From positions 1 through 53,062 of IMG/VR virus record IMGVR_UViG_3300017989_000147: DNA of 53,062 nucleotides, one strand, 5' to 3'. Below are positions 1 to 53,062 of this stretch, in pieces. Origin of the DNA: a virus. A program made the translations under genes and the position numbers. The notes beneath the pieces are model-generated. The model searched no databases, was not told where the DNA came from, and worked only from the letters and a program-made list of their open reading frames with translations. How positions within the stretch are numbered: the stretch's first letter is position 1; every line of letters begins with the position of its first letter.

Positions 1-123
1 AAATCCCCGACGCCATGAATATAGTATAACCCCCCCGGCACCCCCCCGCTACCCCTAAATCACCACCCGTGGGGGAAAATCAACACCCGGGGGTGATATT
101 TCACCCTAGGGGGCTCAAAAATC
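1..123. repeat. Direct terminal repeat, left copy
   Basis: These bases are identical to 52940-53062. The repeat shows either a circular molecule (or circularly permuted packaging) assembled as a linear contig, or a true short terminal redundancy. 123 bp is also of the size that k-mer assemblers leave on circular contigs, so the biological ends are not proven. It overlaps the first copies of the phased palindromes. Confidence 0.95.
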
Positions 124-151
124 ACCCGGGGGTGTGTTTTCACCCGGGGGG
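60..151. repeat. Five phased CACCC/GGGGG palindromes (iteron-like)
   Basis: Five imperfect palindromes of the form CACCC-(0-2 nt)-GGGGG have their ACCC cores at 65, 85, 103, 124 and 142. The spacings are 20, 18, 21 and 18 bp, close to two DNA helical turns. Copies 2 and 3 also face each other as a perfect GGGTGA-TATT-TCACCC inverted repeat at 91-106. Nothing here codes convincingly. Helical phasing of palindromes is typical of sites bound cooperatively by an initiator, repressor or terminase small subunit; which of these applies cannot be decided from sequence. Confidence 0.7.
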
Positions 152-328
152 AAACGAGATCCGGCCCATCCGGGGCCGCTCGCGAGTGCTGAGACCGATT
201 TCAAAAATTTCAACCTAGGAACCAGGTTGGCTGAAATTTTTTCAAAATTTTCCACCCGGAAACGCCGATTGGTTTTCAACTTTCTTCAGCCCTATAAATT
301 CGCTATAATAAAGGTAAAGGAGCAATTC
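124..328 (+). promoter_or_regulatory. Leader of the late operon with sigma70-like -10
   Basis: After the last palindromes comes an imperfect hairpin at about 201-245 (AAAAATTTC-AACC pairing with GGTT-ggct-GAAATTTTT). A TATAAT box follows at 304-309 within TTCGCTATAATAAAGG. AAAGGAG lies six bases before the ATG at 329. The CGCTATAATA core is shared with four minus-strand promoter candidates. The -35 is weak, so an activator or relaxed -35 use is likely. An open frame extends upstream to 134, but the strong SD and the nuclease fold both support the 329 start. Confidence 0.6.
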
Positions 329-739
329 ATGCCTATTAATGCCAGAAGTAAGGGAGCAGCCGGTGAACGTGAGTTCTGTACATGGCTGTATCAGAAGCAT
401 CTAGTTGAGTCTGTGCCTGAGAGAAATCTCGAGCAAGTCAGGTCTGGAGGGATTGATGTAATACCTGAAAACCATCCTTTTGCTTATGAAGTCAAGCGAG
501 TAGAGAATGTAACTTATTTTTCAACTTATGACAAATGGTGGCTCAAAGCAGTCATGGATTGTCGCGCTATAGGTCGTGAGCCGGTAGTTGCCCACAGGAA
601 GAATAGAGGTAATTGGACATTCCTAATCTCTTTGGAAAATTTATTAGGCGTGCCCGGAAGTTTCGCTATCCTAAAATCCGTAGCGTTTGTCAAATACGCG
701 CAGAAACGGATAGCTGGATATGACGGACGAGGATCTTAA
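329..739 (+). CDS. PD-(D/E)XK nuclease, Holliday-junction-resolvase-like
   Basis: A 136-residue protein, started at 329 behind AAAGGAG with six-base spacing rather than at the upstream in-frame ATG. The visible nuclease core is a Glu in AAGEREF near residue 13, an RN motif, then GGIDV near 50 and YEVKRV near 63, the E/D/ExK pattern of small Hjc-like resolvases. In phages such enzymes resolve branched DNA before or during packaging, and the position directly ahead of the terminase genes fits that. Its end overlaps the next gene by 20 bases. The family assignment is from motif order, so the substrate is inferred. Confidence 0.65.
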   Translation: MPINARSKGAAGEREFCTWLYQKHLVESVPERNLEQVRSGGIDVIPENHPFAYEVKRVENVTYFSTYDKWWLKAVMDCRAIGREPVVAHRKNRGNWTFLISLENLLGVPGSFAILKSVAFVKYAQKRIAGYDGRGS

Positions 740-1337
740 GTCAATTCAAGTTGAATGGTTCTTAGGTGACATCGGTGATAACGGTGATTACTTCAGAGCC
801 CCTCAGGATATTGATCCGAGACAGTTTCAACCTGATAAAGCAAGAATCATATTAGAGTACATGATGATCGGTCTCACAGATCGACAAGCTTGTGCTTTGA
901 TCCCTCTTGATATGAAGGTTTGGGCTTCTTGGAGAAGAGGTGCTAGGGATACACCGAAGACATTCACACAGGCATATCTAAAGGCTGCTGAGTTCCAGGC
1001 TTCGGCCATGGGTGAGATGATCATTGATATCAGTGATGGTACTGATAGCACTACAGCCGACCTTTTAGAAGAGTCTTTGCGCAATATTGACAACCCCTAT
1101 AAAGAGGGCATGAACAAGCAGTTTGAGAGAGTTGTTAAGGGCATACTTCAGACCAATGCAAACAGAATCGGCGCTAGAAAGTGGTATGTTTCAAAGAGAC
1201 TGCCGACTGTCTATGGTGACAAGATTCAGGTTGAGCACCAGGGTGGAGACAAGCCTGTTGAAATAGACTTCAAGTCGTTGACTACTGAACAGCTTGAAAT
1301 GCTTGCTGAGCTTGAACAAAGCTTGGACAAGAAATAG
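720..1337 (+). CDS. terS: Terminase small subunit
   Basis: A 205-residue protein with an N-terminal helix-turn-helix-like segment (ARIILEYMMIGLTDRQACALIPLDMKVW region, residues about 40-67) followed by a helical region. Size, HTH and position immediately before the large terminase support a DNA-recognising small terminase that forms the packaging-start ring. The ATG lies inside the end of the nuclease gene, so translation is probably coupled. It may recognise the nearby phased palindromes, but that is inference. The gene ends in TAG, and that stop begins an unusual hairpin leader for the next gene. Confidence 0.7.
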   Translation: MTDEDLKSIQVEWFLGDIGDNGDYFRAPQDIDPRQFQPDKARIILEYMMIGLTDRQACALIPLDMKVWASWRRGARDTPKTFTQAYLKAAEFQASAMGEMIIDISDGTDSTTADLLEESLRNIDNPYKEGMNKQFERVVKGILQTNANRIGARKWYVSKRLPTVYGDKIQVEHQGGDKPVEIDFKSLTTEQLEMLAELEQSLDKK

Positions 1338-1381
1338 GAGAGCGTCGTGACTGAGCAATCGGTTGCGGCGCTTTTTTTATG
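1336..1381 (+). promoter_or_regulatory. Hairpin between SD and start codon (split RBS or attenuator)
   Basis: AGGAG at 1336-1340 abuts a hairpin at 1341-1371: AGCGTCG-TG-ACTGA, loop GCAA (GNRA class), TCGGT-TG-CGGCGCT. Seven T residues (1372-1378) and then ATG (1379) follow. No other Shine-Dalgarno lies near this ATG. If the hairpin is folded out, AGGAG is seven bases from the ATG, ideal spacing. The same structure plus T7 also has the form of an intrinsic terminator, so it could tune how much transcription enters the downstream genes. Confidence 0.7.
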
Positions 1382-1624
1382 AGTGAGATCCCTTCTAGCA
1401 AATATCTTGCCCTTGCGGGTGTTCTTCCTTTACTTGCGAGTGCGCTTCCTGTATTTGAATTTGTTATCCACCCATACCAGGAACAGATAGCAAGGTTAGA
1501 GCAGGAATTGCAGCACGAGCGTAAAGAGCACAATGCTGATCGCGTTAGATGGGAATCCAATAGGCAGTGGCTTTTGAAGCGCAATACTGAGTTAATGATT
1601 GCGTTGGGAGTAGATGTTGAGTGA
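1379..1624 (+). CDS. Small membrane protein with coiled coil
   Basis: An 81-residue protein: a hydrophobic helix at about residues 8-31 (YLALAGVLPLLASALPVFEF) is followed by a charged heptad-like helix at about 33-70 rich in Glu, Arg and Gln. This predicts a bitopic membrane protein with a soluble coiled-coil tail. It lies between the two terminase subunits and overlaps the large subunit start by GTGA. Function is unknown; possibilities are a holin- or i-spanin-like protein or a packaging accessory. Its only visible SD is separated from the ATG by a hairpin. Confidence 0.65.
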   Translation: MSEIPSSKYLALAGVLPLLASALPVFEFVIHPYQEQIARLEQELQHERKEHNADRVRWESNRQWLLKRNTELMIALGVDVE

Positions 1625-3045
1625 GTGCGGCACTTGACTATTTGAGAGATAGAGATGGATTGTATCGCGAGCTTGCCACAAGGAGTCTAAAGCACTTCAT
1701 TAGTCAAGCTTGGGATATTGTAGAGCCTGCATACCCTTTCAGATCGAACTGGCATATTGATGCTATCTGTGACCATCTGGAAGCACTTCGCAAAAGGGAG
1801 ATTCGTCAGCTAATCATTAACATTCCGCCTCGGTGTATGAAATCGCTTGCTGCGTCAGTTTTCTTTCCATCTTGGATTTGGACTGATGAGCCTTCTGCTA
1901 AGTTTGTTTATGCATCTTACGCTCAGACACTTAGCATTCGTGATTCAATGAAGATGCGCCGTATTATCACATCTCCTTGGTTTCAGAAGAATTGGCCTAT
2001 TAAGTTAGAGGCAGATTCTAATCAGAAAATCAAGTTTGAGAACATTGCCACTGGCTATCGGATTGCTACTTCAGTAGAAGGTGTTGCAACTGGTGAAGGT
2101 GGCGATTTTGTTGCTTGTGATGATCCGCACAATGTTAATGAAGCAGAATCTGATGCAAGAAGAGAAGGTGCTGTAACTTGGTGGGATGAGACAATGTCCT
2201 CCCGCCTGAATGATCCGAAGACTGGTTGTCGCTTCATTATTATGCAGCGCGTACATGAGCGCGACATCACAGGTCATCTTTTGGAGAAGGGTGGATGGGA
2301 ACATCTTTGCCTTCCAATGGAATATGACCCGCAGATCAAGTGTAGCGTTGAAGTTACTGGTTTCAAAGATCCTAGAGAGAATGAGGGTGATTTACTTTGG
2401 CCTGAGCATATTGGTAATGAGGAAATTGCTCGGCTGAAGAAGAATATGGGATCTTATGCATATGCTGGTCAATATCAGCAGGTCCCAACTCCGCGCAAAG
2501 GTACAATGCTTGACGTTGATAATGTTGAAGTAAGAGCAGAGCCTTCCGCGCCTATAAAGAAGGAAGTCAGAGCGTGGGATAAAGCTGGCACCGAAGGGGC
2601 TGGTGCTAGAACTGCTGGCGTTAGAATTGCATTGCTGGAGAATGGAAGGATATGCATCACCGATGTTGTTAAGTTCCAACATTCAGCTGCGAAAAGGGAA
2701 AAGGCCATTAAGAATGTTGCTGAATTAGATGGGAAAAAGATTCGCATCTATATTGAGCAAGAGGGTGGATCAGGCGGCAAGGAATCTGCAGAGGGAACAA
2801 TTGCTAATCTAGCTGGCTTTAGGGCATATCACGAGCCACCGAAAGGTGCTAAAGAGACTCGTGCTGAACCCTTGGCTATTCAGCTAGACGTTAGCAATGT
2901 AGAAGTTCTTGCAAGAGACTGGACGAATGATTACCTTGATGAGCTTAGGAAATTCCCGGTTGGTAAGTATAAAGACCAAGTTGATGCAACTTCACTCGGT
3001 TTGAAGAAACTTACTGATAACACTGGCCGCGTACACGTAGGATAA
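1621..3045 (+). CDS. terL: Terminase large subunit
   Basis: A 474-residue packaging motor with an N-terminal ATPase and a C-terminal RNase H-like nuclease. The Walker A region at 66-75 reads IINIPPRCMK followed by S, in place of the usual PPRHGKS; Walker B-like GDFVACDDPH is at 161-170. The nuclease half shows VRAWDKAGTE near 318, YIEQEGG near 380 and DQVDATSLGL near the C terminus, consistent with metal-binding acids. It starts at GTG in a GTGA overlap with the preceding gene. It cuts concatemers and pumps DNA through the portal. Confidence 0.93.
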   Translation: MSAALDYLRDRDGLYRELATRSLKHFISQAWDIVEPAYPFRSNWHIDAICDHLEALRKREIRQLIINIPPRCMKSLAASVFFPSWIWTDEPSAKFVYASYAQTLSIRDSMKMRRIITSPWFQKNWPIKLEADSNQKIKFENIATGYRIATSVEGVATGEGGDFVACDDPHNVNEAESDARREGAVTWWDETMSSRLNDPKTGCRFIIMQRVHERDITGHLLEKGGWEHLCLPMEYDPQIKCSVEVTGFKDPRENEGDLLWPEHIGNEEIARLKKNMGSYAYAGQYQQVPTPRKGTMLDVDNVEVRAEPSAPIKKEVRAWDKAGTEGAGARTAGVRIALLENGRICITDVVKFQHSAAKREKAIKNVAELDGKKIRIYIEQEGGSGGKESAEGTIANLAGFRAYHEPPKGAKETRAEPLAIQLDVSNVEVLARDWTNDYLDELRKFPVGKYKDQVDATSLGLKKLTDNTGRVHVG

Positions 3046-3051
3046 TATAAA

Positions 3052-4341
3052 ATGGCAAATTTCTGGCCTTTCGGTCGTGGCTCTTCTGAGTCTTCGCCGA
3101 GAGTTGTTGAAATTAAGAGTTCTGGTGGATTCGATGAGCTCCGTAACTTTATGGTTTACGGTGCAACTAATAATGCAAAGACTCCCAAGGGTTGCCTTGA
3201 CCTTTATGAGCAGAGTCTTGCAGTTATGATGCCAGTGCGTAAGATTGCTGATAAGCTGGCAGAGCTTGAGCCTGTTATCATTAAAGACAAGGCAAAGATT
3301 ACAGAGCATCCAATTCTGGACTTTTTGCGCAAGCCTTCTGAAGACCACACGAGATACCTGTTTTTAAAGCAGCTTGCTATATACTATCTTGTTACAGGTG
3401 AGTTCTTCATTATATACCTTGGGAACAATGAGTCTGCTCCAAAGCAGGCATATCCTATGTCACCTGAATTTGTCTCCTATCAGAATTCTGATGGGTTTCT
3501 AACTGCTTTTGATGTCAATGGTGATTTGCTTCCCGGCTGCTATAAGCGAGATGGAGAAGTTTACATTGATTATCAGAACGGACTGAGAACACTTTCACAG
3601 CACAGGGACTTTTCAACAAGAGACAACTCTATGTTTAGGGGTCAGTCTGTTCTTGTTGCTGCTTCAAATTATGCTAGACAGCAAACACTTGGCATAAGCC
3701 ATAATCTCAGCGTTCTGGAGAAGGGCGGCAGAATGTCGCTTATATTCCACTTTGAGAATGACATGGATGAGGATGAGTTTACTGCTGTAAGACAGAAGGT
3801 TAATGATCAGTATGCTGGCGTTGCTAATGCTGGTGCTATTGGCGTTACTGCTGGTGGTAAGCTTGATGTGAAGAACCTTTCCATGACAAACAATGACATG
3901 GATTGGTCCAAGGGTATGCAGATAGCACAGGAAGCTGTTGCTCTTGCTTACAACTACCCTTTGCAGCTTCTCACAGTTGATGCTTCTACATTCAACAATC
4001 TTGCTACTGGCATTGAGATGCTCTATGATGATGCTGTGACACCTCTGTCCAAGGTCATATTCCAAGGAATCCAAAGAGACATTGGTGACAAGTTTGGTCT
4101 TGGCCCTGGTGAGTATCTGACTTATGATGAGGACAAGATTCCTTCTCTGAAGCGCAGAACTCTTGATGAGGTGACTAAGGTCAAGGATCTTGGCATCGAG
4201 TCTGATAATGAGCTTAGAAACAGAATTGGTCGTGAAGACTATGCTGGTGGAGATCTCATTTACAAGCCCTCTACACTGGTTCCTGTTGGCGAGGATGTTG
4301 TAAACAATGATCCTGAGTTGGATGTAGAGACTCTTAGATAA
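3052..4341 (+). CDS. Portal protein, HK97 family
   Basis: A 429-residue protein with the typical phage portal layout: early residues with YGATNNAKTPKGCLDLYEQSLAV, the conserved HPILDFLRKPSE segment at about 85-95, a central SLIFHFENDMDEDEF region, and the late VALAYNYPLQLL and NNLATGIEMLYDDAVTPL motifs. It forms the dodecameric DNA channel at one capsid vertex, bound by the terminase on the outside and by the neck proteins after packaging. It starts six bases after the terminase stop and ends in a TAATG junction with the next gene. Confidence 0.92.
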   Translation: MANFWPFGRGSSESSPRVVEIKSSGGFDELRNFMVYGATNNAKTPKGCLDLYEQSLAVMMPVRKIADKLAELEPVIIKDKAKITEHPILDFLRKPSEDHTRYLFLKQLAIYYLVTGEFFIIYLGNNESAPKQAYPMSPEFVSYQNSDGFLTAFDVNGDLLPGCYKRDGEVYIDYQNGLRTLSQHRDFSTRDNSMFRGQSVLVAASNYARQQTLGISHNLSVLEKGGRMSLIFHFENDMDEDEFTAVRQKVNDQYAGVANAGAIGVTAGGKLDVKNLSMTNNDMDWSKGMQIAQEAVALAYNYPLQLLTVDASTFNNLATGIEMLYDDAVTPLSKVIFQGIQRDIGDKFGLGPGEYLTYDEDKIPSLKRRTLDEVTKVKDLGIESDNELRNRIGREDYAGGDLIYKPSTLVPVGEDVVNNDPELDVETLR

Positions 4342-5036
4342 TGTCTAGGAATGCAGAACGTGATTTGAGAGAAAAGCTCAGGCTTGAATCCCAATTCATA
4401 AGCAATCTAGGCAGAATATTGAGAAACCCAGTTGAATTCCAGCGGAGAAATTTAGAGCAGTTTCTTGTAGGGCACTACAATCGCACATATGATTCCTTTT
4501 CCAGAAATTATCAAGACAGAAAAGAAATCAGAATGCCTAAATTTCAGCGTCTGACCATGAAAGATTATGTCCAGCATGAATTTGAAAATAGGGCAAATAG
4601 GCAAGCATCTTTAATATCAGAAAACAGCAAAAAGATTTGGAATAAAATACAGCAAATGGATTTGTCCAACCAAGAAAAATTGAACATGTTTCAGTTTAGA
4701 ATGGGCGTTCGTTCTGTAACTATTTCAGCTACTGAGACTGAATGGGCATCTGAACATACAAAGTTAAGAGAAGTTCAGTTCTTGCAAGGTGGAATTTCAA
4801 ATAGTTCTGGTACCAAAAGATGGGATGTCATAGGTGATAATAGAATGAGAGATCACCATGCATTTGCAAAAGGTCAAACCGTTAATTTAGATGAACCTTT
4901 TACAGTTGACAATGAATATCTGTTGTATCCAGGCGATCCTAGCCTTGGTGCAAGTGCAGGAAACATTGTAAATTGTAGGTGCTCAGTATTTTACTCTGTA
5001 GATTCTGCAGAATTGACTAGAATATCACAGCTATAA
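4341..5036 (+). CDS. Minor head protein, SPP1 gp7 / Mu gpF-like
   Basis: A 231-residue protein. The C-terminal third carries the family signature: TKRWDVIGDNRMRDHHAFAK, then GQTVNLDEPF, LLYPGDPSLGASAGNIVNCRCSV, with a Cys-x-Cys pair. Proteins of this family sit inside the procapsid near the portal and help head assembly. The N-terminal part is helical and charged. It begins at the TAATG end of the portal gene. A short AT hairpin (CTATAAA/TTTATAG, 5034-5050) follows the stop and separates it from the protease gene. Confidence 0.8.
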   Translation: MSRNAERDLREKLRLESQFISNLGRILRNPVEFQRRNLEQFLVGHYNRTYDSFSRNYQDRKEIRMPKFQRLTMKDYVQHEFENRANRQASLISENSKKIWNKIQQMDLSNQEKLNMFQFRMGVRSVTISATETEWASEHTKLREVQFLQGGISNSSGTKRWDVIGDNRMRDHHAFAKGQTVNLDEPFTVDNEYLLYPGDPSLGASAGNIVNCRCSVFYSVDSAELTRISQL

Positions 5037-5101
5037 AGATTTTTATAGCGTCAAATTAAAACATCGTTTATTCCTTCCCTTAATACCTGTGGAGACTCAC
5101 G

Positions 5102-6085
5102 ATGACAATTGAGCGAGTCTCGCTAAGTGGCGAGATTATTGAGACCAAGACTGCTGATAGGAATGGTGTTCCTGTTGGCGTTGTTTCTGGTTATATTGCC
5201 ACATGGCAGTTGGATGCCTGGAATGGAATATATGGAATGCCAGACCGCATTGTTCGCGGTGCATACGCAGAGTCCATCCAAGAGCACAAGGCAAACCGCA
5301 ATCGCCAAGTTAGACTCAAGGACAATCACGGAAAGACAATTGGAGGCTTCCCGATTGATTCAGTGCGAGAAGACAATCGGGGCCTGTACGGAGTTGGAGA
5401 GATCAATCTTGACACCCAGCAGGGACGGGAAGCATATTCCCTTGCCCAGCAGAACGTCTTAGTTGATTTCTCAGTTGGTCATGTCGTTACTGATGATGAA
5501 ATTGATAATGGCACAAGGCTGATCAAGAAGGCCATACTGCTTGAAGGCTCGATAACTGATGAGCCCAAGAATCAGAGAGCAAACATCACAGAGGTGAAGA
5601 CTATGTTTGGTGATCTTCCCTTGTATGTCACTGATGGCTATGAATGGAATGAAGAAGAGGCACGTGAGCGCGTTATGGAGATGAAATACTCCATTGGAAA
5701 CGGTGCTCATGCCTTTGTTGGTGAAAGCATAATTGGCGATGTTGTTGATGACAAGCTTTATGCCATTCCCACTGCGATTAGAAATGCAGCTGCATTAGTC
5801 AAGGGCACAGAAGAGAAGTCTCAGCAGGTAATACTTGAGCGTTACTACGCCAAGATGGGTGAAGCATCCCCGTTCAAGTCAAAGATGTTCTACTCTGTTG
5901 AGGATGTTAAGAATTGGAGCAATGCAGATTATAAGGCTGCACTGCTCGACACAGGAATGTTTAGCAATGGTGCCGCACGCGCTCTGATTGCTAGGCAGAA
6001 GGATCAGAATGTTTCTGAATCCGATGGAGGTCTCAGTTCTTTGCTTGAGAAGATAGTCGAGACTACAAAGATCACGAGAAAATGA
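5102..6085 (+). CDS. Prohead maturation protease, peptidase S78
   Basis: A 327-residue protein. The N-terminal ~170 residues form an HK97-type protease: catalytic His76 in KDNHGKTIGG and Ser124 in VDFSVGHVV. The remaining ~150 residues are helical and charged and may act as a scaffold fused to the protease, as in other prohead proteases. It cleaves scaffold and capsid N termini during maturation. A GGAGACTC leader precedes the ATG. It lies directly upstream of the capsid gene, the usual order. Confidence 0.88.
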   Translation: MTIERVSLSGEIIETKTADRNGVPVGVVSGYIATWQLDAWNGIYGMPDRIVRGAYAESIQEHKANRNRQVRLKDNHGKTIGGFPIDSVREDNRGLYGVGEINLDTQQGREAYSLAQQNVLVDFSVGHVVTDDEIDNGTRLIKKAILLEGSITDEPKNQRANITEVKTMFGDLPLYVTDGYEWNEEEARERVMEMKYSIGNGAHAFVGESIIGDVVDDKLYAIPTAIRNAAALVKGTEEKSQQVILERYYAKMGEASPFKSKMFYSVEDVKNWSNADYKAALLDTGMFSNGAARALIARQKDQNVSESDGGLSSLLEKIVETTKITRK

Positions 6086-6100
6086 GGTCTGATAATAGTT

Positions 6101-7330
6101 ATGTCTGAACTTACTATTGAGAAAGTTGGTCAGGCTATCGACGAGCTGAGAAAGGGCGTCGAAGCTGGTACCATTACAGAAGAGAAGCGCATGAAGCTTG
6201 ATGCGATTCTCGACGAGTATGAAGTCAAGAATCAGGAGCTTGTCAAGGCGAACCAGCAGATTCTTGCTCACGAAGAAAGCATCAAGGCTTTCAAGAATGA
6301 GCTTGAGGAGAAGGGTGTCGAGGCTGGCAAGATTCGCGAGCAGGTGGATTCGCTTGAGATTGCTCTCGCCAAGAGCGCGGGCAAGCTTGAGGGCTCTGAC
6401 TATCGTGAGTCGACCGAGTACAAGGCTTTCAACTCCTACATCCTTGAGGGTGAAGAGAGAATGAACGCTGAGTATAAGGCTGAGCTTCGCACGGACAACG
6501 CCACAGACGGCGGTGTTCTTGTTGTGCCGGAGATGGAAACGTCGATCCTGAAGCAGATCACAGAGATTGATCCGATTCGCTCGATTGCCCGTGTCCGACC
6601 TACATCGTCGAAGAGCCTGGTGGTTCCGGTTCGCACTGGAATTCCGACTGCGCAGTACGAGGGTGAGACTGAGACGAGCCAGGAGAGTGTTAGCTCCTAT
6701 GGCAGCGAGACGCTGACGGCTTTCCGCCTGACGCACACAGTCCCGATCACACGAGACATGCTCATGGATTCGTCCTTTGACATGGAGACTGAGATCATCG
6801 CTGATGGTGCTGAGGCTTTCGCTTATGGTGAGGGCAACGGCTTTGTTGTTGGCTCGGGTCACAAGGCTCCGACTGGTTTCATGAACGATACTCGTGTTGG
6901 TGTTGTTACTGGTGCTGGTGCTGCTGGCGTTCTCGATGCTGATGATCCGCTGAAGCTCCAGGGTGAGCTGAAGACGGGTTACAATGGTGTCTTCGTGCTG
7001 AACAGACGAACACTGTCTGACCTCCGCACAAAGAAGAGCACCACAGGTCAGTATCTGTTCCAGCCTGGTCTGAATGGCCCTGCTAGTGCTACGATTGCTG
7101 GTGATCCGTATGTCCTCGCCAACTCGATGCCTGATGTTGCTGCTACGGCCAAGTGCATGGCCTACGGCGCGTTCAACATTGGTTATCTCATTGTTGACCG
7201 GACGGCGACAGAGATCATCCGTGATGACTACACTCGCAAGAAGGAAGCTATTGTTGAATTCACGATGCATCGATGGAACACCGGCAAGGTTGTTCTTCCT
7301 GAGGCAATCAAGATTCTCCAGCTTAACTAA
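6101..7330 (+). CDS. Major capsid protein, HK97 fold
   Basis: A 409-residue capsid protein. Residues 1-105 are a charged coiled-coil delta domain that the protease probably removes; the shell domain follows from about DGGVLVVPEMETSILKQI (about residue 135). Phage_capsid-type motifs include ARVRPTSSKSLVVPV, GETETSQESVSSYG and the late GYLIVDRTATEIIRDDY. Its codon choice is the most G/C-ending of the late genes, which is common for the most highly expressed phage protein and creates a long antisense open frame (5879-7270) that I regard as a shadow. Confidence 0.93.
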   Translation: MSELTIEKVGQAIDELRKGVEAGTITEEKRMKLDAILDEYEVKNQELVKANQQILAHEESIKAFKNELEEKGVEAGKIREQVDSLEIALAKSAGKLEGSDYRESTEYKAFNSYILEGEERMNAEYKAELRTDNATDGGVLVVPEMETSILKQITEIDPIRSIARVRPTSSKSLVVPVRTGIPTAQYEGETETSQESVSSYGSETLTAFRLTHTVPITRDMLMDSSFDMETEIIADGAEAFAYGEGNGFVVGSGHKAPTGFMNDTRVGVVTGAGAAGVLDADDPLKLQGELKTGYNGVFVLNRRTLSDLRTKKSTTGQYLFQPGLNGPASATIAGDPYVLANSMPDVAATAKCMAYGAFNIGYLIVDRTATEIIRDDYTRKKEAIVEFTMHRWNTGKVVLPEAIKILQLN

Positions 7331-7339
7331 GGTAGCCTA

Positions 7340-7759
7340 ATGGCTGAATATGATGTAAAATCGGGCGCTTCATACGGCGTCACTCTTGATGGTGTTGATG
7401 TGTTGCCCTCTGCCGGCGAAATAATTGATACTGCCAAGTTTGACGGTGTATTGGTGACCATTACTGGCTCCATAATTAGCGGGGAAACAGTTCTCCCTGG
7501 TGACGGTGCTAGGCTGACCATACAACATTCAGATTCTGATGATCCTGCCACATTCACAGATGTGCCTTCTAATGAGTTGAATGGGTCTTTGCCCGGTCCT
7601 GATGTGCTTATATCTATTGGTTCTGTTAGCAGAGCTTTCGCCGGTTATATTGGTAAAAAGAGATACCTTCGTGGTTATTTTTACGACTCTGTAAATGGTG
7701 ATATGATTTGGACCGGTGGAATTACAATCATACTTCTAAAGGGTGAACACACCCCTTAA
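7340..7759 (+). CDS. Head decoration-like beta protein, copy 1
   Basis: A 139-residue, beta-rich, low-Cys protein directly after the capsid gene, the usual place for a decoration or stabilisation protein. Its middle and end (LTIQHSDSDDPATFTDVPSN, then IGKKRYLRGYF) align with the next gene's VTIEQSPDD, WTAVPAAE and IGKERHQRLVAT, so the two are tandem paralogues. I do not recognise a named family with certainty; a role on the capsid surface is inferred from position and duplication. Confidence 0.65.
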   Translation: MAEYDVKSGASYGVTLDGVDVLPSAGEIIDTAKFDGVLVTITGSIISGETVLPGDGARLTIQHSDSDDPATFTDVPSNELNGSLPGPDVLISIGSVSRAFAGYIGKKRYLRGYFYDSVNGDMIWTGGITIILLKGEHTP

Positions 7760-7771
7760 AGGAACAAAAAA

Positions 7772-8194
7772 ATGGAATATGATATCCACAACAGCATCCT
7801 TGCTGTCCATGCCATTCCGGCTGCTGCGCACACTGGTACACAGACCAGTGCTCCAATTGACACCAAGGGTTTCGAGAGCATTGAGTACATTTGCCACGTT
7901 GGAACGGCAATGGTCGGTGGTGGCTTTGATGTCACGATCGAGCAGTCGCCCGATGATGGCACAGGCTCGCCGACTGGTGTTTGGACTGCGGTTCCCGCAG
8001 CCGAGACGCTTGGCACCCTTCCCACCATTTCAATTGCTGATACAAATGCAGTGTTTCGGGTTGGCTCGATCGGCAAGGAGCGGCATCAGAGACTTGTTGC
8101 CACAGAGTCTGGCACAATTACGGCTGGAGTGTTTGGTGTGACTGCCATTCTTGGTAATCCCCAGACTGTGCCGACTGATGCTCAGAATACCTGA
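7772..8194 (+). CDS. Head decoration-like beta protein, copy 2
   Basis: A 140-residue paralogue of the preceding gene. Shared blocks in the same order are a beta-strand ending in IEQSP / IQHSD, a VPA(A/S)E-like turn, and IGKER-RLVAT / IGKKR-RGYF. It starts 12 bases after the first copy. Two divergent copies could be two different capsid-site binders, for example hexamer and inter-capsomer positions. Function is inferred from genome position only. Confidence 0.65.
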   Translation: MEYDIHNSILAVHAIPAAAHTGTQTSAPIDTKGFESIEYICHVGTAMVGGGFDVTIEQSPDDGTGSPTGVWTAVPAAETLGTLPTISIADTNAVFRVGSIGKERHQRLVATESGTITAGVFGVTAILGNPQTVPTDAQNT

Positions 8195-8205
8195 GACTTT
8201 TGATC

Positions 8206-8415
8206 ATGAAGATCAAAATGCTTAGAACTGGGCGCTATGCACATCCGACTAGTGCTGGTACTGCTCAGATTGAGCTCAGTGAAGGTCAAGAGATTGATCT
8301 GCCTGAGGTTTGGGCTGAGAGTATCATCAATGGCGGTGGTGCAGAAGCAATTGTCGAAAAAGCAAGTAAGCCTGCCAAGACTGCAAAGAAAGCAGCTAGG
8401 AAGGCAAAGGGCTGA
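8206..8415 (+). CDS. Small basic-tailed protein after decoration genes
   Basis: About 69 residues from the ATG at 8206; a TTG at 8200 in frame is an alternative. The first half (RTGRYAHPTSAGTAQIELSEG) is a compact beta-like segment and the last ~20 residues are a Lys/Ala-rich tail, likely nucleic-acid binding or disordered. Short proteins like this are common between capsid and connector genes. No confident family. A small hairpin (GTCATT-loop-AATGAC, about 8429-8446) follows the stop. Confidence 0.55.
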   Translation: MKIKMLRTGRYAHPTSAGTAQIELSEGQEIDLPEVWAESIINGGGAEAIVEKASKPAKTAKKAARKAKG

Positions 8416-8470
8416 TGCGACTGATTTGTCATTCGTGTAATGACTAATCGCACTTTGCGCGGGACTACAG

Positions 8471-9007
8471 ATGGTACGATATGAGATTGTAAATTACGGA
8501 CCTCCTCCTGTCACCCTTTCAGAAGCCAAACTCTTCATGAAAGTGGATACTACGGCAGACGACTCTGTAATAACCAATATCATAAGTCAAGTAACGCTGT
8601 TTGCAGAAGCGCATACTAGACGTGAGTTAAGGCCAAACCAGTGGTATGGCTTTACTGATTGTTTTGATGCTGTTTTGAATCGGAATCCTGTTTCACAGGT
8701 TCTTCAAATAGATTATGTGAGTACTGATAATAGCGTTGTTATTGTCCCATCTTCCACATATGAGCTCAAAAAGGAAACACTGCAATCTGAGGTTGTTTTG
8801 GCATATGATCAGTCATGGCCAAAACAGGTGAAGGAAACAGTGGAGCCAATCAGAATTGCGTTTAACACTTCCGCACATGCTATGCTTCCTGTAGTCAAAC
8901 AAGATATGCTTCGGCATATCAGTTGGGAATATGAGAATCGAGGTGATGATTCAAACGATTATGATAGAACTCGATTCTATCTTGCATCGGCTATTCCCAA
9001 TGTATAG
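8471..9007 (+). CDS. Head-tail connector, gp6-like adaptor
   Basis: A 178-residue protein with the gp6/gp15-like head-tail connector pattern: PPPVTLSEAKLFMKVD at residues about 11-26, then DDSVITNIISQVTLFAEAHTRREL, the WYGFTDCFD strand, and a long C-terminal helix ending in DRTRFYLASAIPNV. The protein forms a ring under the portal and completes the channel after packaging. Genome order (capsid, connector, joining protein, gp10-like, terminator) supports this. Confidence 0.8.
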   Translation: MVRYEIVNYGPPPVTLSEAKLFMKVDTTADDSVITNIISQVTLFAEAHTRRELRPNQWYGFTDCFDAVLNRNPVSQVLQIDYVSTDNSVVIVPSSTYELKKETLQSEVVLAYDQSWPKQVKETVEPIRIAFNTSAHAMLPVVKQDMLRHISWEYENRGDDSNDYDRTRFYLASAIPNV

Positions 9008-9066
9008 GGCTATCCCCTGATAGCTCGGGGCGCTCAGTTCCGTGCGCTGGGCGTCCCACTATTATT
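9008..9066 (+). promoter_or_regulatory. Structured SD-less leader before the joining protein
   Basis: This 59-base gap can form CTATC-ccct-GATAG followed by a larger hairpin, GGG-CGCTCAG pairing with CTGGGCG-T-CCC, loop TTCCGTGCG (about 9026-9057), ending nine bases before the ATG. No clear Shine-Dalgarno is present. It resembles the leader at 1336-1381 in placing a stable stem directly before a start codon within the late operon, but there is no T tract. Confidence 0.45.
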
Positions 9067-9441
9067 ATGCAGAAAAAGAAACTGACACACGACGGGTATG
9101 AAATTGGGGACTTGAGTGAAAGAGTCCTCTTACAAGACCGCACAATTGTGCCTCCGGTTTTTGGTTCTGTTGATTTTGATGAGGCGTTTGAAAATACTGC
9201 CATATGGGCTGCTATAAGACCCATTAGAGGCAGGTATGTACTTGATCAGACTGGAAGGGAGACTCTGATCACAGATGAGGTGATAATTAGATACCGCTCT
9301 GAAGTTACAACTGAGTATTTTATACAGAAAACTGATGGTAGCAGGCTAAAGATAGAGCGTGTAATGAATGTCTCTGAAAGAGGTGAGTACACAAAACTTG
9401 AGTGTAGCTTCAGAGGCCCTACGAATGCAGGCAAGAGATGA
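9067..9441 (+). CDS. Head-tail joining protein
   Basis: A 124-residue protein matching the head-tail adaptor pattern: GDLSERVLLQDRTIVPP, then FENTAIWAAIRPIRGRYVLDQ and a strand-rich end with TTEYFIQKTDGSRLKIERVMNV. Such proteins form the stopper ring between connector and tail. It ends in an ATGA overlap with the next gene. Confidence 0.75.
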   Translation: MQKKKLTHDGYEIGDLSERVLLQDRTIVPPVFGSVDFDEAFENTAIWAAIRPIRGRYVLDQTGRETLITDEVIIRYRSEVTTEYFIQKTDGSRLKIERVMNVSERGEYTKLECSFRGPTNAGKR

Positions 9442-9890
9442 GTTCTGTAATATATCAAGTTGTTGATGATTCTGAATACCAAGAGATTATCAATATAGAT
9501 GAGCATATGGAGAAGGCTGTCAAGAAGACACTCCATAGTATGGGTAGAAAGCTCAAGGGAAAGATAATCAATGATATCAATAAGACACCTAGAACCCACG
9601 GAAGAAGATATTTCAATCATTACCTTGGACGGCATGTGAAGCGATCTGCTCCTGGTAATGCCCATGCCAATGAATCTCAGGCGTTGAAGAAATCTCTATC
9701 GTGGAAAACAAACGGCGTCAATGGCCTGCAAATTGGCTATGGTATAACACACTGGTATGGTGAAGCATATGAGTATGCCCAATCCATTGAAGAAGGTAGC
9801 TCCAGAATAGAAAGTAGACCTTCTATTGAAAAGAACATAGAAGATGTTGATTTTGAAAGCTATTTCAACTCAGCTATAAGTCAAAAGTGA
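9438..9890 (+). CDS. Neck / tail-completion protein, HK97 gp10-like
   Basis: A 150-residue protein with the helix-loop pattern of HK97 gp10-like proteins: an early amphipathic helix (EKAVKKTLHSMGRKLKGKIIND), then a strand with LKKSLSWKTNGVNGLQIGYG and HWYGEAYEYAQSIEEGSSR, where a tyrosine-rich turn precedes RPSIEK. It lies between joining protein and tail-terminator candidate. The role is inferred mainly from this position and the YA..EEGS..RP-like ending. Confidence 0.65.
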   Translation: MSSVIYQVVDDSEYQEIINIDEHMEKAVKKTLHSMGRKLKGKIINDINKTPRTHGRRYFNHYLGRHVKRSAPGNAHANESQALKKSLSWKTNGVNGLQIGYGITHWYGEAYEYAQSIEEGSSRIESRPSIEKNIEDVDFESYFNSAISQK

Positions 9891-9899
9891 ATTTTAGTT

Positions 9900-11006
9900 T
9901 TGAAAGCACTGCAAGTCATAACAAGATTGATACAAGAGTTGCCTCGCCATACACAGGCTATGAGCAGCACTCTTAATGTTCAGTCTGTTCAAGCATCTTC
10001 TGGTGTGCTTACCATTCAGACTACTACGCCTCATGGGCTGACAGTAGGCAAGGGAGTTAGCACAACTGGAATTGTAACTCCTGTGAATATTGCATCAATA
10101 ACAAGAGTTGACAATATACTGCGAATTGTTACTGCAGTAGATCATGATTTGACAGGAAAGATTGCTGTAAACCTTACAATACAGAATTGCACTGTTGCTG
10201 AGTTTAACGGCACCCATAAAGTTGAGCAAATAGAGAACAGAAGAACAATAAGGGTTGAATACACAGCCCCTGTTGTTGAAACCAGTGCTTCTGATGGTGA
10301 AGTAATTCACGCTGAGCGATATGACCAGTCTTATAATGGACTTTTCCAAATTGCTTCTGTCGTGGATACAACAACTTTTACAGTTTCTGCTCCTAATGCA
10401 ATTGATGGGTCTACTTCTGTCGGTGGGTTTGTACAGTATAATATTGCAATATCAGGAGCAGCTACATATGAAGTTGCGAAAGAAGCATTCACTGCACAGC
10501 CTAGAGATAAAGGCTTCATAGCAGTTGTTCTTGGCCAGACTACTGCTTCTAAAAGCAGAATAAACAATAGTGATCTTACTGCTGTTATTGATCGCGGATA
10601 CTTCTTTAGACAGCAGAACCAAAAAATTGTTAATATCTACTATATGTCAAATCCAAATGATGAGATAGGTGTGCGCGCAACGAGAGACAATATGGAAGAT
10701 GTTGCGCTTGCTCTTAACAAGACATTGCTGTTCCATGAATTTGATAATGAAACTGTGTATGGCAGAAGCCATCCATTAGTTTTTGTTCAGCATGGCACAA
10801 TGGAATATGATGGCTCTTATTATGCTCATGAATTTGTTTTCGAGGCTGATGAAGAGCTTAGCTTTGGAGATACATCTGGATATAGCAATGATGTTGCATT
10901 CAGAAATATAAACATGTTTGTAGATCCTAACCTTAGCACTTCTACTATTACTGATGGTACAGTAACGGCAGATGCAAGCATAAACTTGGATGAGGTTCCG
11001 TTGTGA
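9900..11006 (+). CDS. Tail terminator candidate with inserted beta modules
   Basis: A 368-residue protein from a TTG start. The helical N terminus (KALQVITRLIQELPRH) and the C-terminal half (PRDKGFIAVVLGQT, IVNIYYMSNPNDEIGVRATRDNMEDV) look like a Mu gp37-class tail terminator split by about 150 residues. The inserted part holds repeated beta motifs of the form GVLTIQTTTPHGLTVGKGV, FNGTHKVEQIENRRTIRV and YNGLFQIASVVDTTTFTV. Similar inserts occur in the gp47 and gp48 homologues. It overlaps the next gene by GTGA. Confidence 0.6.
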   Translation: MKALQVITRLIQELPRHTQAMSSTLNVQSVQASSGVLTIQTTTPHGLTVGKGVSTTGIVTPVNIASITRVDNILRIVTAVDHDLTGKIAVNLTIQNCTVAEFNGTHKVEQIENRRTIRVEYTAPVVETSASDGEVIHAERYDQSYNGLFQIASVVDTTTFTVSAPNAIDGSTSVGGFVQYNIAISGAATYEVAKEAFTAQPRDKGFIAVVLGQTTASKSRINNSDLTAVIDRGYFFRQQNQKIVNIYYMSNPNDEIGVRATRDNMEDVALALNKTLLFHEFDNETVYGRSHPLVFVQHGTMEYDGSYYAHEFVFEADEELSFGDTSGYSNDVAFRNINMFVDPNLSTSTITDGTVTADASINLDEVPL

Positions 11007-11197
11007 AGATCAGAGTTTTACAGGAGCATCATCCTGTATACAGTAAAGATCAGATAATAGATACTGACACACTTACTTACCAATATAAGTTGTATTGGGC
11101 AAAGAAGCTGCGTGAAGCTGATGAAGATGGCAATTGCGAGATTGTCGTCGAAGAAAACATTGAAGAAGTGAACGAGGGGGAAGAGAACGATGGCTGA
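11003..11197 (+). CDS. Small acidic protein before tail sheath
   Basis: A 64-residue protein from a GTG in a GTGA junction. It begins KIRVLQEHHPVYSKDQIIDTDTLTYQYKLYWAKKLREA and ends in a strongly acidic tail. Small proteins at this site, directly before the sheath gene, are common in Mu-like tails. Function is unknown. Its 3' end overlaps the sheath start by eight bases. Confidence 0.65.
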   Translation: MKIRVLQEHHPVYSKDQIIDTDTLTYQYKLYWAKKLREADEDGNCEIVVEENIEEVNEGEENDG

Positions 11198-12806
11198 TAA
11201 TGTCATTGACGAACCGAATGTCAGCTTGAGCATTATCAGTGCTGATGTTCCTGTTGAAAATGCTCCGCAGAGAGTTCTGTTGATTGGTCAGATGGTAACA
11301 TCTGGTAGTGGTGCAGGGTCGGCCACTCCTTCCACAGCTGTATCGCCTACTATCAATACTAATATTGGTAATGCTGGTCAGGAGAATGATCTCTTTGGTG
11401 CTGGATCTCAGCTTGCCATTATGGTGAGAAAGTTCAAGCAGGTTGCACCTCAAGTTGCACTTGATGCAATACCTCTTGCTGATAATGGCACCACTAGCAC
11501 AGAATACCGAATAACTCTTAGTGGTACTCCTACTGAATCAGGAACAATTGAAGTTATTGCTGGTAGTGCTAATGACTATCGTTACACAGTAAGTGTTAGC
11601 AATGGTGAGGCTGCAGCTGATATCATCACAAAGATTTACAATAAGATCAATGGTGATGTTAATTCGCCCTTTACAATTCCTGTTGTTCCTACTACAAACC
11701 AGCTTACAGCTGATTGTAAGAATGCTGGTACTTGGGGGAATCTTCCTTTTGGCATAAAGCTGAATGGAGCCGCATTAGGAATCATAAATGGACTAACTGC
11801 TACTATTGCGAGAACAACACCAGGTGCAACAGATCCTACTTTAGTTGCTGCTCAGTTTACACCTGCAGTAAACACTAGATATCAAGGTGTTGTTTGCCCT
11901 GGATCTTTGGGAACTGCTGCTCAGAATTGGCTTGAAGACAGATTCAATGTCAATAATCAGGTTCTTGATGGCGTTTGCTTTAGTGATTTCGTTGGAACTG
12001 AAACTACTGTAATAAGCCACCTTACAAGCCGAAATTTCAAGTCTGATGTTGTGATTTGCGATGAGGATCTTGGTGCTACTGCAACTGACGATCAGTATTT
12101 TGGTCCTGCAAATAGGAATTCTGGAATAATTCAAGCCACTTTCCTTGCTGCTGTTAGATCGCTTAGGCTGACACCTAATGCATCTATTTCCAGATATGTT
12201 ACAACAAACGCTTCTGGAGATCAGTTTGGTGGACCTTCCACAGCAACTCTGCCTTATCACAATACTAATGCCCCTCAGCTTTCAACTACTTATGCAGGAA
12301 ACGCACACGGCTTTACTGCAATAGAAATTGAAAACATAAAGGCAGTTGGTGGAACAGTACTTGGAACAAATAGAACAGGAACGAATGCAATAGTCGGTGA
12401 AGTTTTGACTACGTTCAAGACTGATCCTGCTGGTAATCCTGATCCTTCTTTCAAGTACCTCAACTATGTTGATACAATCTCTAATTCTCGTGAGTATTTC
12501 TTCAATAACTACAAGAAGAGATATGCCCAGTCTCGTTTGACTGAAGGGAATGTTCAGAGAGGCAGAGACATGGTCAATCAGGCTACGTTTGAAGGCTATA
12601 CAGACAGACTGTATGGTGATCAGACAAGACCTGAGCTTTTGCTCCTCCAGGGTGGTCAGGCAGCAACTGACTTTTTCAAGAACAACAGAGTTGTTGTCTT
12701 GAATCTGCTCACCGGAACAATCACAGTCAACATGAAGGTTCCGATCATAACACAGGTCCGAAATATCATAGGCACGATTCAGATTGCCTTTAGCACCCAG
12801 GGGTGA
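11190..12806 (+). CDS. Contractile tail sheath protein, Mu gpL-like
   Basis: A 538-residue protein. The N terminus (IDEPNVSLSIISADVPVENAPQRVLLIGQMV) and following GSGAGSATPS region match the Mu-type sheath family; the C terminus has NRVVVLNLLTGTITVNMKVPIITQVRNI, the conserved beta strand that interlocks subunits. It shows that the tail is contractile, so this is a myovirus morphotype despite the HK97-like head. RBS: GAGGGGGAAGAG upstream. Confidence 0.88.
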   Translation: MADNVIDEPNVSLSIISADVPVENAPQRVLLIGQMVTSGSGAGSATPSTAVSPTINTNIGNAGQENDLFGAGSQLAIMVRKFKQVAPQVALDAIPLADNGTTSTEYRITLSGTPTESGTIEVIAGSANDYRYTVSVSNGEAAADIITKIYNKINGDVNSPFTIPVVPTTNQLTADCKNAGTWGNLPFGIKLNGAALGIINGLTATIARTTPGATDPTLVAAQFTPAVNTRYQGVVCPGSLGTAAQNWLEDRFNVNNQVLDGVCFSDFVGTETTVISHLTSRNFKSDVVICDEDLGATATDDQYFGPANRNSGIIQATFLAAVRSLRLTPNASISRYVTTNASGDQFGGPSTATLPYHNTNAPQLSTTYAGNAHGFTAIEIENIKAVGGTVLGTNRTGTNAIVGEVLTTFKTDPAGNPDPSFKYLNYVDTISNSREYFFNNYKKRYAQSRLTEGNVQRGRDMVNQATFEGYTDRLYGDQTRPELLLLQGGQAATDFFKNNRVVVLNLLTGTITVNMKVPIITQVRNIIGTIQIAFSTQG

Positions 12807-12810
12807 TTAA

Positions 12811-13200
12811 ATGATTCAGTTAACTGACGCAACATTCATCGTTAATGATGAGCCCATCCCTGTGATGCCTGATAGTGTGGCGTTCACAGAAGGGCTTGGT
12901 GAGCAGACAATGAGGGCTGCTTCCGTTGGTGGTGGTGAAGTTGAGGCCATTTATTCTAATGACCTCAGTACTGCCTTCTCTATGGTCCGCGCTGATATGC
13001 CTTCTGTTATTGAACTTATTGAGCTTGCGAAGACATGGAAGCTCAATCAGAACAATAATGTTGTGCAGATCATTGGCAAGAATGCTGATGGTACGATAAC
13101 GCGCACATTCAGTCGAGCTGCACTCATAACTGACTATGAAGTTGCACTTGGACCTGATTCTTCTATTACTATTGAATTCAGGGCTCTGCCCACAACATGA
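12811..13200 (+). CDS. Tail tube protein, Mu gpM-like
   Basis: A 129-residue beta-rich protein just after the sheath gene: IQLTDATFIVNDEPIPVMPDSVAF, then GEQTMRAASVGGGEVEAIYSNDL, and a C-terminal ITIEFRALPTT strand. Size and order (sheath, tube, chaperone, tape measure) identify the inner tube that the sheath contracts around. The start codon follows the sheath stop by four bases. Confidence 0.85.
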   Translation: MIQLTDATFIVNDEPIPVMPDSVAFTEGLGEQTMRAASVGGGEVEAIYSNDLSTAFSMVRADMPSVIELIELAKTWKLNQNNNVVQIIGKNADGTITRTFSRAALITDYEVALGPDSSITIEFRALPTT

Positions 13201-13208
13201 GGTAAAAA

Positions 13209-13679
13209 GTGAAGACTTTGGAATACAAACTTAGCCAGCCTGTTGAGTACGCGGATCAGGGGGAACAGGTTGAAGGCGAAGTTCTTGTTTGCACGGCTCC
13301 AAAGGGTAAGCATCGCAAAGATGTTACAAAGTTGAAGCAGATGTTCTTCAGATCCATGCCTGGAATTGAAGAAATTAGCGATAGCCAAAAGGAAGCTGCT
13401 GAAGCAAGGAAGTCAGAAACAGAAGGTGATGATTTCGATATTAATGGTGAAGAAGTCCTATTCGTAATCATGCAATCAACTAGGGTTGAGTATGATGAGT
13501 TTATCGAACTTGGCCGAAAATTGATTGCAAATGGCCTTTGCAAAGTAGATGGTGTCAAAGAAGCAAATTCAGTAATACTTGATCGCTTGCCTGTCGAAGA
13601 GCTTGAAAAATTGATTGGAGAGTATGTCGCTTTTTTTATCATGAAATCAGCTATGAAGTCGATTCAGAACTCTACTTGA
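13209..13679 (+). CDS. Tail assembly chaperone, short form
   Basis: A 156-residue helical acidic protein from a GTG start behind GAGGT. It lies between tail tube and tape measure, where Mu-like and lambda-like phages encode the chaperone that coats the tape measure. It is the zero-frame product of a frameshift pair: at 13631-13637 seven T residues are read as T TTT TTT, allowing -1 slippage. Without slippage translation ends at the TGA at 13677. Confidence 0.8.
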   Translation: MKTLEYKLSQPVEYADQGEQVEGEVLVCTAPKGKHRKDVTKLKQMFFRSMPGIEEISDSQKEAAEARKSETEGDDFDINGEEVLFVIMQSTRVEYDEFIELGRKLIANGLCKVDGVKEANSVILDRLPVEELEKLIGEYVAFFIMKSAMKSIQNST

Positions 13680-13837
13680 GAGAGTGTGTTCGAATCATAA
13701 CTGCTTGTGAAGCGTTCACTATAAACGATCTTATGGATCTTCATTTTGATGAGTTTCTAATTGTAAGAGATGAAGTTGAGAGAATCCTTACAAAGCGAAA
13801 TTCTGAAATGAAGAAAGCAACAAGAAAACGTAGATAA
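13209..13837 (+). CDS. Tail assembly chaperone, -1 frameshift product
   Basis: Read zero-frame from 13209 to the T7 tract, then in the -1 frame from codon TAT at 13637, giving about 209 residues. The extension runs YHEISYEVDSELYLRECVR, a helix ending ITACEAFTINDLMDLHFDEF, then a basic tail (TKRNSEMKKATRKRR). It ends exactly at the TAATG junction with the tape-measure gene, which strongly argues that this frame is coding although it lacks its own start. By analogy with lambda gpG/gpGT, the extension should bind the tape measure. Confidence 0.8.
13631..13637 (+). other. Slippery heptamer for -1 ribosomal frameshift
   Basis: TTTTTTT is phased as T TTT TTT in the chaperone frame, so both P- and A-site tRNA-Phe can re-pair after slipping back one base. 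The -1 frame stays open from here for 66 codons to the tape-measure start. Confidence 0.85.
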
Positions 13838-15258
13838 TGCCTAGAAATGTAAAGTATACAATTGTACTTAAAGATAGGTACACACGTGTTGCAAATAAGG
13901 TTGCGCGTGCTACTAGCATGCTTAGTGTTAAGATGCGAAAGCTCCGTGTCACTGGAAAGCAGTTAGCCAAAACCTTTAACGATTCTGAAAAAGCTAGTCT
14001 TAAGTTTGGCAGAGCACTTCGAAAGGTTGGCAAAAATACTTCATTTCTGAATAATCAGATGGGAACTCTTGTCAGAAGCATGGGTCCAGCATTGCTAATG
14101 TTTAAAGCATTACAGCAATATGGGCAAAATGTTATGATGGAGACAAGCTTTGGCGTATTGACTGGAAACAGGGAAATTGGTCAAACCCTCAATAAGGATT
14201 TGATGGCATTTGCTGCAACAACGCCATTCACCATTCCCAAAGTTCAGCAAACTGCCAAGACTCTTTTGGCATACGGTATTGAATCTGACCAGATTCTTGA
14301 TACTGTAAGAATGGTTGGTGAAATTTCTTCTGGTACTGGTGCTGATATTGGAAGAATTGCACTTGCTGTTGGTCAGGTCAAGAGCACAGGATTCCTTCAG
14401 GGTCAGGATGCTAGGCAGTTAGAAGCTGCTGGTGTTGGCATTCGTAGAATGGTCAGAGAAAAGGTAAAGGAAATCCATGGGGTTGATCTACCCATGGGTG
14501 ATGTCATGAAGGCTGTCTCTGAGAGAATGATACCTGCTGAGTTCATTCTTACCATAATGAGAGACTTGACTGAAGAAGGTGGAAGATTTCATAAGATCAT
14601 GGAGGAGCTCAACAACACCCTCCCTGGTCAGTTCACAAACCTTCAGGATAATATGATTCGAGTTGGAATCATTTGGGGTGGCGCTCTTGATAAGACATTT
14701 AAGATCAAGGATACATTGAAGTTTCTTAATGATCAGCTAAAAGAATTCATTGATAACTTCCAGAAAAATCCTGAGAAGTATGAGTCAATAATGACACTTG
14801 TGTCTTACTTCTCTCTTCTTGTGCTTCTGACTCCAATACTAATTGGTCTTATTGGCAGTCTGAGTGTTATGTTTGCTGGCCTCCAGTTGGTTCTTGCAGT
14901 TCTCAATGTTGGATTTATGGCAGTCTTTGGATGGCCTGCTCTTATAATTGCATCACTTTGGCTTGTTGTTGCTAATTTCCAGAATATACTTTCTTTTATT
15001 GACTCAGGGATTGAATATTTAAAGAGAAAGTGGAACCAGTTCATTGACATGGTCTGGGATGCTGAGACATTGTCAGTTGTTGGCCTTATTAGAGAAGGTG
15101 GATCAGCACTTGGCCTTTGGGATGAAAGAAGATGGCGCCATCAGTGGGAAGGCGTCATTGACATTCGAGATCCTGGTGGAATGGTTGAAGGCACATCATC
15201 TGAAGGCGGTGTTGACTTCAATACAGGGCAAAACATGAGCCCTGCTGGTTGGTACTAA
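13837..15258 (+). CDS. Tail tape measure protein
   Basis: A 473-residue protein. It starts with a basic helical region (residues 1-65), then a segment typical of the tape-measure domain: MMETSFGVLTGNREIGQTL, LMAFAATTPFTIPKVQQTAKTL, GTGADIGRIALAVGQVKSTG, QDARQLEAAGVGIRRMV. A hydrophobic stretch lies at about 325-390. It sets tail length and is ejected with DNA. At about 0.15 nm per helical residue the predicted tail is only about 70 nm, which is short for a contractile tail. Confidence 0.85.
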   Translation: MPRNVKYTIVLKDRYTRVANKVARATSMLSVKMRKLRVTGKQLAKTFNDSEKASLKFGRALRKVGKNTSFLNNQMGTLVRSMGPALLMFKALQQYGQNVMMETSFGVLTGNREIGQTLNKDLMAFAATTPFTIPKVQQTAKTLLAYGIESDQILDTVRMVGEISSGTGADIGRIALAVGQVKSTGFLQGQDARQLEAAGVGIRRMVREKVKEIHGVDLPMGDVMKAVSERMIPAEFILTIMRDLTEEGGRFHKIMEELNNTLPGQFTNLQDNMIRVGIIWGGALDKTFKIKDTLKFLNDQLKEFIDNFQKNPEKYESIMTLVSYFSLLVLLTPILIGLIGSLSVMFAGLQLVLAVLNVGFMAVFGWPALIIASLWLVVANFQNILSFIDSGIEYLKRKWNQFIDMVWDAETLSVVGLIREGGSALGLWDERRWRHQWEGVIDIRDPGGMVEGTSSEGGVDFNTGQNMSPAGWY

Positions 15259-16484
15259 TGGCAACTGTACAAGGTTCAGAGTATCTATTCCCTGTGCAAT
15301 ACAAGGGTGTGCAGTGGTATGCATACTCATATACCACAGATGGTGGTACTGAAGTAGCAATACACAAGATTGCTAATAGCTCAAAACAAACTATTGAAGA
15401 GCTTGGAAGTAAACTTAGCACATACAAGATAAAGGGCTGTATACAGCCATTTGATGCTGTTGGAACTGGAGAGCAGCCTGACTATATTTCAGAGAGAGAC
15501 TATGTAATAGATGCTCTTAACTCTCCAGGTAAGGGATTACTAGTTCATCCAACTTTTGGTGCTTTAACTGATATAAAGGCCGTAGATTGGTCACTTGATG
15601 AAAGTGATGAGTCAATTGGCAAGGGTGGCCTGACTGTAACATTTCAGGTTTCCAATTTTGATGGTGTAATTGCAGAGGATGTTGCTGAGGCGGCATCTCT
15701 AAATAATACACAGGAAATTGCCAATGCTAATGCAAATACTGACTTAGCTGAAAATCTTGAAGCTGATACAGGATTGCTTGGTGTATACAATGACCTCAAA
15801 GAAGCAGCAACAAGAGTTGGAGATGCAATAGAAGAAGTTGGTGAAGCTGTTCAGCTAGTTGAAGATGCAGTTGCTGATGTGACCTCTCAAATTGCTGAGA
15901 TACAGGAAAACATTGCAGTTTTAGCTTCTGCTCCTCAAGCATTTGCAAATGCAGTAACAAATGTTTTTGCTACAATAAATGGAACTGTTGCAACAGCTGT
16001 ATCTGGTTTTGAGTCCTTTAGGACATTCTTTGGCTTCGGATTCCTCACAGATCTTGAGCTTAGCTTTGGAACAAATGCTGCTGCAGCAATAAACAAGAAT
16101 AACAGAACAATAAATACCAGTATAAATGGCCTTGCTCTGACTTCTGCATATCAGCACGCAGCAAACTTGGATCTCAAGACTCTTAGTGACATTGATGAAA
16201 TCGAGCAAATTCTTGATGATCAGTTCAATTTGATAATGGAAAATGGAGATAAGGATCTTTCCATTATACCGACAATTCTTGATGGAAGAGACAGAATCAG
16301 ACAGCTTTTCCAAAGTAGAAGATTGGTTGCTGCTAGAGTTGTTGAAGTTGAAGTTCCCCTTACGAGTTCAAGAACATTAGCATACAGATACTATGGTAGT
16401 GATTCCGAAGCAGATGCTATAGCAGATCTTAATGACTCATATGGAATAAATATGAGCGGTGTTGTAAAAGTATTCACCTCATGA
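15258..16484 (+). CDS. Tail/DNA circularisation protein, Mu gpN-like
   Basis: About 408 residues from the ATG in the TAATG junction (an in-frame TTG at 15249 is less likely). The N-terminal ~110 residues match the DNA-circularisation N-terminal domain of Mu gpN: YLFPVQYKGVQWYAYSYTTDGGTEVAIHK, then KLSTYKIKGCIQPFD and NSPGKGLLVHPTFG. The middle (about 160-250) is a long acidic helical region. In Mu-like tails this protein is a baseplate hub part that joins the tube to the spike. Confidence 0.8.
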   Translation: MATVQGSEYLFPVQYKGVQWYAYSYTTDGGTEVAIHKIANSSKQTIEELGSKLSTYKIKGCIQPFDAVGTGEQPDYISERDYVIDALNSPGKGLLVHPTFGALTDIKAVDWSLDESDESIGKGGLTVTFQVSNFDGVIAEDVAEAASLNNTQEIANANANTDLAENLEADTGLLGVYNDLKEAATRVGDAIEEVGEAVQLVEDAVADVTSQIAEIQENIAVLASAPQAFANAVTNVFATINGTVATAVSGFESFRTFFGFGFLTDLELSFGTNAAAAINKNNRTINTSINGLALTSAYQHAANLDLKTLSDIDEIEQILDDQFNLIMENGDKDLSIIPTILDGRDRIRQLFQSRRLVAARVVEVEVPLTSSRTLAYRYYGSDSEADAIADLNDSYGINMSGVVKVFTS

Positions 16485-17599
16485 TTATAACGCTTGAAAT
16501 AAATGGAAGAAGGTATACAAACTTTCTCTCTGCTACAGTTAAAACTAGCATTGACAATTTGTGTAATAGCTTTTCATTTAAGACAAGCCCTGAGGGCAAT
16601 AGAGTCATTCCTGTAAAAATGGATGATGAATGCTCTGTTTATGTTGATGGTGAATTAGTCACTACTGGCTATGTTGAGGTCATACAGGGTGACGGTGCAG
16701 CCACTAGCCACAACATAACAATAGCAGGAAGAGATTTAACAGCAGATATTGTTGACTCTTCAATTGACACTTTAAATGATATAAATGGCGATTCCACTCT
16801 TAAGCAGGTTATTGAAGCTGTAGTTAAACACATTGATTCCTCTATTGATGTTATTGATCTGACTGATGGTGCTAAATTTACTAAAAATGATTCTGACTTA
16901 GCACCTGAACCTGGCGATAATTGCTTTGGGTATCTTGAAAAGCTTGCTAAGAAGCAGTCTGCTTTTTTGAACTCTGATGCAAATGGAAATATTGTAATAT
17001 ACAGATCAGATCCTGATTTTGTAAGAAGCCCTATAATAAACAAAGTCAGCGATAACAGCAAGAACAACATACTGAGCTATAGATTCAAATATGACAATAG
17101 CAAAAGATTCCATATTTATGGTGTAAAATCAAGCAGAAATCTTGCCTCACTTTTCTTTTCTGCAAAGCAGGATGCAAATCAATCTGTTGATGAACCTGGA
17201 CAAACACTTGATGTTTTGATACGCAATGGAAGACAGCATGTCTTCACTAGTGAGAACCCAGGTGACCCTTCACAGCAGACTGAGCGCGCAGAATGGGAAA
17301 AGAACATAAGAAGGGCAAGAAGCAGAGTTTATAGTTGCAAAGTTTATGGTTATAGAAATGCTGAAAATAAACTTTGGGAGCCCAATACTGTAGTTCAAGT
17401 TTCTGATGAGTATGCCCAAATAAGTGATAATCTTCTTATCAACTCTGTTGAGTTCAACTATGGGCCTCAAGGTGCTATTAGTTCGCTAGAACTTGTAAAT
17501 GAAAATTCATACAAATTAGCTGCTGAAGAAGCAACCTTCTCTGCCAAAAAGGGGCTACTTGACTTTGTCTTTAGTACAGAAACTTCAGAGTCTAATTAA
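16481..17599 (+). CDS. Baseplate hub protein, Mu gp44 (gpP)-like
   Basis: A 372-residue protein with the gpP/gp44 pattern: an N-terminal barrel (ITLEINGRRYTNFLSATVKTSI, VYVDGELVTTGYVEVIQGD, ITIAGRDLTADIVDSS) and the middle FGYLEKLAKKQSAFLNSDANGNIVI region, where gpD-like hub folds carry a Lys-rich turn. It makes the trimeric hub from which the spike projects. It starts in an ATGA overlap and overlaps the spike gene by 41 bases. Confidence 0.8.
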   Translation: MIITLEINGRRYTNFLSATVKTSIDNLCNSFSFKTSPEGNRVIPVKMDDECSVYVDGELVTTGYVEVIQGDGAATSHNITIAGRDLTADIVDSSIDTLNDINGDSTLKQVIEAVVKHIDSSIDVIDLTDGAKFTKNDSDLAPEPGDNCFGYLEKLAKKQSAFLNSDANGNIVIYRSDPDFVRSPIINKVSDNSKNNILSYRFKYDNSKRFHIYGVKSSRNLASLFFSAKQDANQSVDEPGQTLDVLIRNGRQHVFTSENPGDPSQQTERAEWEKNIRRARSRVYSCKVYGYRNAENKLWEPNTVVQVSDEYAQISDNLLINSVEFNYGPQGAISSLELVNENSYKLAAEEATFSAKKGLLDFVFSTETSESN

Positions 17600-18161
17600 A
17601 TTAGCAGCTGTCGTCACCCCTGGTAGTGATGGGTTTGCTATGCCTAAGCATCAAATCCAATACAAAGGGAAACTTGGCGAGTCAGTTCCTTGGTTCCCTT
17701 TTGGGTTCCATGCAGTTCCAACTCCTGATAGCTTTACATTAGTTGTCTCTCCTAATGCTAGACCAGAAGAGAGAGTTGATTTTCCAAGCTCTGCACAAGA
17801 TAGAATCCCTGTTGCAGTTGGAGAGGTGATTGTATATCACCCTGCGACAAAGTCAAAGATGCACTTCAAAGCAGATGGAACAATTGATATAGCAAGTGAT
17901 GTACAGGTTAATGTTACAGCCCCGCTCACACAGGTAAATGGTGACCTTGATGTGACTGGAACTTTTGGTGTAGCAGGCACTGCTCAATTTCAATCAAATG
18001 TTGAAATAGATGCAAACTTAACGGTTGATCTTCAATCCACTTTGACTGGTGATGTTTCATTTGGTGGAGCTACAAACGTAACAAACAGCAATGGCGTTGT
18101 TGATTTAACAGAGCATAGGCATACGCGTGGTGGCACGCAAGGCACAATACCGGAGAACTAA
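17559..18161 (+). CDS. Baseplate spike (central puncturing protein), Mu gp45-like
   Basis: A 200-residue protein, TTG start behind AAAAAGGGG. The N-terminal OB region (HQIQYKGKLGESVPWFPFGFH, SSAQDRIPVAVGEVIVYHPA) leads to a beta-helical shaft of short repeats (VTAPLTQVNGDLDVTGTFGVAG, QSTLTGDVSFGGATNVTNSN). It ends with EHRHTRGG; the His-x-His motif binds iron in gp45-type spike tips. It pierces the outer membrane when the sheath contracts. Confidence 0.82.
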   Translation: MTLSLVQKLQSLIKLAAVVTPGSDGFAMPKHQIQYKGKLGESVPWFPFGFHAVPTPDSFTLVVSPNARPEERVDFPSSAQDRIPVAVGEVIVYHPATKSKMHFKADGTIDIASDVQVNVTAPLTQVNGDLDVTGTFGVAGTAQFQSNVEIDANLTVDLQSTLTGDVSFGGATNVTNSNGVVDLTEHRHTRGGTQGTIPEN

Positions 18162-18604
18162 TGCCTAAGCATGATGCCAAACTAACACATACTGGCTCTT
18201 ATTATGATATCAGTTTTGATGACCAAGGCCAGTTGGAAACAGAAGATTCTTTTGAATCTGCAATTATAAACACTATTCTTTCTGAGGAAAGAGCAGAAGA
18301 AGGACAGGTACAAATCCCTGAATTGAGAAGAGGGTGGATAGGGAACCAAGACAATCCTGTGCCTGTGGGATCAAGATTCTGGGTCTACAATCAGTTAAGA
18401 TTGACTCAGAAGGATATAAACCTCATAAAGTCTGAGGTAAAGAGAGCACTGGAAAGAACTTTTGTAGCCACAGGCATTGCTACAAGAGTTAGATCAAGAA
18501 TACAAATACTCGAAAATAGGGTCAACTTCACTGTAACAATTGAGCGTCCAGATGGCCCTACTGAAGAAAAATACTACGCAATTTGGGATGGCACGGGTAA
18601 GTAA
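18161..18604 (+). CDS. Baseplate wedge protein, Mu gp46-like (gp25 family)
   Basis: A 147-residue protein with gp46/gp25 features: DSFESAIINTILSEERA near residue 30, the RRGWIGNQDNPVPVGSRFWVYNQLRLT block at about 56-82, and the C-terminal RSRIQILENRVNFTVTIERPD. gp25-type proteins anchor the first sheath ring to the baseplate. It is bounded by TAATG junctions on both sides, so translation with gp45 and gp47 homologues is probably coupled. Confidence 0.85.
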   Translation: MPKHDAKLTHTGSYYDISFDDQGQLETEDSFESAIINTILSEERAEEGQVQIPELRRGWIGNQDNPVPVGSRFWVYNQLRLTQKDINLIKSEVKRALERTFVATGIATRVRSRIQILENRVNFTVTIERPDGPTEEKYYAIWDGTGK

Positions 18605-19914
18605 TGCTGAATCTACCTGATAATGCAAAGCAAGTTAGGGATAGAATCAAAGCAGATATTAGATCATATCTGCCGATTGCTAATCCTTTTATTGCTGGAG
18701 AGTGGCTTGGTACATTAGCTGATGCATTTGCTGAAAGAGTGTACAGCTTTTATCACTCTATAAATCAGCTTATTACAGAGCTATTCCCTGATACGACTAG
18801 CCTTTATATTGAGCGCTGGGCATCAATTTATAACCTTTCGAGAAAGGCAGGAGATAGCTCAACTGGAGTCTGGTATTACACAGGGTCAGTATTCCCCACT
18901 GGACTAATTCCTGCTGGTACATCTCTAACTGATAGCAATGGCAACTTGTATGAAACTACTGCTTCTTCAGGCCTAAGGCTCACAGTAGTACAGCCAGCAA
19001 CTTGGACTAGAAGTGGTGATTTATTCACAGTTACTTATAATGACCATTATCTTCCAACTGGTGCTGATTGCAACTTCGCATTCTCATCCTATTCTCAGCT
19101 TGATGGCGTCAGACAAGTAACTACAACTGGTGTAAATACTTTTACTGTTACTGCTCCGCTTACTGGAACAGTTCCTGCTAGTGGTACCACACTTGTTGGT
19201 TTCAGTAGTAATGAAGTGACTATCCGATCTATATCAACAGGCAAAGCAACAAACCTTGCAGCTTTTACTGGGCTTAGTCTAACAGCTGGAGTTGCTGGTA
19301 TCACCAATCTTGGCATGGTTGGGCCTTTAGGTCTAAGTGGTGGATCCGATCAAGAGAGCAATGCTGATCTTAGAAAGAGACTGCTTGATAGATTGAGAAA
19401 GCCAGTTGCTAACTTTAACGTTGCACAGATAGAGACAGTTGCACTTGCAGTTACTTCCATAACTAGAGTCTATGTAAAAGAAATAACGCCTAATATTGGG
19501 CAAGTGACAATTTACCCGTTAGTTGATGGTTCCACACCTCCTATTCCCAGCACTACAAAGATTGATGAAGTTAAGCAAGCAGTTTTAGCAATAAAGCCTG
19601 CTGATACATCTGATAATGACGTTATTGTTGCACAAGCAGCAACTGTTAGTGTTGCAGTGACTCTTACAGCATTGACTCCAAATACTGCAAACATGAAGTC
19701 CAGCATAACACAGAACTTGACACAGTTATTTGAAACTCAAGCTGCTCCTGGTGAAGTTCTTACGTTAGATGACATAAGATCTGCAATAAATTCCACAATT
19801 GATACAAGCACAGGCGATGGAGTCACTAGCTTTACAATGACAGTTCCTGCTGCTGATGTCACTCCTGCTCCCAATCAATTGCCGATATTAGGCACAACAA
19901 CATATCCGGTGTGA
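18604..19914 (+). CDS. Baseplate J-like wedge protein, Mu gp47-like
   Basis: A 436-residue baseplate J family protein: ADIRSYLPIANPFIAGEWLG at the N terminus, ERWASIYNLSRKAG near 75, ATNLAAFTGLSLTAGVAGI near 225, then GGSDQESNADLRKRLLDRLRKP and the C-terminal ITRVYVKEITPNIGQVTIYPLVDG. An extra beta module (LFTVTYNDHYLPTGADCNF to TTGVNTFTVTAPLTG, about 140-195) is inserted, like those in the terminator and gp48 homologues. It forms the wedge that rearranges during contraction. Confidence 0.87.
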   Translation: MLNLPDNAKQVRDRIKADIRSYLPIANPFIAGEWLGTLADAFAERVYSFYHSINQLITELFPDTTSLYIERWASIYNLSRKAGDSSTGVWYYTGSVFPTGLIPAGTSLTDSNGNLYETTASSGLRLTVVQPATWTRSGDLFTVTYNDHYLPTGADCNFAFSSYSQLDGVRQVTTTGVNTFTVTAPLTGTVPASGTTLVGFSSNEVTIRSISTGKATNLAAFTGLSLTAGVAGITNLGMVGPLGLSGGSDQESNADLRKRLLDRLRKPVANFNVAQIETVALAVTSITRVYVKEITPNIGQVTIYPLVDGSTPPIPSTTKIDEVKQAVLAIKPADTSDNDVIVAQAATVSVAVTLTALTPNTANMKSSITQNLTQLFETQAAPGEVLTLDDIRSAINSTIDTSTGDGVTSFTMTVPAADVTPAPNQLPILGTTTYPV

Positions 19915-19915
19915 T

Positions 19916-20806
19916 ATGACAATTGAAAACAATATTGAAGTATTTGTAAACAATTACCTTCCAAGTGGTGATTCTTTCAAGGCAGCTAAAGATGAATCTT
20001 CAAACCTGAGGAGAATGCTTCTTGGATTTGCTGAAGAATTCTTTAGGATGGAAACTGAAATTGCAGCATTTGTTAATGAGTGGTTCCCTGATACTACTGA
20101 AACACTTATAACAAATTGGGAGAGTGCTGTAGGAATACCTGACTCTTGCTTCCCTATTGGGGCAACATTGCAAGAAAGAAGAAACAATGTAATACTAAAG
20201 CTGTCTTCTCTGGGGATACAGACTTCATCTGACTTTGAAATTTTTGCTGAAAGAATTGGCCAGGATATCAAGGTAAGAAGCGGAATTGATCATGTGCCTG
20301 TAAATCAAGGTGGCTATGGCACAGAAGATCCAAAGCTAAGTATTGATAATGCAGTCATCTTGTCTGATTCTAATGCAACAATAGCTACCAGTACAGTTGC
20401 AGATTATGAAATAACTTCGTTTGCTACACCTCCTGATTTTTCTCTAATCTATGTTGGTATGAAGTGCCTAGTTATTAATACAACATCAGGCGTTGGTGGT
20501 AATTTTATAGTTCACTCTTTTAATACTGCACCTGGAAGTGAAGCTATCTATATAACTATAAATGATACTTTGCCTCCTAATCCTACTAATTTCACTGGTG
20601 TTAATGAAGGATATGTTCTTGCAAGCAGAGGATTTGGTATTGCAACTAGAGCAAGGCAAACTATAGTTGTGACTCAGTTGGAAACTCAAAACTCTTTTGA
20701 TTACACTTTTGATTTTCCATTCCAGGATGCTGGGGCTGCACTTTTACGATGTGTTCTGAGGAAAGCAAAGCCTGCACATTGTGATATTCTATTCACGGGG
20801 TTATAA
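19916..20806 (+). CDS. Baseplate/tail-fibre connector, Mu gp48-like
   Basis: A 296-residue protein. Residues 1-120 match the gp48/YmfQ family: FVNNYLPSGDSF, LRRMLLGFAEEFFRMETEIAAFVNEWFPDTTE, NWESAVGIPDSCFPIGATLQERRNNVILKLSSLGIQT. The C-terminal LRCVLRKAKPAHCDILFTGL is also typical. Between them is a beta insert (YEITSFATPPDFSLIYVGMK and following, about 160-225). The protein links the wedge to the fibre. It ends in a TAATG junction. Confidence 0.8.
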   Translation: MTIENNIEVFVNNYLPSGDSFKAAKDESSNLRRMLLGFAEEFFRMETEIAAFVNEWFPDTTETLITNWESAVGIPDSCFPIGATLQERRNNVILKLSSLGIQTSSDFEIFAERIGQDIKVRSGIDHVPVNQGGYGTEDPKLSIDNAVILSDSNATIATSTVADYEITSFATPPDFSLIYVGMKCLVINTTSGVGGNFIVHSFNTAPGSEAIYITINDTLPPNPTNFTGVNEGYVLASRGFGIATRARQTIVVTQLETQNSFDYTFDFPFQDAGAALLRCVLRKAKPAHCDILFTGL

Positions 20807-22059
20807 TGGACTCAATAAATAATAAAGTTGCAAACGGCGGAGCTAATGCACAAGGCATTTACGCTGCCGGAGAATCAAACCAGGTGACTAGTGAGATTCT
20901 TAATGCTATTACTGCATCAGGCCAGACCCCTAGTGCATCTGCTCTAGACCAATTGATTGCGGCGCTCGATCGCTTTAGCACAGGTTTTGCAATTTGGTGC
21001 ACAGATAGTGGATCTGGTGGTGCATACAATTTAGCACATGCCAACAACTCTTTCACTCGAACTGCTATATATACTGGCCTTACACTGAAGTTTAGGCCTG
21101 CTAGTGCAAATACAATTGCTACACCTAATCTAACTTACAGGGGTGTAACATATGCAATAGTTGGTGAAGAGACTGCGCTATTAGCTGGTGATATAGATAC
21201 AACTAGAGATTGCGAAGTCAGATTCAATGGAACAACTTTTGTTGTTCTGCAAAGATCCATTAAGCCTCAAATTGCCAATATTTACCCTCCTGGTCACATT
21301 GATGGGATGACTATCAGCTGGATAAATTCCTCAGAAATTCAAATTGCTACTGGTTCTGCTTTTACAAATTCAAGCCCTGCTGGAACATACATAAACGCTA
21401 ATCTTGCAACAACTCTTAATAAGAATATTGGTGCTACATGGGTTGCAGGTAATGGTGGTGGTAGACCTTCTACTATTTCTTTGAATCCAAATACCTTTTA
21501 CAGAGTTTTTATCATATCAGGTTCATCTGGTACTGATGCAGGATTTGATACAAATCCAACTGCTTCCAACTTAAGAATTGCTGCAGGAGCAAGCACATAT
21601 CCTAATTGGAGACAGATTGGTTGGGTTCTGACTGATGCTAGTAGTGGTATTGTAAAGTTTTTCAATCACTCTACAGATCCAAATTATTTCTACTATGATG
21701 ATAATAATGATCCTGATATAAGTTCTGCCTTTGCTATCAATACAAGACAAACAATTACGTCAAATCGCTGCCCTCCTGATTGTTATGCCATGGTGTATAG
21801 TAAAATGAACTATGTATCATCCAATAATAACAGGCTATTCAGGTTAATGGTTACTTCATCTGACGTTGCTGATTATGCTTTTTCAGATTCCAATATCACT
21901 GATGGATCTTATACTGGTTCTCCTTTTGATTTGGAATCAGTTGGAACTGCAAAAGTTAAAGTGAATGCAAATAGAGAGTATTTTGCAAAATCATATGGAA
22001 GTTCTAGTTCAGTGCCAACTGTAACACTTTCCACACATGCATACTACTTCTACAGGTAA
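20806..22059 (+). CDS. Tail fibre / receptor-binding protein
   Basis: A 417-residue protein following the gp48 homologue. The first ~95 residues (VANGGANAQGIYAAGESNQVTSEI, TPSASALDQLIAALDRF) look like a virion-attachment stem seen in other tail fibres, followed by a carbohydrate-binding-like module (FTRTAIYTGLTLKFRPASANTIA) and Ser/Thr/Asn/Gly-rich beta repeats. The C terminus (NREYFAKSYGSSSSVPTVTLSTHAYYFYR) is probably the receptor tip. Receptor unknown. Confidence 0.7.
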   Translation: MDSINNKVANGGANAQGIYAAGESNQVTSEILNAITASGQTPSASALDQLIAALDRFSTGFAIWCTDSGSGGAYNLAHANNSFTRTAIYTGLTLKFRPASANTIATPNLTYRGVTYAIVGEETALLAGDIDTTRDCEVRFNGTTFVVLQRSIKPQIANIYPPGHIDGMTISWINSSEIQIATGSAFTNSSPAGTYINANLATTLNKNIGATWVAGNGGGRPSTISLNPNTFYRVFIISGSSGTDAGFDTNPTASNLRIAAGASTYPNWRQIGWVLTDASSGIVKFFNHSTDPNYFYYDDNNDPDISSAFAINTRQTITSNRCPPDCYAMVYSKMNYVSSNNNRLFRLMVTSSDVADYAFSDSNITDGSYTGSPFDLESVGTAKVKVNANREYFAKSYGSSSSVPTVTLSTHAYYFYR

Positions 22060-22065
22060 TAAAAG

Positions 22066-25000
22066 ATGAAACAATTCATACTCTTAGTTTTTGCCCTTTT
22101 GATGCCTTTTAGTGCTAGTGCTGCTGATTGGTATGTTGATAGGTATTCACCTTTCACTACTGATATGATAGCAGGTGAAGAGTGCCGATACCTCAGACTT
22201 AGCTATGCTGATTCTGCATCTTCTTACACTCCTGCTCTGAATACAACAGCAATTACAAATGCACGTTTTGTATATGATAAGCTTGATGGAACAGGAACTG
22301 GTGCTGACATAACACTCAAGTCTTGTACTGATGGCGTAGACACTAATAGCTGCACAGATATGATTGCAGATATTAACAGTAGTGGCTCGCCTGTTGTTGC
22401 AGCACTTACTGCTGATGCAGACTTCTTAGCAACTACAACACAATTCCTTAGAGCACAGGTAAACACCGCAATAACCGGCACTGGGAGTAGCATACTTGAA
22501 GTTTGTGGATCCAATCAGGTTGGGCCCATTGTTGAGGTTGATCCTTTCTTCAAGCAGATGAATAGTCTTGCAGCACTAGAGTCTCAGATTGGATCTACTA
22601 TTGTAACAACTGAAGCTGATCCTGTATTTGCAGAAATGGACACACTTCCTGAGCTAGAGTCTCAGATTGGCGGTGTTCAGTTAGCAACTATAGGTGATAT
22701 AACTGGAGGCTATAACATAATAAATATGCCCCAGGATCATGATGGTGATGGTACATCTTGGTACACCTGTGATTGTGGTGGAGATTCCAGTACAACCTCT
22801 GGCTATTCATATGGTTGGCTTTGTGGAACTCATGCTACTAGTGAGACAAATATAACACAATTTGATTGGTCTGTTGCTGGCGGCGGTGCTGGAGCAGACT
22901 CTGCAAATAATCCTGAAGAATGTAGCTTTCATGGACAGAGAATTTGGGATGACATTGCAGATGACTTCAATGCAATAAGAAACCAGTACAAAGAAGGCAC
23001 TAAGGTTGTATTCGAGACTGGAACTTATGTACTGAAAGGAAATGGAATAACTAGCAACAATTGTTGGAATTCTACTAGTCAAGATTACACACAGACCTGT
23101 GCTGTTAATGAATTGGGTAGGGCTCTGATTGGTATTGAAGCCATACACTCCAACATGACCCTTGAGGGCCAGGGCGTTGATACAGATGGCTTCCTTGACC
23201 TTAAGTATGATGGAACACACTTTGTTCACAACAAGGGTTTGAGAAATACCTGGACTGCAGTCAGAGGCGGAACCACACTTATCAATGGTGACTTTAAGAT
23301 TGGCGATCCGAATGCTACTGGTGCTGGTTCTGCAATTGTAAGAGTTGGAATTAGAAAGGGAAATTGTGGTGATCTGACTGGTGATGGAGTTTGTGATAAT
23401 ACAAACTTGCCTGCTAGTGATGCTGCAACTGGTGGAAATAACAGGCTTAGTTCTGATATTGATACTGGCAATACACTTTGCATTGAAAACAGTGGTGGAT
23501 ATGTAACTAACAATATGACCCCTGGTTCTTTACACACTCTTACCCAAACAAACATGGGAGGAGGAATCAGCAGAACTCTTATAAGAGTTGGATCTATTGG
23601 TGGTGCTTGCGGGTCTGCTGTTAATGGGCAAACTGCAAATTCAGGTCTTCTTGTTAGCCTTGGCCCGATACCTGTTCTTGAGAACATAAATGGTGCTGGG
23701 AACACAAGGCCCACTATACCCTTTGAGGTAATGGGATCTGATAGCTCTTCTTTGATTGATCGTGGCAGCGGCAATAGCAGAGTTGCTACAGTTGGAGCTA
23801 GAATAGATGAATCTAGGATGCCTCAAGGAATCACAGTAACAGGATTCTATATTACGCACAACGATTACATCGGAACTGGAGGCTGTACTGATGGAACTCA
23901 GGCTGTTTGCGATAATGGCTCTCTTATAACGCTTTCATCTGGATATAACATCACACTTGATAACATTGGCATCATAAACAGCAATACAGCAATGGGTTCT
24001 GGTGGTGCTATAAATACAGCTCCTTCATTAGCAAATGCCAAGGTAAGAAATAGCATTTTCCGATACAACACTGGCGGTGGGCTTGTAGATATTAGCAACT
24101 ACATGCAGTTCACAGATAATGTTGTTTCTGATAATACTGCACTTAATACAATCAATAGTGCTGGGAATCAGTCTGCTAGCGTTTGGCTCATTAGAAACCA
24201 AGGCTTTATGTATAAGATAACAAACAACATTTTTGAAAGAAATGATGTTAACATTCTTAGTACAGATGGCACTGGAACTAATCAGGTTTCTTCTGTTGTT
24301 GATATGATTGGTGACTATGGTACTTTCTCTGGCAATAAGTGCTTACAATCTTCTAGCACTTGTTTGAATATTGGCAGAGGTGTAAGGTATATTGATATTT
24401 CAGAGAATGTCTTTGATGTTGGATCTTTTACAAATATAACAGGGAACCGTTCATACGGCGCTTCTATATACATAGCTGGTGATAATCCAAGTGGTAATGG
24501 CGTCAGCGGAGGTCACAATGAGTTTATTGATATACACCATAATGATTTCTTAAGATCTGCAAAGACGACTAATATTAATGACGCGGCTCCTAGCTACAGT
24601 GCCCACATTCTGGTCAAATCCTCTGCTGATATAGCTCTTGGTGGAATTGGCCCTGGTGGGATTAATGTAACGGATAATTCATTCCAAACTGCAAATCCTG
24701 ATTCTGCTGTTTTTGGGATCAGAGGGACTGACGATCCTGATAATGCAAGGATATATTTTGCTGATAACATAGTAACTCAAGGCAAAATTGCATTTGGAAT
24801 TTACTCTCCAGTTGCATTTGGCGTTCTAAATATGGATGCTGGGTTCAACGGAGGAGTTGCTGACGATGGTATTGGACTTCTTTCTTGTGGTGCAAACAGA
24901 ATTGGTGAGGAAGTCCAAACAACATTTGCATGGGATGCATCGAGGGCTTGGCCAACAGAGTGCATACCTAAGAATGTTTCTGAAATAGATTGGAACATAA

Positions 25001-26685
25001 GCCTTGCTGCACAGTCTCCTGATTGTAGTGCAACAGGAACTCTTCAGGGAACTGTATTCACAGTTATTGATGATGGACCTAGTGCTGGAGCATGCACAGA
25101 TTCCAATGGTGATGGCAGAGTTGATGGAGGCGGCAGCTTTAAGTCTACTTGTGTATGTGGGCCTGGAGGAGCACCCATCGGATTAGGGACTGCTGGAGGT
25201 TCTGCATCCCTAGCACTTAATGATCTGACTGATGTTAGTACAGCTGGGGTTACAACCGGCCAGGTCATTGAGTACAATGGGTCAAGCTGGGAGCCTGCAA
25301 CTACAGGTGAATCAACTCAGCCCTCACCTACTTCATTTCAAAATGAGAACCTGATCAATGGAAATATAACTGATCCTGCAACAACTCAATTAGGATATGG
25401 AATCACATATCCAAATCCGAATCAATTTGCAGCCCAACCTGCACCAGAAGCAAATAATTTAGTAGGATACTTTTACAACAAGACGGGTGTAAATTCCCCT
25501 GGTGCTTATAATCAATATGAACATGCTGCTGATGCATCTTGGGAGGGCTCATATAGAGCCACTGCGACTGGTGATGAAACCTGGTTTGAGCTAAACTATG
25601 ACCTTTACCCGCCCATAAATAGAGCAACTGTTACAAGTCCGCAAGCAGGTTTTAATCCTCAGCCTGGTGAGTTTGTTACATTTAGTGCTGGTACAAATGC
25701 TCGTGGTTATGTTAGGTCTTACAACACAATATCTACAAACCTTCTTGAGTGGATTCATGATTTTGGACAGCTAGAAGGAACAACTGTAACTGTTACTGAT
25801 GCTAGCGGTGATACTGCTACTATAACGGTTGCTAGTGTCACATCACGTAATGTAGAAGAAGGCTGGAGAGCACACCAGTTTGAATGGAAGACTAGGCAGA
25901 ATAATGCATTCTATAACTGGAGAGTTCAGCCGCGAAATCCCCTTTTCCCCTTGAGAATACAAACTTCTGATACTACCTACGATGGACTATATCAGCATAG
26001 TGTCGCAATAAACTATGATGGTAGTATATTGCCAACTGCTCTAACTGTTGGTTCTCATGCAGATAACAACCCTGCAGTAAGTGCTGTTTCACAGACTCAG
26101 AACTTAGTGTCGAACAACCCTAGCTATCAATCATACATAATTGATTTGAGACATGATTTCCGTGGCACCGACAATACATACAATGGCTCTGCCGGCATAA
26201 GAATGCTTCAGCCATTTGCAACTGGTGCTAATTCTTCTAACATAAGCGGCAGAAGAAGAGCGTTTTATGTCTACAATCAGCTTGGCTATGGCTCTGCAGG
26301 ATCTGTATTCTATGCTGATGATCAGACTTGTGGAACTGGTGCAACCATATGTGCAAGCAATCCTAGCTTTTATGGGAACATAACTCACGCTGGTGGGCTT
26401 TGGAACAATGGGCATATAGCCCTAAAGGGTGAACATGATGATGGCAACCACATATGGGTTGACGATACGACAACATCACAGCCCTTGAGATATTCAACTG
26501 CTCATGCCCCTGACAATGCCACAGACGGTGCACAAATTCTAACTGGAAAGCCTGTGACTACTGATCCTTGTGCCAATGCTCCTGAGGCATATGTCTTCTA
26601 CAATGATACTGACGATCAGTATTGCTTCTGTGATGGACTTGGAGTTGGTAGGGAGTTCCACAATCCAAATACTGCCTGCTTCTAG
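22066..26685 (+). CDS. Large exported beta-helix protein (tailspike-like)
   Basis: A 1539-residue protein with a clear N-terminal signal peptide (MKQFILLVFALLMPFSASAA, cleavage after Ala-x-Ala near residue 20). Two short repeats (DPFFKQMNSLAALESQIG, DPVFAEMDTLPELESQIG) follow. Then a Cys-rich region with Asp loops (DHDGDGTSW; DLTGDGVCD), a long parallel beta-helix at about 350-960, another loop (DSNGDGRVDGG), the fibre motif LNDLTDVSTAGVTTGQVIEYNG near 1050, and a C-terminal CANAPEAYVFYNDTDDQYCFC. An exported, perhaps disulphide- and calcium-stabilised spike is unusual for a phage tail cluster. Function is inferred. Confidence 0.75.
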   Translation: MKQFILLVFALLMPFSASAADWYVDRYSPFTTDMIAGEECRYLRLSYADSASSYTPALNTTAITNARFVYDKLDGTGTGADITLKSCTDGVDTNSCTDMIADINSSGSPVVAALTADADFLATTTQFLRAQVNTAITGTGSSILEVCGSNQVGPIVEVDPFFKQMNSLAALESQIGSTIVTTEADPVFAEMDTLPELESQIGGVQLATIGDITGGYNIINMPQDHDGDGTSWYTCDCGGDSSTTSGYSYGWLCGTHATSETNITQFDWSVAGGGAGADSANNPEECSFHGQRIWDDIADDFNAIRNQYKEGTKVVFETGTYVLKGNGITSNNCWNSTSQDYTQTCAVNELGRALIGIEAIHSNMTLEGQGVDTDGFLDLKYDGTHFVHNKGLRNTWTAVRGGTTLINGDFKIGDPNATGAGSAIVRVGIRKGNCGDLTGDGVCDNTNLPASDAATGGNNRLSSDIDTGNTLCIENSGGYVTNNMTPGSLHTLTQTNMGGGISRTLIRVGSIGGACGSAVNGQTANSGLLVSLGPIPVLENINGAGNTRPTIPFEVMGSDSSSLIDRGSGNSRVATVGARIDESRMPQGITVTGFYITHNDYIGTGGCTDGTQAVCDNGSLITLSSGYNITLDNIGIINSNTAMGSGGAINTAPSLANAKVRNSIFRYNTGGGLVDISNYMQFTDNVVSDNTALNTINSAGNQSASVWLIRNQGFMYKITNNIFERNDVNILSTDGTGTNQVSSVVDMIGDYGTFSGNKCLQSSSTCLNIGRGVRYIDISENVFDVGSFTNITGNRSYGASIYIAGDNPSGNGVSGGHNEFIDIHHNDFLRSAKTTNINDAAPSYSAHILVKSSADIALGGIGPGGINVTDNSFQTANPDSAVFGIRGTDDPDNARIYFADNIVTQGKIAFGIYSPVAFGVLNMDAGFNGGVADDGIGLLSCGANRIGEEVQTTFAWDASRAWPTECIPKNVSEIDWNISLAAQSPDCSATGTLQGTVFTVIDDGPSAGACTDSNGDGRVDGGGSFKSTCVCGPGGAPIGLGTAGGSASLALNDLTDVSTAGVTTGQVIEYNGSSWEPATTGESTQPSPTSFQNENLINGNITDPATTQLGYGITYPNPNQFAAQPAPEANNLVGYFYNKTGVNSPGAYNQYEHAADASWEGSYRATATGDETWFELNYDLYPPINRATVTSPQAGFNPQPGEFVTFSAGTNARGYVRSYNTISTNLLEWIHDFGQLEGTTVTVTDASGDTATITVASVTSRNVEEGWRAHQFEWKTRQNNAFYNWRVQPRNPLFPLRIQTSDTTYDGLYQHSVAINYDGSILPTALTVGSHADNNPAVSAVSQTQNLVSNNPSYQSYIIDLRHDFRGTDNTYNGSAGIRMLQPFATGANSSNISGRRRAFYVYNQLGYGSAGSVFYADDQTCGTGATICASNPSFYGNITHAGGLWNNGHIALKGEHDDGNHIWVDDTTTSQPLRYSTAHAPDNATDGAQILTGKPVTTDPCANAPEAYVFYNDTDDQYCFCDGLGVGREFHNPNTACF

Positions 26686-26712
26686 CCTGTGCTGAAAGGT
26701 TGGTGATTAGTC

Positions 26713-26946
26713 TTGACAGAAATTAATGGGGGTCCTACTGGAAGAGAATGGGGCACTCTAACAACTGAGGTAAAGAAGCTGTCGTATGATATGAAGAACT
26801 TAAGAACTTCAATCAATCTTATGGCAGATGAAATAGACAAACTAGAGAGTTCTCTAAGCAGTCTGCAGACTAAGATTTACACCACAATTGCAGTCTGTGC
26901 TACTTTTGCTAGCATAGTTGCTTTCATAATACAGCAGGTACAATGA
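26713..26946 (+). CDS. XhlA-like membrane protein, holin candidate
   Basis: A 77-residue protein, TTG start at 26713. Residues 10-50 form an amphipathic heptad helix (WGTLTTEVKKLSYDMKNLRTSI and on), followed by one hydrophobic helix at about 54-73 (IYTTIAVCATFASIVAFII). This is the architecture of XhlA-type proteins that accompany phage lysins. It overlaps the amidase start by four bases, so a lysis role is likely. Confidence 0.65.
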   Translation: MTEINGGPTGREWGTLTTEVKKLSYDMKNLRTSINLMADEIDKLESSLSSLQTKIYTTIAVCATFASIVAFIIQQVQ

Positions 26947-27368
26947 CATATAATGGGCCTATAAAAAACTATGTAGTTCACCATTCTGCAAGCCCAATAG
27001 ATACAACTTTTGAAGAGATCAAAAGCTGGCATGTAGATGGAAATGGATGGGATGATATAGGCTACCATTATGTAATAACACAGGAAGGAATTATACACAA
27101 AGGTAGGGATTTGGCATATGCACCTGCAGCACAAAAGCCTTACAATACTGGAAGTATAGCCATATGCCTCACAGGTGATAATACTAGTGAAGCAAATAAA
27201 TGGAATAGGATGCAAGTAAGATCACTATTCCAGCACTACCTTTCTGTGATTGTGCTTTATCCTGATATCAGGACTTATGGACACAGAGATTTAGTCAACA
27301 CGACTGAATGCCCAGGCCTAAATGTAAGGGCCATGTTACTTGGACCAAACTTTGGAGATTGTATATGA
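26943..27368 (+). CDS. N-acetylmuramoyl-L-alanine amidase (endolysin)
   Basis: A 141-residue Amidase_2/PGRP fold enzyme similar in size to T7 lysozyme. Visible zinc ligands are His13 or His14 in YVVHHSAS, His114 in YGHRDL and Cys123 in TTECPGL; Tyr41-His42 (GYHYVI) and GSIAICLTGDN are also typical. It has no signal peptide, so it needs a holin for access to peptidoglycan, where it cuts the amide bond between MurNAc and L-alanine. ATGA overlaps flank it on both sides. Confidence 0.9.
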   Translation: MTYNGPIKNYVVHHSASPIDTTFEEIKSWHVDGNGWDDIGYHYVITQEGIIHKGRDLAYAPAAQKPYNTGSIAICLTGDNTSEANKWNRMQVRSLFQHYLSVIVLYPDIRTYGHRDLVNTTECPGLNVRAMLLGPNFGDCI

Positions 27369-27577
27369 GTGATGTTCCTGCTTTTATAAATAGTTTTTCT
27401 GAAGGCAACTGGTGGGTTGTTCCTGCCTATGCCATGTTTGCTTACATTGTGGCAGGTCTTGATGCCTCTTTCTTCACAGAAGAATTCAAGTCCACTTGGC
27501 CTAAGCCTGTTCGCTTAGCTTGGGACTTTATTGCTAACAATATTGGCAAGAGTAGGAATGCTGGATCGGTAGATTAA
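27365..27577 (+). CDS. Small membrane protein of lysis cassette
   Basis: A 70-residue protein, start chosen at the ATGA junction with the amidase rather than at an upstream in-frame ATG (27308). One hydrophobic helix (WWVVPAYAMFAYIVAGLD, about 14-31) lies near the N terminus and is followed by an amphipathic C-terminal half. It is a candidate holin or antiholin because it lies between amidase and spanins. Not assigned to a known family. Confidence 0.65.
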   Translation: MSDVPAFINSFSEGNWWVVPAYAMFAYIVAGLDASFFTEEFKSTWPKPVRLAWDFIANNIGKSRNAGSVD

Positions 27578-27578
27578 A

Positions 27579-27797
27579 ATGTACACTTTCTTTTCATTCT
27601 TAGCATCTTTGGCAGCTGCATTCACAGTTGCAGTTCTTTATGGAAAAAGTGCTAAAGAAAGTGGAAAACAATCTGCTTTGATTGATATTCAGAAGGCAAG
27701 GAATAGGCGTGAGAAGATTGCTAAGCTCATCGAATCTGAGCCTGTTCACACTGATAGTGATTCTGTGGCTGACGCTTGGAGCAAGCTGTCACGGTAG
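27579..27797 (+). CDS. Inner-membrane spanin (Rz-like)
   Basis: A 72-residue protein: an N-terminal membrane anchor (FFSFLASLAAAFTVAVLYG) and a charged helical periplasmic part (QKARNRREKIAKLIES). It is short for an i-spanin, but a lipoprotein-like gene overlaps it in the +1 frame, the classic Rz/Rz1 arrangement. i- and o-spanins join inner and outer membrane and fuse them in the last step of lysis. Confidence 0.7.
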   Translation: MYTFFSFLASLAAAFTVAVLYGKSAKESGKQSALIDIQKARNRREKIAKLIESEPVHTDSDSVADAWSKLSR

Positions 27798-27972
27798 GTA
27801 TGCCACAGATTCCTCTTTTCCTCCTTGCTCTAAGGCAAGTGAAGAGGAATTGGAAGCAATCAGAAGTCTTGGTAGGGAAGAATCACAAATGGAAAGAGAT
27901 CAGTTGATTCTTGACTTCTTAGGCAGGTTAGCTCAATTTTGTAGAGCACACAATGCAAGGATTGGTATGTAG
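27709..27972 (+). CDS. Outer-membrane spanin lipoprotein (Rz1-like), overlapping frame
   Basis: An 87-residue frame, +1 relative to the i-spanin, started at GTG 27709 behind AAGGA with six-base spacing. It begins with two Arg, a hydrophobic stretch (LSLFTLIVILWLTLGAS) and Cys near residue 27; the residues before Cys (L-G-A-S) are not a perfect lipobox but fit a lipoprotein signal. The mature part is charged and helical and extends 175 bases past the i-spanin stop. An o-spanin implies a Gram-negative host. Confidence 0.65.
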   Translation: MRRLLSSSNLSLFTLIVILWLTLGASCHGRYATDSSFPPCSKASEEELEAIRSLGREESQMERDQLILDFLGRLAQFCRAHNARIGM

Positions 27973-28004
27973 CTTCGTCCCTAAAACGCTACCTAGGGCC
28001 GTGC

Positions 28005-28085
28005 AGAAGCCCCTCTAAGCGACTTTTTCTCAGAGCCTATAGGCTAGGCTAGGGGAAGAATCTAGGCGCTTAGAGGGGCTTTTTT
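28005..28085 (+). terminator. Terminator between convergent arms
   Basis: A perfect 14-bp inverted repeat, AGCCCCTCTAAGCG (28008-28021) and its complement (28067-28080), encloses a 45-base loop and is followed by six T (28080-28085) on the plus strand. The loop itself contains a 12-bp palindrome AGCCTATAGGCT (28034-28045). It closes the late operon. On the minus strand the stem is followed by TTCTGC, so it terminates mainly in one direction. Confidence 0.75.
28015..28061 (-). repeat. Noncoding element copy A (CCCTAGCCTA...AAAGTCGC)
   Basis: On the minus strand this reads CCCCTAGCCTA, 26 bases ending AAAAAGTCGC, then TTAGAGGGG. The copy near 36.16 kb has CCCTAGCCTA, 26 bases ending ATAAAGTCGC, then ATAGAGGCG. 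The equal 26-base spacing shows common origin. It lies inside the loop and stem of the terminator. Confidence 0.6.
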
Positions 28086-28088
28086 GTT

Positions 28089-28229
28089 TCAATCAGAAAG
28101 GCAGTATTCTGCGCCAAAGCTAGCAGTTAGGCATAATCTCTCTGTGGTTCCTGCACAAAATCCTATTAGCATTGCTATGACTAATGTAGTCAACGCAAGA
28201 AAGATCAAGTTTAGATAATCGTTGTTCAT
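28089..28229 (-). CDS. Tiny membrane protein after ligase
   Basis: A 46-residue frame that begins at an ATGA overlap with the ligase stop, with AGAAG five bases upstream. Residues 5-27 are hydrophobic (YLNLIFLALTTLVIAMLIGF), followed by a short Cys-containing tail (CLTASFGAEYC). It is the last gene of the minus-strand replication operon. No family recognised. Confidence 0.6.
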   Translation of the reverse strand: MNNDYLNLIFLALTTLVIAMLIGFCAGTTERLCLTASFGAEYCLSD

Positions 28230-29281
28230 ATGTCTTCTCTGAATCTAATTGCCACAGGGTGGAATGGTACTCCATCTGCAGTCATGTTAGCATATTCAAC
28301 TGTGACCAACTGGCCAATATAGTCGTGCTTATTATTGAGAATTTTAGTCTTCTCTGGAATTGTTCCTGGAGCAGAAACTCTGAACTTTGATCTTTTGCCA
28401 GTATCGCAAACTAAAATGCCCCAACCATCTGATGATTCAATTACATCCAAAACTTTGAATTCTGAATCAAGAAATTTCTTTACTTTAATCAGACCTTTTG
28501 ATCTTGCACCAACTTCATATTTTGCATTTTTGTCTCTTAGGATAAGCCCTTCATATCCTGCATAAATAGAACTTTGTAACATGTGTGTAACATGCTCAGC
28601 TGATATTGTTTTGTCTGTTGGTGCCATTCTTGCATTTTCACCAAGATTCATATTCTTGATTCTATTATATCTTTCATAATATGGTTCTGTTTTAGATACC
28701 AAATCATAAACGACATATTCAATTTTCTTTGTATTTATTTGCTTCCTTTTAACCCATGAGCTAATTCGCTGCAGACTTTCTCCGTGGCAATATAGCTCTC
28801 CATCTAGTGTAGCATTAAATGGTATATGCATACTTGATGTAATGTGATCTATAGTGGTGATCTCTTTGCCTTGCCTAGAATAAGCAACTATTCCATCTTG
28901 CGTTCTTCTCATAAGACACCTATGGCCATCATACTTATTTTGGCACCACATGTTCTCCCAGTTTATATTTTTGATTTGATCAAATCTCTTAGCAAGCATA
29001 GGCCTGTAAAAACCAAGAGTGTTCTGACCAGCCTCTGCTATAGCTTGATCAACTGTATACCTATATCCAGAATCAATCTTGGCATTTACTCTTGAGTCTC
29101 TTCTTAGCTCAAGTTGTTCATCAATTGGTCTACCAGACTCATTCTCTTCTACACTTTCATACTGAGTCTGTATTGCACCATTAAGCCAACCATAGTCAAT
29201 TATTAGCTCTGCTGTCGGGTATTCAATATCAATTGACCAATACCTAATACCATCTTTAGTTTTCTTGAAAAGCTCAATCAT
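28226..29281 (-). CDS. ATP-dependent DNA ligase
   Basis: A 351-residue enzyme. Nucleotidyl-transfer motifs: I, CQNKYDGHRC with Lys116; III, TLDGELYCHG near 160; IV, YEGLILRD near 245; V, KGLIKVKKF near 262; then an OB domain to the C terminus. The first ~90 residues (IRYWSIDIEYPTAELIIDYG) resemble a WGR-like nick-recognition module, an uncommon extension for a phage ligase. It seals nicks during replication and recombination. It overlaps the polymerase gene by eight bases. Confidence 0.9.
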   Translation of the reverse strand: MIELFKKTKDGIRYWSIDIEYPTAELIIDYGWLNGAIQTQYESVEENESGRPIDEQLELRRDSRVNAKIDSGYRYTVDQAIAEAGQNTLGFYRPMLAKRFDQIKNINWENMWCQNKYDGHRCLMRRTQDGIVAYSRQGKEITTIDHITSSMHIPFNATLDGELYCHGESLQRISSWVKRKQINTKKIEYVVYDLVSKTEPYYERYNRIKNMNLGENARMAPTDKTISAEHVTHMLQSSIYAGYEGLILRDKNAKYEVGARSKGLIKVKKFLDSEFKVLDVIESSDGWGILVCDTGKRSKFRVSAPGTIPEKTKILNNKHDYIGQLVTVEYANMTADGVPFHPVAIRFREDI

Positions 29282-32081
29282 CCTTTGCCCACTCCCAAAG
29301 GTTAATTATATTCTTAATTTTGATTCTACGCCAATGGCTGTCAATTATGCCGAATACTAAATACCAGTCATGATCAACTTTACCATTTTCTGCTATATTT
29401 CTACCTAGCCTTTCATAATCAAAACGACCAATTGTACAACTAATTGATTCTGTATCATCCTCCAGTGTTAAGTTAAGATAAAGAGTATCATTTTCAATGA
29501 TGTCTCCACCTCTCTTAACTACAAGCTGATATTCATTCAGATCTCTCAAGTTTCTATCTGCAAGCCTGCCTATAAATAGATACTCACCCTGATCCCTGAT
29601 GTCACAGATTTCAGATATTTTCCCATTCAATCCAAACTTCATTGGGTTTTCATATATATCACCCCAATAATGCTTAGCAGGAAATAATATATTGAAAGGA
29701 GTTTGAGGGTTGAGAAGCATATCAACCATCTTGGGAGTAAGGTTCCCATTCTTTCTTCTTTTGATTATATCAACTGCTTTCTTTGGGCCAATACCCTTAA
29801 TATTGGTTAAGCCTCCTATCAGCTTACCATCGTGTATTTCCCATCTTTCTGTAGATTCATCAGGATCTATTGCAACATAATCAATACCTTCATTCTTTAC
29901 CATTTCTCTAAGAATGCGTATTGCAGATTGCTCACTTCTAGCATTGTTCATGTTAGCAGCACAGAACTCTAATGGGTAGTATGTCTTAGCCCAAGCAGTC
30001 CAGTAAGAAATCAAAGCATAGCTAACAGCATGACTTTTATTGAATCCCCAAGATCCAAAAGTCATCATGTTACTCCATACATGCTCTGCTTCTCTTGGGT
30101 CTATTCCTTGTGATGCAGTGCCTTCCATAAACTTGTCTTTATACTTGTTAAAGAACTCTTCACCAAGAGACTTGGATGCTGCCTTACGAAGATCACTAAC
30201 ATCTTCCCATGACATCATTCCATATTCCCTGGCAATTCTCATCAGCTGCTCTTGATAGATGATAATTCCATAAGTGTCTTTTGTAGTATTTATTACACTA
30301 GGATGCTCACTAAGGTATTCAACCTCTTCGACACCAATCCTTCTTTTGATATACAAATTAGCACCACCAGACTGTAAAGGCCCAGGTCTAGCTAGTGATG
30401 TAATTGCAGCAATATCATTAAATTCTGTACAACCCATTTCACGGGTAACTGCTTGTAGAGCATATCCTTCAAATTGAAATACTCCAAATAAGCGCATATC
30501 ATTTAGAGTCTTGTATACATTCTCATCCTCAAGATCAAGATTGTAATAATCAGAATAGTGCATACCAGCACGATCAGCTACTTCCTGTAGAATAGACAAA
30601 GTACGAAGACCAAGGCAATCAATCTTAAGCAGATTCAATCCTTCTGCTTCGTGCTTGTCTAACATGATTACATTCTCACGAGTATTTACTCCACAGTAAT
30701 CTGTGAGAGGATCATTACAAACAATGATGCCTGCAGCATGTGTACCAGTATGGGATGCGTGATTCTCAACCTTTTCAACAAGGCGCATGCTTGGATACCT
30801 CTCAACAAAGTCTTTACCAACTTCAGTTGTATCAAAGGTATCTGTGATGCACATAGCAGCCCGAGCATCACCACCACTTCTTTCAATAATTGCTCCCTTA
30901 ACATCCTCGCAATCAGCAAAAGGAATACTAAGATTTTTGCCGAAGATGCCTATTGCTGACTTAGGCTTTAGTCTTGATATTGTAGCAATATGAGCAACTC
31001 TATCTTGTCCATATTTATTGGCAAGATATTTGACTACTTTGTTTCTGCTAACATCAGGGAAATCAATATCAATATCTGGCAAGTCTGCACGATTGATATC
31101 AATAAATCTTTCAAAGATGAGATCGTACTTGATCGGATCAATCTCTGTAATATCAAGAAGATAGCAAATCAGAGATCCTGCACTTGATCCTCTACTTGGA
31201 CCAACAAACATTGTCTCTTTTGCATACTTGATCATATCAGAAACAATGAGAAAGTAATCAAGATAATTCTTCTCTTTGATGAGTCTGACTTCTTTCTCAA
31301 ATCTCTCTTTGTAAACAGGGTCTTCTAAATCAATTCCCTTCTTCTTTGCACCGTTCTTACATAGCAGATCAAAATTAGCCAAGCCTTTATATTTGACCAT
31401 ATCTGATTTGATAAACTCAACATCACATTGGTCAGCAATCTTGTATGTATTTTCTATGGCCTCCCTGCTACCACAGATTGCCAGATGCTCATCTTCTGAC
31501 AAAATATATTCAGGATAAGTTTGTCCACTTCTTTGAGAGCCAGACAAAAGCTGATATGTTCTTCTATCATTTGGGTGGATATACTTATTACAAGATATTG
31601 CTACTTTTGGTATATCAGTATTGAGCAAGACCTTTGCTGATGTTTTAGGACTAATGCCTATGTAATCAACTCTATCAGGAAATTGAATGTCTTCAGCAAT
31701 TACAATTATATTATCAGATAAATCACTTACATCAGTAATTTCAATAAATGGATGATAATAAAAATTTGAATATGCTTTCTTTACAAGTTTGTATGTTTCT
31801 ATTAGGCCATCTCTATTTTTGGCAATAAAGATGTAAACAGGCCCCCACATCTTTACTCTTTTGCCTTCAGTTTCTACCCATTCTCTTGGCTTTGTAACCA
31901 TAAGCCTTACACCAAGAATAGGTTTGATGCCCTTCTCTTTGCATAATTTGTAATGCTGATAATGACCAAAGGTGGAATTCTGATCTGCAATACCAATAGC
32001 AGACCCACCGGTATTTACAATATCCTTAATGTGTGCAAATGTATCGAATGAATATTCAGTTCTTAATGCTAAATTTATCAC
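29274..32081 (-). CDS. dnaE: DNA polymerase III alpha (DnaE-type) with decayed PHP domain
   Basis: About 935 residues from the GTG that overlaps the exonuclease stop (GTGA, with GAGGG upstream; an ATG at 32108 is the alternative). Order: PHP domain (EYSFDTFAHI, GIKPILGVRL), C-family palm with GPSRGSSAGSL and the catalytic LPDIDIDFPD and LLKIDCLGLRTL, fingers, helix-hairpin-helix (LTNIKGIGPKKAVDII) and a C-terminal OB-like region. The usual HSDYSL and TDHGN metal motifs of the PHP domain are RTEYSF and ADQNS, so PHP nuclease activity is probably lost. It is shorter than host DnaE (about 1160). Confidence 0.92.
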   Translation of the reverse strand: MINLALRTEYSFDTFAHIKDIVNTGGSAIGIADQNSTFGHYQHYKLCKEKGIKPILGVRLMVTKPREWVETEGKRVKMWGPVYIFIAKNRDGLIETYKLVKKAYSNFYYHPFIEITDVSDLSDNIIVIAEDIQFPDRVDYIGISPKTSAKVLLNTDIPKVAISCNKYIHPNDRRTYQLLSGSQRSGQTYPEYILSEDEHLAICGSREAIENTYKIADQCDVEFIKSDMVKYKGLANFDLLCKNGAKKKGIDLEDPVYKERFEKEVRLIKEKNYLDYFLIVSDMIKYAKETMFVGPSRGSSAGSLICYLLDITEIDPIKYDLIFERFIDINRADLPDIDIDFPDVSRNKVVKYLANKYGQDRVAHIATISRLKPKSAIGIFGKNLSIPFADCEDVKGAIIERSGGDARAAMCITDTFDTTEVGKDFVERYPSMRLVEKVENHASHTGTHAAGIIVCNDPLTDYCGVNTRENVIMLDKHEAEGLNLLKIDCLGLRTLSILQEVADRAGMHYSDYYNLDLEDENVYKTLNDMRLFGVFQFEGYALQAVTREMGCTEFNDIAAITSLARPGPLQSGGANLYIKRRIGVEEVEYLSEHPSVINTTKDTYGIIIYQEQLMRIAREYGMMSWEDVSDLRKAASKSLGEEFFNKYKDKFMEGTASQGIDPREAEHVWSNMMTFGSWGFNKSHAVSYALISYWTAWAKTYYPLEFCAANMNNARSEQSAIRILREMVKNEGIDYVAIDPDESTERWEIHDGKLIGGLTNIKGIGPKKAVDIIKRRKNGNLTPKMVDMLLNPQTPFNILFPAKHYWGDIYENPMKFGLNGKISEICDIRDQGEYLFIGRLADRNLRDLNEYQLVVKRGGDIIENDTLYLNLTLEDDTESISCTIGRFDYERLGRNIAENGKVDHDWYLVFGIIDSHWRRIKIKNIINLWEWAKDD

Positions 32082-32635
32082 AGAGCATATCCCTCTTCCA
32101 TAAGCCATTTATAGCATGTGACTAAAGCCATGGTATCTTCCTTAGCACGATGAGCACCATCATGCGGATGGCCTGTAGCCTTTGTGTGAAGATCACTTAG
32201 CTTTAATCTATGGTGCTCAATTGGGAGACTCAACTCTACTGTGCACTTCTGAATTCTTGGCCAAGGGAATTTAGTCTCACACTCAATTCTTGCCAATTCA
32301 GTCCATACCATTCCAACATCGAATGAAGTGTTGTGTCCTACCAAGACATCAACTCCAGTCATAAATTCAGCCATCTTGGGATACAAGCTGATAAATGTTG
32401 GGGCATCAGCAATCATTTCATTTGTTATGTTTGTGATCTTAGTTATAACTGGATCTAAAGGCATACTCTTTGGACGCATAAAGCTATTAAATTCATCTAC
32501 AAAATTGAATTCATTATTCTCATCAAGAGAGAGTTTAACCATATACAACTCAATAATTTCAGGCTGTAAATTGAGGTTAACTTCTTCAGGCTTTAAAAGG
32601 CCTGTTGTCTCTGTATCAAAGAATACATATATCAC
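32078..32635 (-). CDS. DnaQ-like 3'-5' exonuclease (DEDDh)
   Basis: A 185-residue protein, GTG start in a GTGA overlap. DEDDh residues: Asp7 and Glu9 in FFDTETTG, Asp in VGHNTSFDVG near 105, and His/Asp in HDGAHRAKEDTMAL near 165. It is the probable proofreading partner of the adjacent DnaE-type polymerase, as epsilon is for alpha, and is translationally coupled to it. Confidence 0.92.
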   Translation of the reverse strand: MIYVFFDTETTGLLKPEEVNLNLQPEIIELYMVKLSLDENNEFNFVDEFNSFMRPKSMPLDPVITKITNITNEMIADAPTFISLYPKMAEFMTGVDVLVGHNTSFDVGMVWTELARIECETKFPWPRIQKCTVELSLPIEHHRLKLSDLHTKATGHPHDGAHRAKEDTMALVTCYKWLMEEGYAL

Positions 32636-33126
32636 AGTTCTATCTTTTCCAGTTGTGTGAGGATTGCTAAGTTTCTATCAACGATGCCTATTGCTACAGA
32701 ACCAATAAGCTCAAGTTCCCAATTCCCTGTATTGTAATATTCAGTTTTTAGCAAAGTTTCAAAAGTATCAAGTGCAACTGCTCTCCTATGAGTCAAATCG
32801 TGCCAAGCAATTTCAGACTTGTAATGTGGAACGCAAATATTAATTAGACCACCAACTGTTAAGACACGTTGGCATTCTTTGATGAAAAAGATAGGATTGG
32901 CCAAATGCTCAATCACATGGTATGCATGAATTGTGCTTACACTACCATCATCAAATGGAATTGGATCAACATCAGCATTGTATTCTGGAAGATCCAGATT
33001 TACAGATCCTTTTATTACATCATTACCACTTCCAATATTTAGAACGATGCCATCATTATGCCATTGCTTAAATTGAGGAAGTTCTCTTTTCATCCCTAGT
33101 CTGAACAGCTGCTCTATCAAGATCAA
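32632..33126 (-). CDS. SAM-dependent methyltransferase, class I
   Basis: Up to 164 residues, TTG start near AAAGGAAC; an in-frame ATG at 33093 is possible. The SAM loop is VLNIGSGNDVI with an acidic strand end (VNLDLPEYNADVD), then IPFDDGSVSTIHAYHVIEHLANP and CQRVLTVGGLINICVPHY, as in Methyltransf_11 proteins. The target is unknown; location among nucleotide genes leaves a nucleotide or small-molecule target open, but no DNA base-flipping motif is visible. Confidence 0.8.
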   Translation of the reverse strand: MILIEQLFRLGMKRELPQFKQWHNDGIVLNIGSGNDVIKGSVNLDLPEYNADVDPIPFDDGSVSTIHAYHVIEHLANPIFFIKECQRVLTVGGLINICVPHYKSEIAWHDLTHRRAVALDTFETLLKTEYYNTGNWELELIGSVAIGIVDRNLAILTQLEKIEL

Positions 33127-33394
33127 GTTCCTTTAGCATTTGTGCGTACACAGATACATCATCAAGAGAGTCCTGATGACCACCATTATCGAAGTTTGCT
33201 ATGTAACGAGTGATTTTGTCAAGTATATGGAATAAAACAGCAATCCGGTTAAAATCACTAGCACAAGAAAGGTGAATACCATTAGGGAACATAACCTCTA
33301 TGATAGCACCGAAGTTCTTGTAATTGTCCCCATACTCTTCATTTCTTTGCCTATAGAGTTCCGACAGTACAAATAGCGATTCATCCGGCCTCAA
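33068..33394 (-). CDS. DUF6378/MazG-like small protein
   Basis: About 108 residues from a TTG in a TTGA junction (GGGAG six bases upstream; an ATG at 33415 is the alternative). The pattern YRQRNEEYGDNYKNFGAI near residue 13 and the later HILDKITRY and SLDDVSVYAQMLKEL resemble the small helical phage proteins grouped near MazG-type nucleotide hydrolases (DUF6378). It may act on nucleotides, which fits the neighbours. It overlaps the methyltransferase gene by 59 bases. Confidence 0.6.
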   Translation of the reverse strand: MRPDESLFVLSELYRQRNEEYGDNYKNFGAIIEVMFPNGIHLSCASDFNRIAVLFHILDKITRYIANFDNGGHQDSLDDVSVYAQMLKELDLDRAAVQTRDEKRTSSI

Positions 33395-33831
33395 ATGTCT
33401 CTCCCTGCTTTGCATACATTGTAGCCATACTGATTCATTATATTACAAACTTCAGGGTGATCATCAATGACCATTTCAATCTCATAATTAAAAGTAAGAT
33501 TTGTAACTTCTGCTAATTTGTATTCAGCAGTAGGGGTCAAGTCACCTTCCTTCCTCATGAATAGACCATCAAACTTGACTTCTAAACGAGAAAGCAAAGC
33601 AATAGCAATATCTCGCCTAGCATCAGAGCGACTAGTCACAATCATGATCTTACGATTACCAGATCTAGCTCTCTTGACTAAATCAATAACATTTTGACGA
33701 GGAGGATCAAAGTGGCCTAAGTGATCATAAAGATCATAAACTCCAGATTTTTCAGCTTTCTTCTTTACTTGGTCTCGCCAGTCACAATCAGTAAGGGTGC
33801 CATCCAGATCTACAATCCAAGCCTTATCCAT
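33391..33831 (-). CDS. HAD-family phosphatase, PNK 3'-phosphatase-like
   Basis: 146 residues from ATG in a TGATG junction with ThyX. The HAD nucleophile motif VDLDGTLTD places Asp8 and Asp10; IMIVTSRSD is motif II (Ser/Thr), and MVIDDHPEV near 122 is the acidic motif. This is the small, capless HAD form seen in T4 Pnkp phosphatase domains. A separate P-loop kinase at 43939-44346 could be its functional partner (a split kinase/phosphatase), or it may act on nucleotides. Confidence 0.82.
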   Translation of the reverse strand: MDKAWIVDLDGTLTDCDWRDQVKKKAEKSGVYDLYDHLGHFDPPRQNVIDLVKRARSGNRKIMIVTSRSDARRDIAIALLSRLEVKFDGLFMRKEGDLTPTAEYKLAEVTNLTFNYEIEMVIDDHPEVCNIMNQYGYNVCKAGRDI

Positions 33832-34607
33832 CACATAGTTTCCCCGCCACGAGCCTCAGGATTGGCAGCATGTCTATTGCGCTCATGTTCATCACGGACA
33901 TTTCTCTTGACAGTATTCAATCTTTCCTGATCGCTATTGAGTGTGTACTTTTGGATTGGACACTCAGTGTATCTGGGGAAGCAGCACGTGCCATGATTAG
34001 CACAGAACACATTGATAAAGTCATCAGCCCAAGGATGTACTTCAATAATAGCAGCTTTCATCGCTCTGAATACATCTTGGTATTCACCCTGTGTTCTTGT
34101 GCACAGCCTAACTTCTGCCATCTGGTGAAGTGTACGCAAATTAAACTTGGCAATGATGTGAGTCTCAACATTTGTAGGAATCAAGCCACGAGCATCTTGT
34201 CTTTCCATTCCCTCTGAAATAAGCTGCTCATAAGCTCTGAATGATACTTCCATAGCAGTATCAAATTCTGCAATAACATCACCACCATATTTGTCTACTG
34301 AGGGTGATACCCAAAGATGATCACTAAGATCACCAGAGCGATGTGACTCTTGTGCATATGAGCCTTGTCGAGTCCTAACTAGCTGGTGTGTAAATGCTCT
34401 ACTTACATTGTTAATCTCAAAAACATAATCAACAAACTCCCAGCTTGATTTGATTGTGTCCCTCATATAAGAGAGTTGTTCCATTTGCCACTCAGGAGAT
34501 GCCTCTTTAATTTCCAGCAAAGACATCTTGCCTTGAAGCCTAGTGTTCTTTGTGTAAATCAAAAGTGCGAGAGCATCAGGAGTATAGTTGATTAGATTGA
34601 CTTCCAT
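33831..34607 (-). CDS. thyX: Flavin-dependent thymidylate synthase
   Basis: A 258-residue ThyX. The signature is at LVRTRQGSYAQESHR near residue 80, a variant of RHRxxSxxxxSxR with Thr in place of the second residue; NVETHIIAKFNLRTLHQMAEVRL near 150 is also typical. It makes dTMP from dUMP using FAD, NADPH and methylene-THF. It starts at the TAATG end of a flavoprotein gene, which suggests a linked redox or nucleotide role. Confidence 0.92.
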   Translation of the reverse strand: MEVNLINYTPDALALLIYTKNTRLQGKMSLLEIKEASPEWQMEQLSYMRDTIKSSWEFVDYVFEINNVSRAFTHQLVRTRQGSYAQESHRSGDLSDHLWVSPSVDKYGGDVIAEFDTAMEVSFRAYEQLISEGMERQDARGLIPTNVETHIIAKFNLRTLHQMAEVRLCTRTQGEYQDVFRAMKAAIIEVHPWADDFINVFCANHGTCCFPRYTECPIQKYTLNSDQERLNTVKRNVRDEHERNRHAANPEARGGETM

Positions 34608-35557
34608 TACAAGATCCTATCATACGGGTGAGTTGTTATCATTTTGTGAATCTGCTTTATGTCATTTACAACATCATCAAGAAGTATCTGACGCCAACAG
34701 GCAAATCTACCAAGGGAATACAAATTGCATTTCTTGGTCATTTCAAACAGTGCTAATTTCCTAGCATTATCATCTAATGAAATTATCTTTCCATTAATCT
34801 GCTTTATGCTTTTATCTAGTATTGTATAATCACCACTTGCTTCAACATCAAGACCAAAAGCTTGGAAAGCAACTTTCATAGATACATCAGAGCAAGGCTC
34901 ATCAATACTTTCAATTGTAAGTATATCGCCAGAAATGCTTGCCCTATATACATTCACAATTGGATCTGGAAAGTATATAGTGGTAAACATATTGAATTTT
35001 TTCAGCTTAATCCTGCGAACATATATGGTCTTAGACTCAGGAATGTTAGGCTGATAATCAACATCAATACCTGTGGCCTTCATATTCACAGATATGGGAA
35101 GTGTGCTTATAGTAGGCTCAAACCCAGTCTCATATGCACCACCATCACACTCAATATAATTTGGGGTTATACTTGTTACTTTTTGATCATATTTAATTCT
35201 ACCTTCAAGATTATTTAGCATGATGCTATGAAAATCATCAGGAGGTATAAATCTCAATTCTGGTTCTAAGTTCACTATGGATCTGCTGGATGCTACACCA
35301 GAGACCTTTCTTGAATAATTGATTATGTGTCTAGGAAGAACAGACTGTGTACAGTCATACGTCTGCTCATCCCATATGAATTTATCAACTATAATTCTTT
35401 TGAATTTTATTCCAGTCATCTCCTCAATTCTATTTGTTCTCATTCTTAGAAGTGCAAAATGATTCCTAGTTGGTTCAGGATTGCCTTCTAGTATGACTGA
35501 ATTGGGAAAATGTATAGCTGCTAAACACCCAGCCATACCTGCACCAATTATATACAT
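34607..35557 (-). CDS. FAD-dependent oxidoreductase-like flavoprotein
   Basis: A 316-residue protein with an N-terminal dinucleotide motif (MYIIGAGMAGCLAAIHFP, Gly5-x-Gly7-x-x-Gly10) and acidic strand end (VILEGNPEP). A second FAD-type region appears near the C terminus (CNLYSLGRFACWRQILLDD). The middle is diverged. The gene is sandwiched between ThyX and a DUF3846-like gene by TAATG junctions. Substrate unknown: it could reduce a cofactor for ThyX, modify a nucleotide or glycan, or resemble UDP-galactopyranose-mutase-like folds. Confidence 0.7.
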   Translation of the reverse strand: MYIIGAGMAGCLAAIHFPNSVILEGNPEPTRNHFALLRMRTNRIEEMTGIKFKRIIVDKFIWDEQTYDCTQSVLPRHIINYSRKVSGVASSRSIVNLEPELRFIPPDDFHSIMLNNLEGRIKYDQKVTSITPNYIECDGGAYETGFEPTISTLPISVNMKATGIDVDYQPNIPESKTIYVRRIKLKKFNMFTTIYFPDPIVNVYRASISGDILTIESIDEPCSDVSMKVAFQAFGLDVEASGDYTILDKSIKQINGKIISLDDNARKLALFEMTKKCNLYSLGRFACWRQILLDDVVNDIKQIHKMITTHPYDRIL

Positions 35558-36000
35558 TATGCTGCTTCTCCGCCATCTGTTTCAGGTGATCCTACATCAC
35601 CAGCATTGAAAACTTCTTCAGCCCAGTTTCTTTCACGAAGAACATCCCGGATCTGTTTTGTAGTATTATCATCAAATGGTCTGAGTCTAAAGTCCCTGCC
35701 ATCATCACACCAAAACTCTCTTCTGTTGCAAATGACAATTGGACCAACAAGAGGGTGCAAGTCAGTTGGTCTATTAACTGTGAAAGGCAGGCGCTTGAGA
35801 TGGCCCTCCTCATCACACCACAGATCAAGTGACCAGTCTGTTCCATTTACACTTTCAAAAAGATAGCTAGGGCTTGGAACCTGAAGTGCACACTCAGGCC
35901 AGCCTCCAATTATTCCATTTAAGAAATTTAGTTCAAATTCAGGTTCACATTCTACAGTCTTGTAAAGACCTTCATTGAGCAAAACGATCAGTTTGGGCAC
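35557..36000 (-). CDS. DUF3846-like protein
   Basis: A 147-residue protein, GTG start behind AAGGAG. The central block LPFTVNRPTDLHPLVGPIVICN (about residues 70-92) resembles the DUF3846 core, in which PFN.-.NG-.IVG-.vi. is conserved. The C terminus is acidic and rich in Gly. It is the first gene after the promoter at 36021-36049, so it heads the flavoprotein-ThyX-HAD-MTase-polymerase-ligase operon. Biochemical function unknown. Confidence 0.6.
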   Translation of the reverse strand: MPKLIVLLNEGLYKTVECEPEFELNFLNGIIGGWPECALQVPSPSYLFESVNGTDWSLDLWCDEEGHLKRLPFTVNRPTDLHPLVGPIVICNRREFWCDDGRDFRLRPFDDNTTKQIRDVLRERNWAEEVFNAGDVGSPETDGGEAA

Positions 36001-36020
36001 AAAAACTCCTTGGTTAAGAA

Positions 36021-36049
36021 CCTATTATAGCGCATCACATAGATTGGCG
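36021..36049 (-). promoter_or_regulatory. Sigma70-like promoter P36
   Basis: On the minus strand: CGCCAA, 8 bases, ATGCGCTATAATAGG. The -10 TATAAT is at 36029-36024. The same arrangement with identical spacing is at 47125-47150. A short GGTT-CTT-AACC hairpin lies at the expected transcript start, then AAGGAG and the GTG at 36000. It should drive the replication operon down to 28089. Confidence 0.75.
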
Positions 36050-36060
36050 AAAGTAGTGAA

Positions 36061-36231
36061 ATACCTACGCCCCTGGCCGCTAGACTAGGCTAGGGAACTA
36101 TGCTCGAAAAGTGTCAGCTAACACCCCTAGAATCGCCTCTATGCGACTTTATTCCGTTAGGGGTAGGGTAGGCTAGGGTCGGACGTTCGCCCCTTAGAGG
36201 GGCGTATACAAAGCCTGATACCCCTCGGGGA
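36061..36231 (-). promoter_or_regulatory. Structured spacer between helicase and replication operon
   Basis: No coding frame is convincing here. Visible structures are a perfect hairpin CGCCCCT-TAG-AGGGGCG (36188-36204), CCCC-TC-GGGG (36221-36230), and a larger CCCTA/TAGGG pairing around TCGC-ctctat-GCGA (about 36123-36165). Two CCCTAGCCTA motifs occur on the minus strand (near 36085 and 36170). It likely ends helicase transcription and may hold a small RNA. Confidence 0.5.
36133..36179 (-). repeat. Noncoding element copy B (CCCTAGCCTA...AAAGTCGC)
   Basis: Minus-strand CCCTAGCCTA is followed after 26 bases by the end of ATAAAGTCGC and then ATAGAGGCG. It matches copy A at 28015-28061 in motif order and spacing although the DNA between them differs. 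Both lie downstream of an operon end. Confidence 0.6.
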
Positions 36232-37821
36232 CTAGAATTCTACATCGTGGATTGTTGGCCATTTACCATAGCTGATCAAGATTTTCTTTGGGTCCTTGAT
36301 CTGGCGCTTCCTAACAGCTTTGAGCAAATCCTTGGAAGTCATAGGCATATCAGATTCAGGGCCATCAAATCGGAACCTAACCCAATTCCTTGCTTTATGA
36401 CCTGCATAGTTGTTATGATCTAAGCAAATGTATTCAGTAATTGTTTGGTTGCCTATGAAATAAACAGCCTTGACCATAGGCGGCTTTTTGGGTTTATTGT
36501 GTGGGTAGTATTTCATACCAAGAACTGATTGCCACTCTTTTCTTATCTCAAGCTTCTTGTCAGTTCTTACAATTTCACCTTCATATGCATTAACTTGAAT
36601 TTTCTCTTTTACAGGGAATTTATAGCCACACCATTCACATTCTTTGGCAGCAGTATGAACATACCCTTGGCAATCAGGGCACTCTTTCATTCTAGGCTTG
36701 CCATCACTTTTGCCTGATTTGACTTGATTAACAGTCACATCATTAATAGGGCCAAGACGTGCAACATTTCCTGCAAAATCAAGCACAAGGCAGTGATCTT
36801 TATCCTTAGCAACTCGCATGCCTCTTCCAATAGATTGAACATGCAGAATTGGGGACTGTGTTGGTCTAAGCATAGCAATAAGATCAATATCAGGAGCATC
36901 AAAGCCAGTAGTCAAAATGTCTACATTTACAATGCACTTTATATCACCACGCTTAAAAGCAGCAATAACATCAGATCGGTCACTAACCATCTTTGAGTGC
37001 ACACAGCTTGCTTTAATGCCTCTTCCTCTTAATGCTTTTGTTACATTCTCAGCATGTGCAATATCAATTGCAAATACCAACCACTTTTTATATGGCTTTC
37101 CAAATCTTACAATTTCAGCAACTGCTTTCTTTGTAATCTCATCTCTATCTAATTTCTTAGACAAATCCTTGTTTAAGTAGTCACCAGCAGAAATCTTGAC
37201 TCCAGTAGGATCAAGTTTCATTTCAGTTCCCTTGGCAACTAACTTGCTAAGATAGCCTCTATCAATTAGATCGTTGAATCCTTCAATATTGCACTTATTG
37301 TATACAAGGCGATTGAAGAGCGAGTTCTCACCTTCATGGATATATCCGTGCCCAGTCCTAAAGTGCGTAGCTGTGAGTCCAACGTATGATGCATTGATTT
37401 CAGATAAGAACTTTCTGTACATCCCGGTTTGGCGGGTGTTAACCAAATGACATTCGTCGATGATGACAATTCCAAATTCTTGGAAATTCTCTGGCTTACG
37501 ATATACAGACTGGATTCCAGCGACAGTGATCTTTTTGATCTCTCTTCGATCAAGTCCTGCGGAATAAAGTCCAACAAGAAGCTCTCCATACTCTTCTTCG
37601 AGTGTGTCATAATTTTGCTCTAAGATTTCCTTGACATGAGACAAGACAAGAATTTTTCTTGAAAAGTCTTGGCCCAAACAGTGCTCGATGAACTCAGTCA
37701 TAACTACTGTTTTACCAGCACCAGTAGGAATAGCAGCAATAGGATGACAGTCAGGCTTATTTATTGCAAAGAATAATGCCTTGGCAGCTTCATCTTGATA
37801 GTCTCTGGCTATTTTTGCCAT
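36232..37821 (-). CDS. SF2 DEAD/DEAH-type helicase with zinc ribbon
   Basis: A 529-residue helicase. Motif I is PTGAGKT (residues 32-38), motif II IVIIDECHLV near 120, motif III LTATHFRTG, and motif VI QSIGRGMRVA near 325. A four-Cys zinc ribbon (CPDCQGYVH, ECEWCGYKF) lies near 385-405 and a C-terminal domain follows. It resembles phage UvsW/RecG-like or type-III-restriction-type helicases that act in replication fork or recombination steps. Its start overlaps the preceding gene by 32 bases. Confidence 0.88.
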   Translation of the reverse strand: MAKIARDYQDEAAKALFFAINKPDCHPIAAIPTGAGKTVVMTEFIEHCLGQDFSRKILVLSHVKEILEQNYDTLEEEYGELLVGLYSAGLDRREIKKITVAGIQSVYRKPENFQEFGIVIIDECHLVNTRQTGMYRKFLSEINASYVGLTATHFRTGHGYIHEGENSLFNRLVYNKCNIEGFNDLIDRGYLSKLVAKGTEMKLDPTGVKISAGDYLNKDLSKKLDRDEITKKAVAEIVRFGKPYKKWLVFAIDIAHAENVTKALRGRGIKASCVHSKMVSDRSDVIAAFKRGDIKCIVNVDILTTGFDAPDIDLIAMLRPTQSPILHVQSIGRGMRVAKDKDHCLVLDFAGNVARLGPINDVTVNQVKSGKSDGKPRMKECPDCQGYVHTAAKECEWCGYKFPVKEKIQVNAYEGEIVRTDKKLEIRKEWQSVLGMKYYPHNKPKKPPMVKAVYFIGNQTITEYICLDHNNYAGHKARNWVRFRFDGPESDMPMTSKDLLKAVRKRQIKDPKKILISYGKWPTIHDVEF

Positions 37822-38122
37822 AATACTTTCTCTTCAATAATATCAGCAACAATAATGCTGGAATGATTCCAAATTCAGGCTCATTCAAATAAATTGCATT
37901 CGACCATTCAGATACAATATTGTTAGAGTCAATAGACCTTGCTCTAACCATAGCAGTTTGATCAGGAATTTCTATTATTGCTTTATAGCAATTTTCACAT
38001 CCATCGACAGGCTCAACATTTGCAACCCACCTCCATATTACAGTATTTGGAGAATATTGGAACTCCCATGATTCGACATTTTCAGATTCTTCCTGAACCC
38101 AAACTACTTCATGCTGAGGCAT
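37790..38122 (-). CDS. Fibronectin-III-like protein with C-terminal membrane anchor
   Basis: A 110-residue protein. Residues 10-80 resemble one beta-sandwich (WRWVANVEPVDGCENCYKAIIEI, MVRARSIDSNNIVSEWSNAIYL). It is followed by a hydrophobic helix (FGIIPALLLLILL) and a basic tail, like the short C-terminal sorting or anchor sequences of surface proteins. No signal peptide is seen. Placement inside the replication operon between nuclease and helicase is odd. Function unknown. Confidence 0.65.
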   Translation of the reverse strand: MPQHEVVWVQEESENVESWEFQYSPNTVIWRWVANVEPVDGCENCYKAIIEIPDQTAMVRARSIDSNNIVSEWSNAIYLNEPEFGIIPALLLLILLKRKYYGKNSQRLSR

Positions 38123-38943
38123 TAGATTATAGTTATGTAGTGATGGCAGCCCTTTTCTTGGTCTTCATTGCTAAGATCCTTTTCATGAAGACTACAAGAC
38201 CACTTACCCTCATTTTCTAGGTCAGCATACTTACAACTTCTACATGTTTGCTTTGCATTAGCACCATCATAGCAAATATCTGAATAATCACAGAATCTGC
38301 ATGCAAAATTACCTCTATCTGCAATTACATTAGGAGGTGCTAATTCAGAGCCTACAACATCCATACCTCTATTCATGATGAACCTATAGTGATCATCATC
38401 AAAGTGTAATCTTTCAGTCCAAAGCTCAGAGTCATTCTTGTTTATACAAGCAAACAAGATCCTGGTTAGCTTCTTCTTACCACAGTATGCCTGGGCCTGG
38501 CTGTAATACTTTGGATGTGATTTCTGAATGCCTTTCTTCTTGAACTCTTTGAAATTTCTATCATTCATTGTTTTAACTTCAAGCAGGTGAGGTGTTTTAG
38601 GAGCTTCAGGAACATTGGTTACTACACCATCAATATACCCTACAATATGACCAGCCCATCCAAGAAGCATGTCTTGCTGATCTGTAACTTCCATTCCTGC
38701 TTCAACAAGTGATTTGATAACTTGGTCTTCATATAAATGACCAGCATCAAACAAGCGCTGTATCCTTCTAGTGATATTTCCTTGCTTAGCCCACCTAAAC
38801 CTATACCACATTTTACGAACACAGTCTTCACCAAGTGTTGACATACCCAACCTTCTGCTAGGTCTTCCTTGAGGGGCATTAACTTGATTAAGAATGTAAT
38901 TTGAACTTACAGCACTCTCTTCAATCTTGGGAACTTTTACCAT
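38122..38943 (-). CDS. Cas4/RecB-like PD-(D/E)XK nuclease
   Basis: A 273-residue protein. The nuclease core is GYIDGV (Asp105) and HLLEVKTM (Glu122, Lys124) with a following QAQAYC helix. Cys41 plus a C-terminal Cys cluster (ACRFCDYSDIC, TCRSCKY, and later Cys) match the iron-sulphur or zinc staple of Cas4/AddB-type exonucleases, with an extra CxxC. It sits between primase-helicase and SF2 helicase, so it probably resects DNA for recombination. No cas1/cas2 or CRISPR array is present. Confidence 0.82.
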   Translation of the reverse strand: MVKVPKIEESAVSSNYILNQVNAPQGRPSRRLGMSTLGEDCVRKMWYRFRWAKQGNITRRIQRLFDAGHLYEDQVIKSLVEAGMEVTDQQDMLLGWAGHIVGYIDGVVTNVPEAPKTPHLLEVKTMNDRNFKEFKKKGIQKSHPKYYSQAQAYCGKKKLTRILFACINKNDSELWTERLHFDDDHYRFIMNRGMDVVGSELAPPNVIADRGNFACRFCDYSDICYDGANAKQTCRSCKYADLENEGKWSCSLHEKDLSNEDQEKGCHHYITII

Positions 38944-41180
38944 TAGAATGTATTCACCGCCTCTGATAGTAGCAGAATTCTGCCATGTCTTCTGTCAACT
39001 CCCATACGAGAGCACAATATCTTGTCTTTTTCATAATCAATGTTTCTTACAAGTGCTTCTCTCATCATATAGTCAAGAACAACCTCCTCACCAGACTTGA
39101 AGCTAGTTGCATGAGGCTTGCACTTATATCTCACCTTTTGCTGAACAGGTGACCATCTAAAGCAATTCTGGGAAGTGAGTCTTTGATGCTTGCTATTATT
39201 CATGATGGATTTAATAGCAGGAATCATTGTGTATTTGACAACAGAATACAAATCTGTGTCCTCATGAGAATTCATAGACACAGGTGCATTTCTAAGCTCA
39301 ATAGACACAACATCACTAGCCCATTTGTATTCATCTATTCCTAATTTGCCATCAGGGCTATTGAAGAAAGATGCAATAGTTGAGACTTTTGCTATCTTGG
39401 CATGAGCTCTATTAGCAACATGAGCAGTGATAGGATCAGTTGCCTTATTTGCTATATCAGTCCATTTATCATTATCTTCAAAGAATGGCACTGTTGACAT
39501 ATCCATATGTATCACTGTTGGTTGTGCAGGACCATCAGTTCTTTTGTTATTTATCTGATGTGAGAACAAGACCAAATCTTTGATCCTTTCCTTCACCTCA
39601 TCAGAAAAATCCTTTTTCATATTTCTATTGAGATATGCCTTCATCCTTCTGGTTTCAATCATCCACATTCTGTTAAGTTCACCAGTTCTTGCTGCATCTC
39701 TATCTGACAACAACTTTGCGTAAATAGCAGGAGTTGATACAGAAAGAACAGTCAAGCAAGGTGCATTAACAAATGGAATCCTATCTGTGGAGTATTGCCT
39801 ACCAGTATAAACTGAACCAACAGAGGATGCTGAAAACATCTTCAGCTTAGATGCTCTCAGAGTTGCCTGATCACCTGATCTTGATTGCCCCATAATACCA
39901 GCTTCATCATCAACCAGTATTCTTGATGGATAATCCCACATGAGCTTTACAAGACCTTTTTCAGCAGTAGGAGATTGCTCAGGAAATATCTGAATGCCTT
40001 GGCTCATAAGCTCAGGTATGCTCAGAGCTTTATTGATTCCGGTGATTGCAGCATCTTTACCAAGTCCTGATTCTGCAACAAGTGTTATATAAAGGTTTGT
40101 TCCCATTCCATTTATATTTACAACTCTGCCTATAATTCCTGCAACAAGAGTGAATGCTCCTGCTATGGCAATCTCTTCATTTGGATGAGGAGCCATTTCA
40201 TAGAATTCTTTGCAGAGTTGACCCATAAGTCCAGGAGGGAACTCAAGATCAGTTGAAAGTACACCCTCTTCGATAATTTCAAACTGAGTTGTTTCAAGAG
40301 GCTTATCCTCTACAAACTTTACCCAATCTTTGAGGTTATCTTCAAGTTGATTGCATCTCTGGAGCCATCTATCATCCTTAACCTCACAGGTTTCCATGAG
40401 AGTCTGTAAAAGTGAAAGTATCTCTTCACCAGACATTCCCATGTTCGAATAGTGTAAGCCAAGGTATCTAATTGAATCATGATAGTTTTGACCAGACCTT
40501 ATTAGATCAGTTGCAGTTTTATAGTCATTGAGCCTTAGCCTTTCAGTTGTACCATCTTTTTTGGTAAGCCTGATTGTAGGCCTGCTATGCTCACTGGGAG
40601 GAAAAGCACCTTTGATTATATCCCAGCTATATTTGATATCATTATTGACTACAACTCTGGATATGAAAGGTTTTCCTTTCAGATGCTTGAATTTAGGCAC
40701 ACGAAGAATGCGCACCCTATCCTTACAAGCAGGATCACCATCATACTCATCAATTAGCGTTATCATGACCTTGTCCCATTCCTGAGCATTTTCCTCAGTG
40801 AAACGAAGATCAGTTAGCCAATAATAATGATACTTGCCACGGCTTGATTCGACAACAATAGAAGGCTTGATTTTAAAATCATTCCTAGGTTCATCACGAA
40901 CTATGTCATCATCAAGAAACACAGCCCTAAAGCGAATCACCATCGCTTCAGTTCTTTTCCTTGGCAAGTCTAAATTGCGATCTATCTCATTAACGCAAAA
41001 GTAAACACCTCGATGGTTTTTCGATTTGTTTTCATTGCGAAGGATTGAAAGAATCTCTTCACGCGATTCCTTGTATCCTTCATGATAATGTAAAAGCGTA
41101 GGATCTTGTCTTTTGTCATCCAAGGTAACAAAGCAGAGTTTACCTGGGAAAAGATCCAAAAATTCGTATTCTGTCAACAC
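38943..41180 (-). CDS. Primase-helicase (RepB-like primase plus DUF3987-type ATPase)
   Basis: A 745-residue fusion, TTG start near AGGGTG. The N-terminal ~215 residues look like an archaeo-eukaryotic-type primase: FRAVFLDDDIVRDE (acidic metal motif), IKPSIVVESSRGKYHYYW and RVLRVPKFKHLKG-like segment. The second half has a P-loop (VAESGLGKDAAI near 385) and RILVDDEAGIMG (Walker B) typical of DUF3987 helicase-like ATPases. It probably primes and unwinds for the phage DnaE. Confidence 0.82.
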   Translation of the reverse strand: MLTEYEFLDLFPGKLCFVTLDDKRQDPTLLHYHEGYKESREEILSILRNENKSKNHRGVYFCVNEIDRNLDLPRKRTEAMVIRFRAVFLDDDIVRDEPRNDFKIKPSIVVESSRGKYHYYWLTDLRFTEENAQEWDKVMITLIDEYDGDPACKDRVRILRVPKFKHLKGKPFISRVVVNNDIKYSWDIIKGAFPPSEHSRPTIRLTKKDGTTERLRLNDYKTATDLIRSGQNYHDSIRYLGLHYSNMGMSGEEILSLLQTLMETCEVKDDRWLQRCNQLEDNLKDWVKFVEDKPLETTQFEIIEEGVLSTDLEFPPGLMGQLCKEFYEMAPHPNEEIAIAGAFTLVAGIIGRVVNINGMGTNLYITLVAESGLGKDAAITGINKALSIPELMSQGIQIFPEQSPTAEKGLVKLMWDYPSRILVDDEAGIMGQSRSGDQATLRASKLKMFSASSVGSVYTGRQYSTDRIPFVNAPCLTVLSVSTPAIYAKLLSDRDAARTGELNRMWMIETRRMKAYLNRNMKKDFSDEVKERIKDLVLFSHQINNKRTDGPAQPTVIHMDMSTVPFFEDNDKWTDIANKATDPITAHVANRAHAKIAKVSTIASFFNSPDGKLGIDEYKWASDVVSIELRNAPVSMNSHEDTDLYSVVKYTMIPAIKSIMNNSKHQRLTSQNCFRWSPVQQKVRYKCKPHATSFKSGEEVVLDYMMREALVRNIDYEKDKILCSRMGVDRRHGRILLLSEAVNTF

Positions 41181-41219
41181 CCTAACCGTTACCCCTCAAA
41201 AGGTCGAAGGCATTCACAT

Positions 41220-41456
41220 TTACATTTCAATTAAATTGAGTCTGCCCCAACGGGCGATGGCATTTAGCCACTTATTCTTATGCGTTCTAGCTTCAACTAT
41301 ACTTTCAAGTATAGTGATTGGTATTTGCATTTCATCTTCAATGTATTGCATACTCTGCTTTTCAACTAAAAGCATGTAAGCAATCATATCAACTTTATTT
41401 TGATCTAACTCGACAAGAGAATCATCTTGTTTGTTTATCTTTGAAAATATAGCCAT
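41220..41456 (-). CDS. Small helical DNA-binding-like protein
   Basis: A 78-residue protein, ATG at 41456 chosen (a TTG at 41519 is possible but leaves a Gly-rich non-conserved lead). It is all helical: VDMIAYMLLVEKQSMQYIEDEMQIPITILESIVEARTHKN looks like a helix-turn-helix in which IEDEMQIPITILESIV is the turn. It lies between the DUF669-like protein and the primase-helicase. It could be a loader or regulator. Function is unknown. Confidence 0.5.
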   Translation of the reverse strand: MAIFSKINKQDDSLVELDQNKVDMIAYMLLVEKQSMQYIEDEMQIPITILESIVEARTHKNKWLNAIARWGRLNLIEM

Positions 41457-41562
41457 AACAACAGCCTGAAAGTACCCAACGCTTCCAGTCCCTTCCTGCC
41501 CGACCCCCCGGTTTGACAAGATACTTAGCCCAAGGGAATGTCCAAAAAACCCTTACTGTTGT

Positions 41563-42051
41563 CTACTTATTCCACGGAGGAGTCTTCCCACCAGAGGAAT
41601 CACCCCCATTACCAGGAGTAGCTCCTGAAACAGGACCACCAGTAACTCCAGCAATAGCAGTGTAACCCCGAACATCATTTTGAGCAGGGTACTGAGCAGT
41701 TGCCTCTTTGACAATTACGTTGATTTCCATAGGACAGTTGTGAAGCTGCTCTGTGTCATCAAGTGCGTCAACATTGCAGCACTCACAGATAGTAGCAAGA
41801 GCCTTATTTGCAATCTCAACAGTCTGAGGGTTCTGATTGATAATGTTCAGCCGTGCCCAAACATTACGATTAACATACTCACCATCGAGAATTGTAAAGG
41901 TCAGGTTCAGATACTGACCATTTCCATCTCTCGTTTCCTTGACTTCAGACTTGGTAATCTGTGCTGTGTAGACTCCGGCAGGGATAGGAGTGAAAGAACC
42001 CATCTTCTCCTGCTGGGAAGCCCGAAAGTCATTAAGCGGAAGCCGTGCCAT
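41563..42051 (-). CDS. DUF669-like ssDNA-binding/recombination protein
   Basis: About 162 residues from the ATG at 42051 with AGGAG seven bases upstream; longer starts lack an SD. The pattern FTPIPAGVYTAQITKSEVKETRDGNGQYLNLTFTILDGEYVNRNVW matches DUF669 proteins, and the C terminus is Gly/Ser-rich and disordered, like many single-strand binding proteins. It directly follows a Sak4-like recombinase, a common phage pairing. Confidence 0.75.
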   Translation of the reverse strand: MARLPLNDFRASQQEKMGSFTPIPAGVYTAQITKSEVKETRDGNGQYLNLTFTILDGEYVNRNVWARLNIINQNPQTVEIANKALATICECCNVDALDDTEQLHNCPMEINVIVKEATAQYPAQNDVRGYTAIAGVTGGPVSGATPGNGGDSSGGKTPPWNK

Positions 42052-42766
42052 TATCATTCTCCTCTGAAATTCCATTGATTTTATTTTCAATGTGGTTAAG
42101 GTCAGGCTCTTCAAACATATCTAGTCTACCAGACCTGTCTTTTGCTTCATATTGAACATCTCTGCTCGTCTGAAGCCATCTTGTTTGGTTACCTTCCTGA
42201 TCAGTTTCCACTCTTAGAGCAAAAACCTCATCAAAAATGTACCCAATACCATTGGTAAGCTGCCTACCAGGCATCAAAGGCCAATACATGGTGCGATTGG
42301 TGATCTCGTCTGTATAACGAGTCATCTTTGCAGACATGTATACATTGTAGCCTTCAATATCACGGAAAGATCTGAGCGTGACATTCATAATATCAGCCAG
42401 ATTTCCGTATGCGGCACGCCCATCTCTTTCTTGCTTCTTCTGTTCTGCTAGAACAACCTCAGCAATCTCAGAAATTGAGTCAAGTACCACCCATTTGTAG
42501 TCCTTTGTGGTGGTAAGGGTGTTGTAAATCTCATCCACATCACCTAAACCACGCACAGTTGCCACAGAAATATGCTTTTTCTTCTCAGAAGGCATATCTT
42601 TCAGTGACAAAAGACCACCTTCAGCATTGATAAACAGCACAGGGCTATCCTGACTAGCAGGAGTTGCTCCAAGAACTGTCTTACCAGTGCCCAAAAGGCC
42701 ATAAACAAGAAGTTTTAGCCCTTGACTTTTGATGGACTCATCAACTGTAGTGATTTTAATTGCCAT
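42032..42766 (-). CDS. Sak4-like RecA-fold ATPase
   Basis: About 244 residues from the ATG at 42766, which has GGAAGAAG directly upstream; a 42781 ATG is the longer option. Walker A is GLLGTGKT (23-30), Walker B is KWVVLDSISEIAEVV near 97. Short RecA-like core without LexA-type extensions, as in Sak4/AAA_24 phage recombinases that anneal or exchange strands with the help of the adjacent SSB-like protein. Confidence 0.85.
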   Translation of the reverse strand: MAIKITTVDESIKSQGLKLLVYGLLGTGKTVLGATPASQDSPVLFINAEGGLLSLKDMPSEKKKHISVATVRGLGDVDEIYNTLTTTKDYKWVVLDSISEIAEVVLAEQKKQERDGRAAYGNLADIMNVTLRSFRDIEGYNVYMSAKMTRYTDEITNRTMYWPLMPGRQLTNGIGYIFDEVFALRVETDQEGNQTRWLQTSRDVQYEAKDRSGRLDMFEEPDLNHIENKINGISEENDNGTASA

Positions 42767-42860
42767 CTTCTTCCAATTCATCTAGGTCACAGTTTGGGCA
42801 GCAATTTTCCGAATCAAGTTCATCAAAATCACCACAAACTACACAGTAACCATCTTCCAT
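42756..42860 (-). CDS. Zinc-finger microprotein before Sak4
   Basis: A 34-residue frame: Cys6-x2-Cys9 and Cys20/Cys21-x2-Cys24 in an acidic chain (ends DELEEDGN). AAGGT lies eight bases upstream of the ATG, and the stop overlaps the Sak4 start by 11 bases. One of at least seven CxxC...CxxC microproteins in the minus-strand accessory arm. Role unknown. Confidence 0.65.
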   Translation of the reverse strand: MEDGYCVVCGDFDELDSENCCPNCDLDELEEDGN

Positions 42861-42871
42861 TTACATTACCT

Positions 42872-43036
42872 TCAATCTTCAGGTTCTGAGTAAAACTTCA
42901 ATTTGTTTGTATTTTCATATTCTAGATCATCAACTACCTCCCTTTCATCAATATCATATTTGCGGATATACTCATAAAGAGCATCCCACTTCTCTTGTGG
43001 GTCATCCATGCTTATGAAGATTACTATTTTACCCAT
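42872..43036 (-). CDS. Small acidic protein after tRNA-Ile
   Basis: About 54 residues from ATG at 43036, three bases after the encoded CCA of tRNA-Ile (an ATG at 43009 is the shorter option). It is hydrophobic at the N terminus (GKIVIFISM) and acidic later (KYDIDEREVVDDLEYEN). No strong SD is seen, since the upstream sequence is tRNA. Function unknown. Confidence 0.45.
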   Translation of the reverse strand: MGKIVIFISMDDPQEKWDALYEYIRKYDIDEREVVDDLEYENTNKLKFYSEPED

Positions 43037-43038
43037 AA

Positions 43039-43115
43039 TGGTTGGCCTGGTGGGACTCGAACCCACAACCGCACGCTTATAAGACGTGTGCTCTAACCAG
43101 TTGAGCTACAGGCCC
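43039..43115 (-). tRNA. tRNA-Ile (TAT)
   Basis: A 77-nt cloverleaf: acceptor GGGCCTG/CAGGCCA, D-arm GCTC...GAGC, anticodon arm CACGT-CTTATAA-GCGTG with anticodon TAT, T-arm GTGGG-TTCGAGT-CCCAC, then encoded ACCA. The first acceptor pair would be G1:A72, a mismatch. It reads the AUA codon, which is frequent in the phage genes. Confidence 0.9.
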
Positions 43116-43133
43116 TCTGGCGAGTAGAACAGT

Positions 43134-43586
43134 TTAATCCTCACGACTCCCCTCCCGCGCTGCGTCGATTGCTTCACGGTCGAGACGGTAGACACGGAGG
43201 AGCCAGTCCAGCCGCTCCGTGTCCGGGTGCGGATCGTTCACGACAGCTTTCGCCGAGTGGTAGGCGGCGAGGGCCTCCTTGAGAGGGACGGCCACTCGGA
43301 CGCCGGGTGCGTGATCGTAGCTAAAGAGTTGCTTGATCGCGGGTTTCGCCGCCTCCGCCAGCCGGTCTGCGAGGTCAAGCTTGTCCATCCGAATGCGCGC
43401 GTCGTCGATGATCTCCTGGCGACGGCGCAGCTCGTCCTCCAACTCGGCGGCGCGGGCCTCGGCGGCAGCGGCGCGATCTTTCTGCGTCTGTGCCTCGTCC
43501 ATCGCTTCAACCCACAAGCGCTTTCTTTCTTCAACTTCAGATTGGAGCGTTTCAATGCGGTCCTCTGCTTCTTTAGACTTATTCAT
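43134..43586 (-). CDS. GC-rich coiled-coil protein
   Basis: A 150-residue protein, TAATG start. Residues 1-75 are a coiled coil (RIETLQSEVEERKRLWVEAMDE, AAAEARAAELEDELRRRQ), then a helical domain with DTERLDWLLRVYRLDREAID. Its codons are strongly G/C-ending unlike every neighbour, so it probably came from a high-GC phage or host recently. The N-terminal 20 codons are less GC-rich, so a fusion to native sequence is possible. Function unknown. Confidence 0.7.
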   Translation of the reverse strand: MNKSKEAEDRIETLQSEVEERKRLWVEAMDEAQTQKDRAAAAEARAAELEDELRRRQEIIDDARIRMDKLDLADRLAEAAKPAIKQLFSYDHAPGVRVAVPLKEALAAYHSAKAVVNDPHPDTERLDWLLRVYRLDREAIDAAREGSRED

Positions 43587-43809
43587 TATTTGTTTTCCCT
43601 AGAGCGCAGATCGCTTCGCCAATGGCAATCAATAGCTCTGGCTCCCACGGTAGTACCAACTCCTTCTTGCACTCCCCGTCTTCGTAATACTCAATAATGT
43701 TCCCAGTCTCTAGTTCACTATAAACTTTCCAGTGTTCATGTTCTCCAATCTTTCCAACTAGCAAAGATTTAGCAGACCAGAACCTTCCGATTTCCTCGAA
43801 AACCTTCAT
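43579..43809 (-). CDS. Small unknown protein (FEEIGRFWSAK)
   Basis: 76 residues from ATG at 43809 with AGGTGG upstream (the GTG at 43818 is the alternative). Two-part layout: a strand-rich first half (GRFWSAKSLLVGKIGEHEHWKVYSEL) and a helical end (PELLIAIGEAICALGKTNN). No recognised family. It is cotranscribed with the tRNA-Arg upstream and the GC-rich gene downstream. Confidence 0.6.
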   Translation of the reverse strand: MKVFEEIGRFWSAKSLLVGKIGEHEHWKVYSELETGNIIEYYEDGECKKELVLPWEPELLIAIGEAICALGKTNNE

Positions 43810-43854
43810 GCTTTCCACCTTTCTTTTGGGTTATAAAACCTAAAGTTTGGGTGA

Positions 43855-43931
43855 TGGCGCACCCGGCAGGACTCGAACCTGCGACCCGCTGCTTAGAAGG
43901 CAGCTGCTCTATCCAACTGAGCTACGGGTGC
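43855..43931 (-). tRNA. tRNA-Arg (TCT)
   Basis: A 77-nt cloverleaf: GCACCCG/CGGGTGC acceptor, anticodon arm GCTGC-CTTCTAA-GCAGC with anticodon TCT, T-arm GCAGG-TTCGAGT-CCTGC, encoded GCCA. All stems pair fully. It reads AGA, a main Arg codon in the phage late genes. Confidence 0.95.
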
Positions 43932-43938
43932 TTATTTA

Positions 43939-44346
43939 TCAATCTTCCCAACGATTCTGCATACTGATAATGACTTCATCAGGGACTCCATGCTGATTCA
44001 TCCATCGCCCCTTACAGACAATCTCATTGACAATGTAACCACTCTCATCTGCCATATCCATATACGGCTTCATCTCCCAAATCTGGACGAAAGTGTTGTG
44101 CACAATGATGACAGGAATCCTTGCTCTCATATCAGCGAGCACTCTGTCCTGGCACCAATCATGAGCTTCGCCAAGACGCTTCTTGTCAAACCTGTAATTG
44201 CCATTCTCATCTGTGAAGTAATCATCAGCAGCATAGGCCACAGCATGAATGTCCACAGAATTGAATCCAATAGTCATCAAGTTGGCAAGAGTGGTCTTAC
44301 CAGACCCAGGAACACCCCTGAGAATGTAAAGAGTGTTAGAGGTCAA
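43939..44346 (-). CDS. P-loop nucleotide/polynucleotide kinase
   Basis: A 135-residue protein, TTG start in a TTGA junction. Walker A is LRGVPGSGKTT (Lys about 17), followed by AADDYFTDENGNYRFDKKRLGEAHDWCQ and a strand VIIVHNTFVQIWEMKPYMDMA. This is the small T4-PNK/AAA_33-like kinase type. It may phosphorylate 5'-OH ends together with the separate HAD phosphatase, or belong to the related phage kinases that act on modified thymidine; the latter lacks other support here. Confidence 0.82.
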   Translation of the reverse strand: MTSNTLYILRGVPGSGKTTLANLMTIGFNSVDIHAVAYAADDYFTDENGNYRFDKKRLGEAHDWCQDRVLADMRARIPVIIVHNTFVQIWEMKPYMDMADESGYIVNEIVCKGRWMNQHGVPDEVIISMQNRWED

Positions 44347-44486
44347 TCCCAGTCACCCCAGTACGCAGCATTGTCTTCCTTTGACTCATAATCTGAGTAG
44401 TCATACTCATCATCGCACACTTCATCATCATCAGGAGGATCAAGAGGCGGCTCAAGTGTAAGATCATCACCAATTCTAGGCATCAT
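44343..44486 (-). CDS. Acidic microprotein before kinase
   Basis: A 47-residue frame with GAGGAAT before ATG-ATG. It is strongly acidic (DPPDDDEVCDDEYDYSDYESKEDN) and ends in AAYWGDWD. Its stop overlaps the TTG start of the kinase. Strong SD, coupling and composition support a real gene; possible DNA mimic or host-protein binder, but this is only a guess. Confidence 0.6.
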   Translation of the reverse strand: MMPRIGDDLTLEPPLDPPDDDEVCDDEYDYSDYESKEDNAAYWGDWD

Positions 44487-44504
44487 TCAAATTCCTCATT
44501 AAAA

Positions 44505-44580
44505 TGGTAGGGAAGGTGGGATTCGAACCCACACTGTAGAGATTTTAAGTCTCCTGCCTCTGCCGTTGGGCTACTTCCCC
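44505..44580 (-). tRNA. tRNA-Leu (TAA), short variable loop
   Basis: A 76-nt cloverleaf: GGGGAAG/CTTCCCT acceptor, anticodon arm GGAGA-CTTAAAA-TCTCT with anticodon TAA, T-arm GTGGG-TTCGAAT-CCCAC and encoded ACCA. Bacterial Leu tRNAs normally have a long variable arm; this one has only ACAGT. Its first ten bases overlap the end of the upstream micro-ORF. Confidence 0.88.
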
Positions 44581-44678
44581 TTCTTTTCAGCCTTCTTCTT
44601 GCGCTTGATGGCAAGGCACTCCTTGTGCCGCTTCTTCTTTGCCATCTTCTTCTGCTTTGCTTTTCCAGATCCAGGCAT
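44571..44678 (-). CDS. Lys/Arg-rich microprotein ending inside tRNA-Leu
   Basis: A 35-residue frame behind AGGGGTG: PGSGKAKQKKMAKKKRHKEC then KRKKKAEKKGK. About half the residues are Lys or Arg. The stop TAG is positions 8-10 of tRNA-Leu. It may bind RNA or DNA. The good SD and the contiguous operon argue for expression. Confidence 0.6.
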   Translation of the reverse strand: MPGSGKAKQKKMAKKKRHKECLAIKRKKKAEKKGK

Positions 44679-44698
44679 ATTGCACCCCTGTTGTTAAA

Positions 44699-44773
44699 TG
44701 GAGCCGACTGTCAGATTCGAACTGACGACCTGCTGATTACAAATCAGCTGCTCTACCTCTGAGCTAAATCGGC
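44699..44773 (-). tRNA. tRNA-Thr (TGT)
   Basis: A 75-nt cloverleaf: GCCGATT/AGTCGGC acceptor, anticodon arm GCTGA-TTTGTAA-TCAGC with anticodon TGT, T-arm GTCAG-TTCGAAT-CTGAC, encoded TCCA. It reads ACA. Confidence 0.95.
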
Positions 44774-45061
44774 ACATAGTCTCTGGTGTTACCTACCGCA
44801 CCAAAGTTAAGAAGCAGCCCTCGTGTTTTGAGTTGGCCATTTTCTCTGAGCCACGCTTGCTCTGTCGCAGCGTCCTGCAACGCCCATACACCTGATAATG
44901 CTTCAACAATAAAATACTATGTGGATACCCATTAGACGGTTGCATGAGTGGGGACAAACCGCCTGTCCCAATTAACACTCCGCATCCACGGTATTTGTTC
45001 TAATGGGTATCCATATAGTGGCATACAAGTTTAGACCCCGGTATGCCAGCAGGGGCGAGCT
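44774..45061 (-). promoter_or_regulatory. Noncoding spacer with 20-bp inverted repeat
   Basis: About 290 bases without a convincing gene between tRNA-Thr and a zinc-ribbon gene. A 20-bp inverted repeat with one mismatch lies at 44917-44936 and 44999-45018 (core GGATACCCATTAGA), enclosing 62 bases. The outer tips CTATRTGG resemble the AT tips of the smaller leader hairpins in 47-52 kb. It could be a tRNA-operon leader or a small structured RNA. A short frame (44793-44978) has no supporting SD. Confidence 0.5.
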
Positions 45062-45256
45062 TTACTTGCCTACATCCTTTGCCATACTTTTACCAGTCAC
45101 ATACATGTATGGACCTTTGTTGAATGCAGGAGCAATGCATTTCTTCCTTCTTGCTGATTCTTTTTCAGCAAAATGCTGACCGCATTTTAGACAAGTTTTA
45201 TAGCCAATTTTAATTCGTTTTGGATTCACATACTCATTACATATTGTGCAGTTCAT
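45062..45256 (-). CDS. Zinc-ribbon microprotein
   Basis: 64 residues behind GGAGC. Cys3-x2-Cys6 and Cys22-x2-Cys25 (CTICNEYVNPKRIKIGYKTC, LKCGQHF) form a zinc ribbon followed by a basic tail (ESARRKKCIAPAF). One of a set of such small proteins in this arm. Role unknown; DNA or RNA binding is likely from basic charge. Confidence 0.7.
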   Translation of the reverse strand: MNCTICNEYVNPKRIKIGYKTCLKCGQHFAEKESARRKKCIAPAFNKGPYMYVTGKSMAKDVGK

Positions 45257-45272
45257 TTTGCTCCAAGTAAAG

Positions 45273-45349
45273 TGGTGGACTCTCTGGGACTTGAACCCAG
45301 GACCATCCGGTTATGAGCCGGGCGCTCTAACCAACTGAGCTAAGAGTCC
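45273..45349 (-). tRNA. tRNA with CAT anticodon (Met or Ile2)
   Basis: A 77-nt cloverleaf: GGACTCT/AGAGTCC acceptor, anticodon arm CCCGG-CTCATAA-CCGGA (first pair C:A mismatched), T-arm CTGGG-TTCAAGT-CCCAG, encoded ACCA. The TTCAAGTCC T-arm and TTAGCTCAG-GGTTAGAGC D-arm resemble bacterial tRNA-Ile2, whose CAT is changed to lysidine-AT to read AUA. Elongator Met remains possible. Its 5' ten bases overlap the upstream gene. Confidence 0.88.
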
Positions 45350-45528
45350 CCATGATTAATCATCCAGCGAATGATTTGATCATATGCATCTTTGTCATCA
45401 GCAGGAATGCTCTTCCCATCAAAGACTGATTTGATGATTTGCTGGAAAGTCAAATCAGGACACTCCCTCATAACAGTACCTATAGCACTTATGAGGTTGT
45501 TACGATACTTTTGCGCTTGTGTAGTCAT
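45340..45528 (-). CDS. Small helical protein ending in tRNA
   Basis: A 62-residue protein, ATGA start. Helical (QKYRNNLISAIGTVMRECPDLTFQQIIKSVFD) with an acidic loop (IPADDKDAYDQIIRWMI). Its TAG stop is positions 8-10 of the CAT tRNA. Unknown function. Confidence 0.65.
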   Translation of the reverse strand: MTTQAQKYRNNLISAIGTVMRECPDLTFQQIIKSVFDGKSIPADDKDAYDQIIRWMINHGDS

Positions 45529-45857
45529 AAAGTTTCAGAAAACCTAGTCTTGAGCCAGATTGATTCACACCTAGCAGGAAACTTCCCATCTTCACAAGGG
45601 CAGTCTTTGTGACCACGGTGCCAATATCTGTTAAGAGCATCAATATGCATCTCATGAACTTCTTGGATGCGTTTGTAAGTTTTGTGAACTTGCACATTCT
45701 CCCTCTTGAGGGCTGCACACTGTTCACTTACCTTTTTAAGATCATCAGTAGCAGAAACAAGTTCTTCAGCCAGCTGGCATTGAATGCAAGGATCATCACT
45801 AGCAATCTCATCACATTCGCAAACCATCTCTTGAATCAGATGCATAATTCTCGTCAT
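45525..45857 (-). CDS. Cys-containing coiled-coil protein
   Basis: A 110-residue protein behind AAAGGTGAATGTGA. N-terminal Cys-rich section (MVCECDEIASDDPCIQCQLAEEL), a central coiled coil (DDLKKVSEQCAALKRENVQVHK) and a Cys/His end (HRGHKDCPCEDGKFPARC). It could bind a metal at both ends. It is the first gene behind promoter P45.9 and its 16-bp leader hairpin. Unknown function. Confidence 0.65.
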   Translation of the reverse strand: MTRIMHLIQEMVCECDEIASDDPCIQCQLAEELVSATDDLKKVSEQCAALKRENVQVHKTYKRIQEVHEMHIDALNRYWHRGHKDCPCEDGKFPARCESIWLKTRFSETL

Positions 45858-45876
45858 TCACATTCACCTTTAGGTT

Positions 45877-45933
45877 GGTTCCGCCGACAAATTAGTACGA
45901 CCTGCACTAGAGGGGGTATTTGCCGACGGAACC
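45877..45933 (-). promoter_or_regulatory. 5'-terminal 16-bp leader hairpin
   Basis: Arms at 45918-45933 and 45877-45892 pair over 16 bp with two G:U pairs (GGTTCCGTCGGCAAAT with ATTTGTCGGCGGAACC) around a 25-base loop. It begins within a few bases of the predicted transcript start and ends 20 bases before the ATG at 45857. It may protect the 5' end or regulate translation. Confidence 0.65.
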
Positions 45934-45950
45934 CCCTAATTATAGCGTAG
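45934..45950 (-). promoter_or_regulatory. Sigma70-like promoter P45.9
   Basis: Minus-strand TACGCTATAATTAGG; the -10 TATAAT lies at 45944-45939. It shares the CGCTATAAT core with four other phage promoter candidates. The -35 is weak. It should transcribe 45857 downward including the tRNA genes. Confidence 0.65.
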
Positions 45951-45973
45951 ATCGAATTTGCAATCTACCCTTT

Positions 45974-46159
45974 TTAGCTTCTTCTCTGAGTTGCTTGTCT
46001 CGCATTAGACCTTTTACAATTGTCTGCGGCAACCCTGGCGAGATACTCCTCAACACAGATATCGCACATTCCATCAACTGTTTTGTCTGTGAGCTCTCTA
46101 CATTGGACACAGACTACCACGAACCCTTCGCAATCAAGCATACTACAATAGCCATCCAC
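45974..46159 (-). CDS. Zinc-ribbon microprotein overlapping upstream gene
   Basis: Up to 61 residues (GTG 46159 or ATG 46141). Cys pairs in VCVQCRELTDKTVDGMCDIC make a zinc ribbon, followed by EEYLARVAADNCKRSNARQ. It overlaps the membrane-protein gene by 46 bases and lacks a strong SD, so translation may be coupled. Confidence 0.55.
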   Translation of the reverse strand: MDGYCSMLDCEGFVVVCVQCRELTDKTVDGMCDICVEEYLARVAADNCKRSNARQATQRRS

Positions 46160-46464
46160 ACAATGTCTTTGAAGATTCCTGCGAGCATATAGCCAACGTG
46201 ATAGTCCATGAAGTCACTGTAAACATCATCAACTCGCTCGGCAGCAAAGTAAAGATCAGAGTTTTTGGTTAGCACAGAGTGAACTACATCTTCTGTATCA
46301 ATCCAAACAGGCGGCAGTCTATCTGTGGCAGGAGGGTATTGCTTTACCTCCCGCTTCCAGGTGTACCAGTGAAAGTTCACTAGTCCTGCAACAAACCCTT
46401 GGATTGCATGGCCGAGAGGTTCAAACTTCTTGACGACTTCTTCGGTATCTATTGATCCAGTCAT
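46114..46464 (-). CDS. Membrane-anchored small protein
   Basis: About 116 residues from ATG at 46464 with GGAGG upstream. Soluble N-terminal part (EPLGHAIQGFVAGLVNFHWYTWKREVKQYP) and a C-terminal hydrophobic helix (MLAGIFKDIVWMAIVVCLIA). It is reminiscent of phage membrane proteins of unknown role. No family assigned. Confidence 0.65.
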   Translation of the reverse strand: MTGSIDTEEVVKKFEPLGHAIQGFVAGLVNFHWYTWKREVKQYPPATDRLPPVWIDTEDVVHSVLTKNSDLYFAAERVDDVYSDFMDYHVGYMLAGIFKDIVWMAIVVCLIAKGSW

Positions 46465-46612
46465 ACCCATCCTCCACTATTGAAAGATCCACCTCATCTT
46501 CATCTACGATATCAAACAAGGCTTCACAGTTTTCACATTCTTGCTTTGAGTTCAGACCATTGATGAACTCACTGGTAAGCCCGCAGATTACACAGTTGTC
46601 ATTTCTCTTCAT
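46421..46612 (-). CDS. Zinc-ribbon microprotein
   Basis: 63 residues from ATG at 46612 behind GGTGGAAAGC, the same leader type as at 43809. Cys-x2-Cys pairs at NCVICG and ECENCEAL form a ribbon; the rest is acidic (DIVDEDEVDLSIVEDGYD). It starts in an ATGA overlap with the preceding gene. Confidence 0.65.
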   Translation of the reverse strand: MKRNDNCVICGLTSEFINGLNSKQECENCEALFDIVDEDEVDLSIVEDGYDWINRYRRSRQEV

Positions 46613-47094
46613 GCTTTCCACCAACTGGGAGCAGGTCGCCCCTTTGACCATTGAGCAATATCTGCCTTATCACCCTTGTAATAGGCACGGTATGCTTGAA
46701 CAGGATCAGAGTGCTTGTACTGATCTGGCATGCACTGAGGAGGCTCGGTGAAATGACCCAGCTTCATCTTAGTCGGTGGAAGCAAGAGTGATGCACCTAG
46801 CTTTTTGTAAGTCAGGTGGGTCTTGTCATATCTGAATGAATACTCTTTACAAAGGGCAATGAAGTGCTCATATGCCCATTCGTAGTTGTATCCACTTTCA
46901 CGCACCCAGATACTGCAAGGATGATTGACATGAGTTGCCTTATAGGCATGCTCAGGAATATCACACTCGTCTGACAACTCCCGATGTGCTGTACTCAGCA
47001 TTTGAGCAGTCTCAAGAATCATCTTGACAACATGCTTGTCACACTGATATTGTGCAGCAACGTGAGGATCGGCGTGAAGATAAAAGATGTTCAT
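46609..47094 (-). CDS. Conserved phage protein with CDKH motif
   Basis: A 161-residue protein behind AAGGAG. The N-terminal MNIFYLHADPHVAAQYQCDKHVV, then KMILETAQMLSTAHRELS, HVNHPCSIWVRES and a C-terminal PQCMPDQYK pattern is one I recognise from many aquatic phages, but without a settled function. His and Cys are spaced as if for metal binding or catalysis (CDKH, HPC). It heads the operon of promoter P47. Confidence 0.7.
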   Translation of the reverse strand: MNIFYLHADPHVAAQYQCDKHVVKMILETAQMLSTAHRELSDECDIPEHAYKATHVNHPCSIWVRESGYNYEWAYEHFIALCKEYSFRYDKTHLTYKKLGASLLLPPTKMKLGHFTEPPQCMPDQYKHSDPVQAYRAYYKGDKADIAQWSKGRPAPSWWKA

Positions 47095-47117
47095 TCAAAC
47101 TCCTTAATTCAAGGGGG

Positions 47118-47150
47118 TTACGCTATTATAGCGCATATGAGACGTTGGCG
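47118..47150 (-). promoter_or_regulatory. Sigma70-like promoter P47
   Basis: Minus-strand CGCCAA, 8 bases, ATGCGCTATAATAGC; -10 at 47130-47125. Identical in motif and spacing to P36. Downstream CCTT-gaatt-AAGG can form a small hairpin that would include the SD AAGGAG. Confidence 0.75.
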
Positions 47151-47594
47151 CTACCCCTCTTTCTGCATCCATTGCCTTCGGAGTAGATTAAAAACGTGCA
47201 CATTGTACGCGCTACAATCCTGGGCAACTTCGAGGTGCAGAAAGTAGTTGTAGTATTCCTTGATGAACATACCCACTGCCACAGATCTGCTCATTCCAGC
47301 ATCACAGTGAACTAGGAAGCTATGTTCATTGCCCCTCTTGACTCTACTGCTGATAAAGTCAAAGAGCTCACTTGCCATCTCCTTGCTGAACAAAGTGTAC
47401 GGCCTGTCCACTGTATCATCAGGGAGAATGTCATGGAACTCAAGGACAATGGATTGAGTCCACCTTTCATCTATTGGAGTCAAGCTGCCTTCACCCCAAG
47501 GTGTGGGAGGAGACTGAATGGAGATGACTGAGAACTCTCCACTCGGGTGCCAATCTGACCAGAACTTTTGTTTGCTAGTCACAAAGCAGTTCAT
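47151..47594 (-). CDS. Dual-specificity/tyrosine phosphatase-like protein
   Basis: 147 residues from ATG in a TGATG junction. The phosphatase loop FLVHCDAGMSRSVAVG gives the C-x5-R signature (Cys near 96, Arg near 102) and is followed by a typical helix. An Asp acid may lie in the earlier DILPDDTVDRPY segment. It might act on protein phosphate or on nucleotide/RNA 5' phosphates. Uncommon in phages. Confidence 0.82.
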   Translation of the reverse strand: MNCFVTSKQKFWSDWHPSGEFSVISIQSPPTPWGEGSLTPIDERWTQSIVLEFHDILPDDTVDRPYTLFSKEMASELFDFISSRVKRGNEHSFLVHCDAGMSRSVAVGMFIKEYYNYFLHLEVAQDCSAYNVHVFNLLRRQWMQKEG

Positions 47595-47818
47595 CACATA
47601 CCCAAGATGACGAGAATGGACTGAACAGTACCAGCATCACATTGTGCACACCAGCCCTTGTCCTGATCCGGTTCCACATTGGTGCTGTACCCACATTCCT
47701 TGCAGATCCCCAGCTGAATGCTATCAAGAGCCTCTCCACTGTCGAGATACTCATTGATGCTTTCATAGCCAGTGATGTCAAGAAACTCCTGTTCCATCTT
47801 TGCAATTGTGAGTCCCAT
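47594..47818 (-). CDS. Zinc-ribbon microprotein
   Basis: 74 residues from ATG at 47818 with GGAGGAAGT immediately upstream. Helical first half (AKMEQEFLDITGYESINEYLDSG), then Cys-x2-Cys pairs (CKECGYSTNVEPDQDKGWCA, QC). It follows leader hairpin a. Coupled to the phosphatase gene. Confidence 0.65.
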   Translation of the reverse strand: MGLTIAKMEQEFLDITGYESINEYLDSGEALDSIQLGICKECGYSTNVEPDQDKGWCAQCDAGTVQSILVILGM

Positions 47819-47847
47819 ACTTCCTCCATCTGAGCTGAATTGCTCAA

Positions 47848-47874
47848 TATACACTCAGTGTTAGTGAGTGTATA
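47848..47874 (-). promoter_or_regulatory. Leader hairpin a
   Basis: Perfect 10-bp stem TATACACTCA/TGAGTGTATA, loop 7. Flanks on the plus strand are GCTCAA and AAGTGC. It lies 30 bases upstream of the start at 47818. Member of a five-copy family. Confidence 0.75.
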
Positions 47875-47883
47875 AAGTGCACC

Positions 47884-48096
47884 TCACCACTGATAGGGTT
47901 CGGTTGCCTCTCCTTTCTCCAATTTCTTGGCGTGAGTCTCCAAGGCTTTGGCATCATCCTGGCACATCCTGGCTTTGACCATGTAGGCGTGTGCCTGTGA
48001 TCGGAGCATTGCTGCATCCTCTCTGATGACCTCTGCCTTTTCAGCAGGAGCCTTGTCCACCCAGAGCTTGCTGTTCTTGGAAATCTTGGGCTTCAA
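47884..48096 (-). CDS. Small helical protein
   Basis: A 70-residue protein, TTG start in a TTGA junction. Long charged helix (DKAPAEKAEVIREDAAMLRS, KARMCQDDAKALETHAKKLEK), probably a coiled coil. Function unknown. Confidence 0.6.
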   Translation of the reverse strand: MKPKISKNSKLWVDKAPAEKAEVIREDAAMLRSQAHAYMVKARMCQDDAKALETHAKKLEKGEATEPYQW

Positions 48097-48308
48097 TAGT
48101 CCATCTCCTCTCTGTCATCGAACTCTCGTTCAAACGGGTCCAAGTAGCGCCGCCTGTTCATGCAGCCTTGGCACACTGAGCTCGTTGCACCTTTCGGCAA
48201 CTTGCTGTAGCACAGGACGCAGTCAAAGCGTCCATCTTCATCAGGGCACCAAGAAGTCCCATCGGGATCTTGATGACCACAACAAGGGAAGTCTTCACAT
48301 CTCGGCAT
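48093..48308 (-). CDS. Zinc-ribbon protein (RCEDFPCCGH type)
   Basis: 71 residues from ATG at 48308 with GGAGG eight bases upstream. It begins MPRCEDFPCCGHQ, a motif seen in many small phage proteins, then CVLCYSKL and VCQGCMNRR. Probably two zinc sites. Function unknown. Confidence 0.7.
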   Translation of the reverse strand: MPRCEDFPCCGHQDPDGTSWCPDEDGRFDCVLCYSKLPKGATSSVCQGCMNRRRYLDPFEREFDDREEMDY

Positions 48309-48691
48309 CAGTCCATCCTCCACCATTCCAGTTTCGGCCAATCATCCGGCAGCTTGGTCAAGTACCTCTCGACAAGCACACGGTGATTGTTTTCAGCGTT
48401 CTCCCAAGTGGTTGCTTGCATACGGTCAATGTCCATGAAATTGATCTCGCCATTCTCCTTCATGAAGGCCATTGACTCAAACGGAGTGGGCGGTTCACAT
48501 CCATTGAAGGAATGCCCCAGGAATGTAGTTGAGACGTAGTAGAAATCACATTCACTACGCCCAACACAGTACATTGCCGGGAACTCACTTGTCAGCAGCT
48601 TGGCCTTATCAGGGCCAATGACGTTGGGAAGTTCAGCCTCTGTGAAGTAGGACTTGCCTCCGCCAATCCAAGGCACGATGTAACATCTCAT
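48308..48691 (-). CDS. Unknown protein (RCYIVPWIGGGKSYF)
   Basis: 127 residues from ATG at 48691 (AGGAG upstream, ATGA junction). No recognised family; mixed alpha/beta, Trp-rich end (LPDDWPKLEWWRMD). It contains YCVGRSECDFYYVS and NGCEPPTPFES. The longer frame to 48763 has no SD. It is in a run of coupled genes. Confidence 0.6.
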   Translation of the reverse strand: MRCYIVPWIGGGKSYFTEAELPNVIGPDKAKLLTSEFPAMYCVGRSECDFYYVSTTFLGHSFNGCEPPTPFESMAFMKENGEINFMDIDRMQATTWENAENNHRVLVERYLTKLPDDWPKLEWWRMD

Positions 48692-48870
48692 CTGAGAATC
48701 TCCTTCACCTTTCTCCAGAAGATCACGCTTCCAGTTTCCTGATTCTCCACTGCATTTCGCCAATGAGCCTCAGCCATCAGGTAGGCACTCCGCTTGGCAT
48801 CCTTGATCTTGACGCCACGGTGCATCCTCTGGGAGAGCATCCGACCAGCGACCAATTCAGGATCATTCAC
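48688..48870 (-). CDS. Small basic helical protein
   Basis: 60 residues from GTG in a GTGA junction, with GGAGG eight bases upstream. Helical and basic: GRMLSQRMHRGVKIKDAKRS, then EAHWRNAVENQETG. Function unknown. Confidence 0.55.
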   Translation of the reverse strand: MNDPELVAGRMLSQRMHRGVKIKDAKRSAYLMAEAHWRNAVENQETGSVIFWRKVKEILR

Positions 48871-49112
48871 AGCTTCAACCTCCTGACTCGCTTCTCGAAC
48901 CACTCAGAAGTCACGAAGTCCACCTGCTCCCTCTCCTGAGCACTCGGGCTGAAGGAAAGCATGAGGTTGCCACGAGTGATCCACCGACCACCCACCTTGT
49001 ACCAAAGCATGTTGGTACTAGGGTCCAACTCGACACGAGTCACAGTCTTGCCTTCGTGGATACCAACTTCGATGATATCACCGGGCAAGATATCCTGATC
49101 TTCCATTCTCAT
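48867..49112 (-). CDS. Small beta-type protein
   Basis: 81 residues behind AAGGAGAATGTGA. Strand-rich: PGDIIEVGIHEGKTVTRVEL, MLWYKVGGRWITRG; then an acidic/basic helix. It looks like an SH3/OB-like small barrel, but no family is recognised. Confidence 0.6.
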   Translation of the reverse strand: MRMEDQDILPGDIIEVGIHEGKTVTRVELDPSTNMLWYKVGGRWITRGNLMLSFSPSAQEREQVDFVTSEWFEKRVRRLKL

Positions 49113-49337
49113 TCACATTCTCCTTTTTTCACACTTTACGCATCGGTAGACAACGCGATTGCGCTGCCAGCTTTTGGCCATGAACTCACAGCCAAACTCT
49201 CCCATGCGCTTGTGAACAGGCCCCTTGCTGTAATCATGGGTTTTGCGATGACCACGAGGGCAAGTGAAGCGGATCTTGGTGCCACCCAAGTATTCCACCT
49301 TTGTGCCCTCATGCCATTGCTTGCCTTTGGCCTTCAT
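49113..49337 (-). CDS. Zinc-binding small basic protein
   Basis: 74 residues behind AAAAGGAGAATGTGA. Cys/His residues in FTCPRGHRKTHDYSKGP and RCVKCEKRRM, with Cys in FGCEFM, suggest one zinc site; overall basic. It lies 32 bases after leader hairpin b. Confidence 0.65.
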   Translation of the reverse strand: MKAKGKQWHEGTKVEYLGGTKIRFTCPRGHRKTHDYSKGPVHKRMGEFGCEFMAKSWQRNRVVYRCVKCEKRRM

Positions 49338-49368
49338 TCACATTCTCCTTTTGAGTTAAGCAACTCAA

Positions 49369-49394
49369 TATATGGCCAGTCGCCTGACCATATA
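49369..49394 (-). promoter_or_regulatory. Leader hairpin b
   Basis: 11-bp stem TATATGGCCAG/CTGACCATATA with one mismatch and four-base loop. Plus-strand flanks ACTCAA and AAGTGG match hairpins a and c. It is 32 bases upstream of the ATG at 49337. Confidence 0.75.
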
Positions 49395-49403
49395 AAGTGG
49401 TGC

Positions 49404-49541
49404 TTAGCCCACCTGTCGAATACCGTGAGGCTTGTCACGGTAGTGCTCCCAGGCGTAGTCCTCAGCTGCTTCCAGCGTGAAGAATCCGCCCTCGAACACT
49501 TCACCCGTCTCCAGGTTGAAGATTTCGTACCTTGCTTTCAT
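49404..49541 (-). CDS. Small protein (ARYEIFNLETGEVFEGGF)
   Basis: About 45 residues from ATG at 49541 (AAGGAT upstream; 49571 is a possible earlier start). A short beta pair followed by a helix (TLEAAEDYAWEHYRDK). Unknown function. Confidence 0.5.
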   Translation of the reverse strand: MKARYEIFNLETGEVFEGGFFTLEAAEDYAWEHYRDKPHGIRQVG

Positions 49542-49560
49542 TGTGAACTTATCCTTGTAG

Positions 49561-49623
49561 TCAGGACGCATCGTGGAACACCCAGGCACTGAATGCCATC
49601 ACGATCAGCCAGATCAGATACAT
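49561..49623 (-). CDS. Tiny one-helix membrane peptide
   Basis: A 20-residue frame (MYLIWLIVMAFSAWVFHDAS) with GGAGG seven bases before the ATG. It overlaps the stop of the preceding gene. Strong SD, uniform hydrophobicity and placement support translation; similar tiny peptides occur at 50.3-50.4 kb. Confidence 0.5.
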   Translation of the reverse strand: MYLIWLIVMAFSAWVFHDAS

Positions 49624-49847
49624 TCCGTTGCCTCCTTGTAGTGGAAGTGATAGGAGCAGACCATGTTCCAGAAGACCACCGTCTTCCACTGATCATCGAC
49701 CTCGACCTGTGGCTTGTCGTACAACTTCATCAAGTCGTAGTCCAAGTGGCACAGAGTCGCCTTGATGTCAGCAACTTCCAGGTGATCACCGATGCTTTCC
49801 GCTTGGTCAGCACGTCGCCTCAGTTCGCAGATCTCATCAACCCACAT
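49614..49847 (-). CDS. Small helical protein
   Basis: 77 residues from the ATG at 49847, just inside the end of the previous gene (49859 also possible). It has a helix (EICELRRRADQAESIGDHLEVADIKA) and a Cys/His-containing end (FWNMVCSYHFHYKEATEC). The longer open frame to 50012 overlaps a better gene. Unknown function. Confidence 0.55.
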   Translation of the reverse strand: MWVDEICELRRRADQAESIGDHLEVADIKATLCHLDYDLMKLYDKPQVEVDDQWKTVVFWNMVCSYHFHYKEATECI

Positions 49848-50208
49848 AGTCGGCAACATCCAGGCAGAAGGTGACCAGTTCGTCGATATCACCACCCTTG
49901 ATGGGAGTTGACTGACTGCAGGAATACAGCTGATCGACACCAATCGAAGGAGGCGCAGGCTCCATGTCCACGCGGAACCCCAGATCCTTCCAGAGATCAC
50001 TGATGTTGTCATCAGTAGTGCGACACCTCACGTTGTAGGTGTTCGTCCGATGACCCTCCCAGATCTTGATGGATGTGTCAGGGTTCGCATCAAACTCGAT
50101 GAAGAATTGCGCCCCTGCGAGATCACTGGACCGCTCATCAATCGTGAACGCGAAGCCAGACTCATTGTAGTTCTGGCACACTCGGTATGCAATTTTGTAG
50201 ATGCTCAT
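49837..50208 (-). CDS. Unknown alpha/beta protein
   Basis: A 123-residue protein behind TAAGGGAATTTGA. It starts SIYKIAYRVCQNYNESGFAF and has KIWEGHRTNTYNVRCRTTDD in the middle and an acidic end (GDIDELVTFCLDVADYVG). No recognised family. It follows hairpin c by 40 bases. Confidence 0.65.
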   Translation of the reverse strand: MSIYKIAYRVCQNYNESGFAFTIDERSSDLAGAQFFIEFDANPDTSIKIWEGHRTNTYNVRCRTTDDNISDLWKDLGFRVDMEPAPPSIGVDQLYSCSQSTPIKGGDIDELVTFCLDVADYVG

Positions 50209-50247
50209 TCAAATTCCCTTATTCAAGTTGAGTTAGAAGCAACTCAA

Positions 50248-50275
50248 TATACCCACAGTGTAACCTGTGGATATA
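50248..50275 (-). promoter_or_regulatory. Leader hairpin c
   Basis: 11-bp stem TATACCCACAG/CTGTGGATATA with one mismatch, loop TGTAAC. Plus-strand flanks ACTCAA and AAGTCT. It lies 40 bases upstream of the ATG at 50208. Confidence 0.75.
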
Positions 50276-50285
50276 AAGTCTTGCC

Positions 50286-50366
50286 TCAGAGTGTCAAGCT
50301 GAAGTAGACGTGGCAGATAGTGCCAAAGGTCATGTACGCGAAGATTATGGCAACCACTTCCTTCAC
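50286..50366 (-). CDS. Tiny membrane peptide 1
   Basis: A 26-residue frame from GTG, AGGAG six bases upstream, overlapping the next-upstream peptide stop. Hydrophobic throughout: KEVVAIIFAYMTFGTICH then VYFSLTL. No family recognised. Confidence 0.45.
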   Translation of the reverse strand: MKEVVAIIFAYMTFGTICHVYFSLTL

Positions 50367-50431
50367 ATCTGACTCCTAATGTAGAGGTAATAGATCAAGG
50401 CAGCGATGAACAGTGCTTCACCTAGTCTCAC
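50363..50431 (-). CDS. Tiny membrane peptide 2
   Basis: A 22-residue frame from GTG behind AAGGGAAA: RLGEALFIAALIYYLYIRSQ then M. Overlaps both neighbours. Predicts one membrane helix. Tandem arrangement with peptide 1 suggests a two-part membrane peptide system or an antiholin-like role, without proof. Confidence 0.45.
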   Translation of the reverse strand: MRLGEALFIAALIYYLYIRSQM

Positions 50432-50637
50432 TTTCCCTTCTCCAGCATCACGCTTTTCGCCACCTCCGCATCCTTGAGGTCATCTGTGTAGTAGTCGGCA
50501 GCCGGCACTCGGACAACCTTCCCCTCTACCAAGATCCACGCACGGCAGACCCACTCGTCGCTGTAAGTAGATCGGCCAATCTCGACCTACTTGATGTTCT
50601 CAAACATGTCGCGCTTCGAGGCATACTTCATTTTCAT
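50428..50637 (-). pseudogene. Small gene with in-frame amber codon
   Basis: From ATG 50637 (or 50631) the frame runs 16 codons (MKMKYASKRDMFENIK) and hits TAG at 50589-50587. The same frame then stays open for 52 codons (VEIGRSTYSDEWVCRAWILV, ending VAKSVMLEKGK) to a TGA that overlaps peptide 2. SD AAGGGAATGTAA precedes the first ATG. TAG is used as a normal stop elsewhere (terS, 26685 gene), so this is either a recent nonsense mutation, amber readthrough, or a sequencing error. Confidence 0.6.
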
Positions 50638-50669
50638 TTACATTCCCTTGTCAATTTTGCAGCCCGTAG

Positions 50670-50698
50670 GGCTATTATAGCGTATTTCTACGCTGAAG
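50670..50698 (-). promoter_or_regulatory. Sigma70-like promoter P50.7
   Basis: Minus-strand AATACGCTATAATAGCCC; -10 at 50679-50674, and TTTACT 17 bases upstream could be a -35. Immediately after, AGCCC-TAC-GGGCT makes a hairpin at the expected transcript start. Confidence 0.7.
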
Positions 50699-51105
50699 TA
50701 AAGGGGCTTTCAGGCCCTTTGGAAAAACAATTTTCCGCCCCTAGCTTTTCGCTAGTGCTTTCTAACAGATAAGTCCGCGATTTTATTACGTTTTTTCGAT
50801 TTGCCCCTATGTTAGCGACCTCAGTTAGCGCGCAGGCGCCAGAGACGGCAACCAGAGCAAATGAGGCTGCCCAAGAGGGAGCATGGGGGTAAGAGAGGAT
50901 GTCCCTATATATGATATATAAAAAACCCTTATTTTTCGGATACTTACCTGTTAGTAAAAAGCTAGTAAAACCACTAGAATTTTTTGAGAAATTGTTAGTA
51001 AATGACCCTAACAATTTTTGGCACTAGTGGCATGTAGGCTTTTTCGGAATCGGGAAACCAGGGTCACTAGGGCAGGTACTTATCCTGCAATTAGTGCCCT
51101 ACTGG
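50699..51105. other. Noncoding repeat-rich region, candidate origin
   Basis: About 400 bases without a convincing gene. It holds a terminator-like AAAGGGgCTTTCAGgCCCTTT hairpin (50701-50721), CTAGC/GCTAG (about 50740-50755), AT-rich sequence with repeated TTAGTAAA (50951, 50994) and CTAGTAAA (50962), and a long cruciform at 50971-51030. CACTAG or its complement recurs near 50972, 51022, 51066 and 51091. AT-rich DNA, repeats and palindromes between operons are typical of replication origins. A 108-codon frame here has no SD or family match. Confidence 0.5.
50971..51030. repeat. Two-part cruciform
   Basis: Outer arms CCACTAG (50971-50977) and CTAGTGG (51024-51030); inner arms AATTGTTAG (50990-50998) and CTAACAATT (51008-51016); nine-base loop. 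The outer and inner arms fold as one 60-bp cruciform. Confidence 0.7.
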
Positions 51106-51408
51106 CTACACACCCATCGGATGCTTGAACGTCTTCTCCCAGAGTTCAGGGTCACGCTCCTTGAGGAGTTCCTCGTAGCGCTTGGCGTAGTATTCGCAGC
51201 GCTCCTCCAGCTGCTCCACCTCAAGAGCCTGCGTGTCTCGCCCAGCGACCCTGAACCCATCCTCACAGACCTGATCATAGAAGCCATGCATCTTCTGGCA
51301 GTATTCCAACTCGTCGAACTCTTCACCGAGTTGCCGAGCACGGAATTTCTCGTTGCCGAGCACCAATGCTTCGATCCACAAGGGTGCACGTTGCGTCTGG
51401 ATTGCCAT
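51106..51408 (-). CDS. Coiled-coil small protein
   Basis: A 100-residue protein behind AGGAATTTTGA. A helical chain (NEKFRARQLGEEFDELEYCQ, QALEVEQLEERCEYYAKRYEELLKE) ends in WEKTFKHPMGV. Function unknown. It lies between the candidate origin and hairpin d, 44 bases after the latter. Confidence 0.65.
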   Translation of the reverse strand: MAIQTQRAPLWIEALVLGNEKFRARQLGEEFDELEYCQKMHGFYDQVCEDGFRVAGRDTQALEVEQLEERCEYYAKRYEELLKERDPELWEKTFKHPMGV

Positions 51409-51451
51409 TCAAAATTCCTATTCACGTTGTTGGACACAGGTAGTGTGTCAA

Positions 51452-51488
51452 TATACCGACAGAAGCTGTGAAGGCTCGTGTCGGTATA
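51452..51488 (-). promoter_or_regulatory. Leader hairpin d
   Basis: Perfect 10-bp stem TATACCGACA/TGTCGGTATA, 17-base loop. Left plus-strand flank TGTCAA matches the family. It is 44 bases upstream of the ATG at 51408. Confidence 0.75.
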
Positions 51489-51499
51489 GAGCCACCCTA

Positions 51500-51766
51500 C
51501 TAGTCCCAGAAGTCTCCAGGATATTCCCTAGCAGCAATCTTGATGAGAGTGTACTGGAGCACGAGAGGCAACTCGTTCCAGCGCTTCTCGATGAGGTTGG
51601 GGCTCCCAGCCTTCCAGCTTGCCGGGTCCCAGTCATCTTGAGGGTCGCGATTGTCTGCGACACTGTACAAGTAGAGTTGGTCGTACACCTCCTCGGACAC
51701 ACCATCGAAGGTTTCGGCGACATCATCCAAGGTCGTGAGAGTCAGAGAGCTAGGGCACTTGGGCAT
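51500..51766 (-). CDS. Small acidic protein
   Basis: 88 residues from ATG at 51766 behind AAGGAATTTGAATCA; the longer frame to 51958 crosses repeats and hairpin e and is rejected. It is acidic and helical (TTLDDVAETFDGVSEEVYDQ), ending VLQYTLIKIAAREYPGDFWD. Unknown function. Confidence 0.65.
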   Translation of the reverse strand: MPKCPSSLTLTTLDDVAETFDGVSEEVYDQLYLYSVADNRDPQDDWDPASWKAGSPNLIEKRWNELPLVLQYTLIKIAAREYPGDFWD

Positions 51767-52001
51767 TGATTCAAATTCCTTATTGGCATTCAGAGTGGCG
51801 AGAGTGCAACTCCATATTCGCGTACTGTCACTGTCGCGCGAATATGCACTAGCACTGTCACTGTCGTTGTCGCTGTCGCCCACGAGCGAGCGCACGAGCG
51901 AGCACGCACTGGAGCGTGTTGGCATGAATTTTGGCATGCAATCTGCGTGGCTTGGCAAAATTGCGGTGTTGGCTCCTTCACAGGTTGGATGTGAGAAAAA
52001 G
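51767..52001 (-). repeat. Spacer with short tandem repeats
   Basis: No convincing gene. On the minus strand GACAGYGACA-like repeats run over about 51825-51878 (loop of hairpin e and beyond), GAGCGAGC repeats lie at 51891-51903, and TTGGCA recurs at about 51921, 51934 and 51952. Possible protein-binding array or slippage-prone repeat. Confidence 0.5.
51813..51846 (-). promoter_or_regulatory. Leader hairpin e
   Basis: Perfect 10-bp stem CATATTCGCG/CGCGAATATG, 14-base loop holding ACTGTCACTGTCG. It is 47 bases upstream of the ATG at 51766. The left flank ACTC is shared with the family; the right flank is diverged. Confidence 0.65.
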
Positions 52002-52035
52002 CAAGAGGGGCAGGGTCCGTGTGGACCCCACCCCT
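51994..52035 (-). terminator. Intrinsic terminator of the 52.0-kb gene
   Basis: Hairpin AGGGG-CA-GGGTCC-GTGT-GGACCC-CA-CCCCT at 52006-52035, followed on the minus strand by TTGCTTTTTC. It lies ten bases after the stop of the 52045 gene and should separate it from the downstream small-gene operon. Confidence 0.8.
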
Positions 52036-52044
52036 CACCCTTGG

Positions 52045-52611
52045 CTACGCCTGGTAGGCGCGGGCCATGGCCGCCATGCGGATGAAGATGGCTGCGTACT
52101 TCACAGCCTGCTTCTCATTGGGCTCCCCATCCTTGAGGAAGGCACCCAGGGCATAGTCATTGATATCCGTGTCCGTGGCCTGGGGGTTTGCCAGGAACCA
52201 CTCTGCGAAGGCATCGTATGCGTTGCGCCGGGATCCACCCGCAGCCGCCTTGGGCTTGGAGGGCAACTCCACACCGTTGGCCTTGGCCCACTTCTTGATG
52301 GAAGTGACCGCCTGCGCCGTGGTCGTGTTCGCCACGTGGTCGCAGACACGCTCCGCAGCCGCAATGACGTCATCCCAGGTTCCGAAGGTCGGCGTGTCCG
52401 AGGCAAAGAGCTCAGCCACGGCCTCGTTGCGTTCCTTGGGAGAAGTGCGGAGCCCCTCATCCTGGAGAATCTGGGTTACCAGAGACGGGATGCGCTTGAT
52501 GGAAAAGCCACCCGCGTTGGCGAGGGCCGTCATGAGTTCATCCTCATCGGTCGTGCCTCCATTGATGAGCGGGATGAGGATGGCGTTGGCGTTGTCGAGA
52601 ATATCGGACAT
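52045..52611 (-). CDS. GC-rich protein of unknown function, first gene by control region
   Basis: A 188-residue protein behind AAGGAG. Codons are strongly G/C-ending unlike the rest of the arm. Helical, with no recognised domain: AILIPLINGGTTDEDELMTA, KRIPSLVTQILQDEGL, an Ala/Lys linker (SKPKAAAGGSRRNA) and a C-terminal IFIRMAAMARAYQA. It has its own terminator and a 16-bp palindrome in its leader, so it is a single-gene, probably regulated unit and may be an early or autoregulated DNA-binding protein. Confidence 0.65.
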   Translation of the reverse strand: MSDILDNANAILIPLINGGTTDEDELMTALANAGGFSIKRIPSLVTQILQDEGLRTSPKERNEAVAELFASDTPTFGTWDDVIAAAERVCDHVANTTTAQAVTSIKKWAKANGVELPSKPKAAAGGSRRNAYDAFAEWFLANPQATDTDINDYALGAFLKDGEPNEKQAVKYAAIFIRMAAMARAYQA

Positions 52612-52624
52612 TTTTGTCTCCTTG

Positions 52625-52640
52625 GTAGGGATATCCCTAC
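52625..52640. promoter_or_regulatory. 16-bp perfect palindrome, candidate operator
   Basis: GTAGGGATATCCCTAC lies 14 bases upstream of the ATG at 52611 and just before its SD (AAGGAG). A bound dimer here would block transcription or ribosome access; an RNA hairpin is also possible. Confidence 0.7.
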
Positions 52641-52939
52641 GATTATTGTCGAGGAACCGATAGAGGGTATTTCACCCCGATCGCGTGCGAGCGTAGCCTG
52701 TTTTTTTGGCGCGAGCTTAGGCGACGTCATTGGACCGATGGCGAGCGAGGGTGTAAACCCCCGCGCGAGCGGGCTGCTATCGCCGTTCGCGCCCGACCGT
52801 GGACCTACCCACCCTGGTGGGTATTTGGATGTAGGCGTCCGTTACTCCGCACAATCGCGGACGCGCGTTGACTCGGCTACGCGGGCGTCTAGCCCGAGGT
52901 GAAATCCCCTCTATCGGCTCCTCCGGCCAGCATCGGGGG
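52641..52939. other. GC-rich control region bounded by a 26-bp inverted repeat
   Basis: About 300 bases without a convincing gene. Arms at 52651-52676 and 52898-52923 are inverted copies with two mismatches over 26 bp (core GATAGAGGG and ATTTCACC). Inside are CCCACC-CTG-GTGGG (about 52807-52821), CGTCCG/CGGACG (about 52837-52863) and several GCGAGC motifs. It leads into the phased palindromes across the circle junction. Likely origin, packaging or centromere-like region. Confidence 0.55.
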
Positions 52940-53062
52940 AAATCCCCGACGCCATGAATATAGTATAACCCCCCCGGCACCCCCCCGCTACCCCTAAATC
53001 ACCACCCGTGGGGGAAAATCAACACCCGGGGGTGATATTTCACCCTAGGGGGCTCAAAAATC
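52940..53062. repeat. Direct terminal repeat, right copy
   Basis: Exact second copy of bases 1-123. The unique genome is therefore 52,939 bp, and features near 53 kb continue directly into features near position 1. Confidence 0.95.

Follow-up and report, generated by a model that had tools for sequence, protein, structure and literature searches.

Minus-strand genes and five intergenic hairpins

The DNA analysed here, called the window below, is the entire 53,062-nucleotide stretch of IMG/VR virus record IMGVR_UViG_3300017989_000147. Its first and last 123 bases (1-123 and 52940-53062) are identical, a pattern expected of a direct terminal repeat or of a circular assembly, and the genome is therefore probably complete. 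Minus-strand genes occupy 46-52.6 kb of the window, and several of their starts (45857, 47094, 49112, 49337, 50208, 51408 and 51766) have in common a sequence of the AAGGnnTTTGAATG or AAGGAGAATGTGAATG type; these shared start-codon sequences recall the start-associated sequences of mycobacteriophages. The exact sequence GCTATAAT occurs five times, at 302 on the plus strand and at 36024, 45939, 47125 and 50674 on the minus strand, and is a candidate promoter set, three of the five copies lying just upstream of minus-strand gene starts.

An initial annotation, made from the letters alone, described five paralogous leader hairpins in this region, and all five were found at the coordinates it gave, on the minus (coding) strand: 47848-47874 (E1), 49369-49394 (E2), 50248-50275 (E3), 51452-51488 (E4) and 51813-51846 (E5). 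Their inner stems are perfect or near-perfect and have 10, 11, 11, 10 and 10 bp, respectively, with loops of 7, 4, 6, 17 and 14 nt. The distance from the end of the inner stem to the minus-strand ATG is 29-46 nt in all five; the annotation gave 30-47 bases. The genes that follow are small: those after E1 (47594-47818, minus strand, 74 aa), E4 (51106-51408, minus, 100 aa) and E5 (51500-51766, minus, 88 aa) have no family match, that after E2 (49113-49337, minus, 74 aa) has no confident family match, and that after E3 (49837-50208, minus, 123 aa) has no family or phage match. The annotation also placed every hairpin directly after the previous gene or operon unit; this is true of E1-E4, which lie directly behind the upstream stop codon, but E5 comes about 145 nt after a strong terminator (52005-52036) found by the terminator scan, with no clear promoter visible ahead of it. 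The same scan predicted no terminator (a G+C stem followed by a T tract) at any of the five hairpins, so the earlier statement that they are not terminators stands.

The run of genes that includes E3, E2 and E1 is preceded by a candidate sigma70-type promoter, promoter A (50674-50702, minus strand, TTTACT-17-TATAAT), with no predicted terminator from there to E1. The first frame after promoter A (50428-50637, minus) is interrupted after 16 codons by an in-frame TAG and then runs on in frame for 52 more; this TAG sits inside a 10-bp hairpin (50565-50592), and readthrough, a pseudogene or a sequencing error are all possible. A long non-coding stretch between minus-strand genes (50640-51100) carries inverted and short repeats and is possibly a replication origin or a regulatory region. 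Finally, directly behind a GCTATAAT copy and before a start codon there is a 16-bp stem with two G.U pairs (45877-45947, minus); it is a possible leader structure and was kept out of the set, as a sixth member, because its loop is different.

Longer rods that vary in sequence and keep their pairing

When the leaders were folded, pairing extended beyond the hairpins: all five form the upper part of longer, irregular rods with about 20-23 base-pair positions. The E1 rod (47836-47886, minus strand; fold z-score -4.4) consists of an outer stem TGAGGTGC/GCAATTCA, an internal loop aCtt/ttGa and the inner stem TATACACTCA/TGAGTGTATA. The other rods, all on the minus strand, are as follows: E2 (49357-49406; z -6.9) is TAAGCACCACTT-TATATGGTCAG/CTGGCCATATA-TTGAGTTGCTTA, E3 (50236-50287; z -6.9) is GAGGCAAGACTT-TATATCCACAG/CTGTGGGTATA-TTGAGTTGCTTC, E4 (51440-51500; z -5.1) is GTAGGGTGGCTC-TATACCGACA/TGTCGGTATA-TTGACACACTAC, and E5 (51803-51856; z -3.5), the weaker member, is AGTGCTAGTG-CATATTCGCG/CGCGAATATG-GAGTTGCACT. 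Read along the coding strand, E1-E4 have one layout: ACTT/GCTC, then TATA and 6-7 variable bases, the loop, the complement of the variable bases with TATA, and TTGA. The initial annotation had regarded both tips and flanks as conserved. The flanks are (ACTT/GCTC 5' of the inner stem and TATATTGA 3' of it), in E1-E4 only, and the loops, its tips, vary. In the folded rods of E1-E4 these flanks are a conserved internal loop (ACUU/UUGA) made up, from the inside outward, of a UU/UU mismatch (CU/UU in E4), a C-G pair and an A.A or G.A mismatch. E5 deviates; its inner stem CATATTCGCG/CGCGAATATG is followed by GAGTTGC, and it resembles the others in geometry and in this right-hand GAGTTGC only. To speak of five paralogous copies was thus generous: four are clear, and the fifth has the geometry plus a short match.

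Beyond the internal loop the outer stem of E1-E4 has 7-8 positions, which also covary; its sequence differs from copy to copy, being TAAGCACC/GTTGCTTA in E2, GAGGCAAG/GTTGCTTC in E3 and GTAGGGTG/CACACTAC in E4, and each pair of outer flanks has a p value of 0.006-0.012 against random pairs from the genome. The central observation of the annotation, that the stem middles differ between copies and nevertheless pair, is borne out: for the inner arms and for the outer flanks alike, the native combination of partners is the best of all 120 permutations. In an alignment of the E1-E4 stems (alignment A3) 94.4% of the cells are paired, against 76.0% after shuffling (none of 500 shuffles reaches the native value) and at most 55.6% in slid registers, and both sides have changed in 8 of 19 pairs, a count taken over four related copies in a single genome. 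The permutations, this covariation count (E1-E4) and the sense-strand fold z-scores support selection for structure over sequence, as the annotation had proposed.

Three observations favour RNA over DNA as the form in which the rods act, although with four copies they are not conclusive. The rods contain four G.U and no A.C wobbles on the coding strand, which supports RNA weakly, the count being small (sign test about 0.06). The sense strand folds far better than the antisense strand in E2 (z -6.9 against -3.1) and E3 (-6.9 against -3.8) and slightly better in E1; in E4 and E5 it does not fold better. Lastly, the conserved UU/UU is identical on both sides of one strand and so is not palindromic in DNA.

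Relatives of the element were sought in several ways. A covariance model built from E1-E4 (model R1) found only E1-E4 in the window, missing E5 even with filters off, and gave no convincing hit in Cronobacter phage Ss1, Vibrio phages VA-RY-3 and PVA7, or T7. Rfam covariance models gave no match at the five sites at E values up to 1. Pattern scans of viral and bacterial contigs gave chance matches only among the matches listed, with at most three pairs above TATA against 6-7 in the window's copies. Protein searches with the polymerase, primase, helicase, last-gene and E3-gene products gave only distant phages, a short fragment or nothing, and the element was not matched in the contigs, mostly short, of capsid relatives (44-51% identical). 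Since the element was seen in none of the other phages and contigs covered by these searches, all of the covariation is between copies in one genome. A set of copies within one genome yields internal covariation in the absence of relatives, which makes it a cheap way of finding such signals in metagenomic phages.

Gene junctions and an alternative hairpin

The E1-E4 rods lie, in what would be transcripts of the minus-strand genes, at stop/start junctions, and E5 lies behind its terminator. Each outer arm starts on the stop codon of the upstream gene or right next to it, at TGA in E1, TAA in E2 and alongside TAGTAG in E4; in E3 it starts one base into the TGA of a 26-codon upstream frame (start GTG at 50366). 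The upstream stop is about 9-11 nt from the inner stem in E1-E4, and the Shine-Dalgarno sequence and ATG come after the rod.

In E1-E4 the 3' strand of the rod (TTGAG) can instead form a small hairpin, hairpin II, that is mutually exclusive with the outer stem. Its four versions, all on the minus strand, are TTGAGC-aattca-GCTCAG in E1 (47830-47847; shuffle p 0.034), TTGAGTT-gctt-AACTCAA in E2 (49351-49368; p 0.003), TTGAGTT-gcttct-AACTCAA in E3 (50228-50247; p 0.001) and TTGACACA-ctacc-TGTGT(C)CAA in E4 (51430-51451; p 0.004); the E2 and E3 values are not independent because the two sequences are nearly identical. Where either structure could form, free-energy folding prefers the rod to hairpin II. 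Should hairpin II prove real, it would connect upstream termination or cleavage with the structure of the downstream start site in a concrete way that can be tested.

Processing sites and other readings

What might these elements do? Judged by their anatomy and placement, they are intercistronic RNA rods in polycistronic phage mRNA and most likely processing sites of the RNase III type, a reading to which we assign a probability of about 0.5. A phage-encoded RNase III was searched for in this phage and not found, and the enzyme acting would therefore be that of the host. Host RNase III would bind the rod and cut in or near the internal loop; the cut would separate upstream from downstream messages, and the inner hairpin would remain as the 3' end of the upstream mRNA. 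Going one step further, cutting may release the TTGAG strand, which could then fold into hairpin II at the 5' end so created, beside an accessible Shine-Dalgarno sequence. Of the three functions offered by the initial annotation (5'-end stabilisers, processing sites and binding sites for a phage regulator), processing by an RNase is the best fit, given the analogy with T7; 5' stabilisation could follow downstream of cleavage, and for a regulator no candidate RNA-binding protein was identified. Several points speak against the processing reading: the conserved loop differs from that of T7, E5 lies behind a terminator, TATATT can also be read as a -10 hexamer, the covariation comes from four related copies in a single genome, and the wobble count is small.

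The main rival is a structured 5' leader or translational switch that works without cleavage. It is compatible with all observations, and we regard it as a possibility of some weight, if an unlikely one. Either the ribosome terminating on the upstream gene, which covers approximately the length of the outer stem, would melt that stem, let hairpin II form and alter access to the downstream start site, or a protein would bind the conserved ACUU/UUGA loop. The start of the outer arm at the upstream stop codon, about 9-11 nt before the inner stem in E1-E4, agrees with this reading, as do the mutual exclusion of hairpin II and the outer stem and the conserved AAGGnnTTTGAATG-type start-site sequences after the elements, but the Shine-Dalgarno sequence is not clearly hidden in either predicted fold, simple compaction would also place rods at the stop codon, and the T7 sites that are similarly placed are processing sites.

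A reading that we consider rather improbable is that the elements act as DNA, as promoters of the sigma70 type whose inverted repeats serve a phage regulator, comparable to the ESAS of cluster K mycobacteriophages. Those are inverted repeats of 15-17 bp that overlap SigA-like promoters and stand immediately before start-associated sequences (PMC3203893, PMC11373665). Here too inverted repeats with a variable spacer and promoter-like hexamers stand just upstream of conserved start-site sequences in a non-structural region, the inner stems of E1 and E2 lie between TTTATA/TATACA and TATATT hexamers, the TATATT on the 3' side of E1-E4 is readable as a -10 hexamer, and E5, being behind a terminator, needs a promoter. 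The TATATT hexamer by itself suggests promoters; this reading was demoted because the spacing is variable and the conservation strand-asymmetric. The hexamers are 19, 18, 20 and 29 bases apart in E1-E4, instead of the 17-18 bp of SigA/sigma70 promoters, and E5 has no good -10; separate sites match GCTATAAT exactly; and the conserved UU/UU is strand-asymmetric. In ESAS a consensus is common to the half-sites, which do not covary as RNA, and the authors who described them saw little support for RNA pairing (PMC3203893). The opposite is found here, where the half-sites vary from copy to copy but stay complementary, each arm pairing best with its own partner.

A more speculative proposal, to which we give slightly less credence still, is that the elements are paralogous two-state intercistronic switches, in which a rod with the ACUU/UUGA loop would be opened by the terminating ribosome or by cleavage, and hairpin II would then determine translation or stability for the gene that follows, with a phage-specific RNA-binding protein as a possible reader. 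Least of all do we expect hairpin promoters of the phage N4 kind, formed in DNA and used by a virion RNA polymerase. Those likewise stand upstream of phage genes, as do the hairpins here, upstream of early-type ones, but N4 has 3-nt loops and 5-7 bp stems, whereas the loops in this phage measure 4-17 nt and the stems 10-11 bp. There is also no very large polymerase-sized open reading frame here (the longest listed, 1539 aa, is within the structural gene block), and the conserved feature is an RNA-like internal loop.

The processing reading draws most on phage T7. As a control we folded in the same way the intergenic regions of T7 in which its early-region RNase III sites lie, at positions which we take to be those of the sites. 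R0.3, R0.5, R1, R1.3 and R4.7 fold as an upper stem (9-13 bp), a short loop and a lower stem (4-9 bp in several sites); the R0.5 rod overlaps the preceding stop codon and the R1 rod nearly abuts it. In R1.1 the lower stem did not appear in the short stretch that was folded. R1.1, which lies between genes 1.0 and 1.1, has a 4/5-nt internal loop, and RNase III specificity varies by species (PMC6121014). T7 copies mostly share AAGG/CCTT at the base of the upper stem and ACTCA/TTATGA-type flanks, whereas the elements described here have UAUA/UAUA, a symmetric UU/UU, C-G, A.A loop and the alternative downstream hairpin; cleavage has been shown for the T7 sites, and the likeness here is one of predicted anatomy and placement. 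In both phages several intergenic copies with varying stems are present in one genome (R0.3, R0.5, R1, R1.1, R1.3 and R4.7 in T7), with an upper stem of about 10 bp, a short internal loop, a lower stem in several T7 sites, and a rod at the preceding stop codon, as in R0.5 and R1. The irregular double-stranded rod of at least about 20 pair positions that marks a T7-type site is present in E1-E5, each with 22-23 positions in register (z -3.5 to -6.9), and the internal loop between upper and lower stem is present in E1-E4, E5 deviating. If the processing reading is right, repeated intercistronic RNA rods punctuate small-gene transcripts not only in T7 but also, independently, in a phage for which no relationship to T7 was detected.
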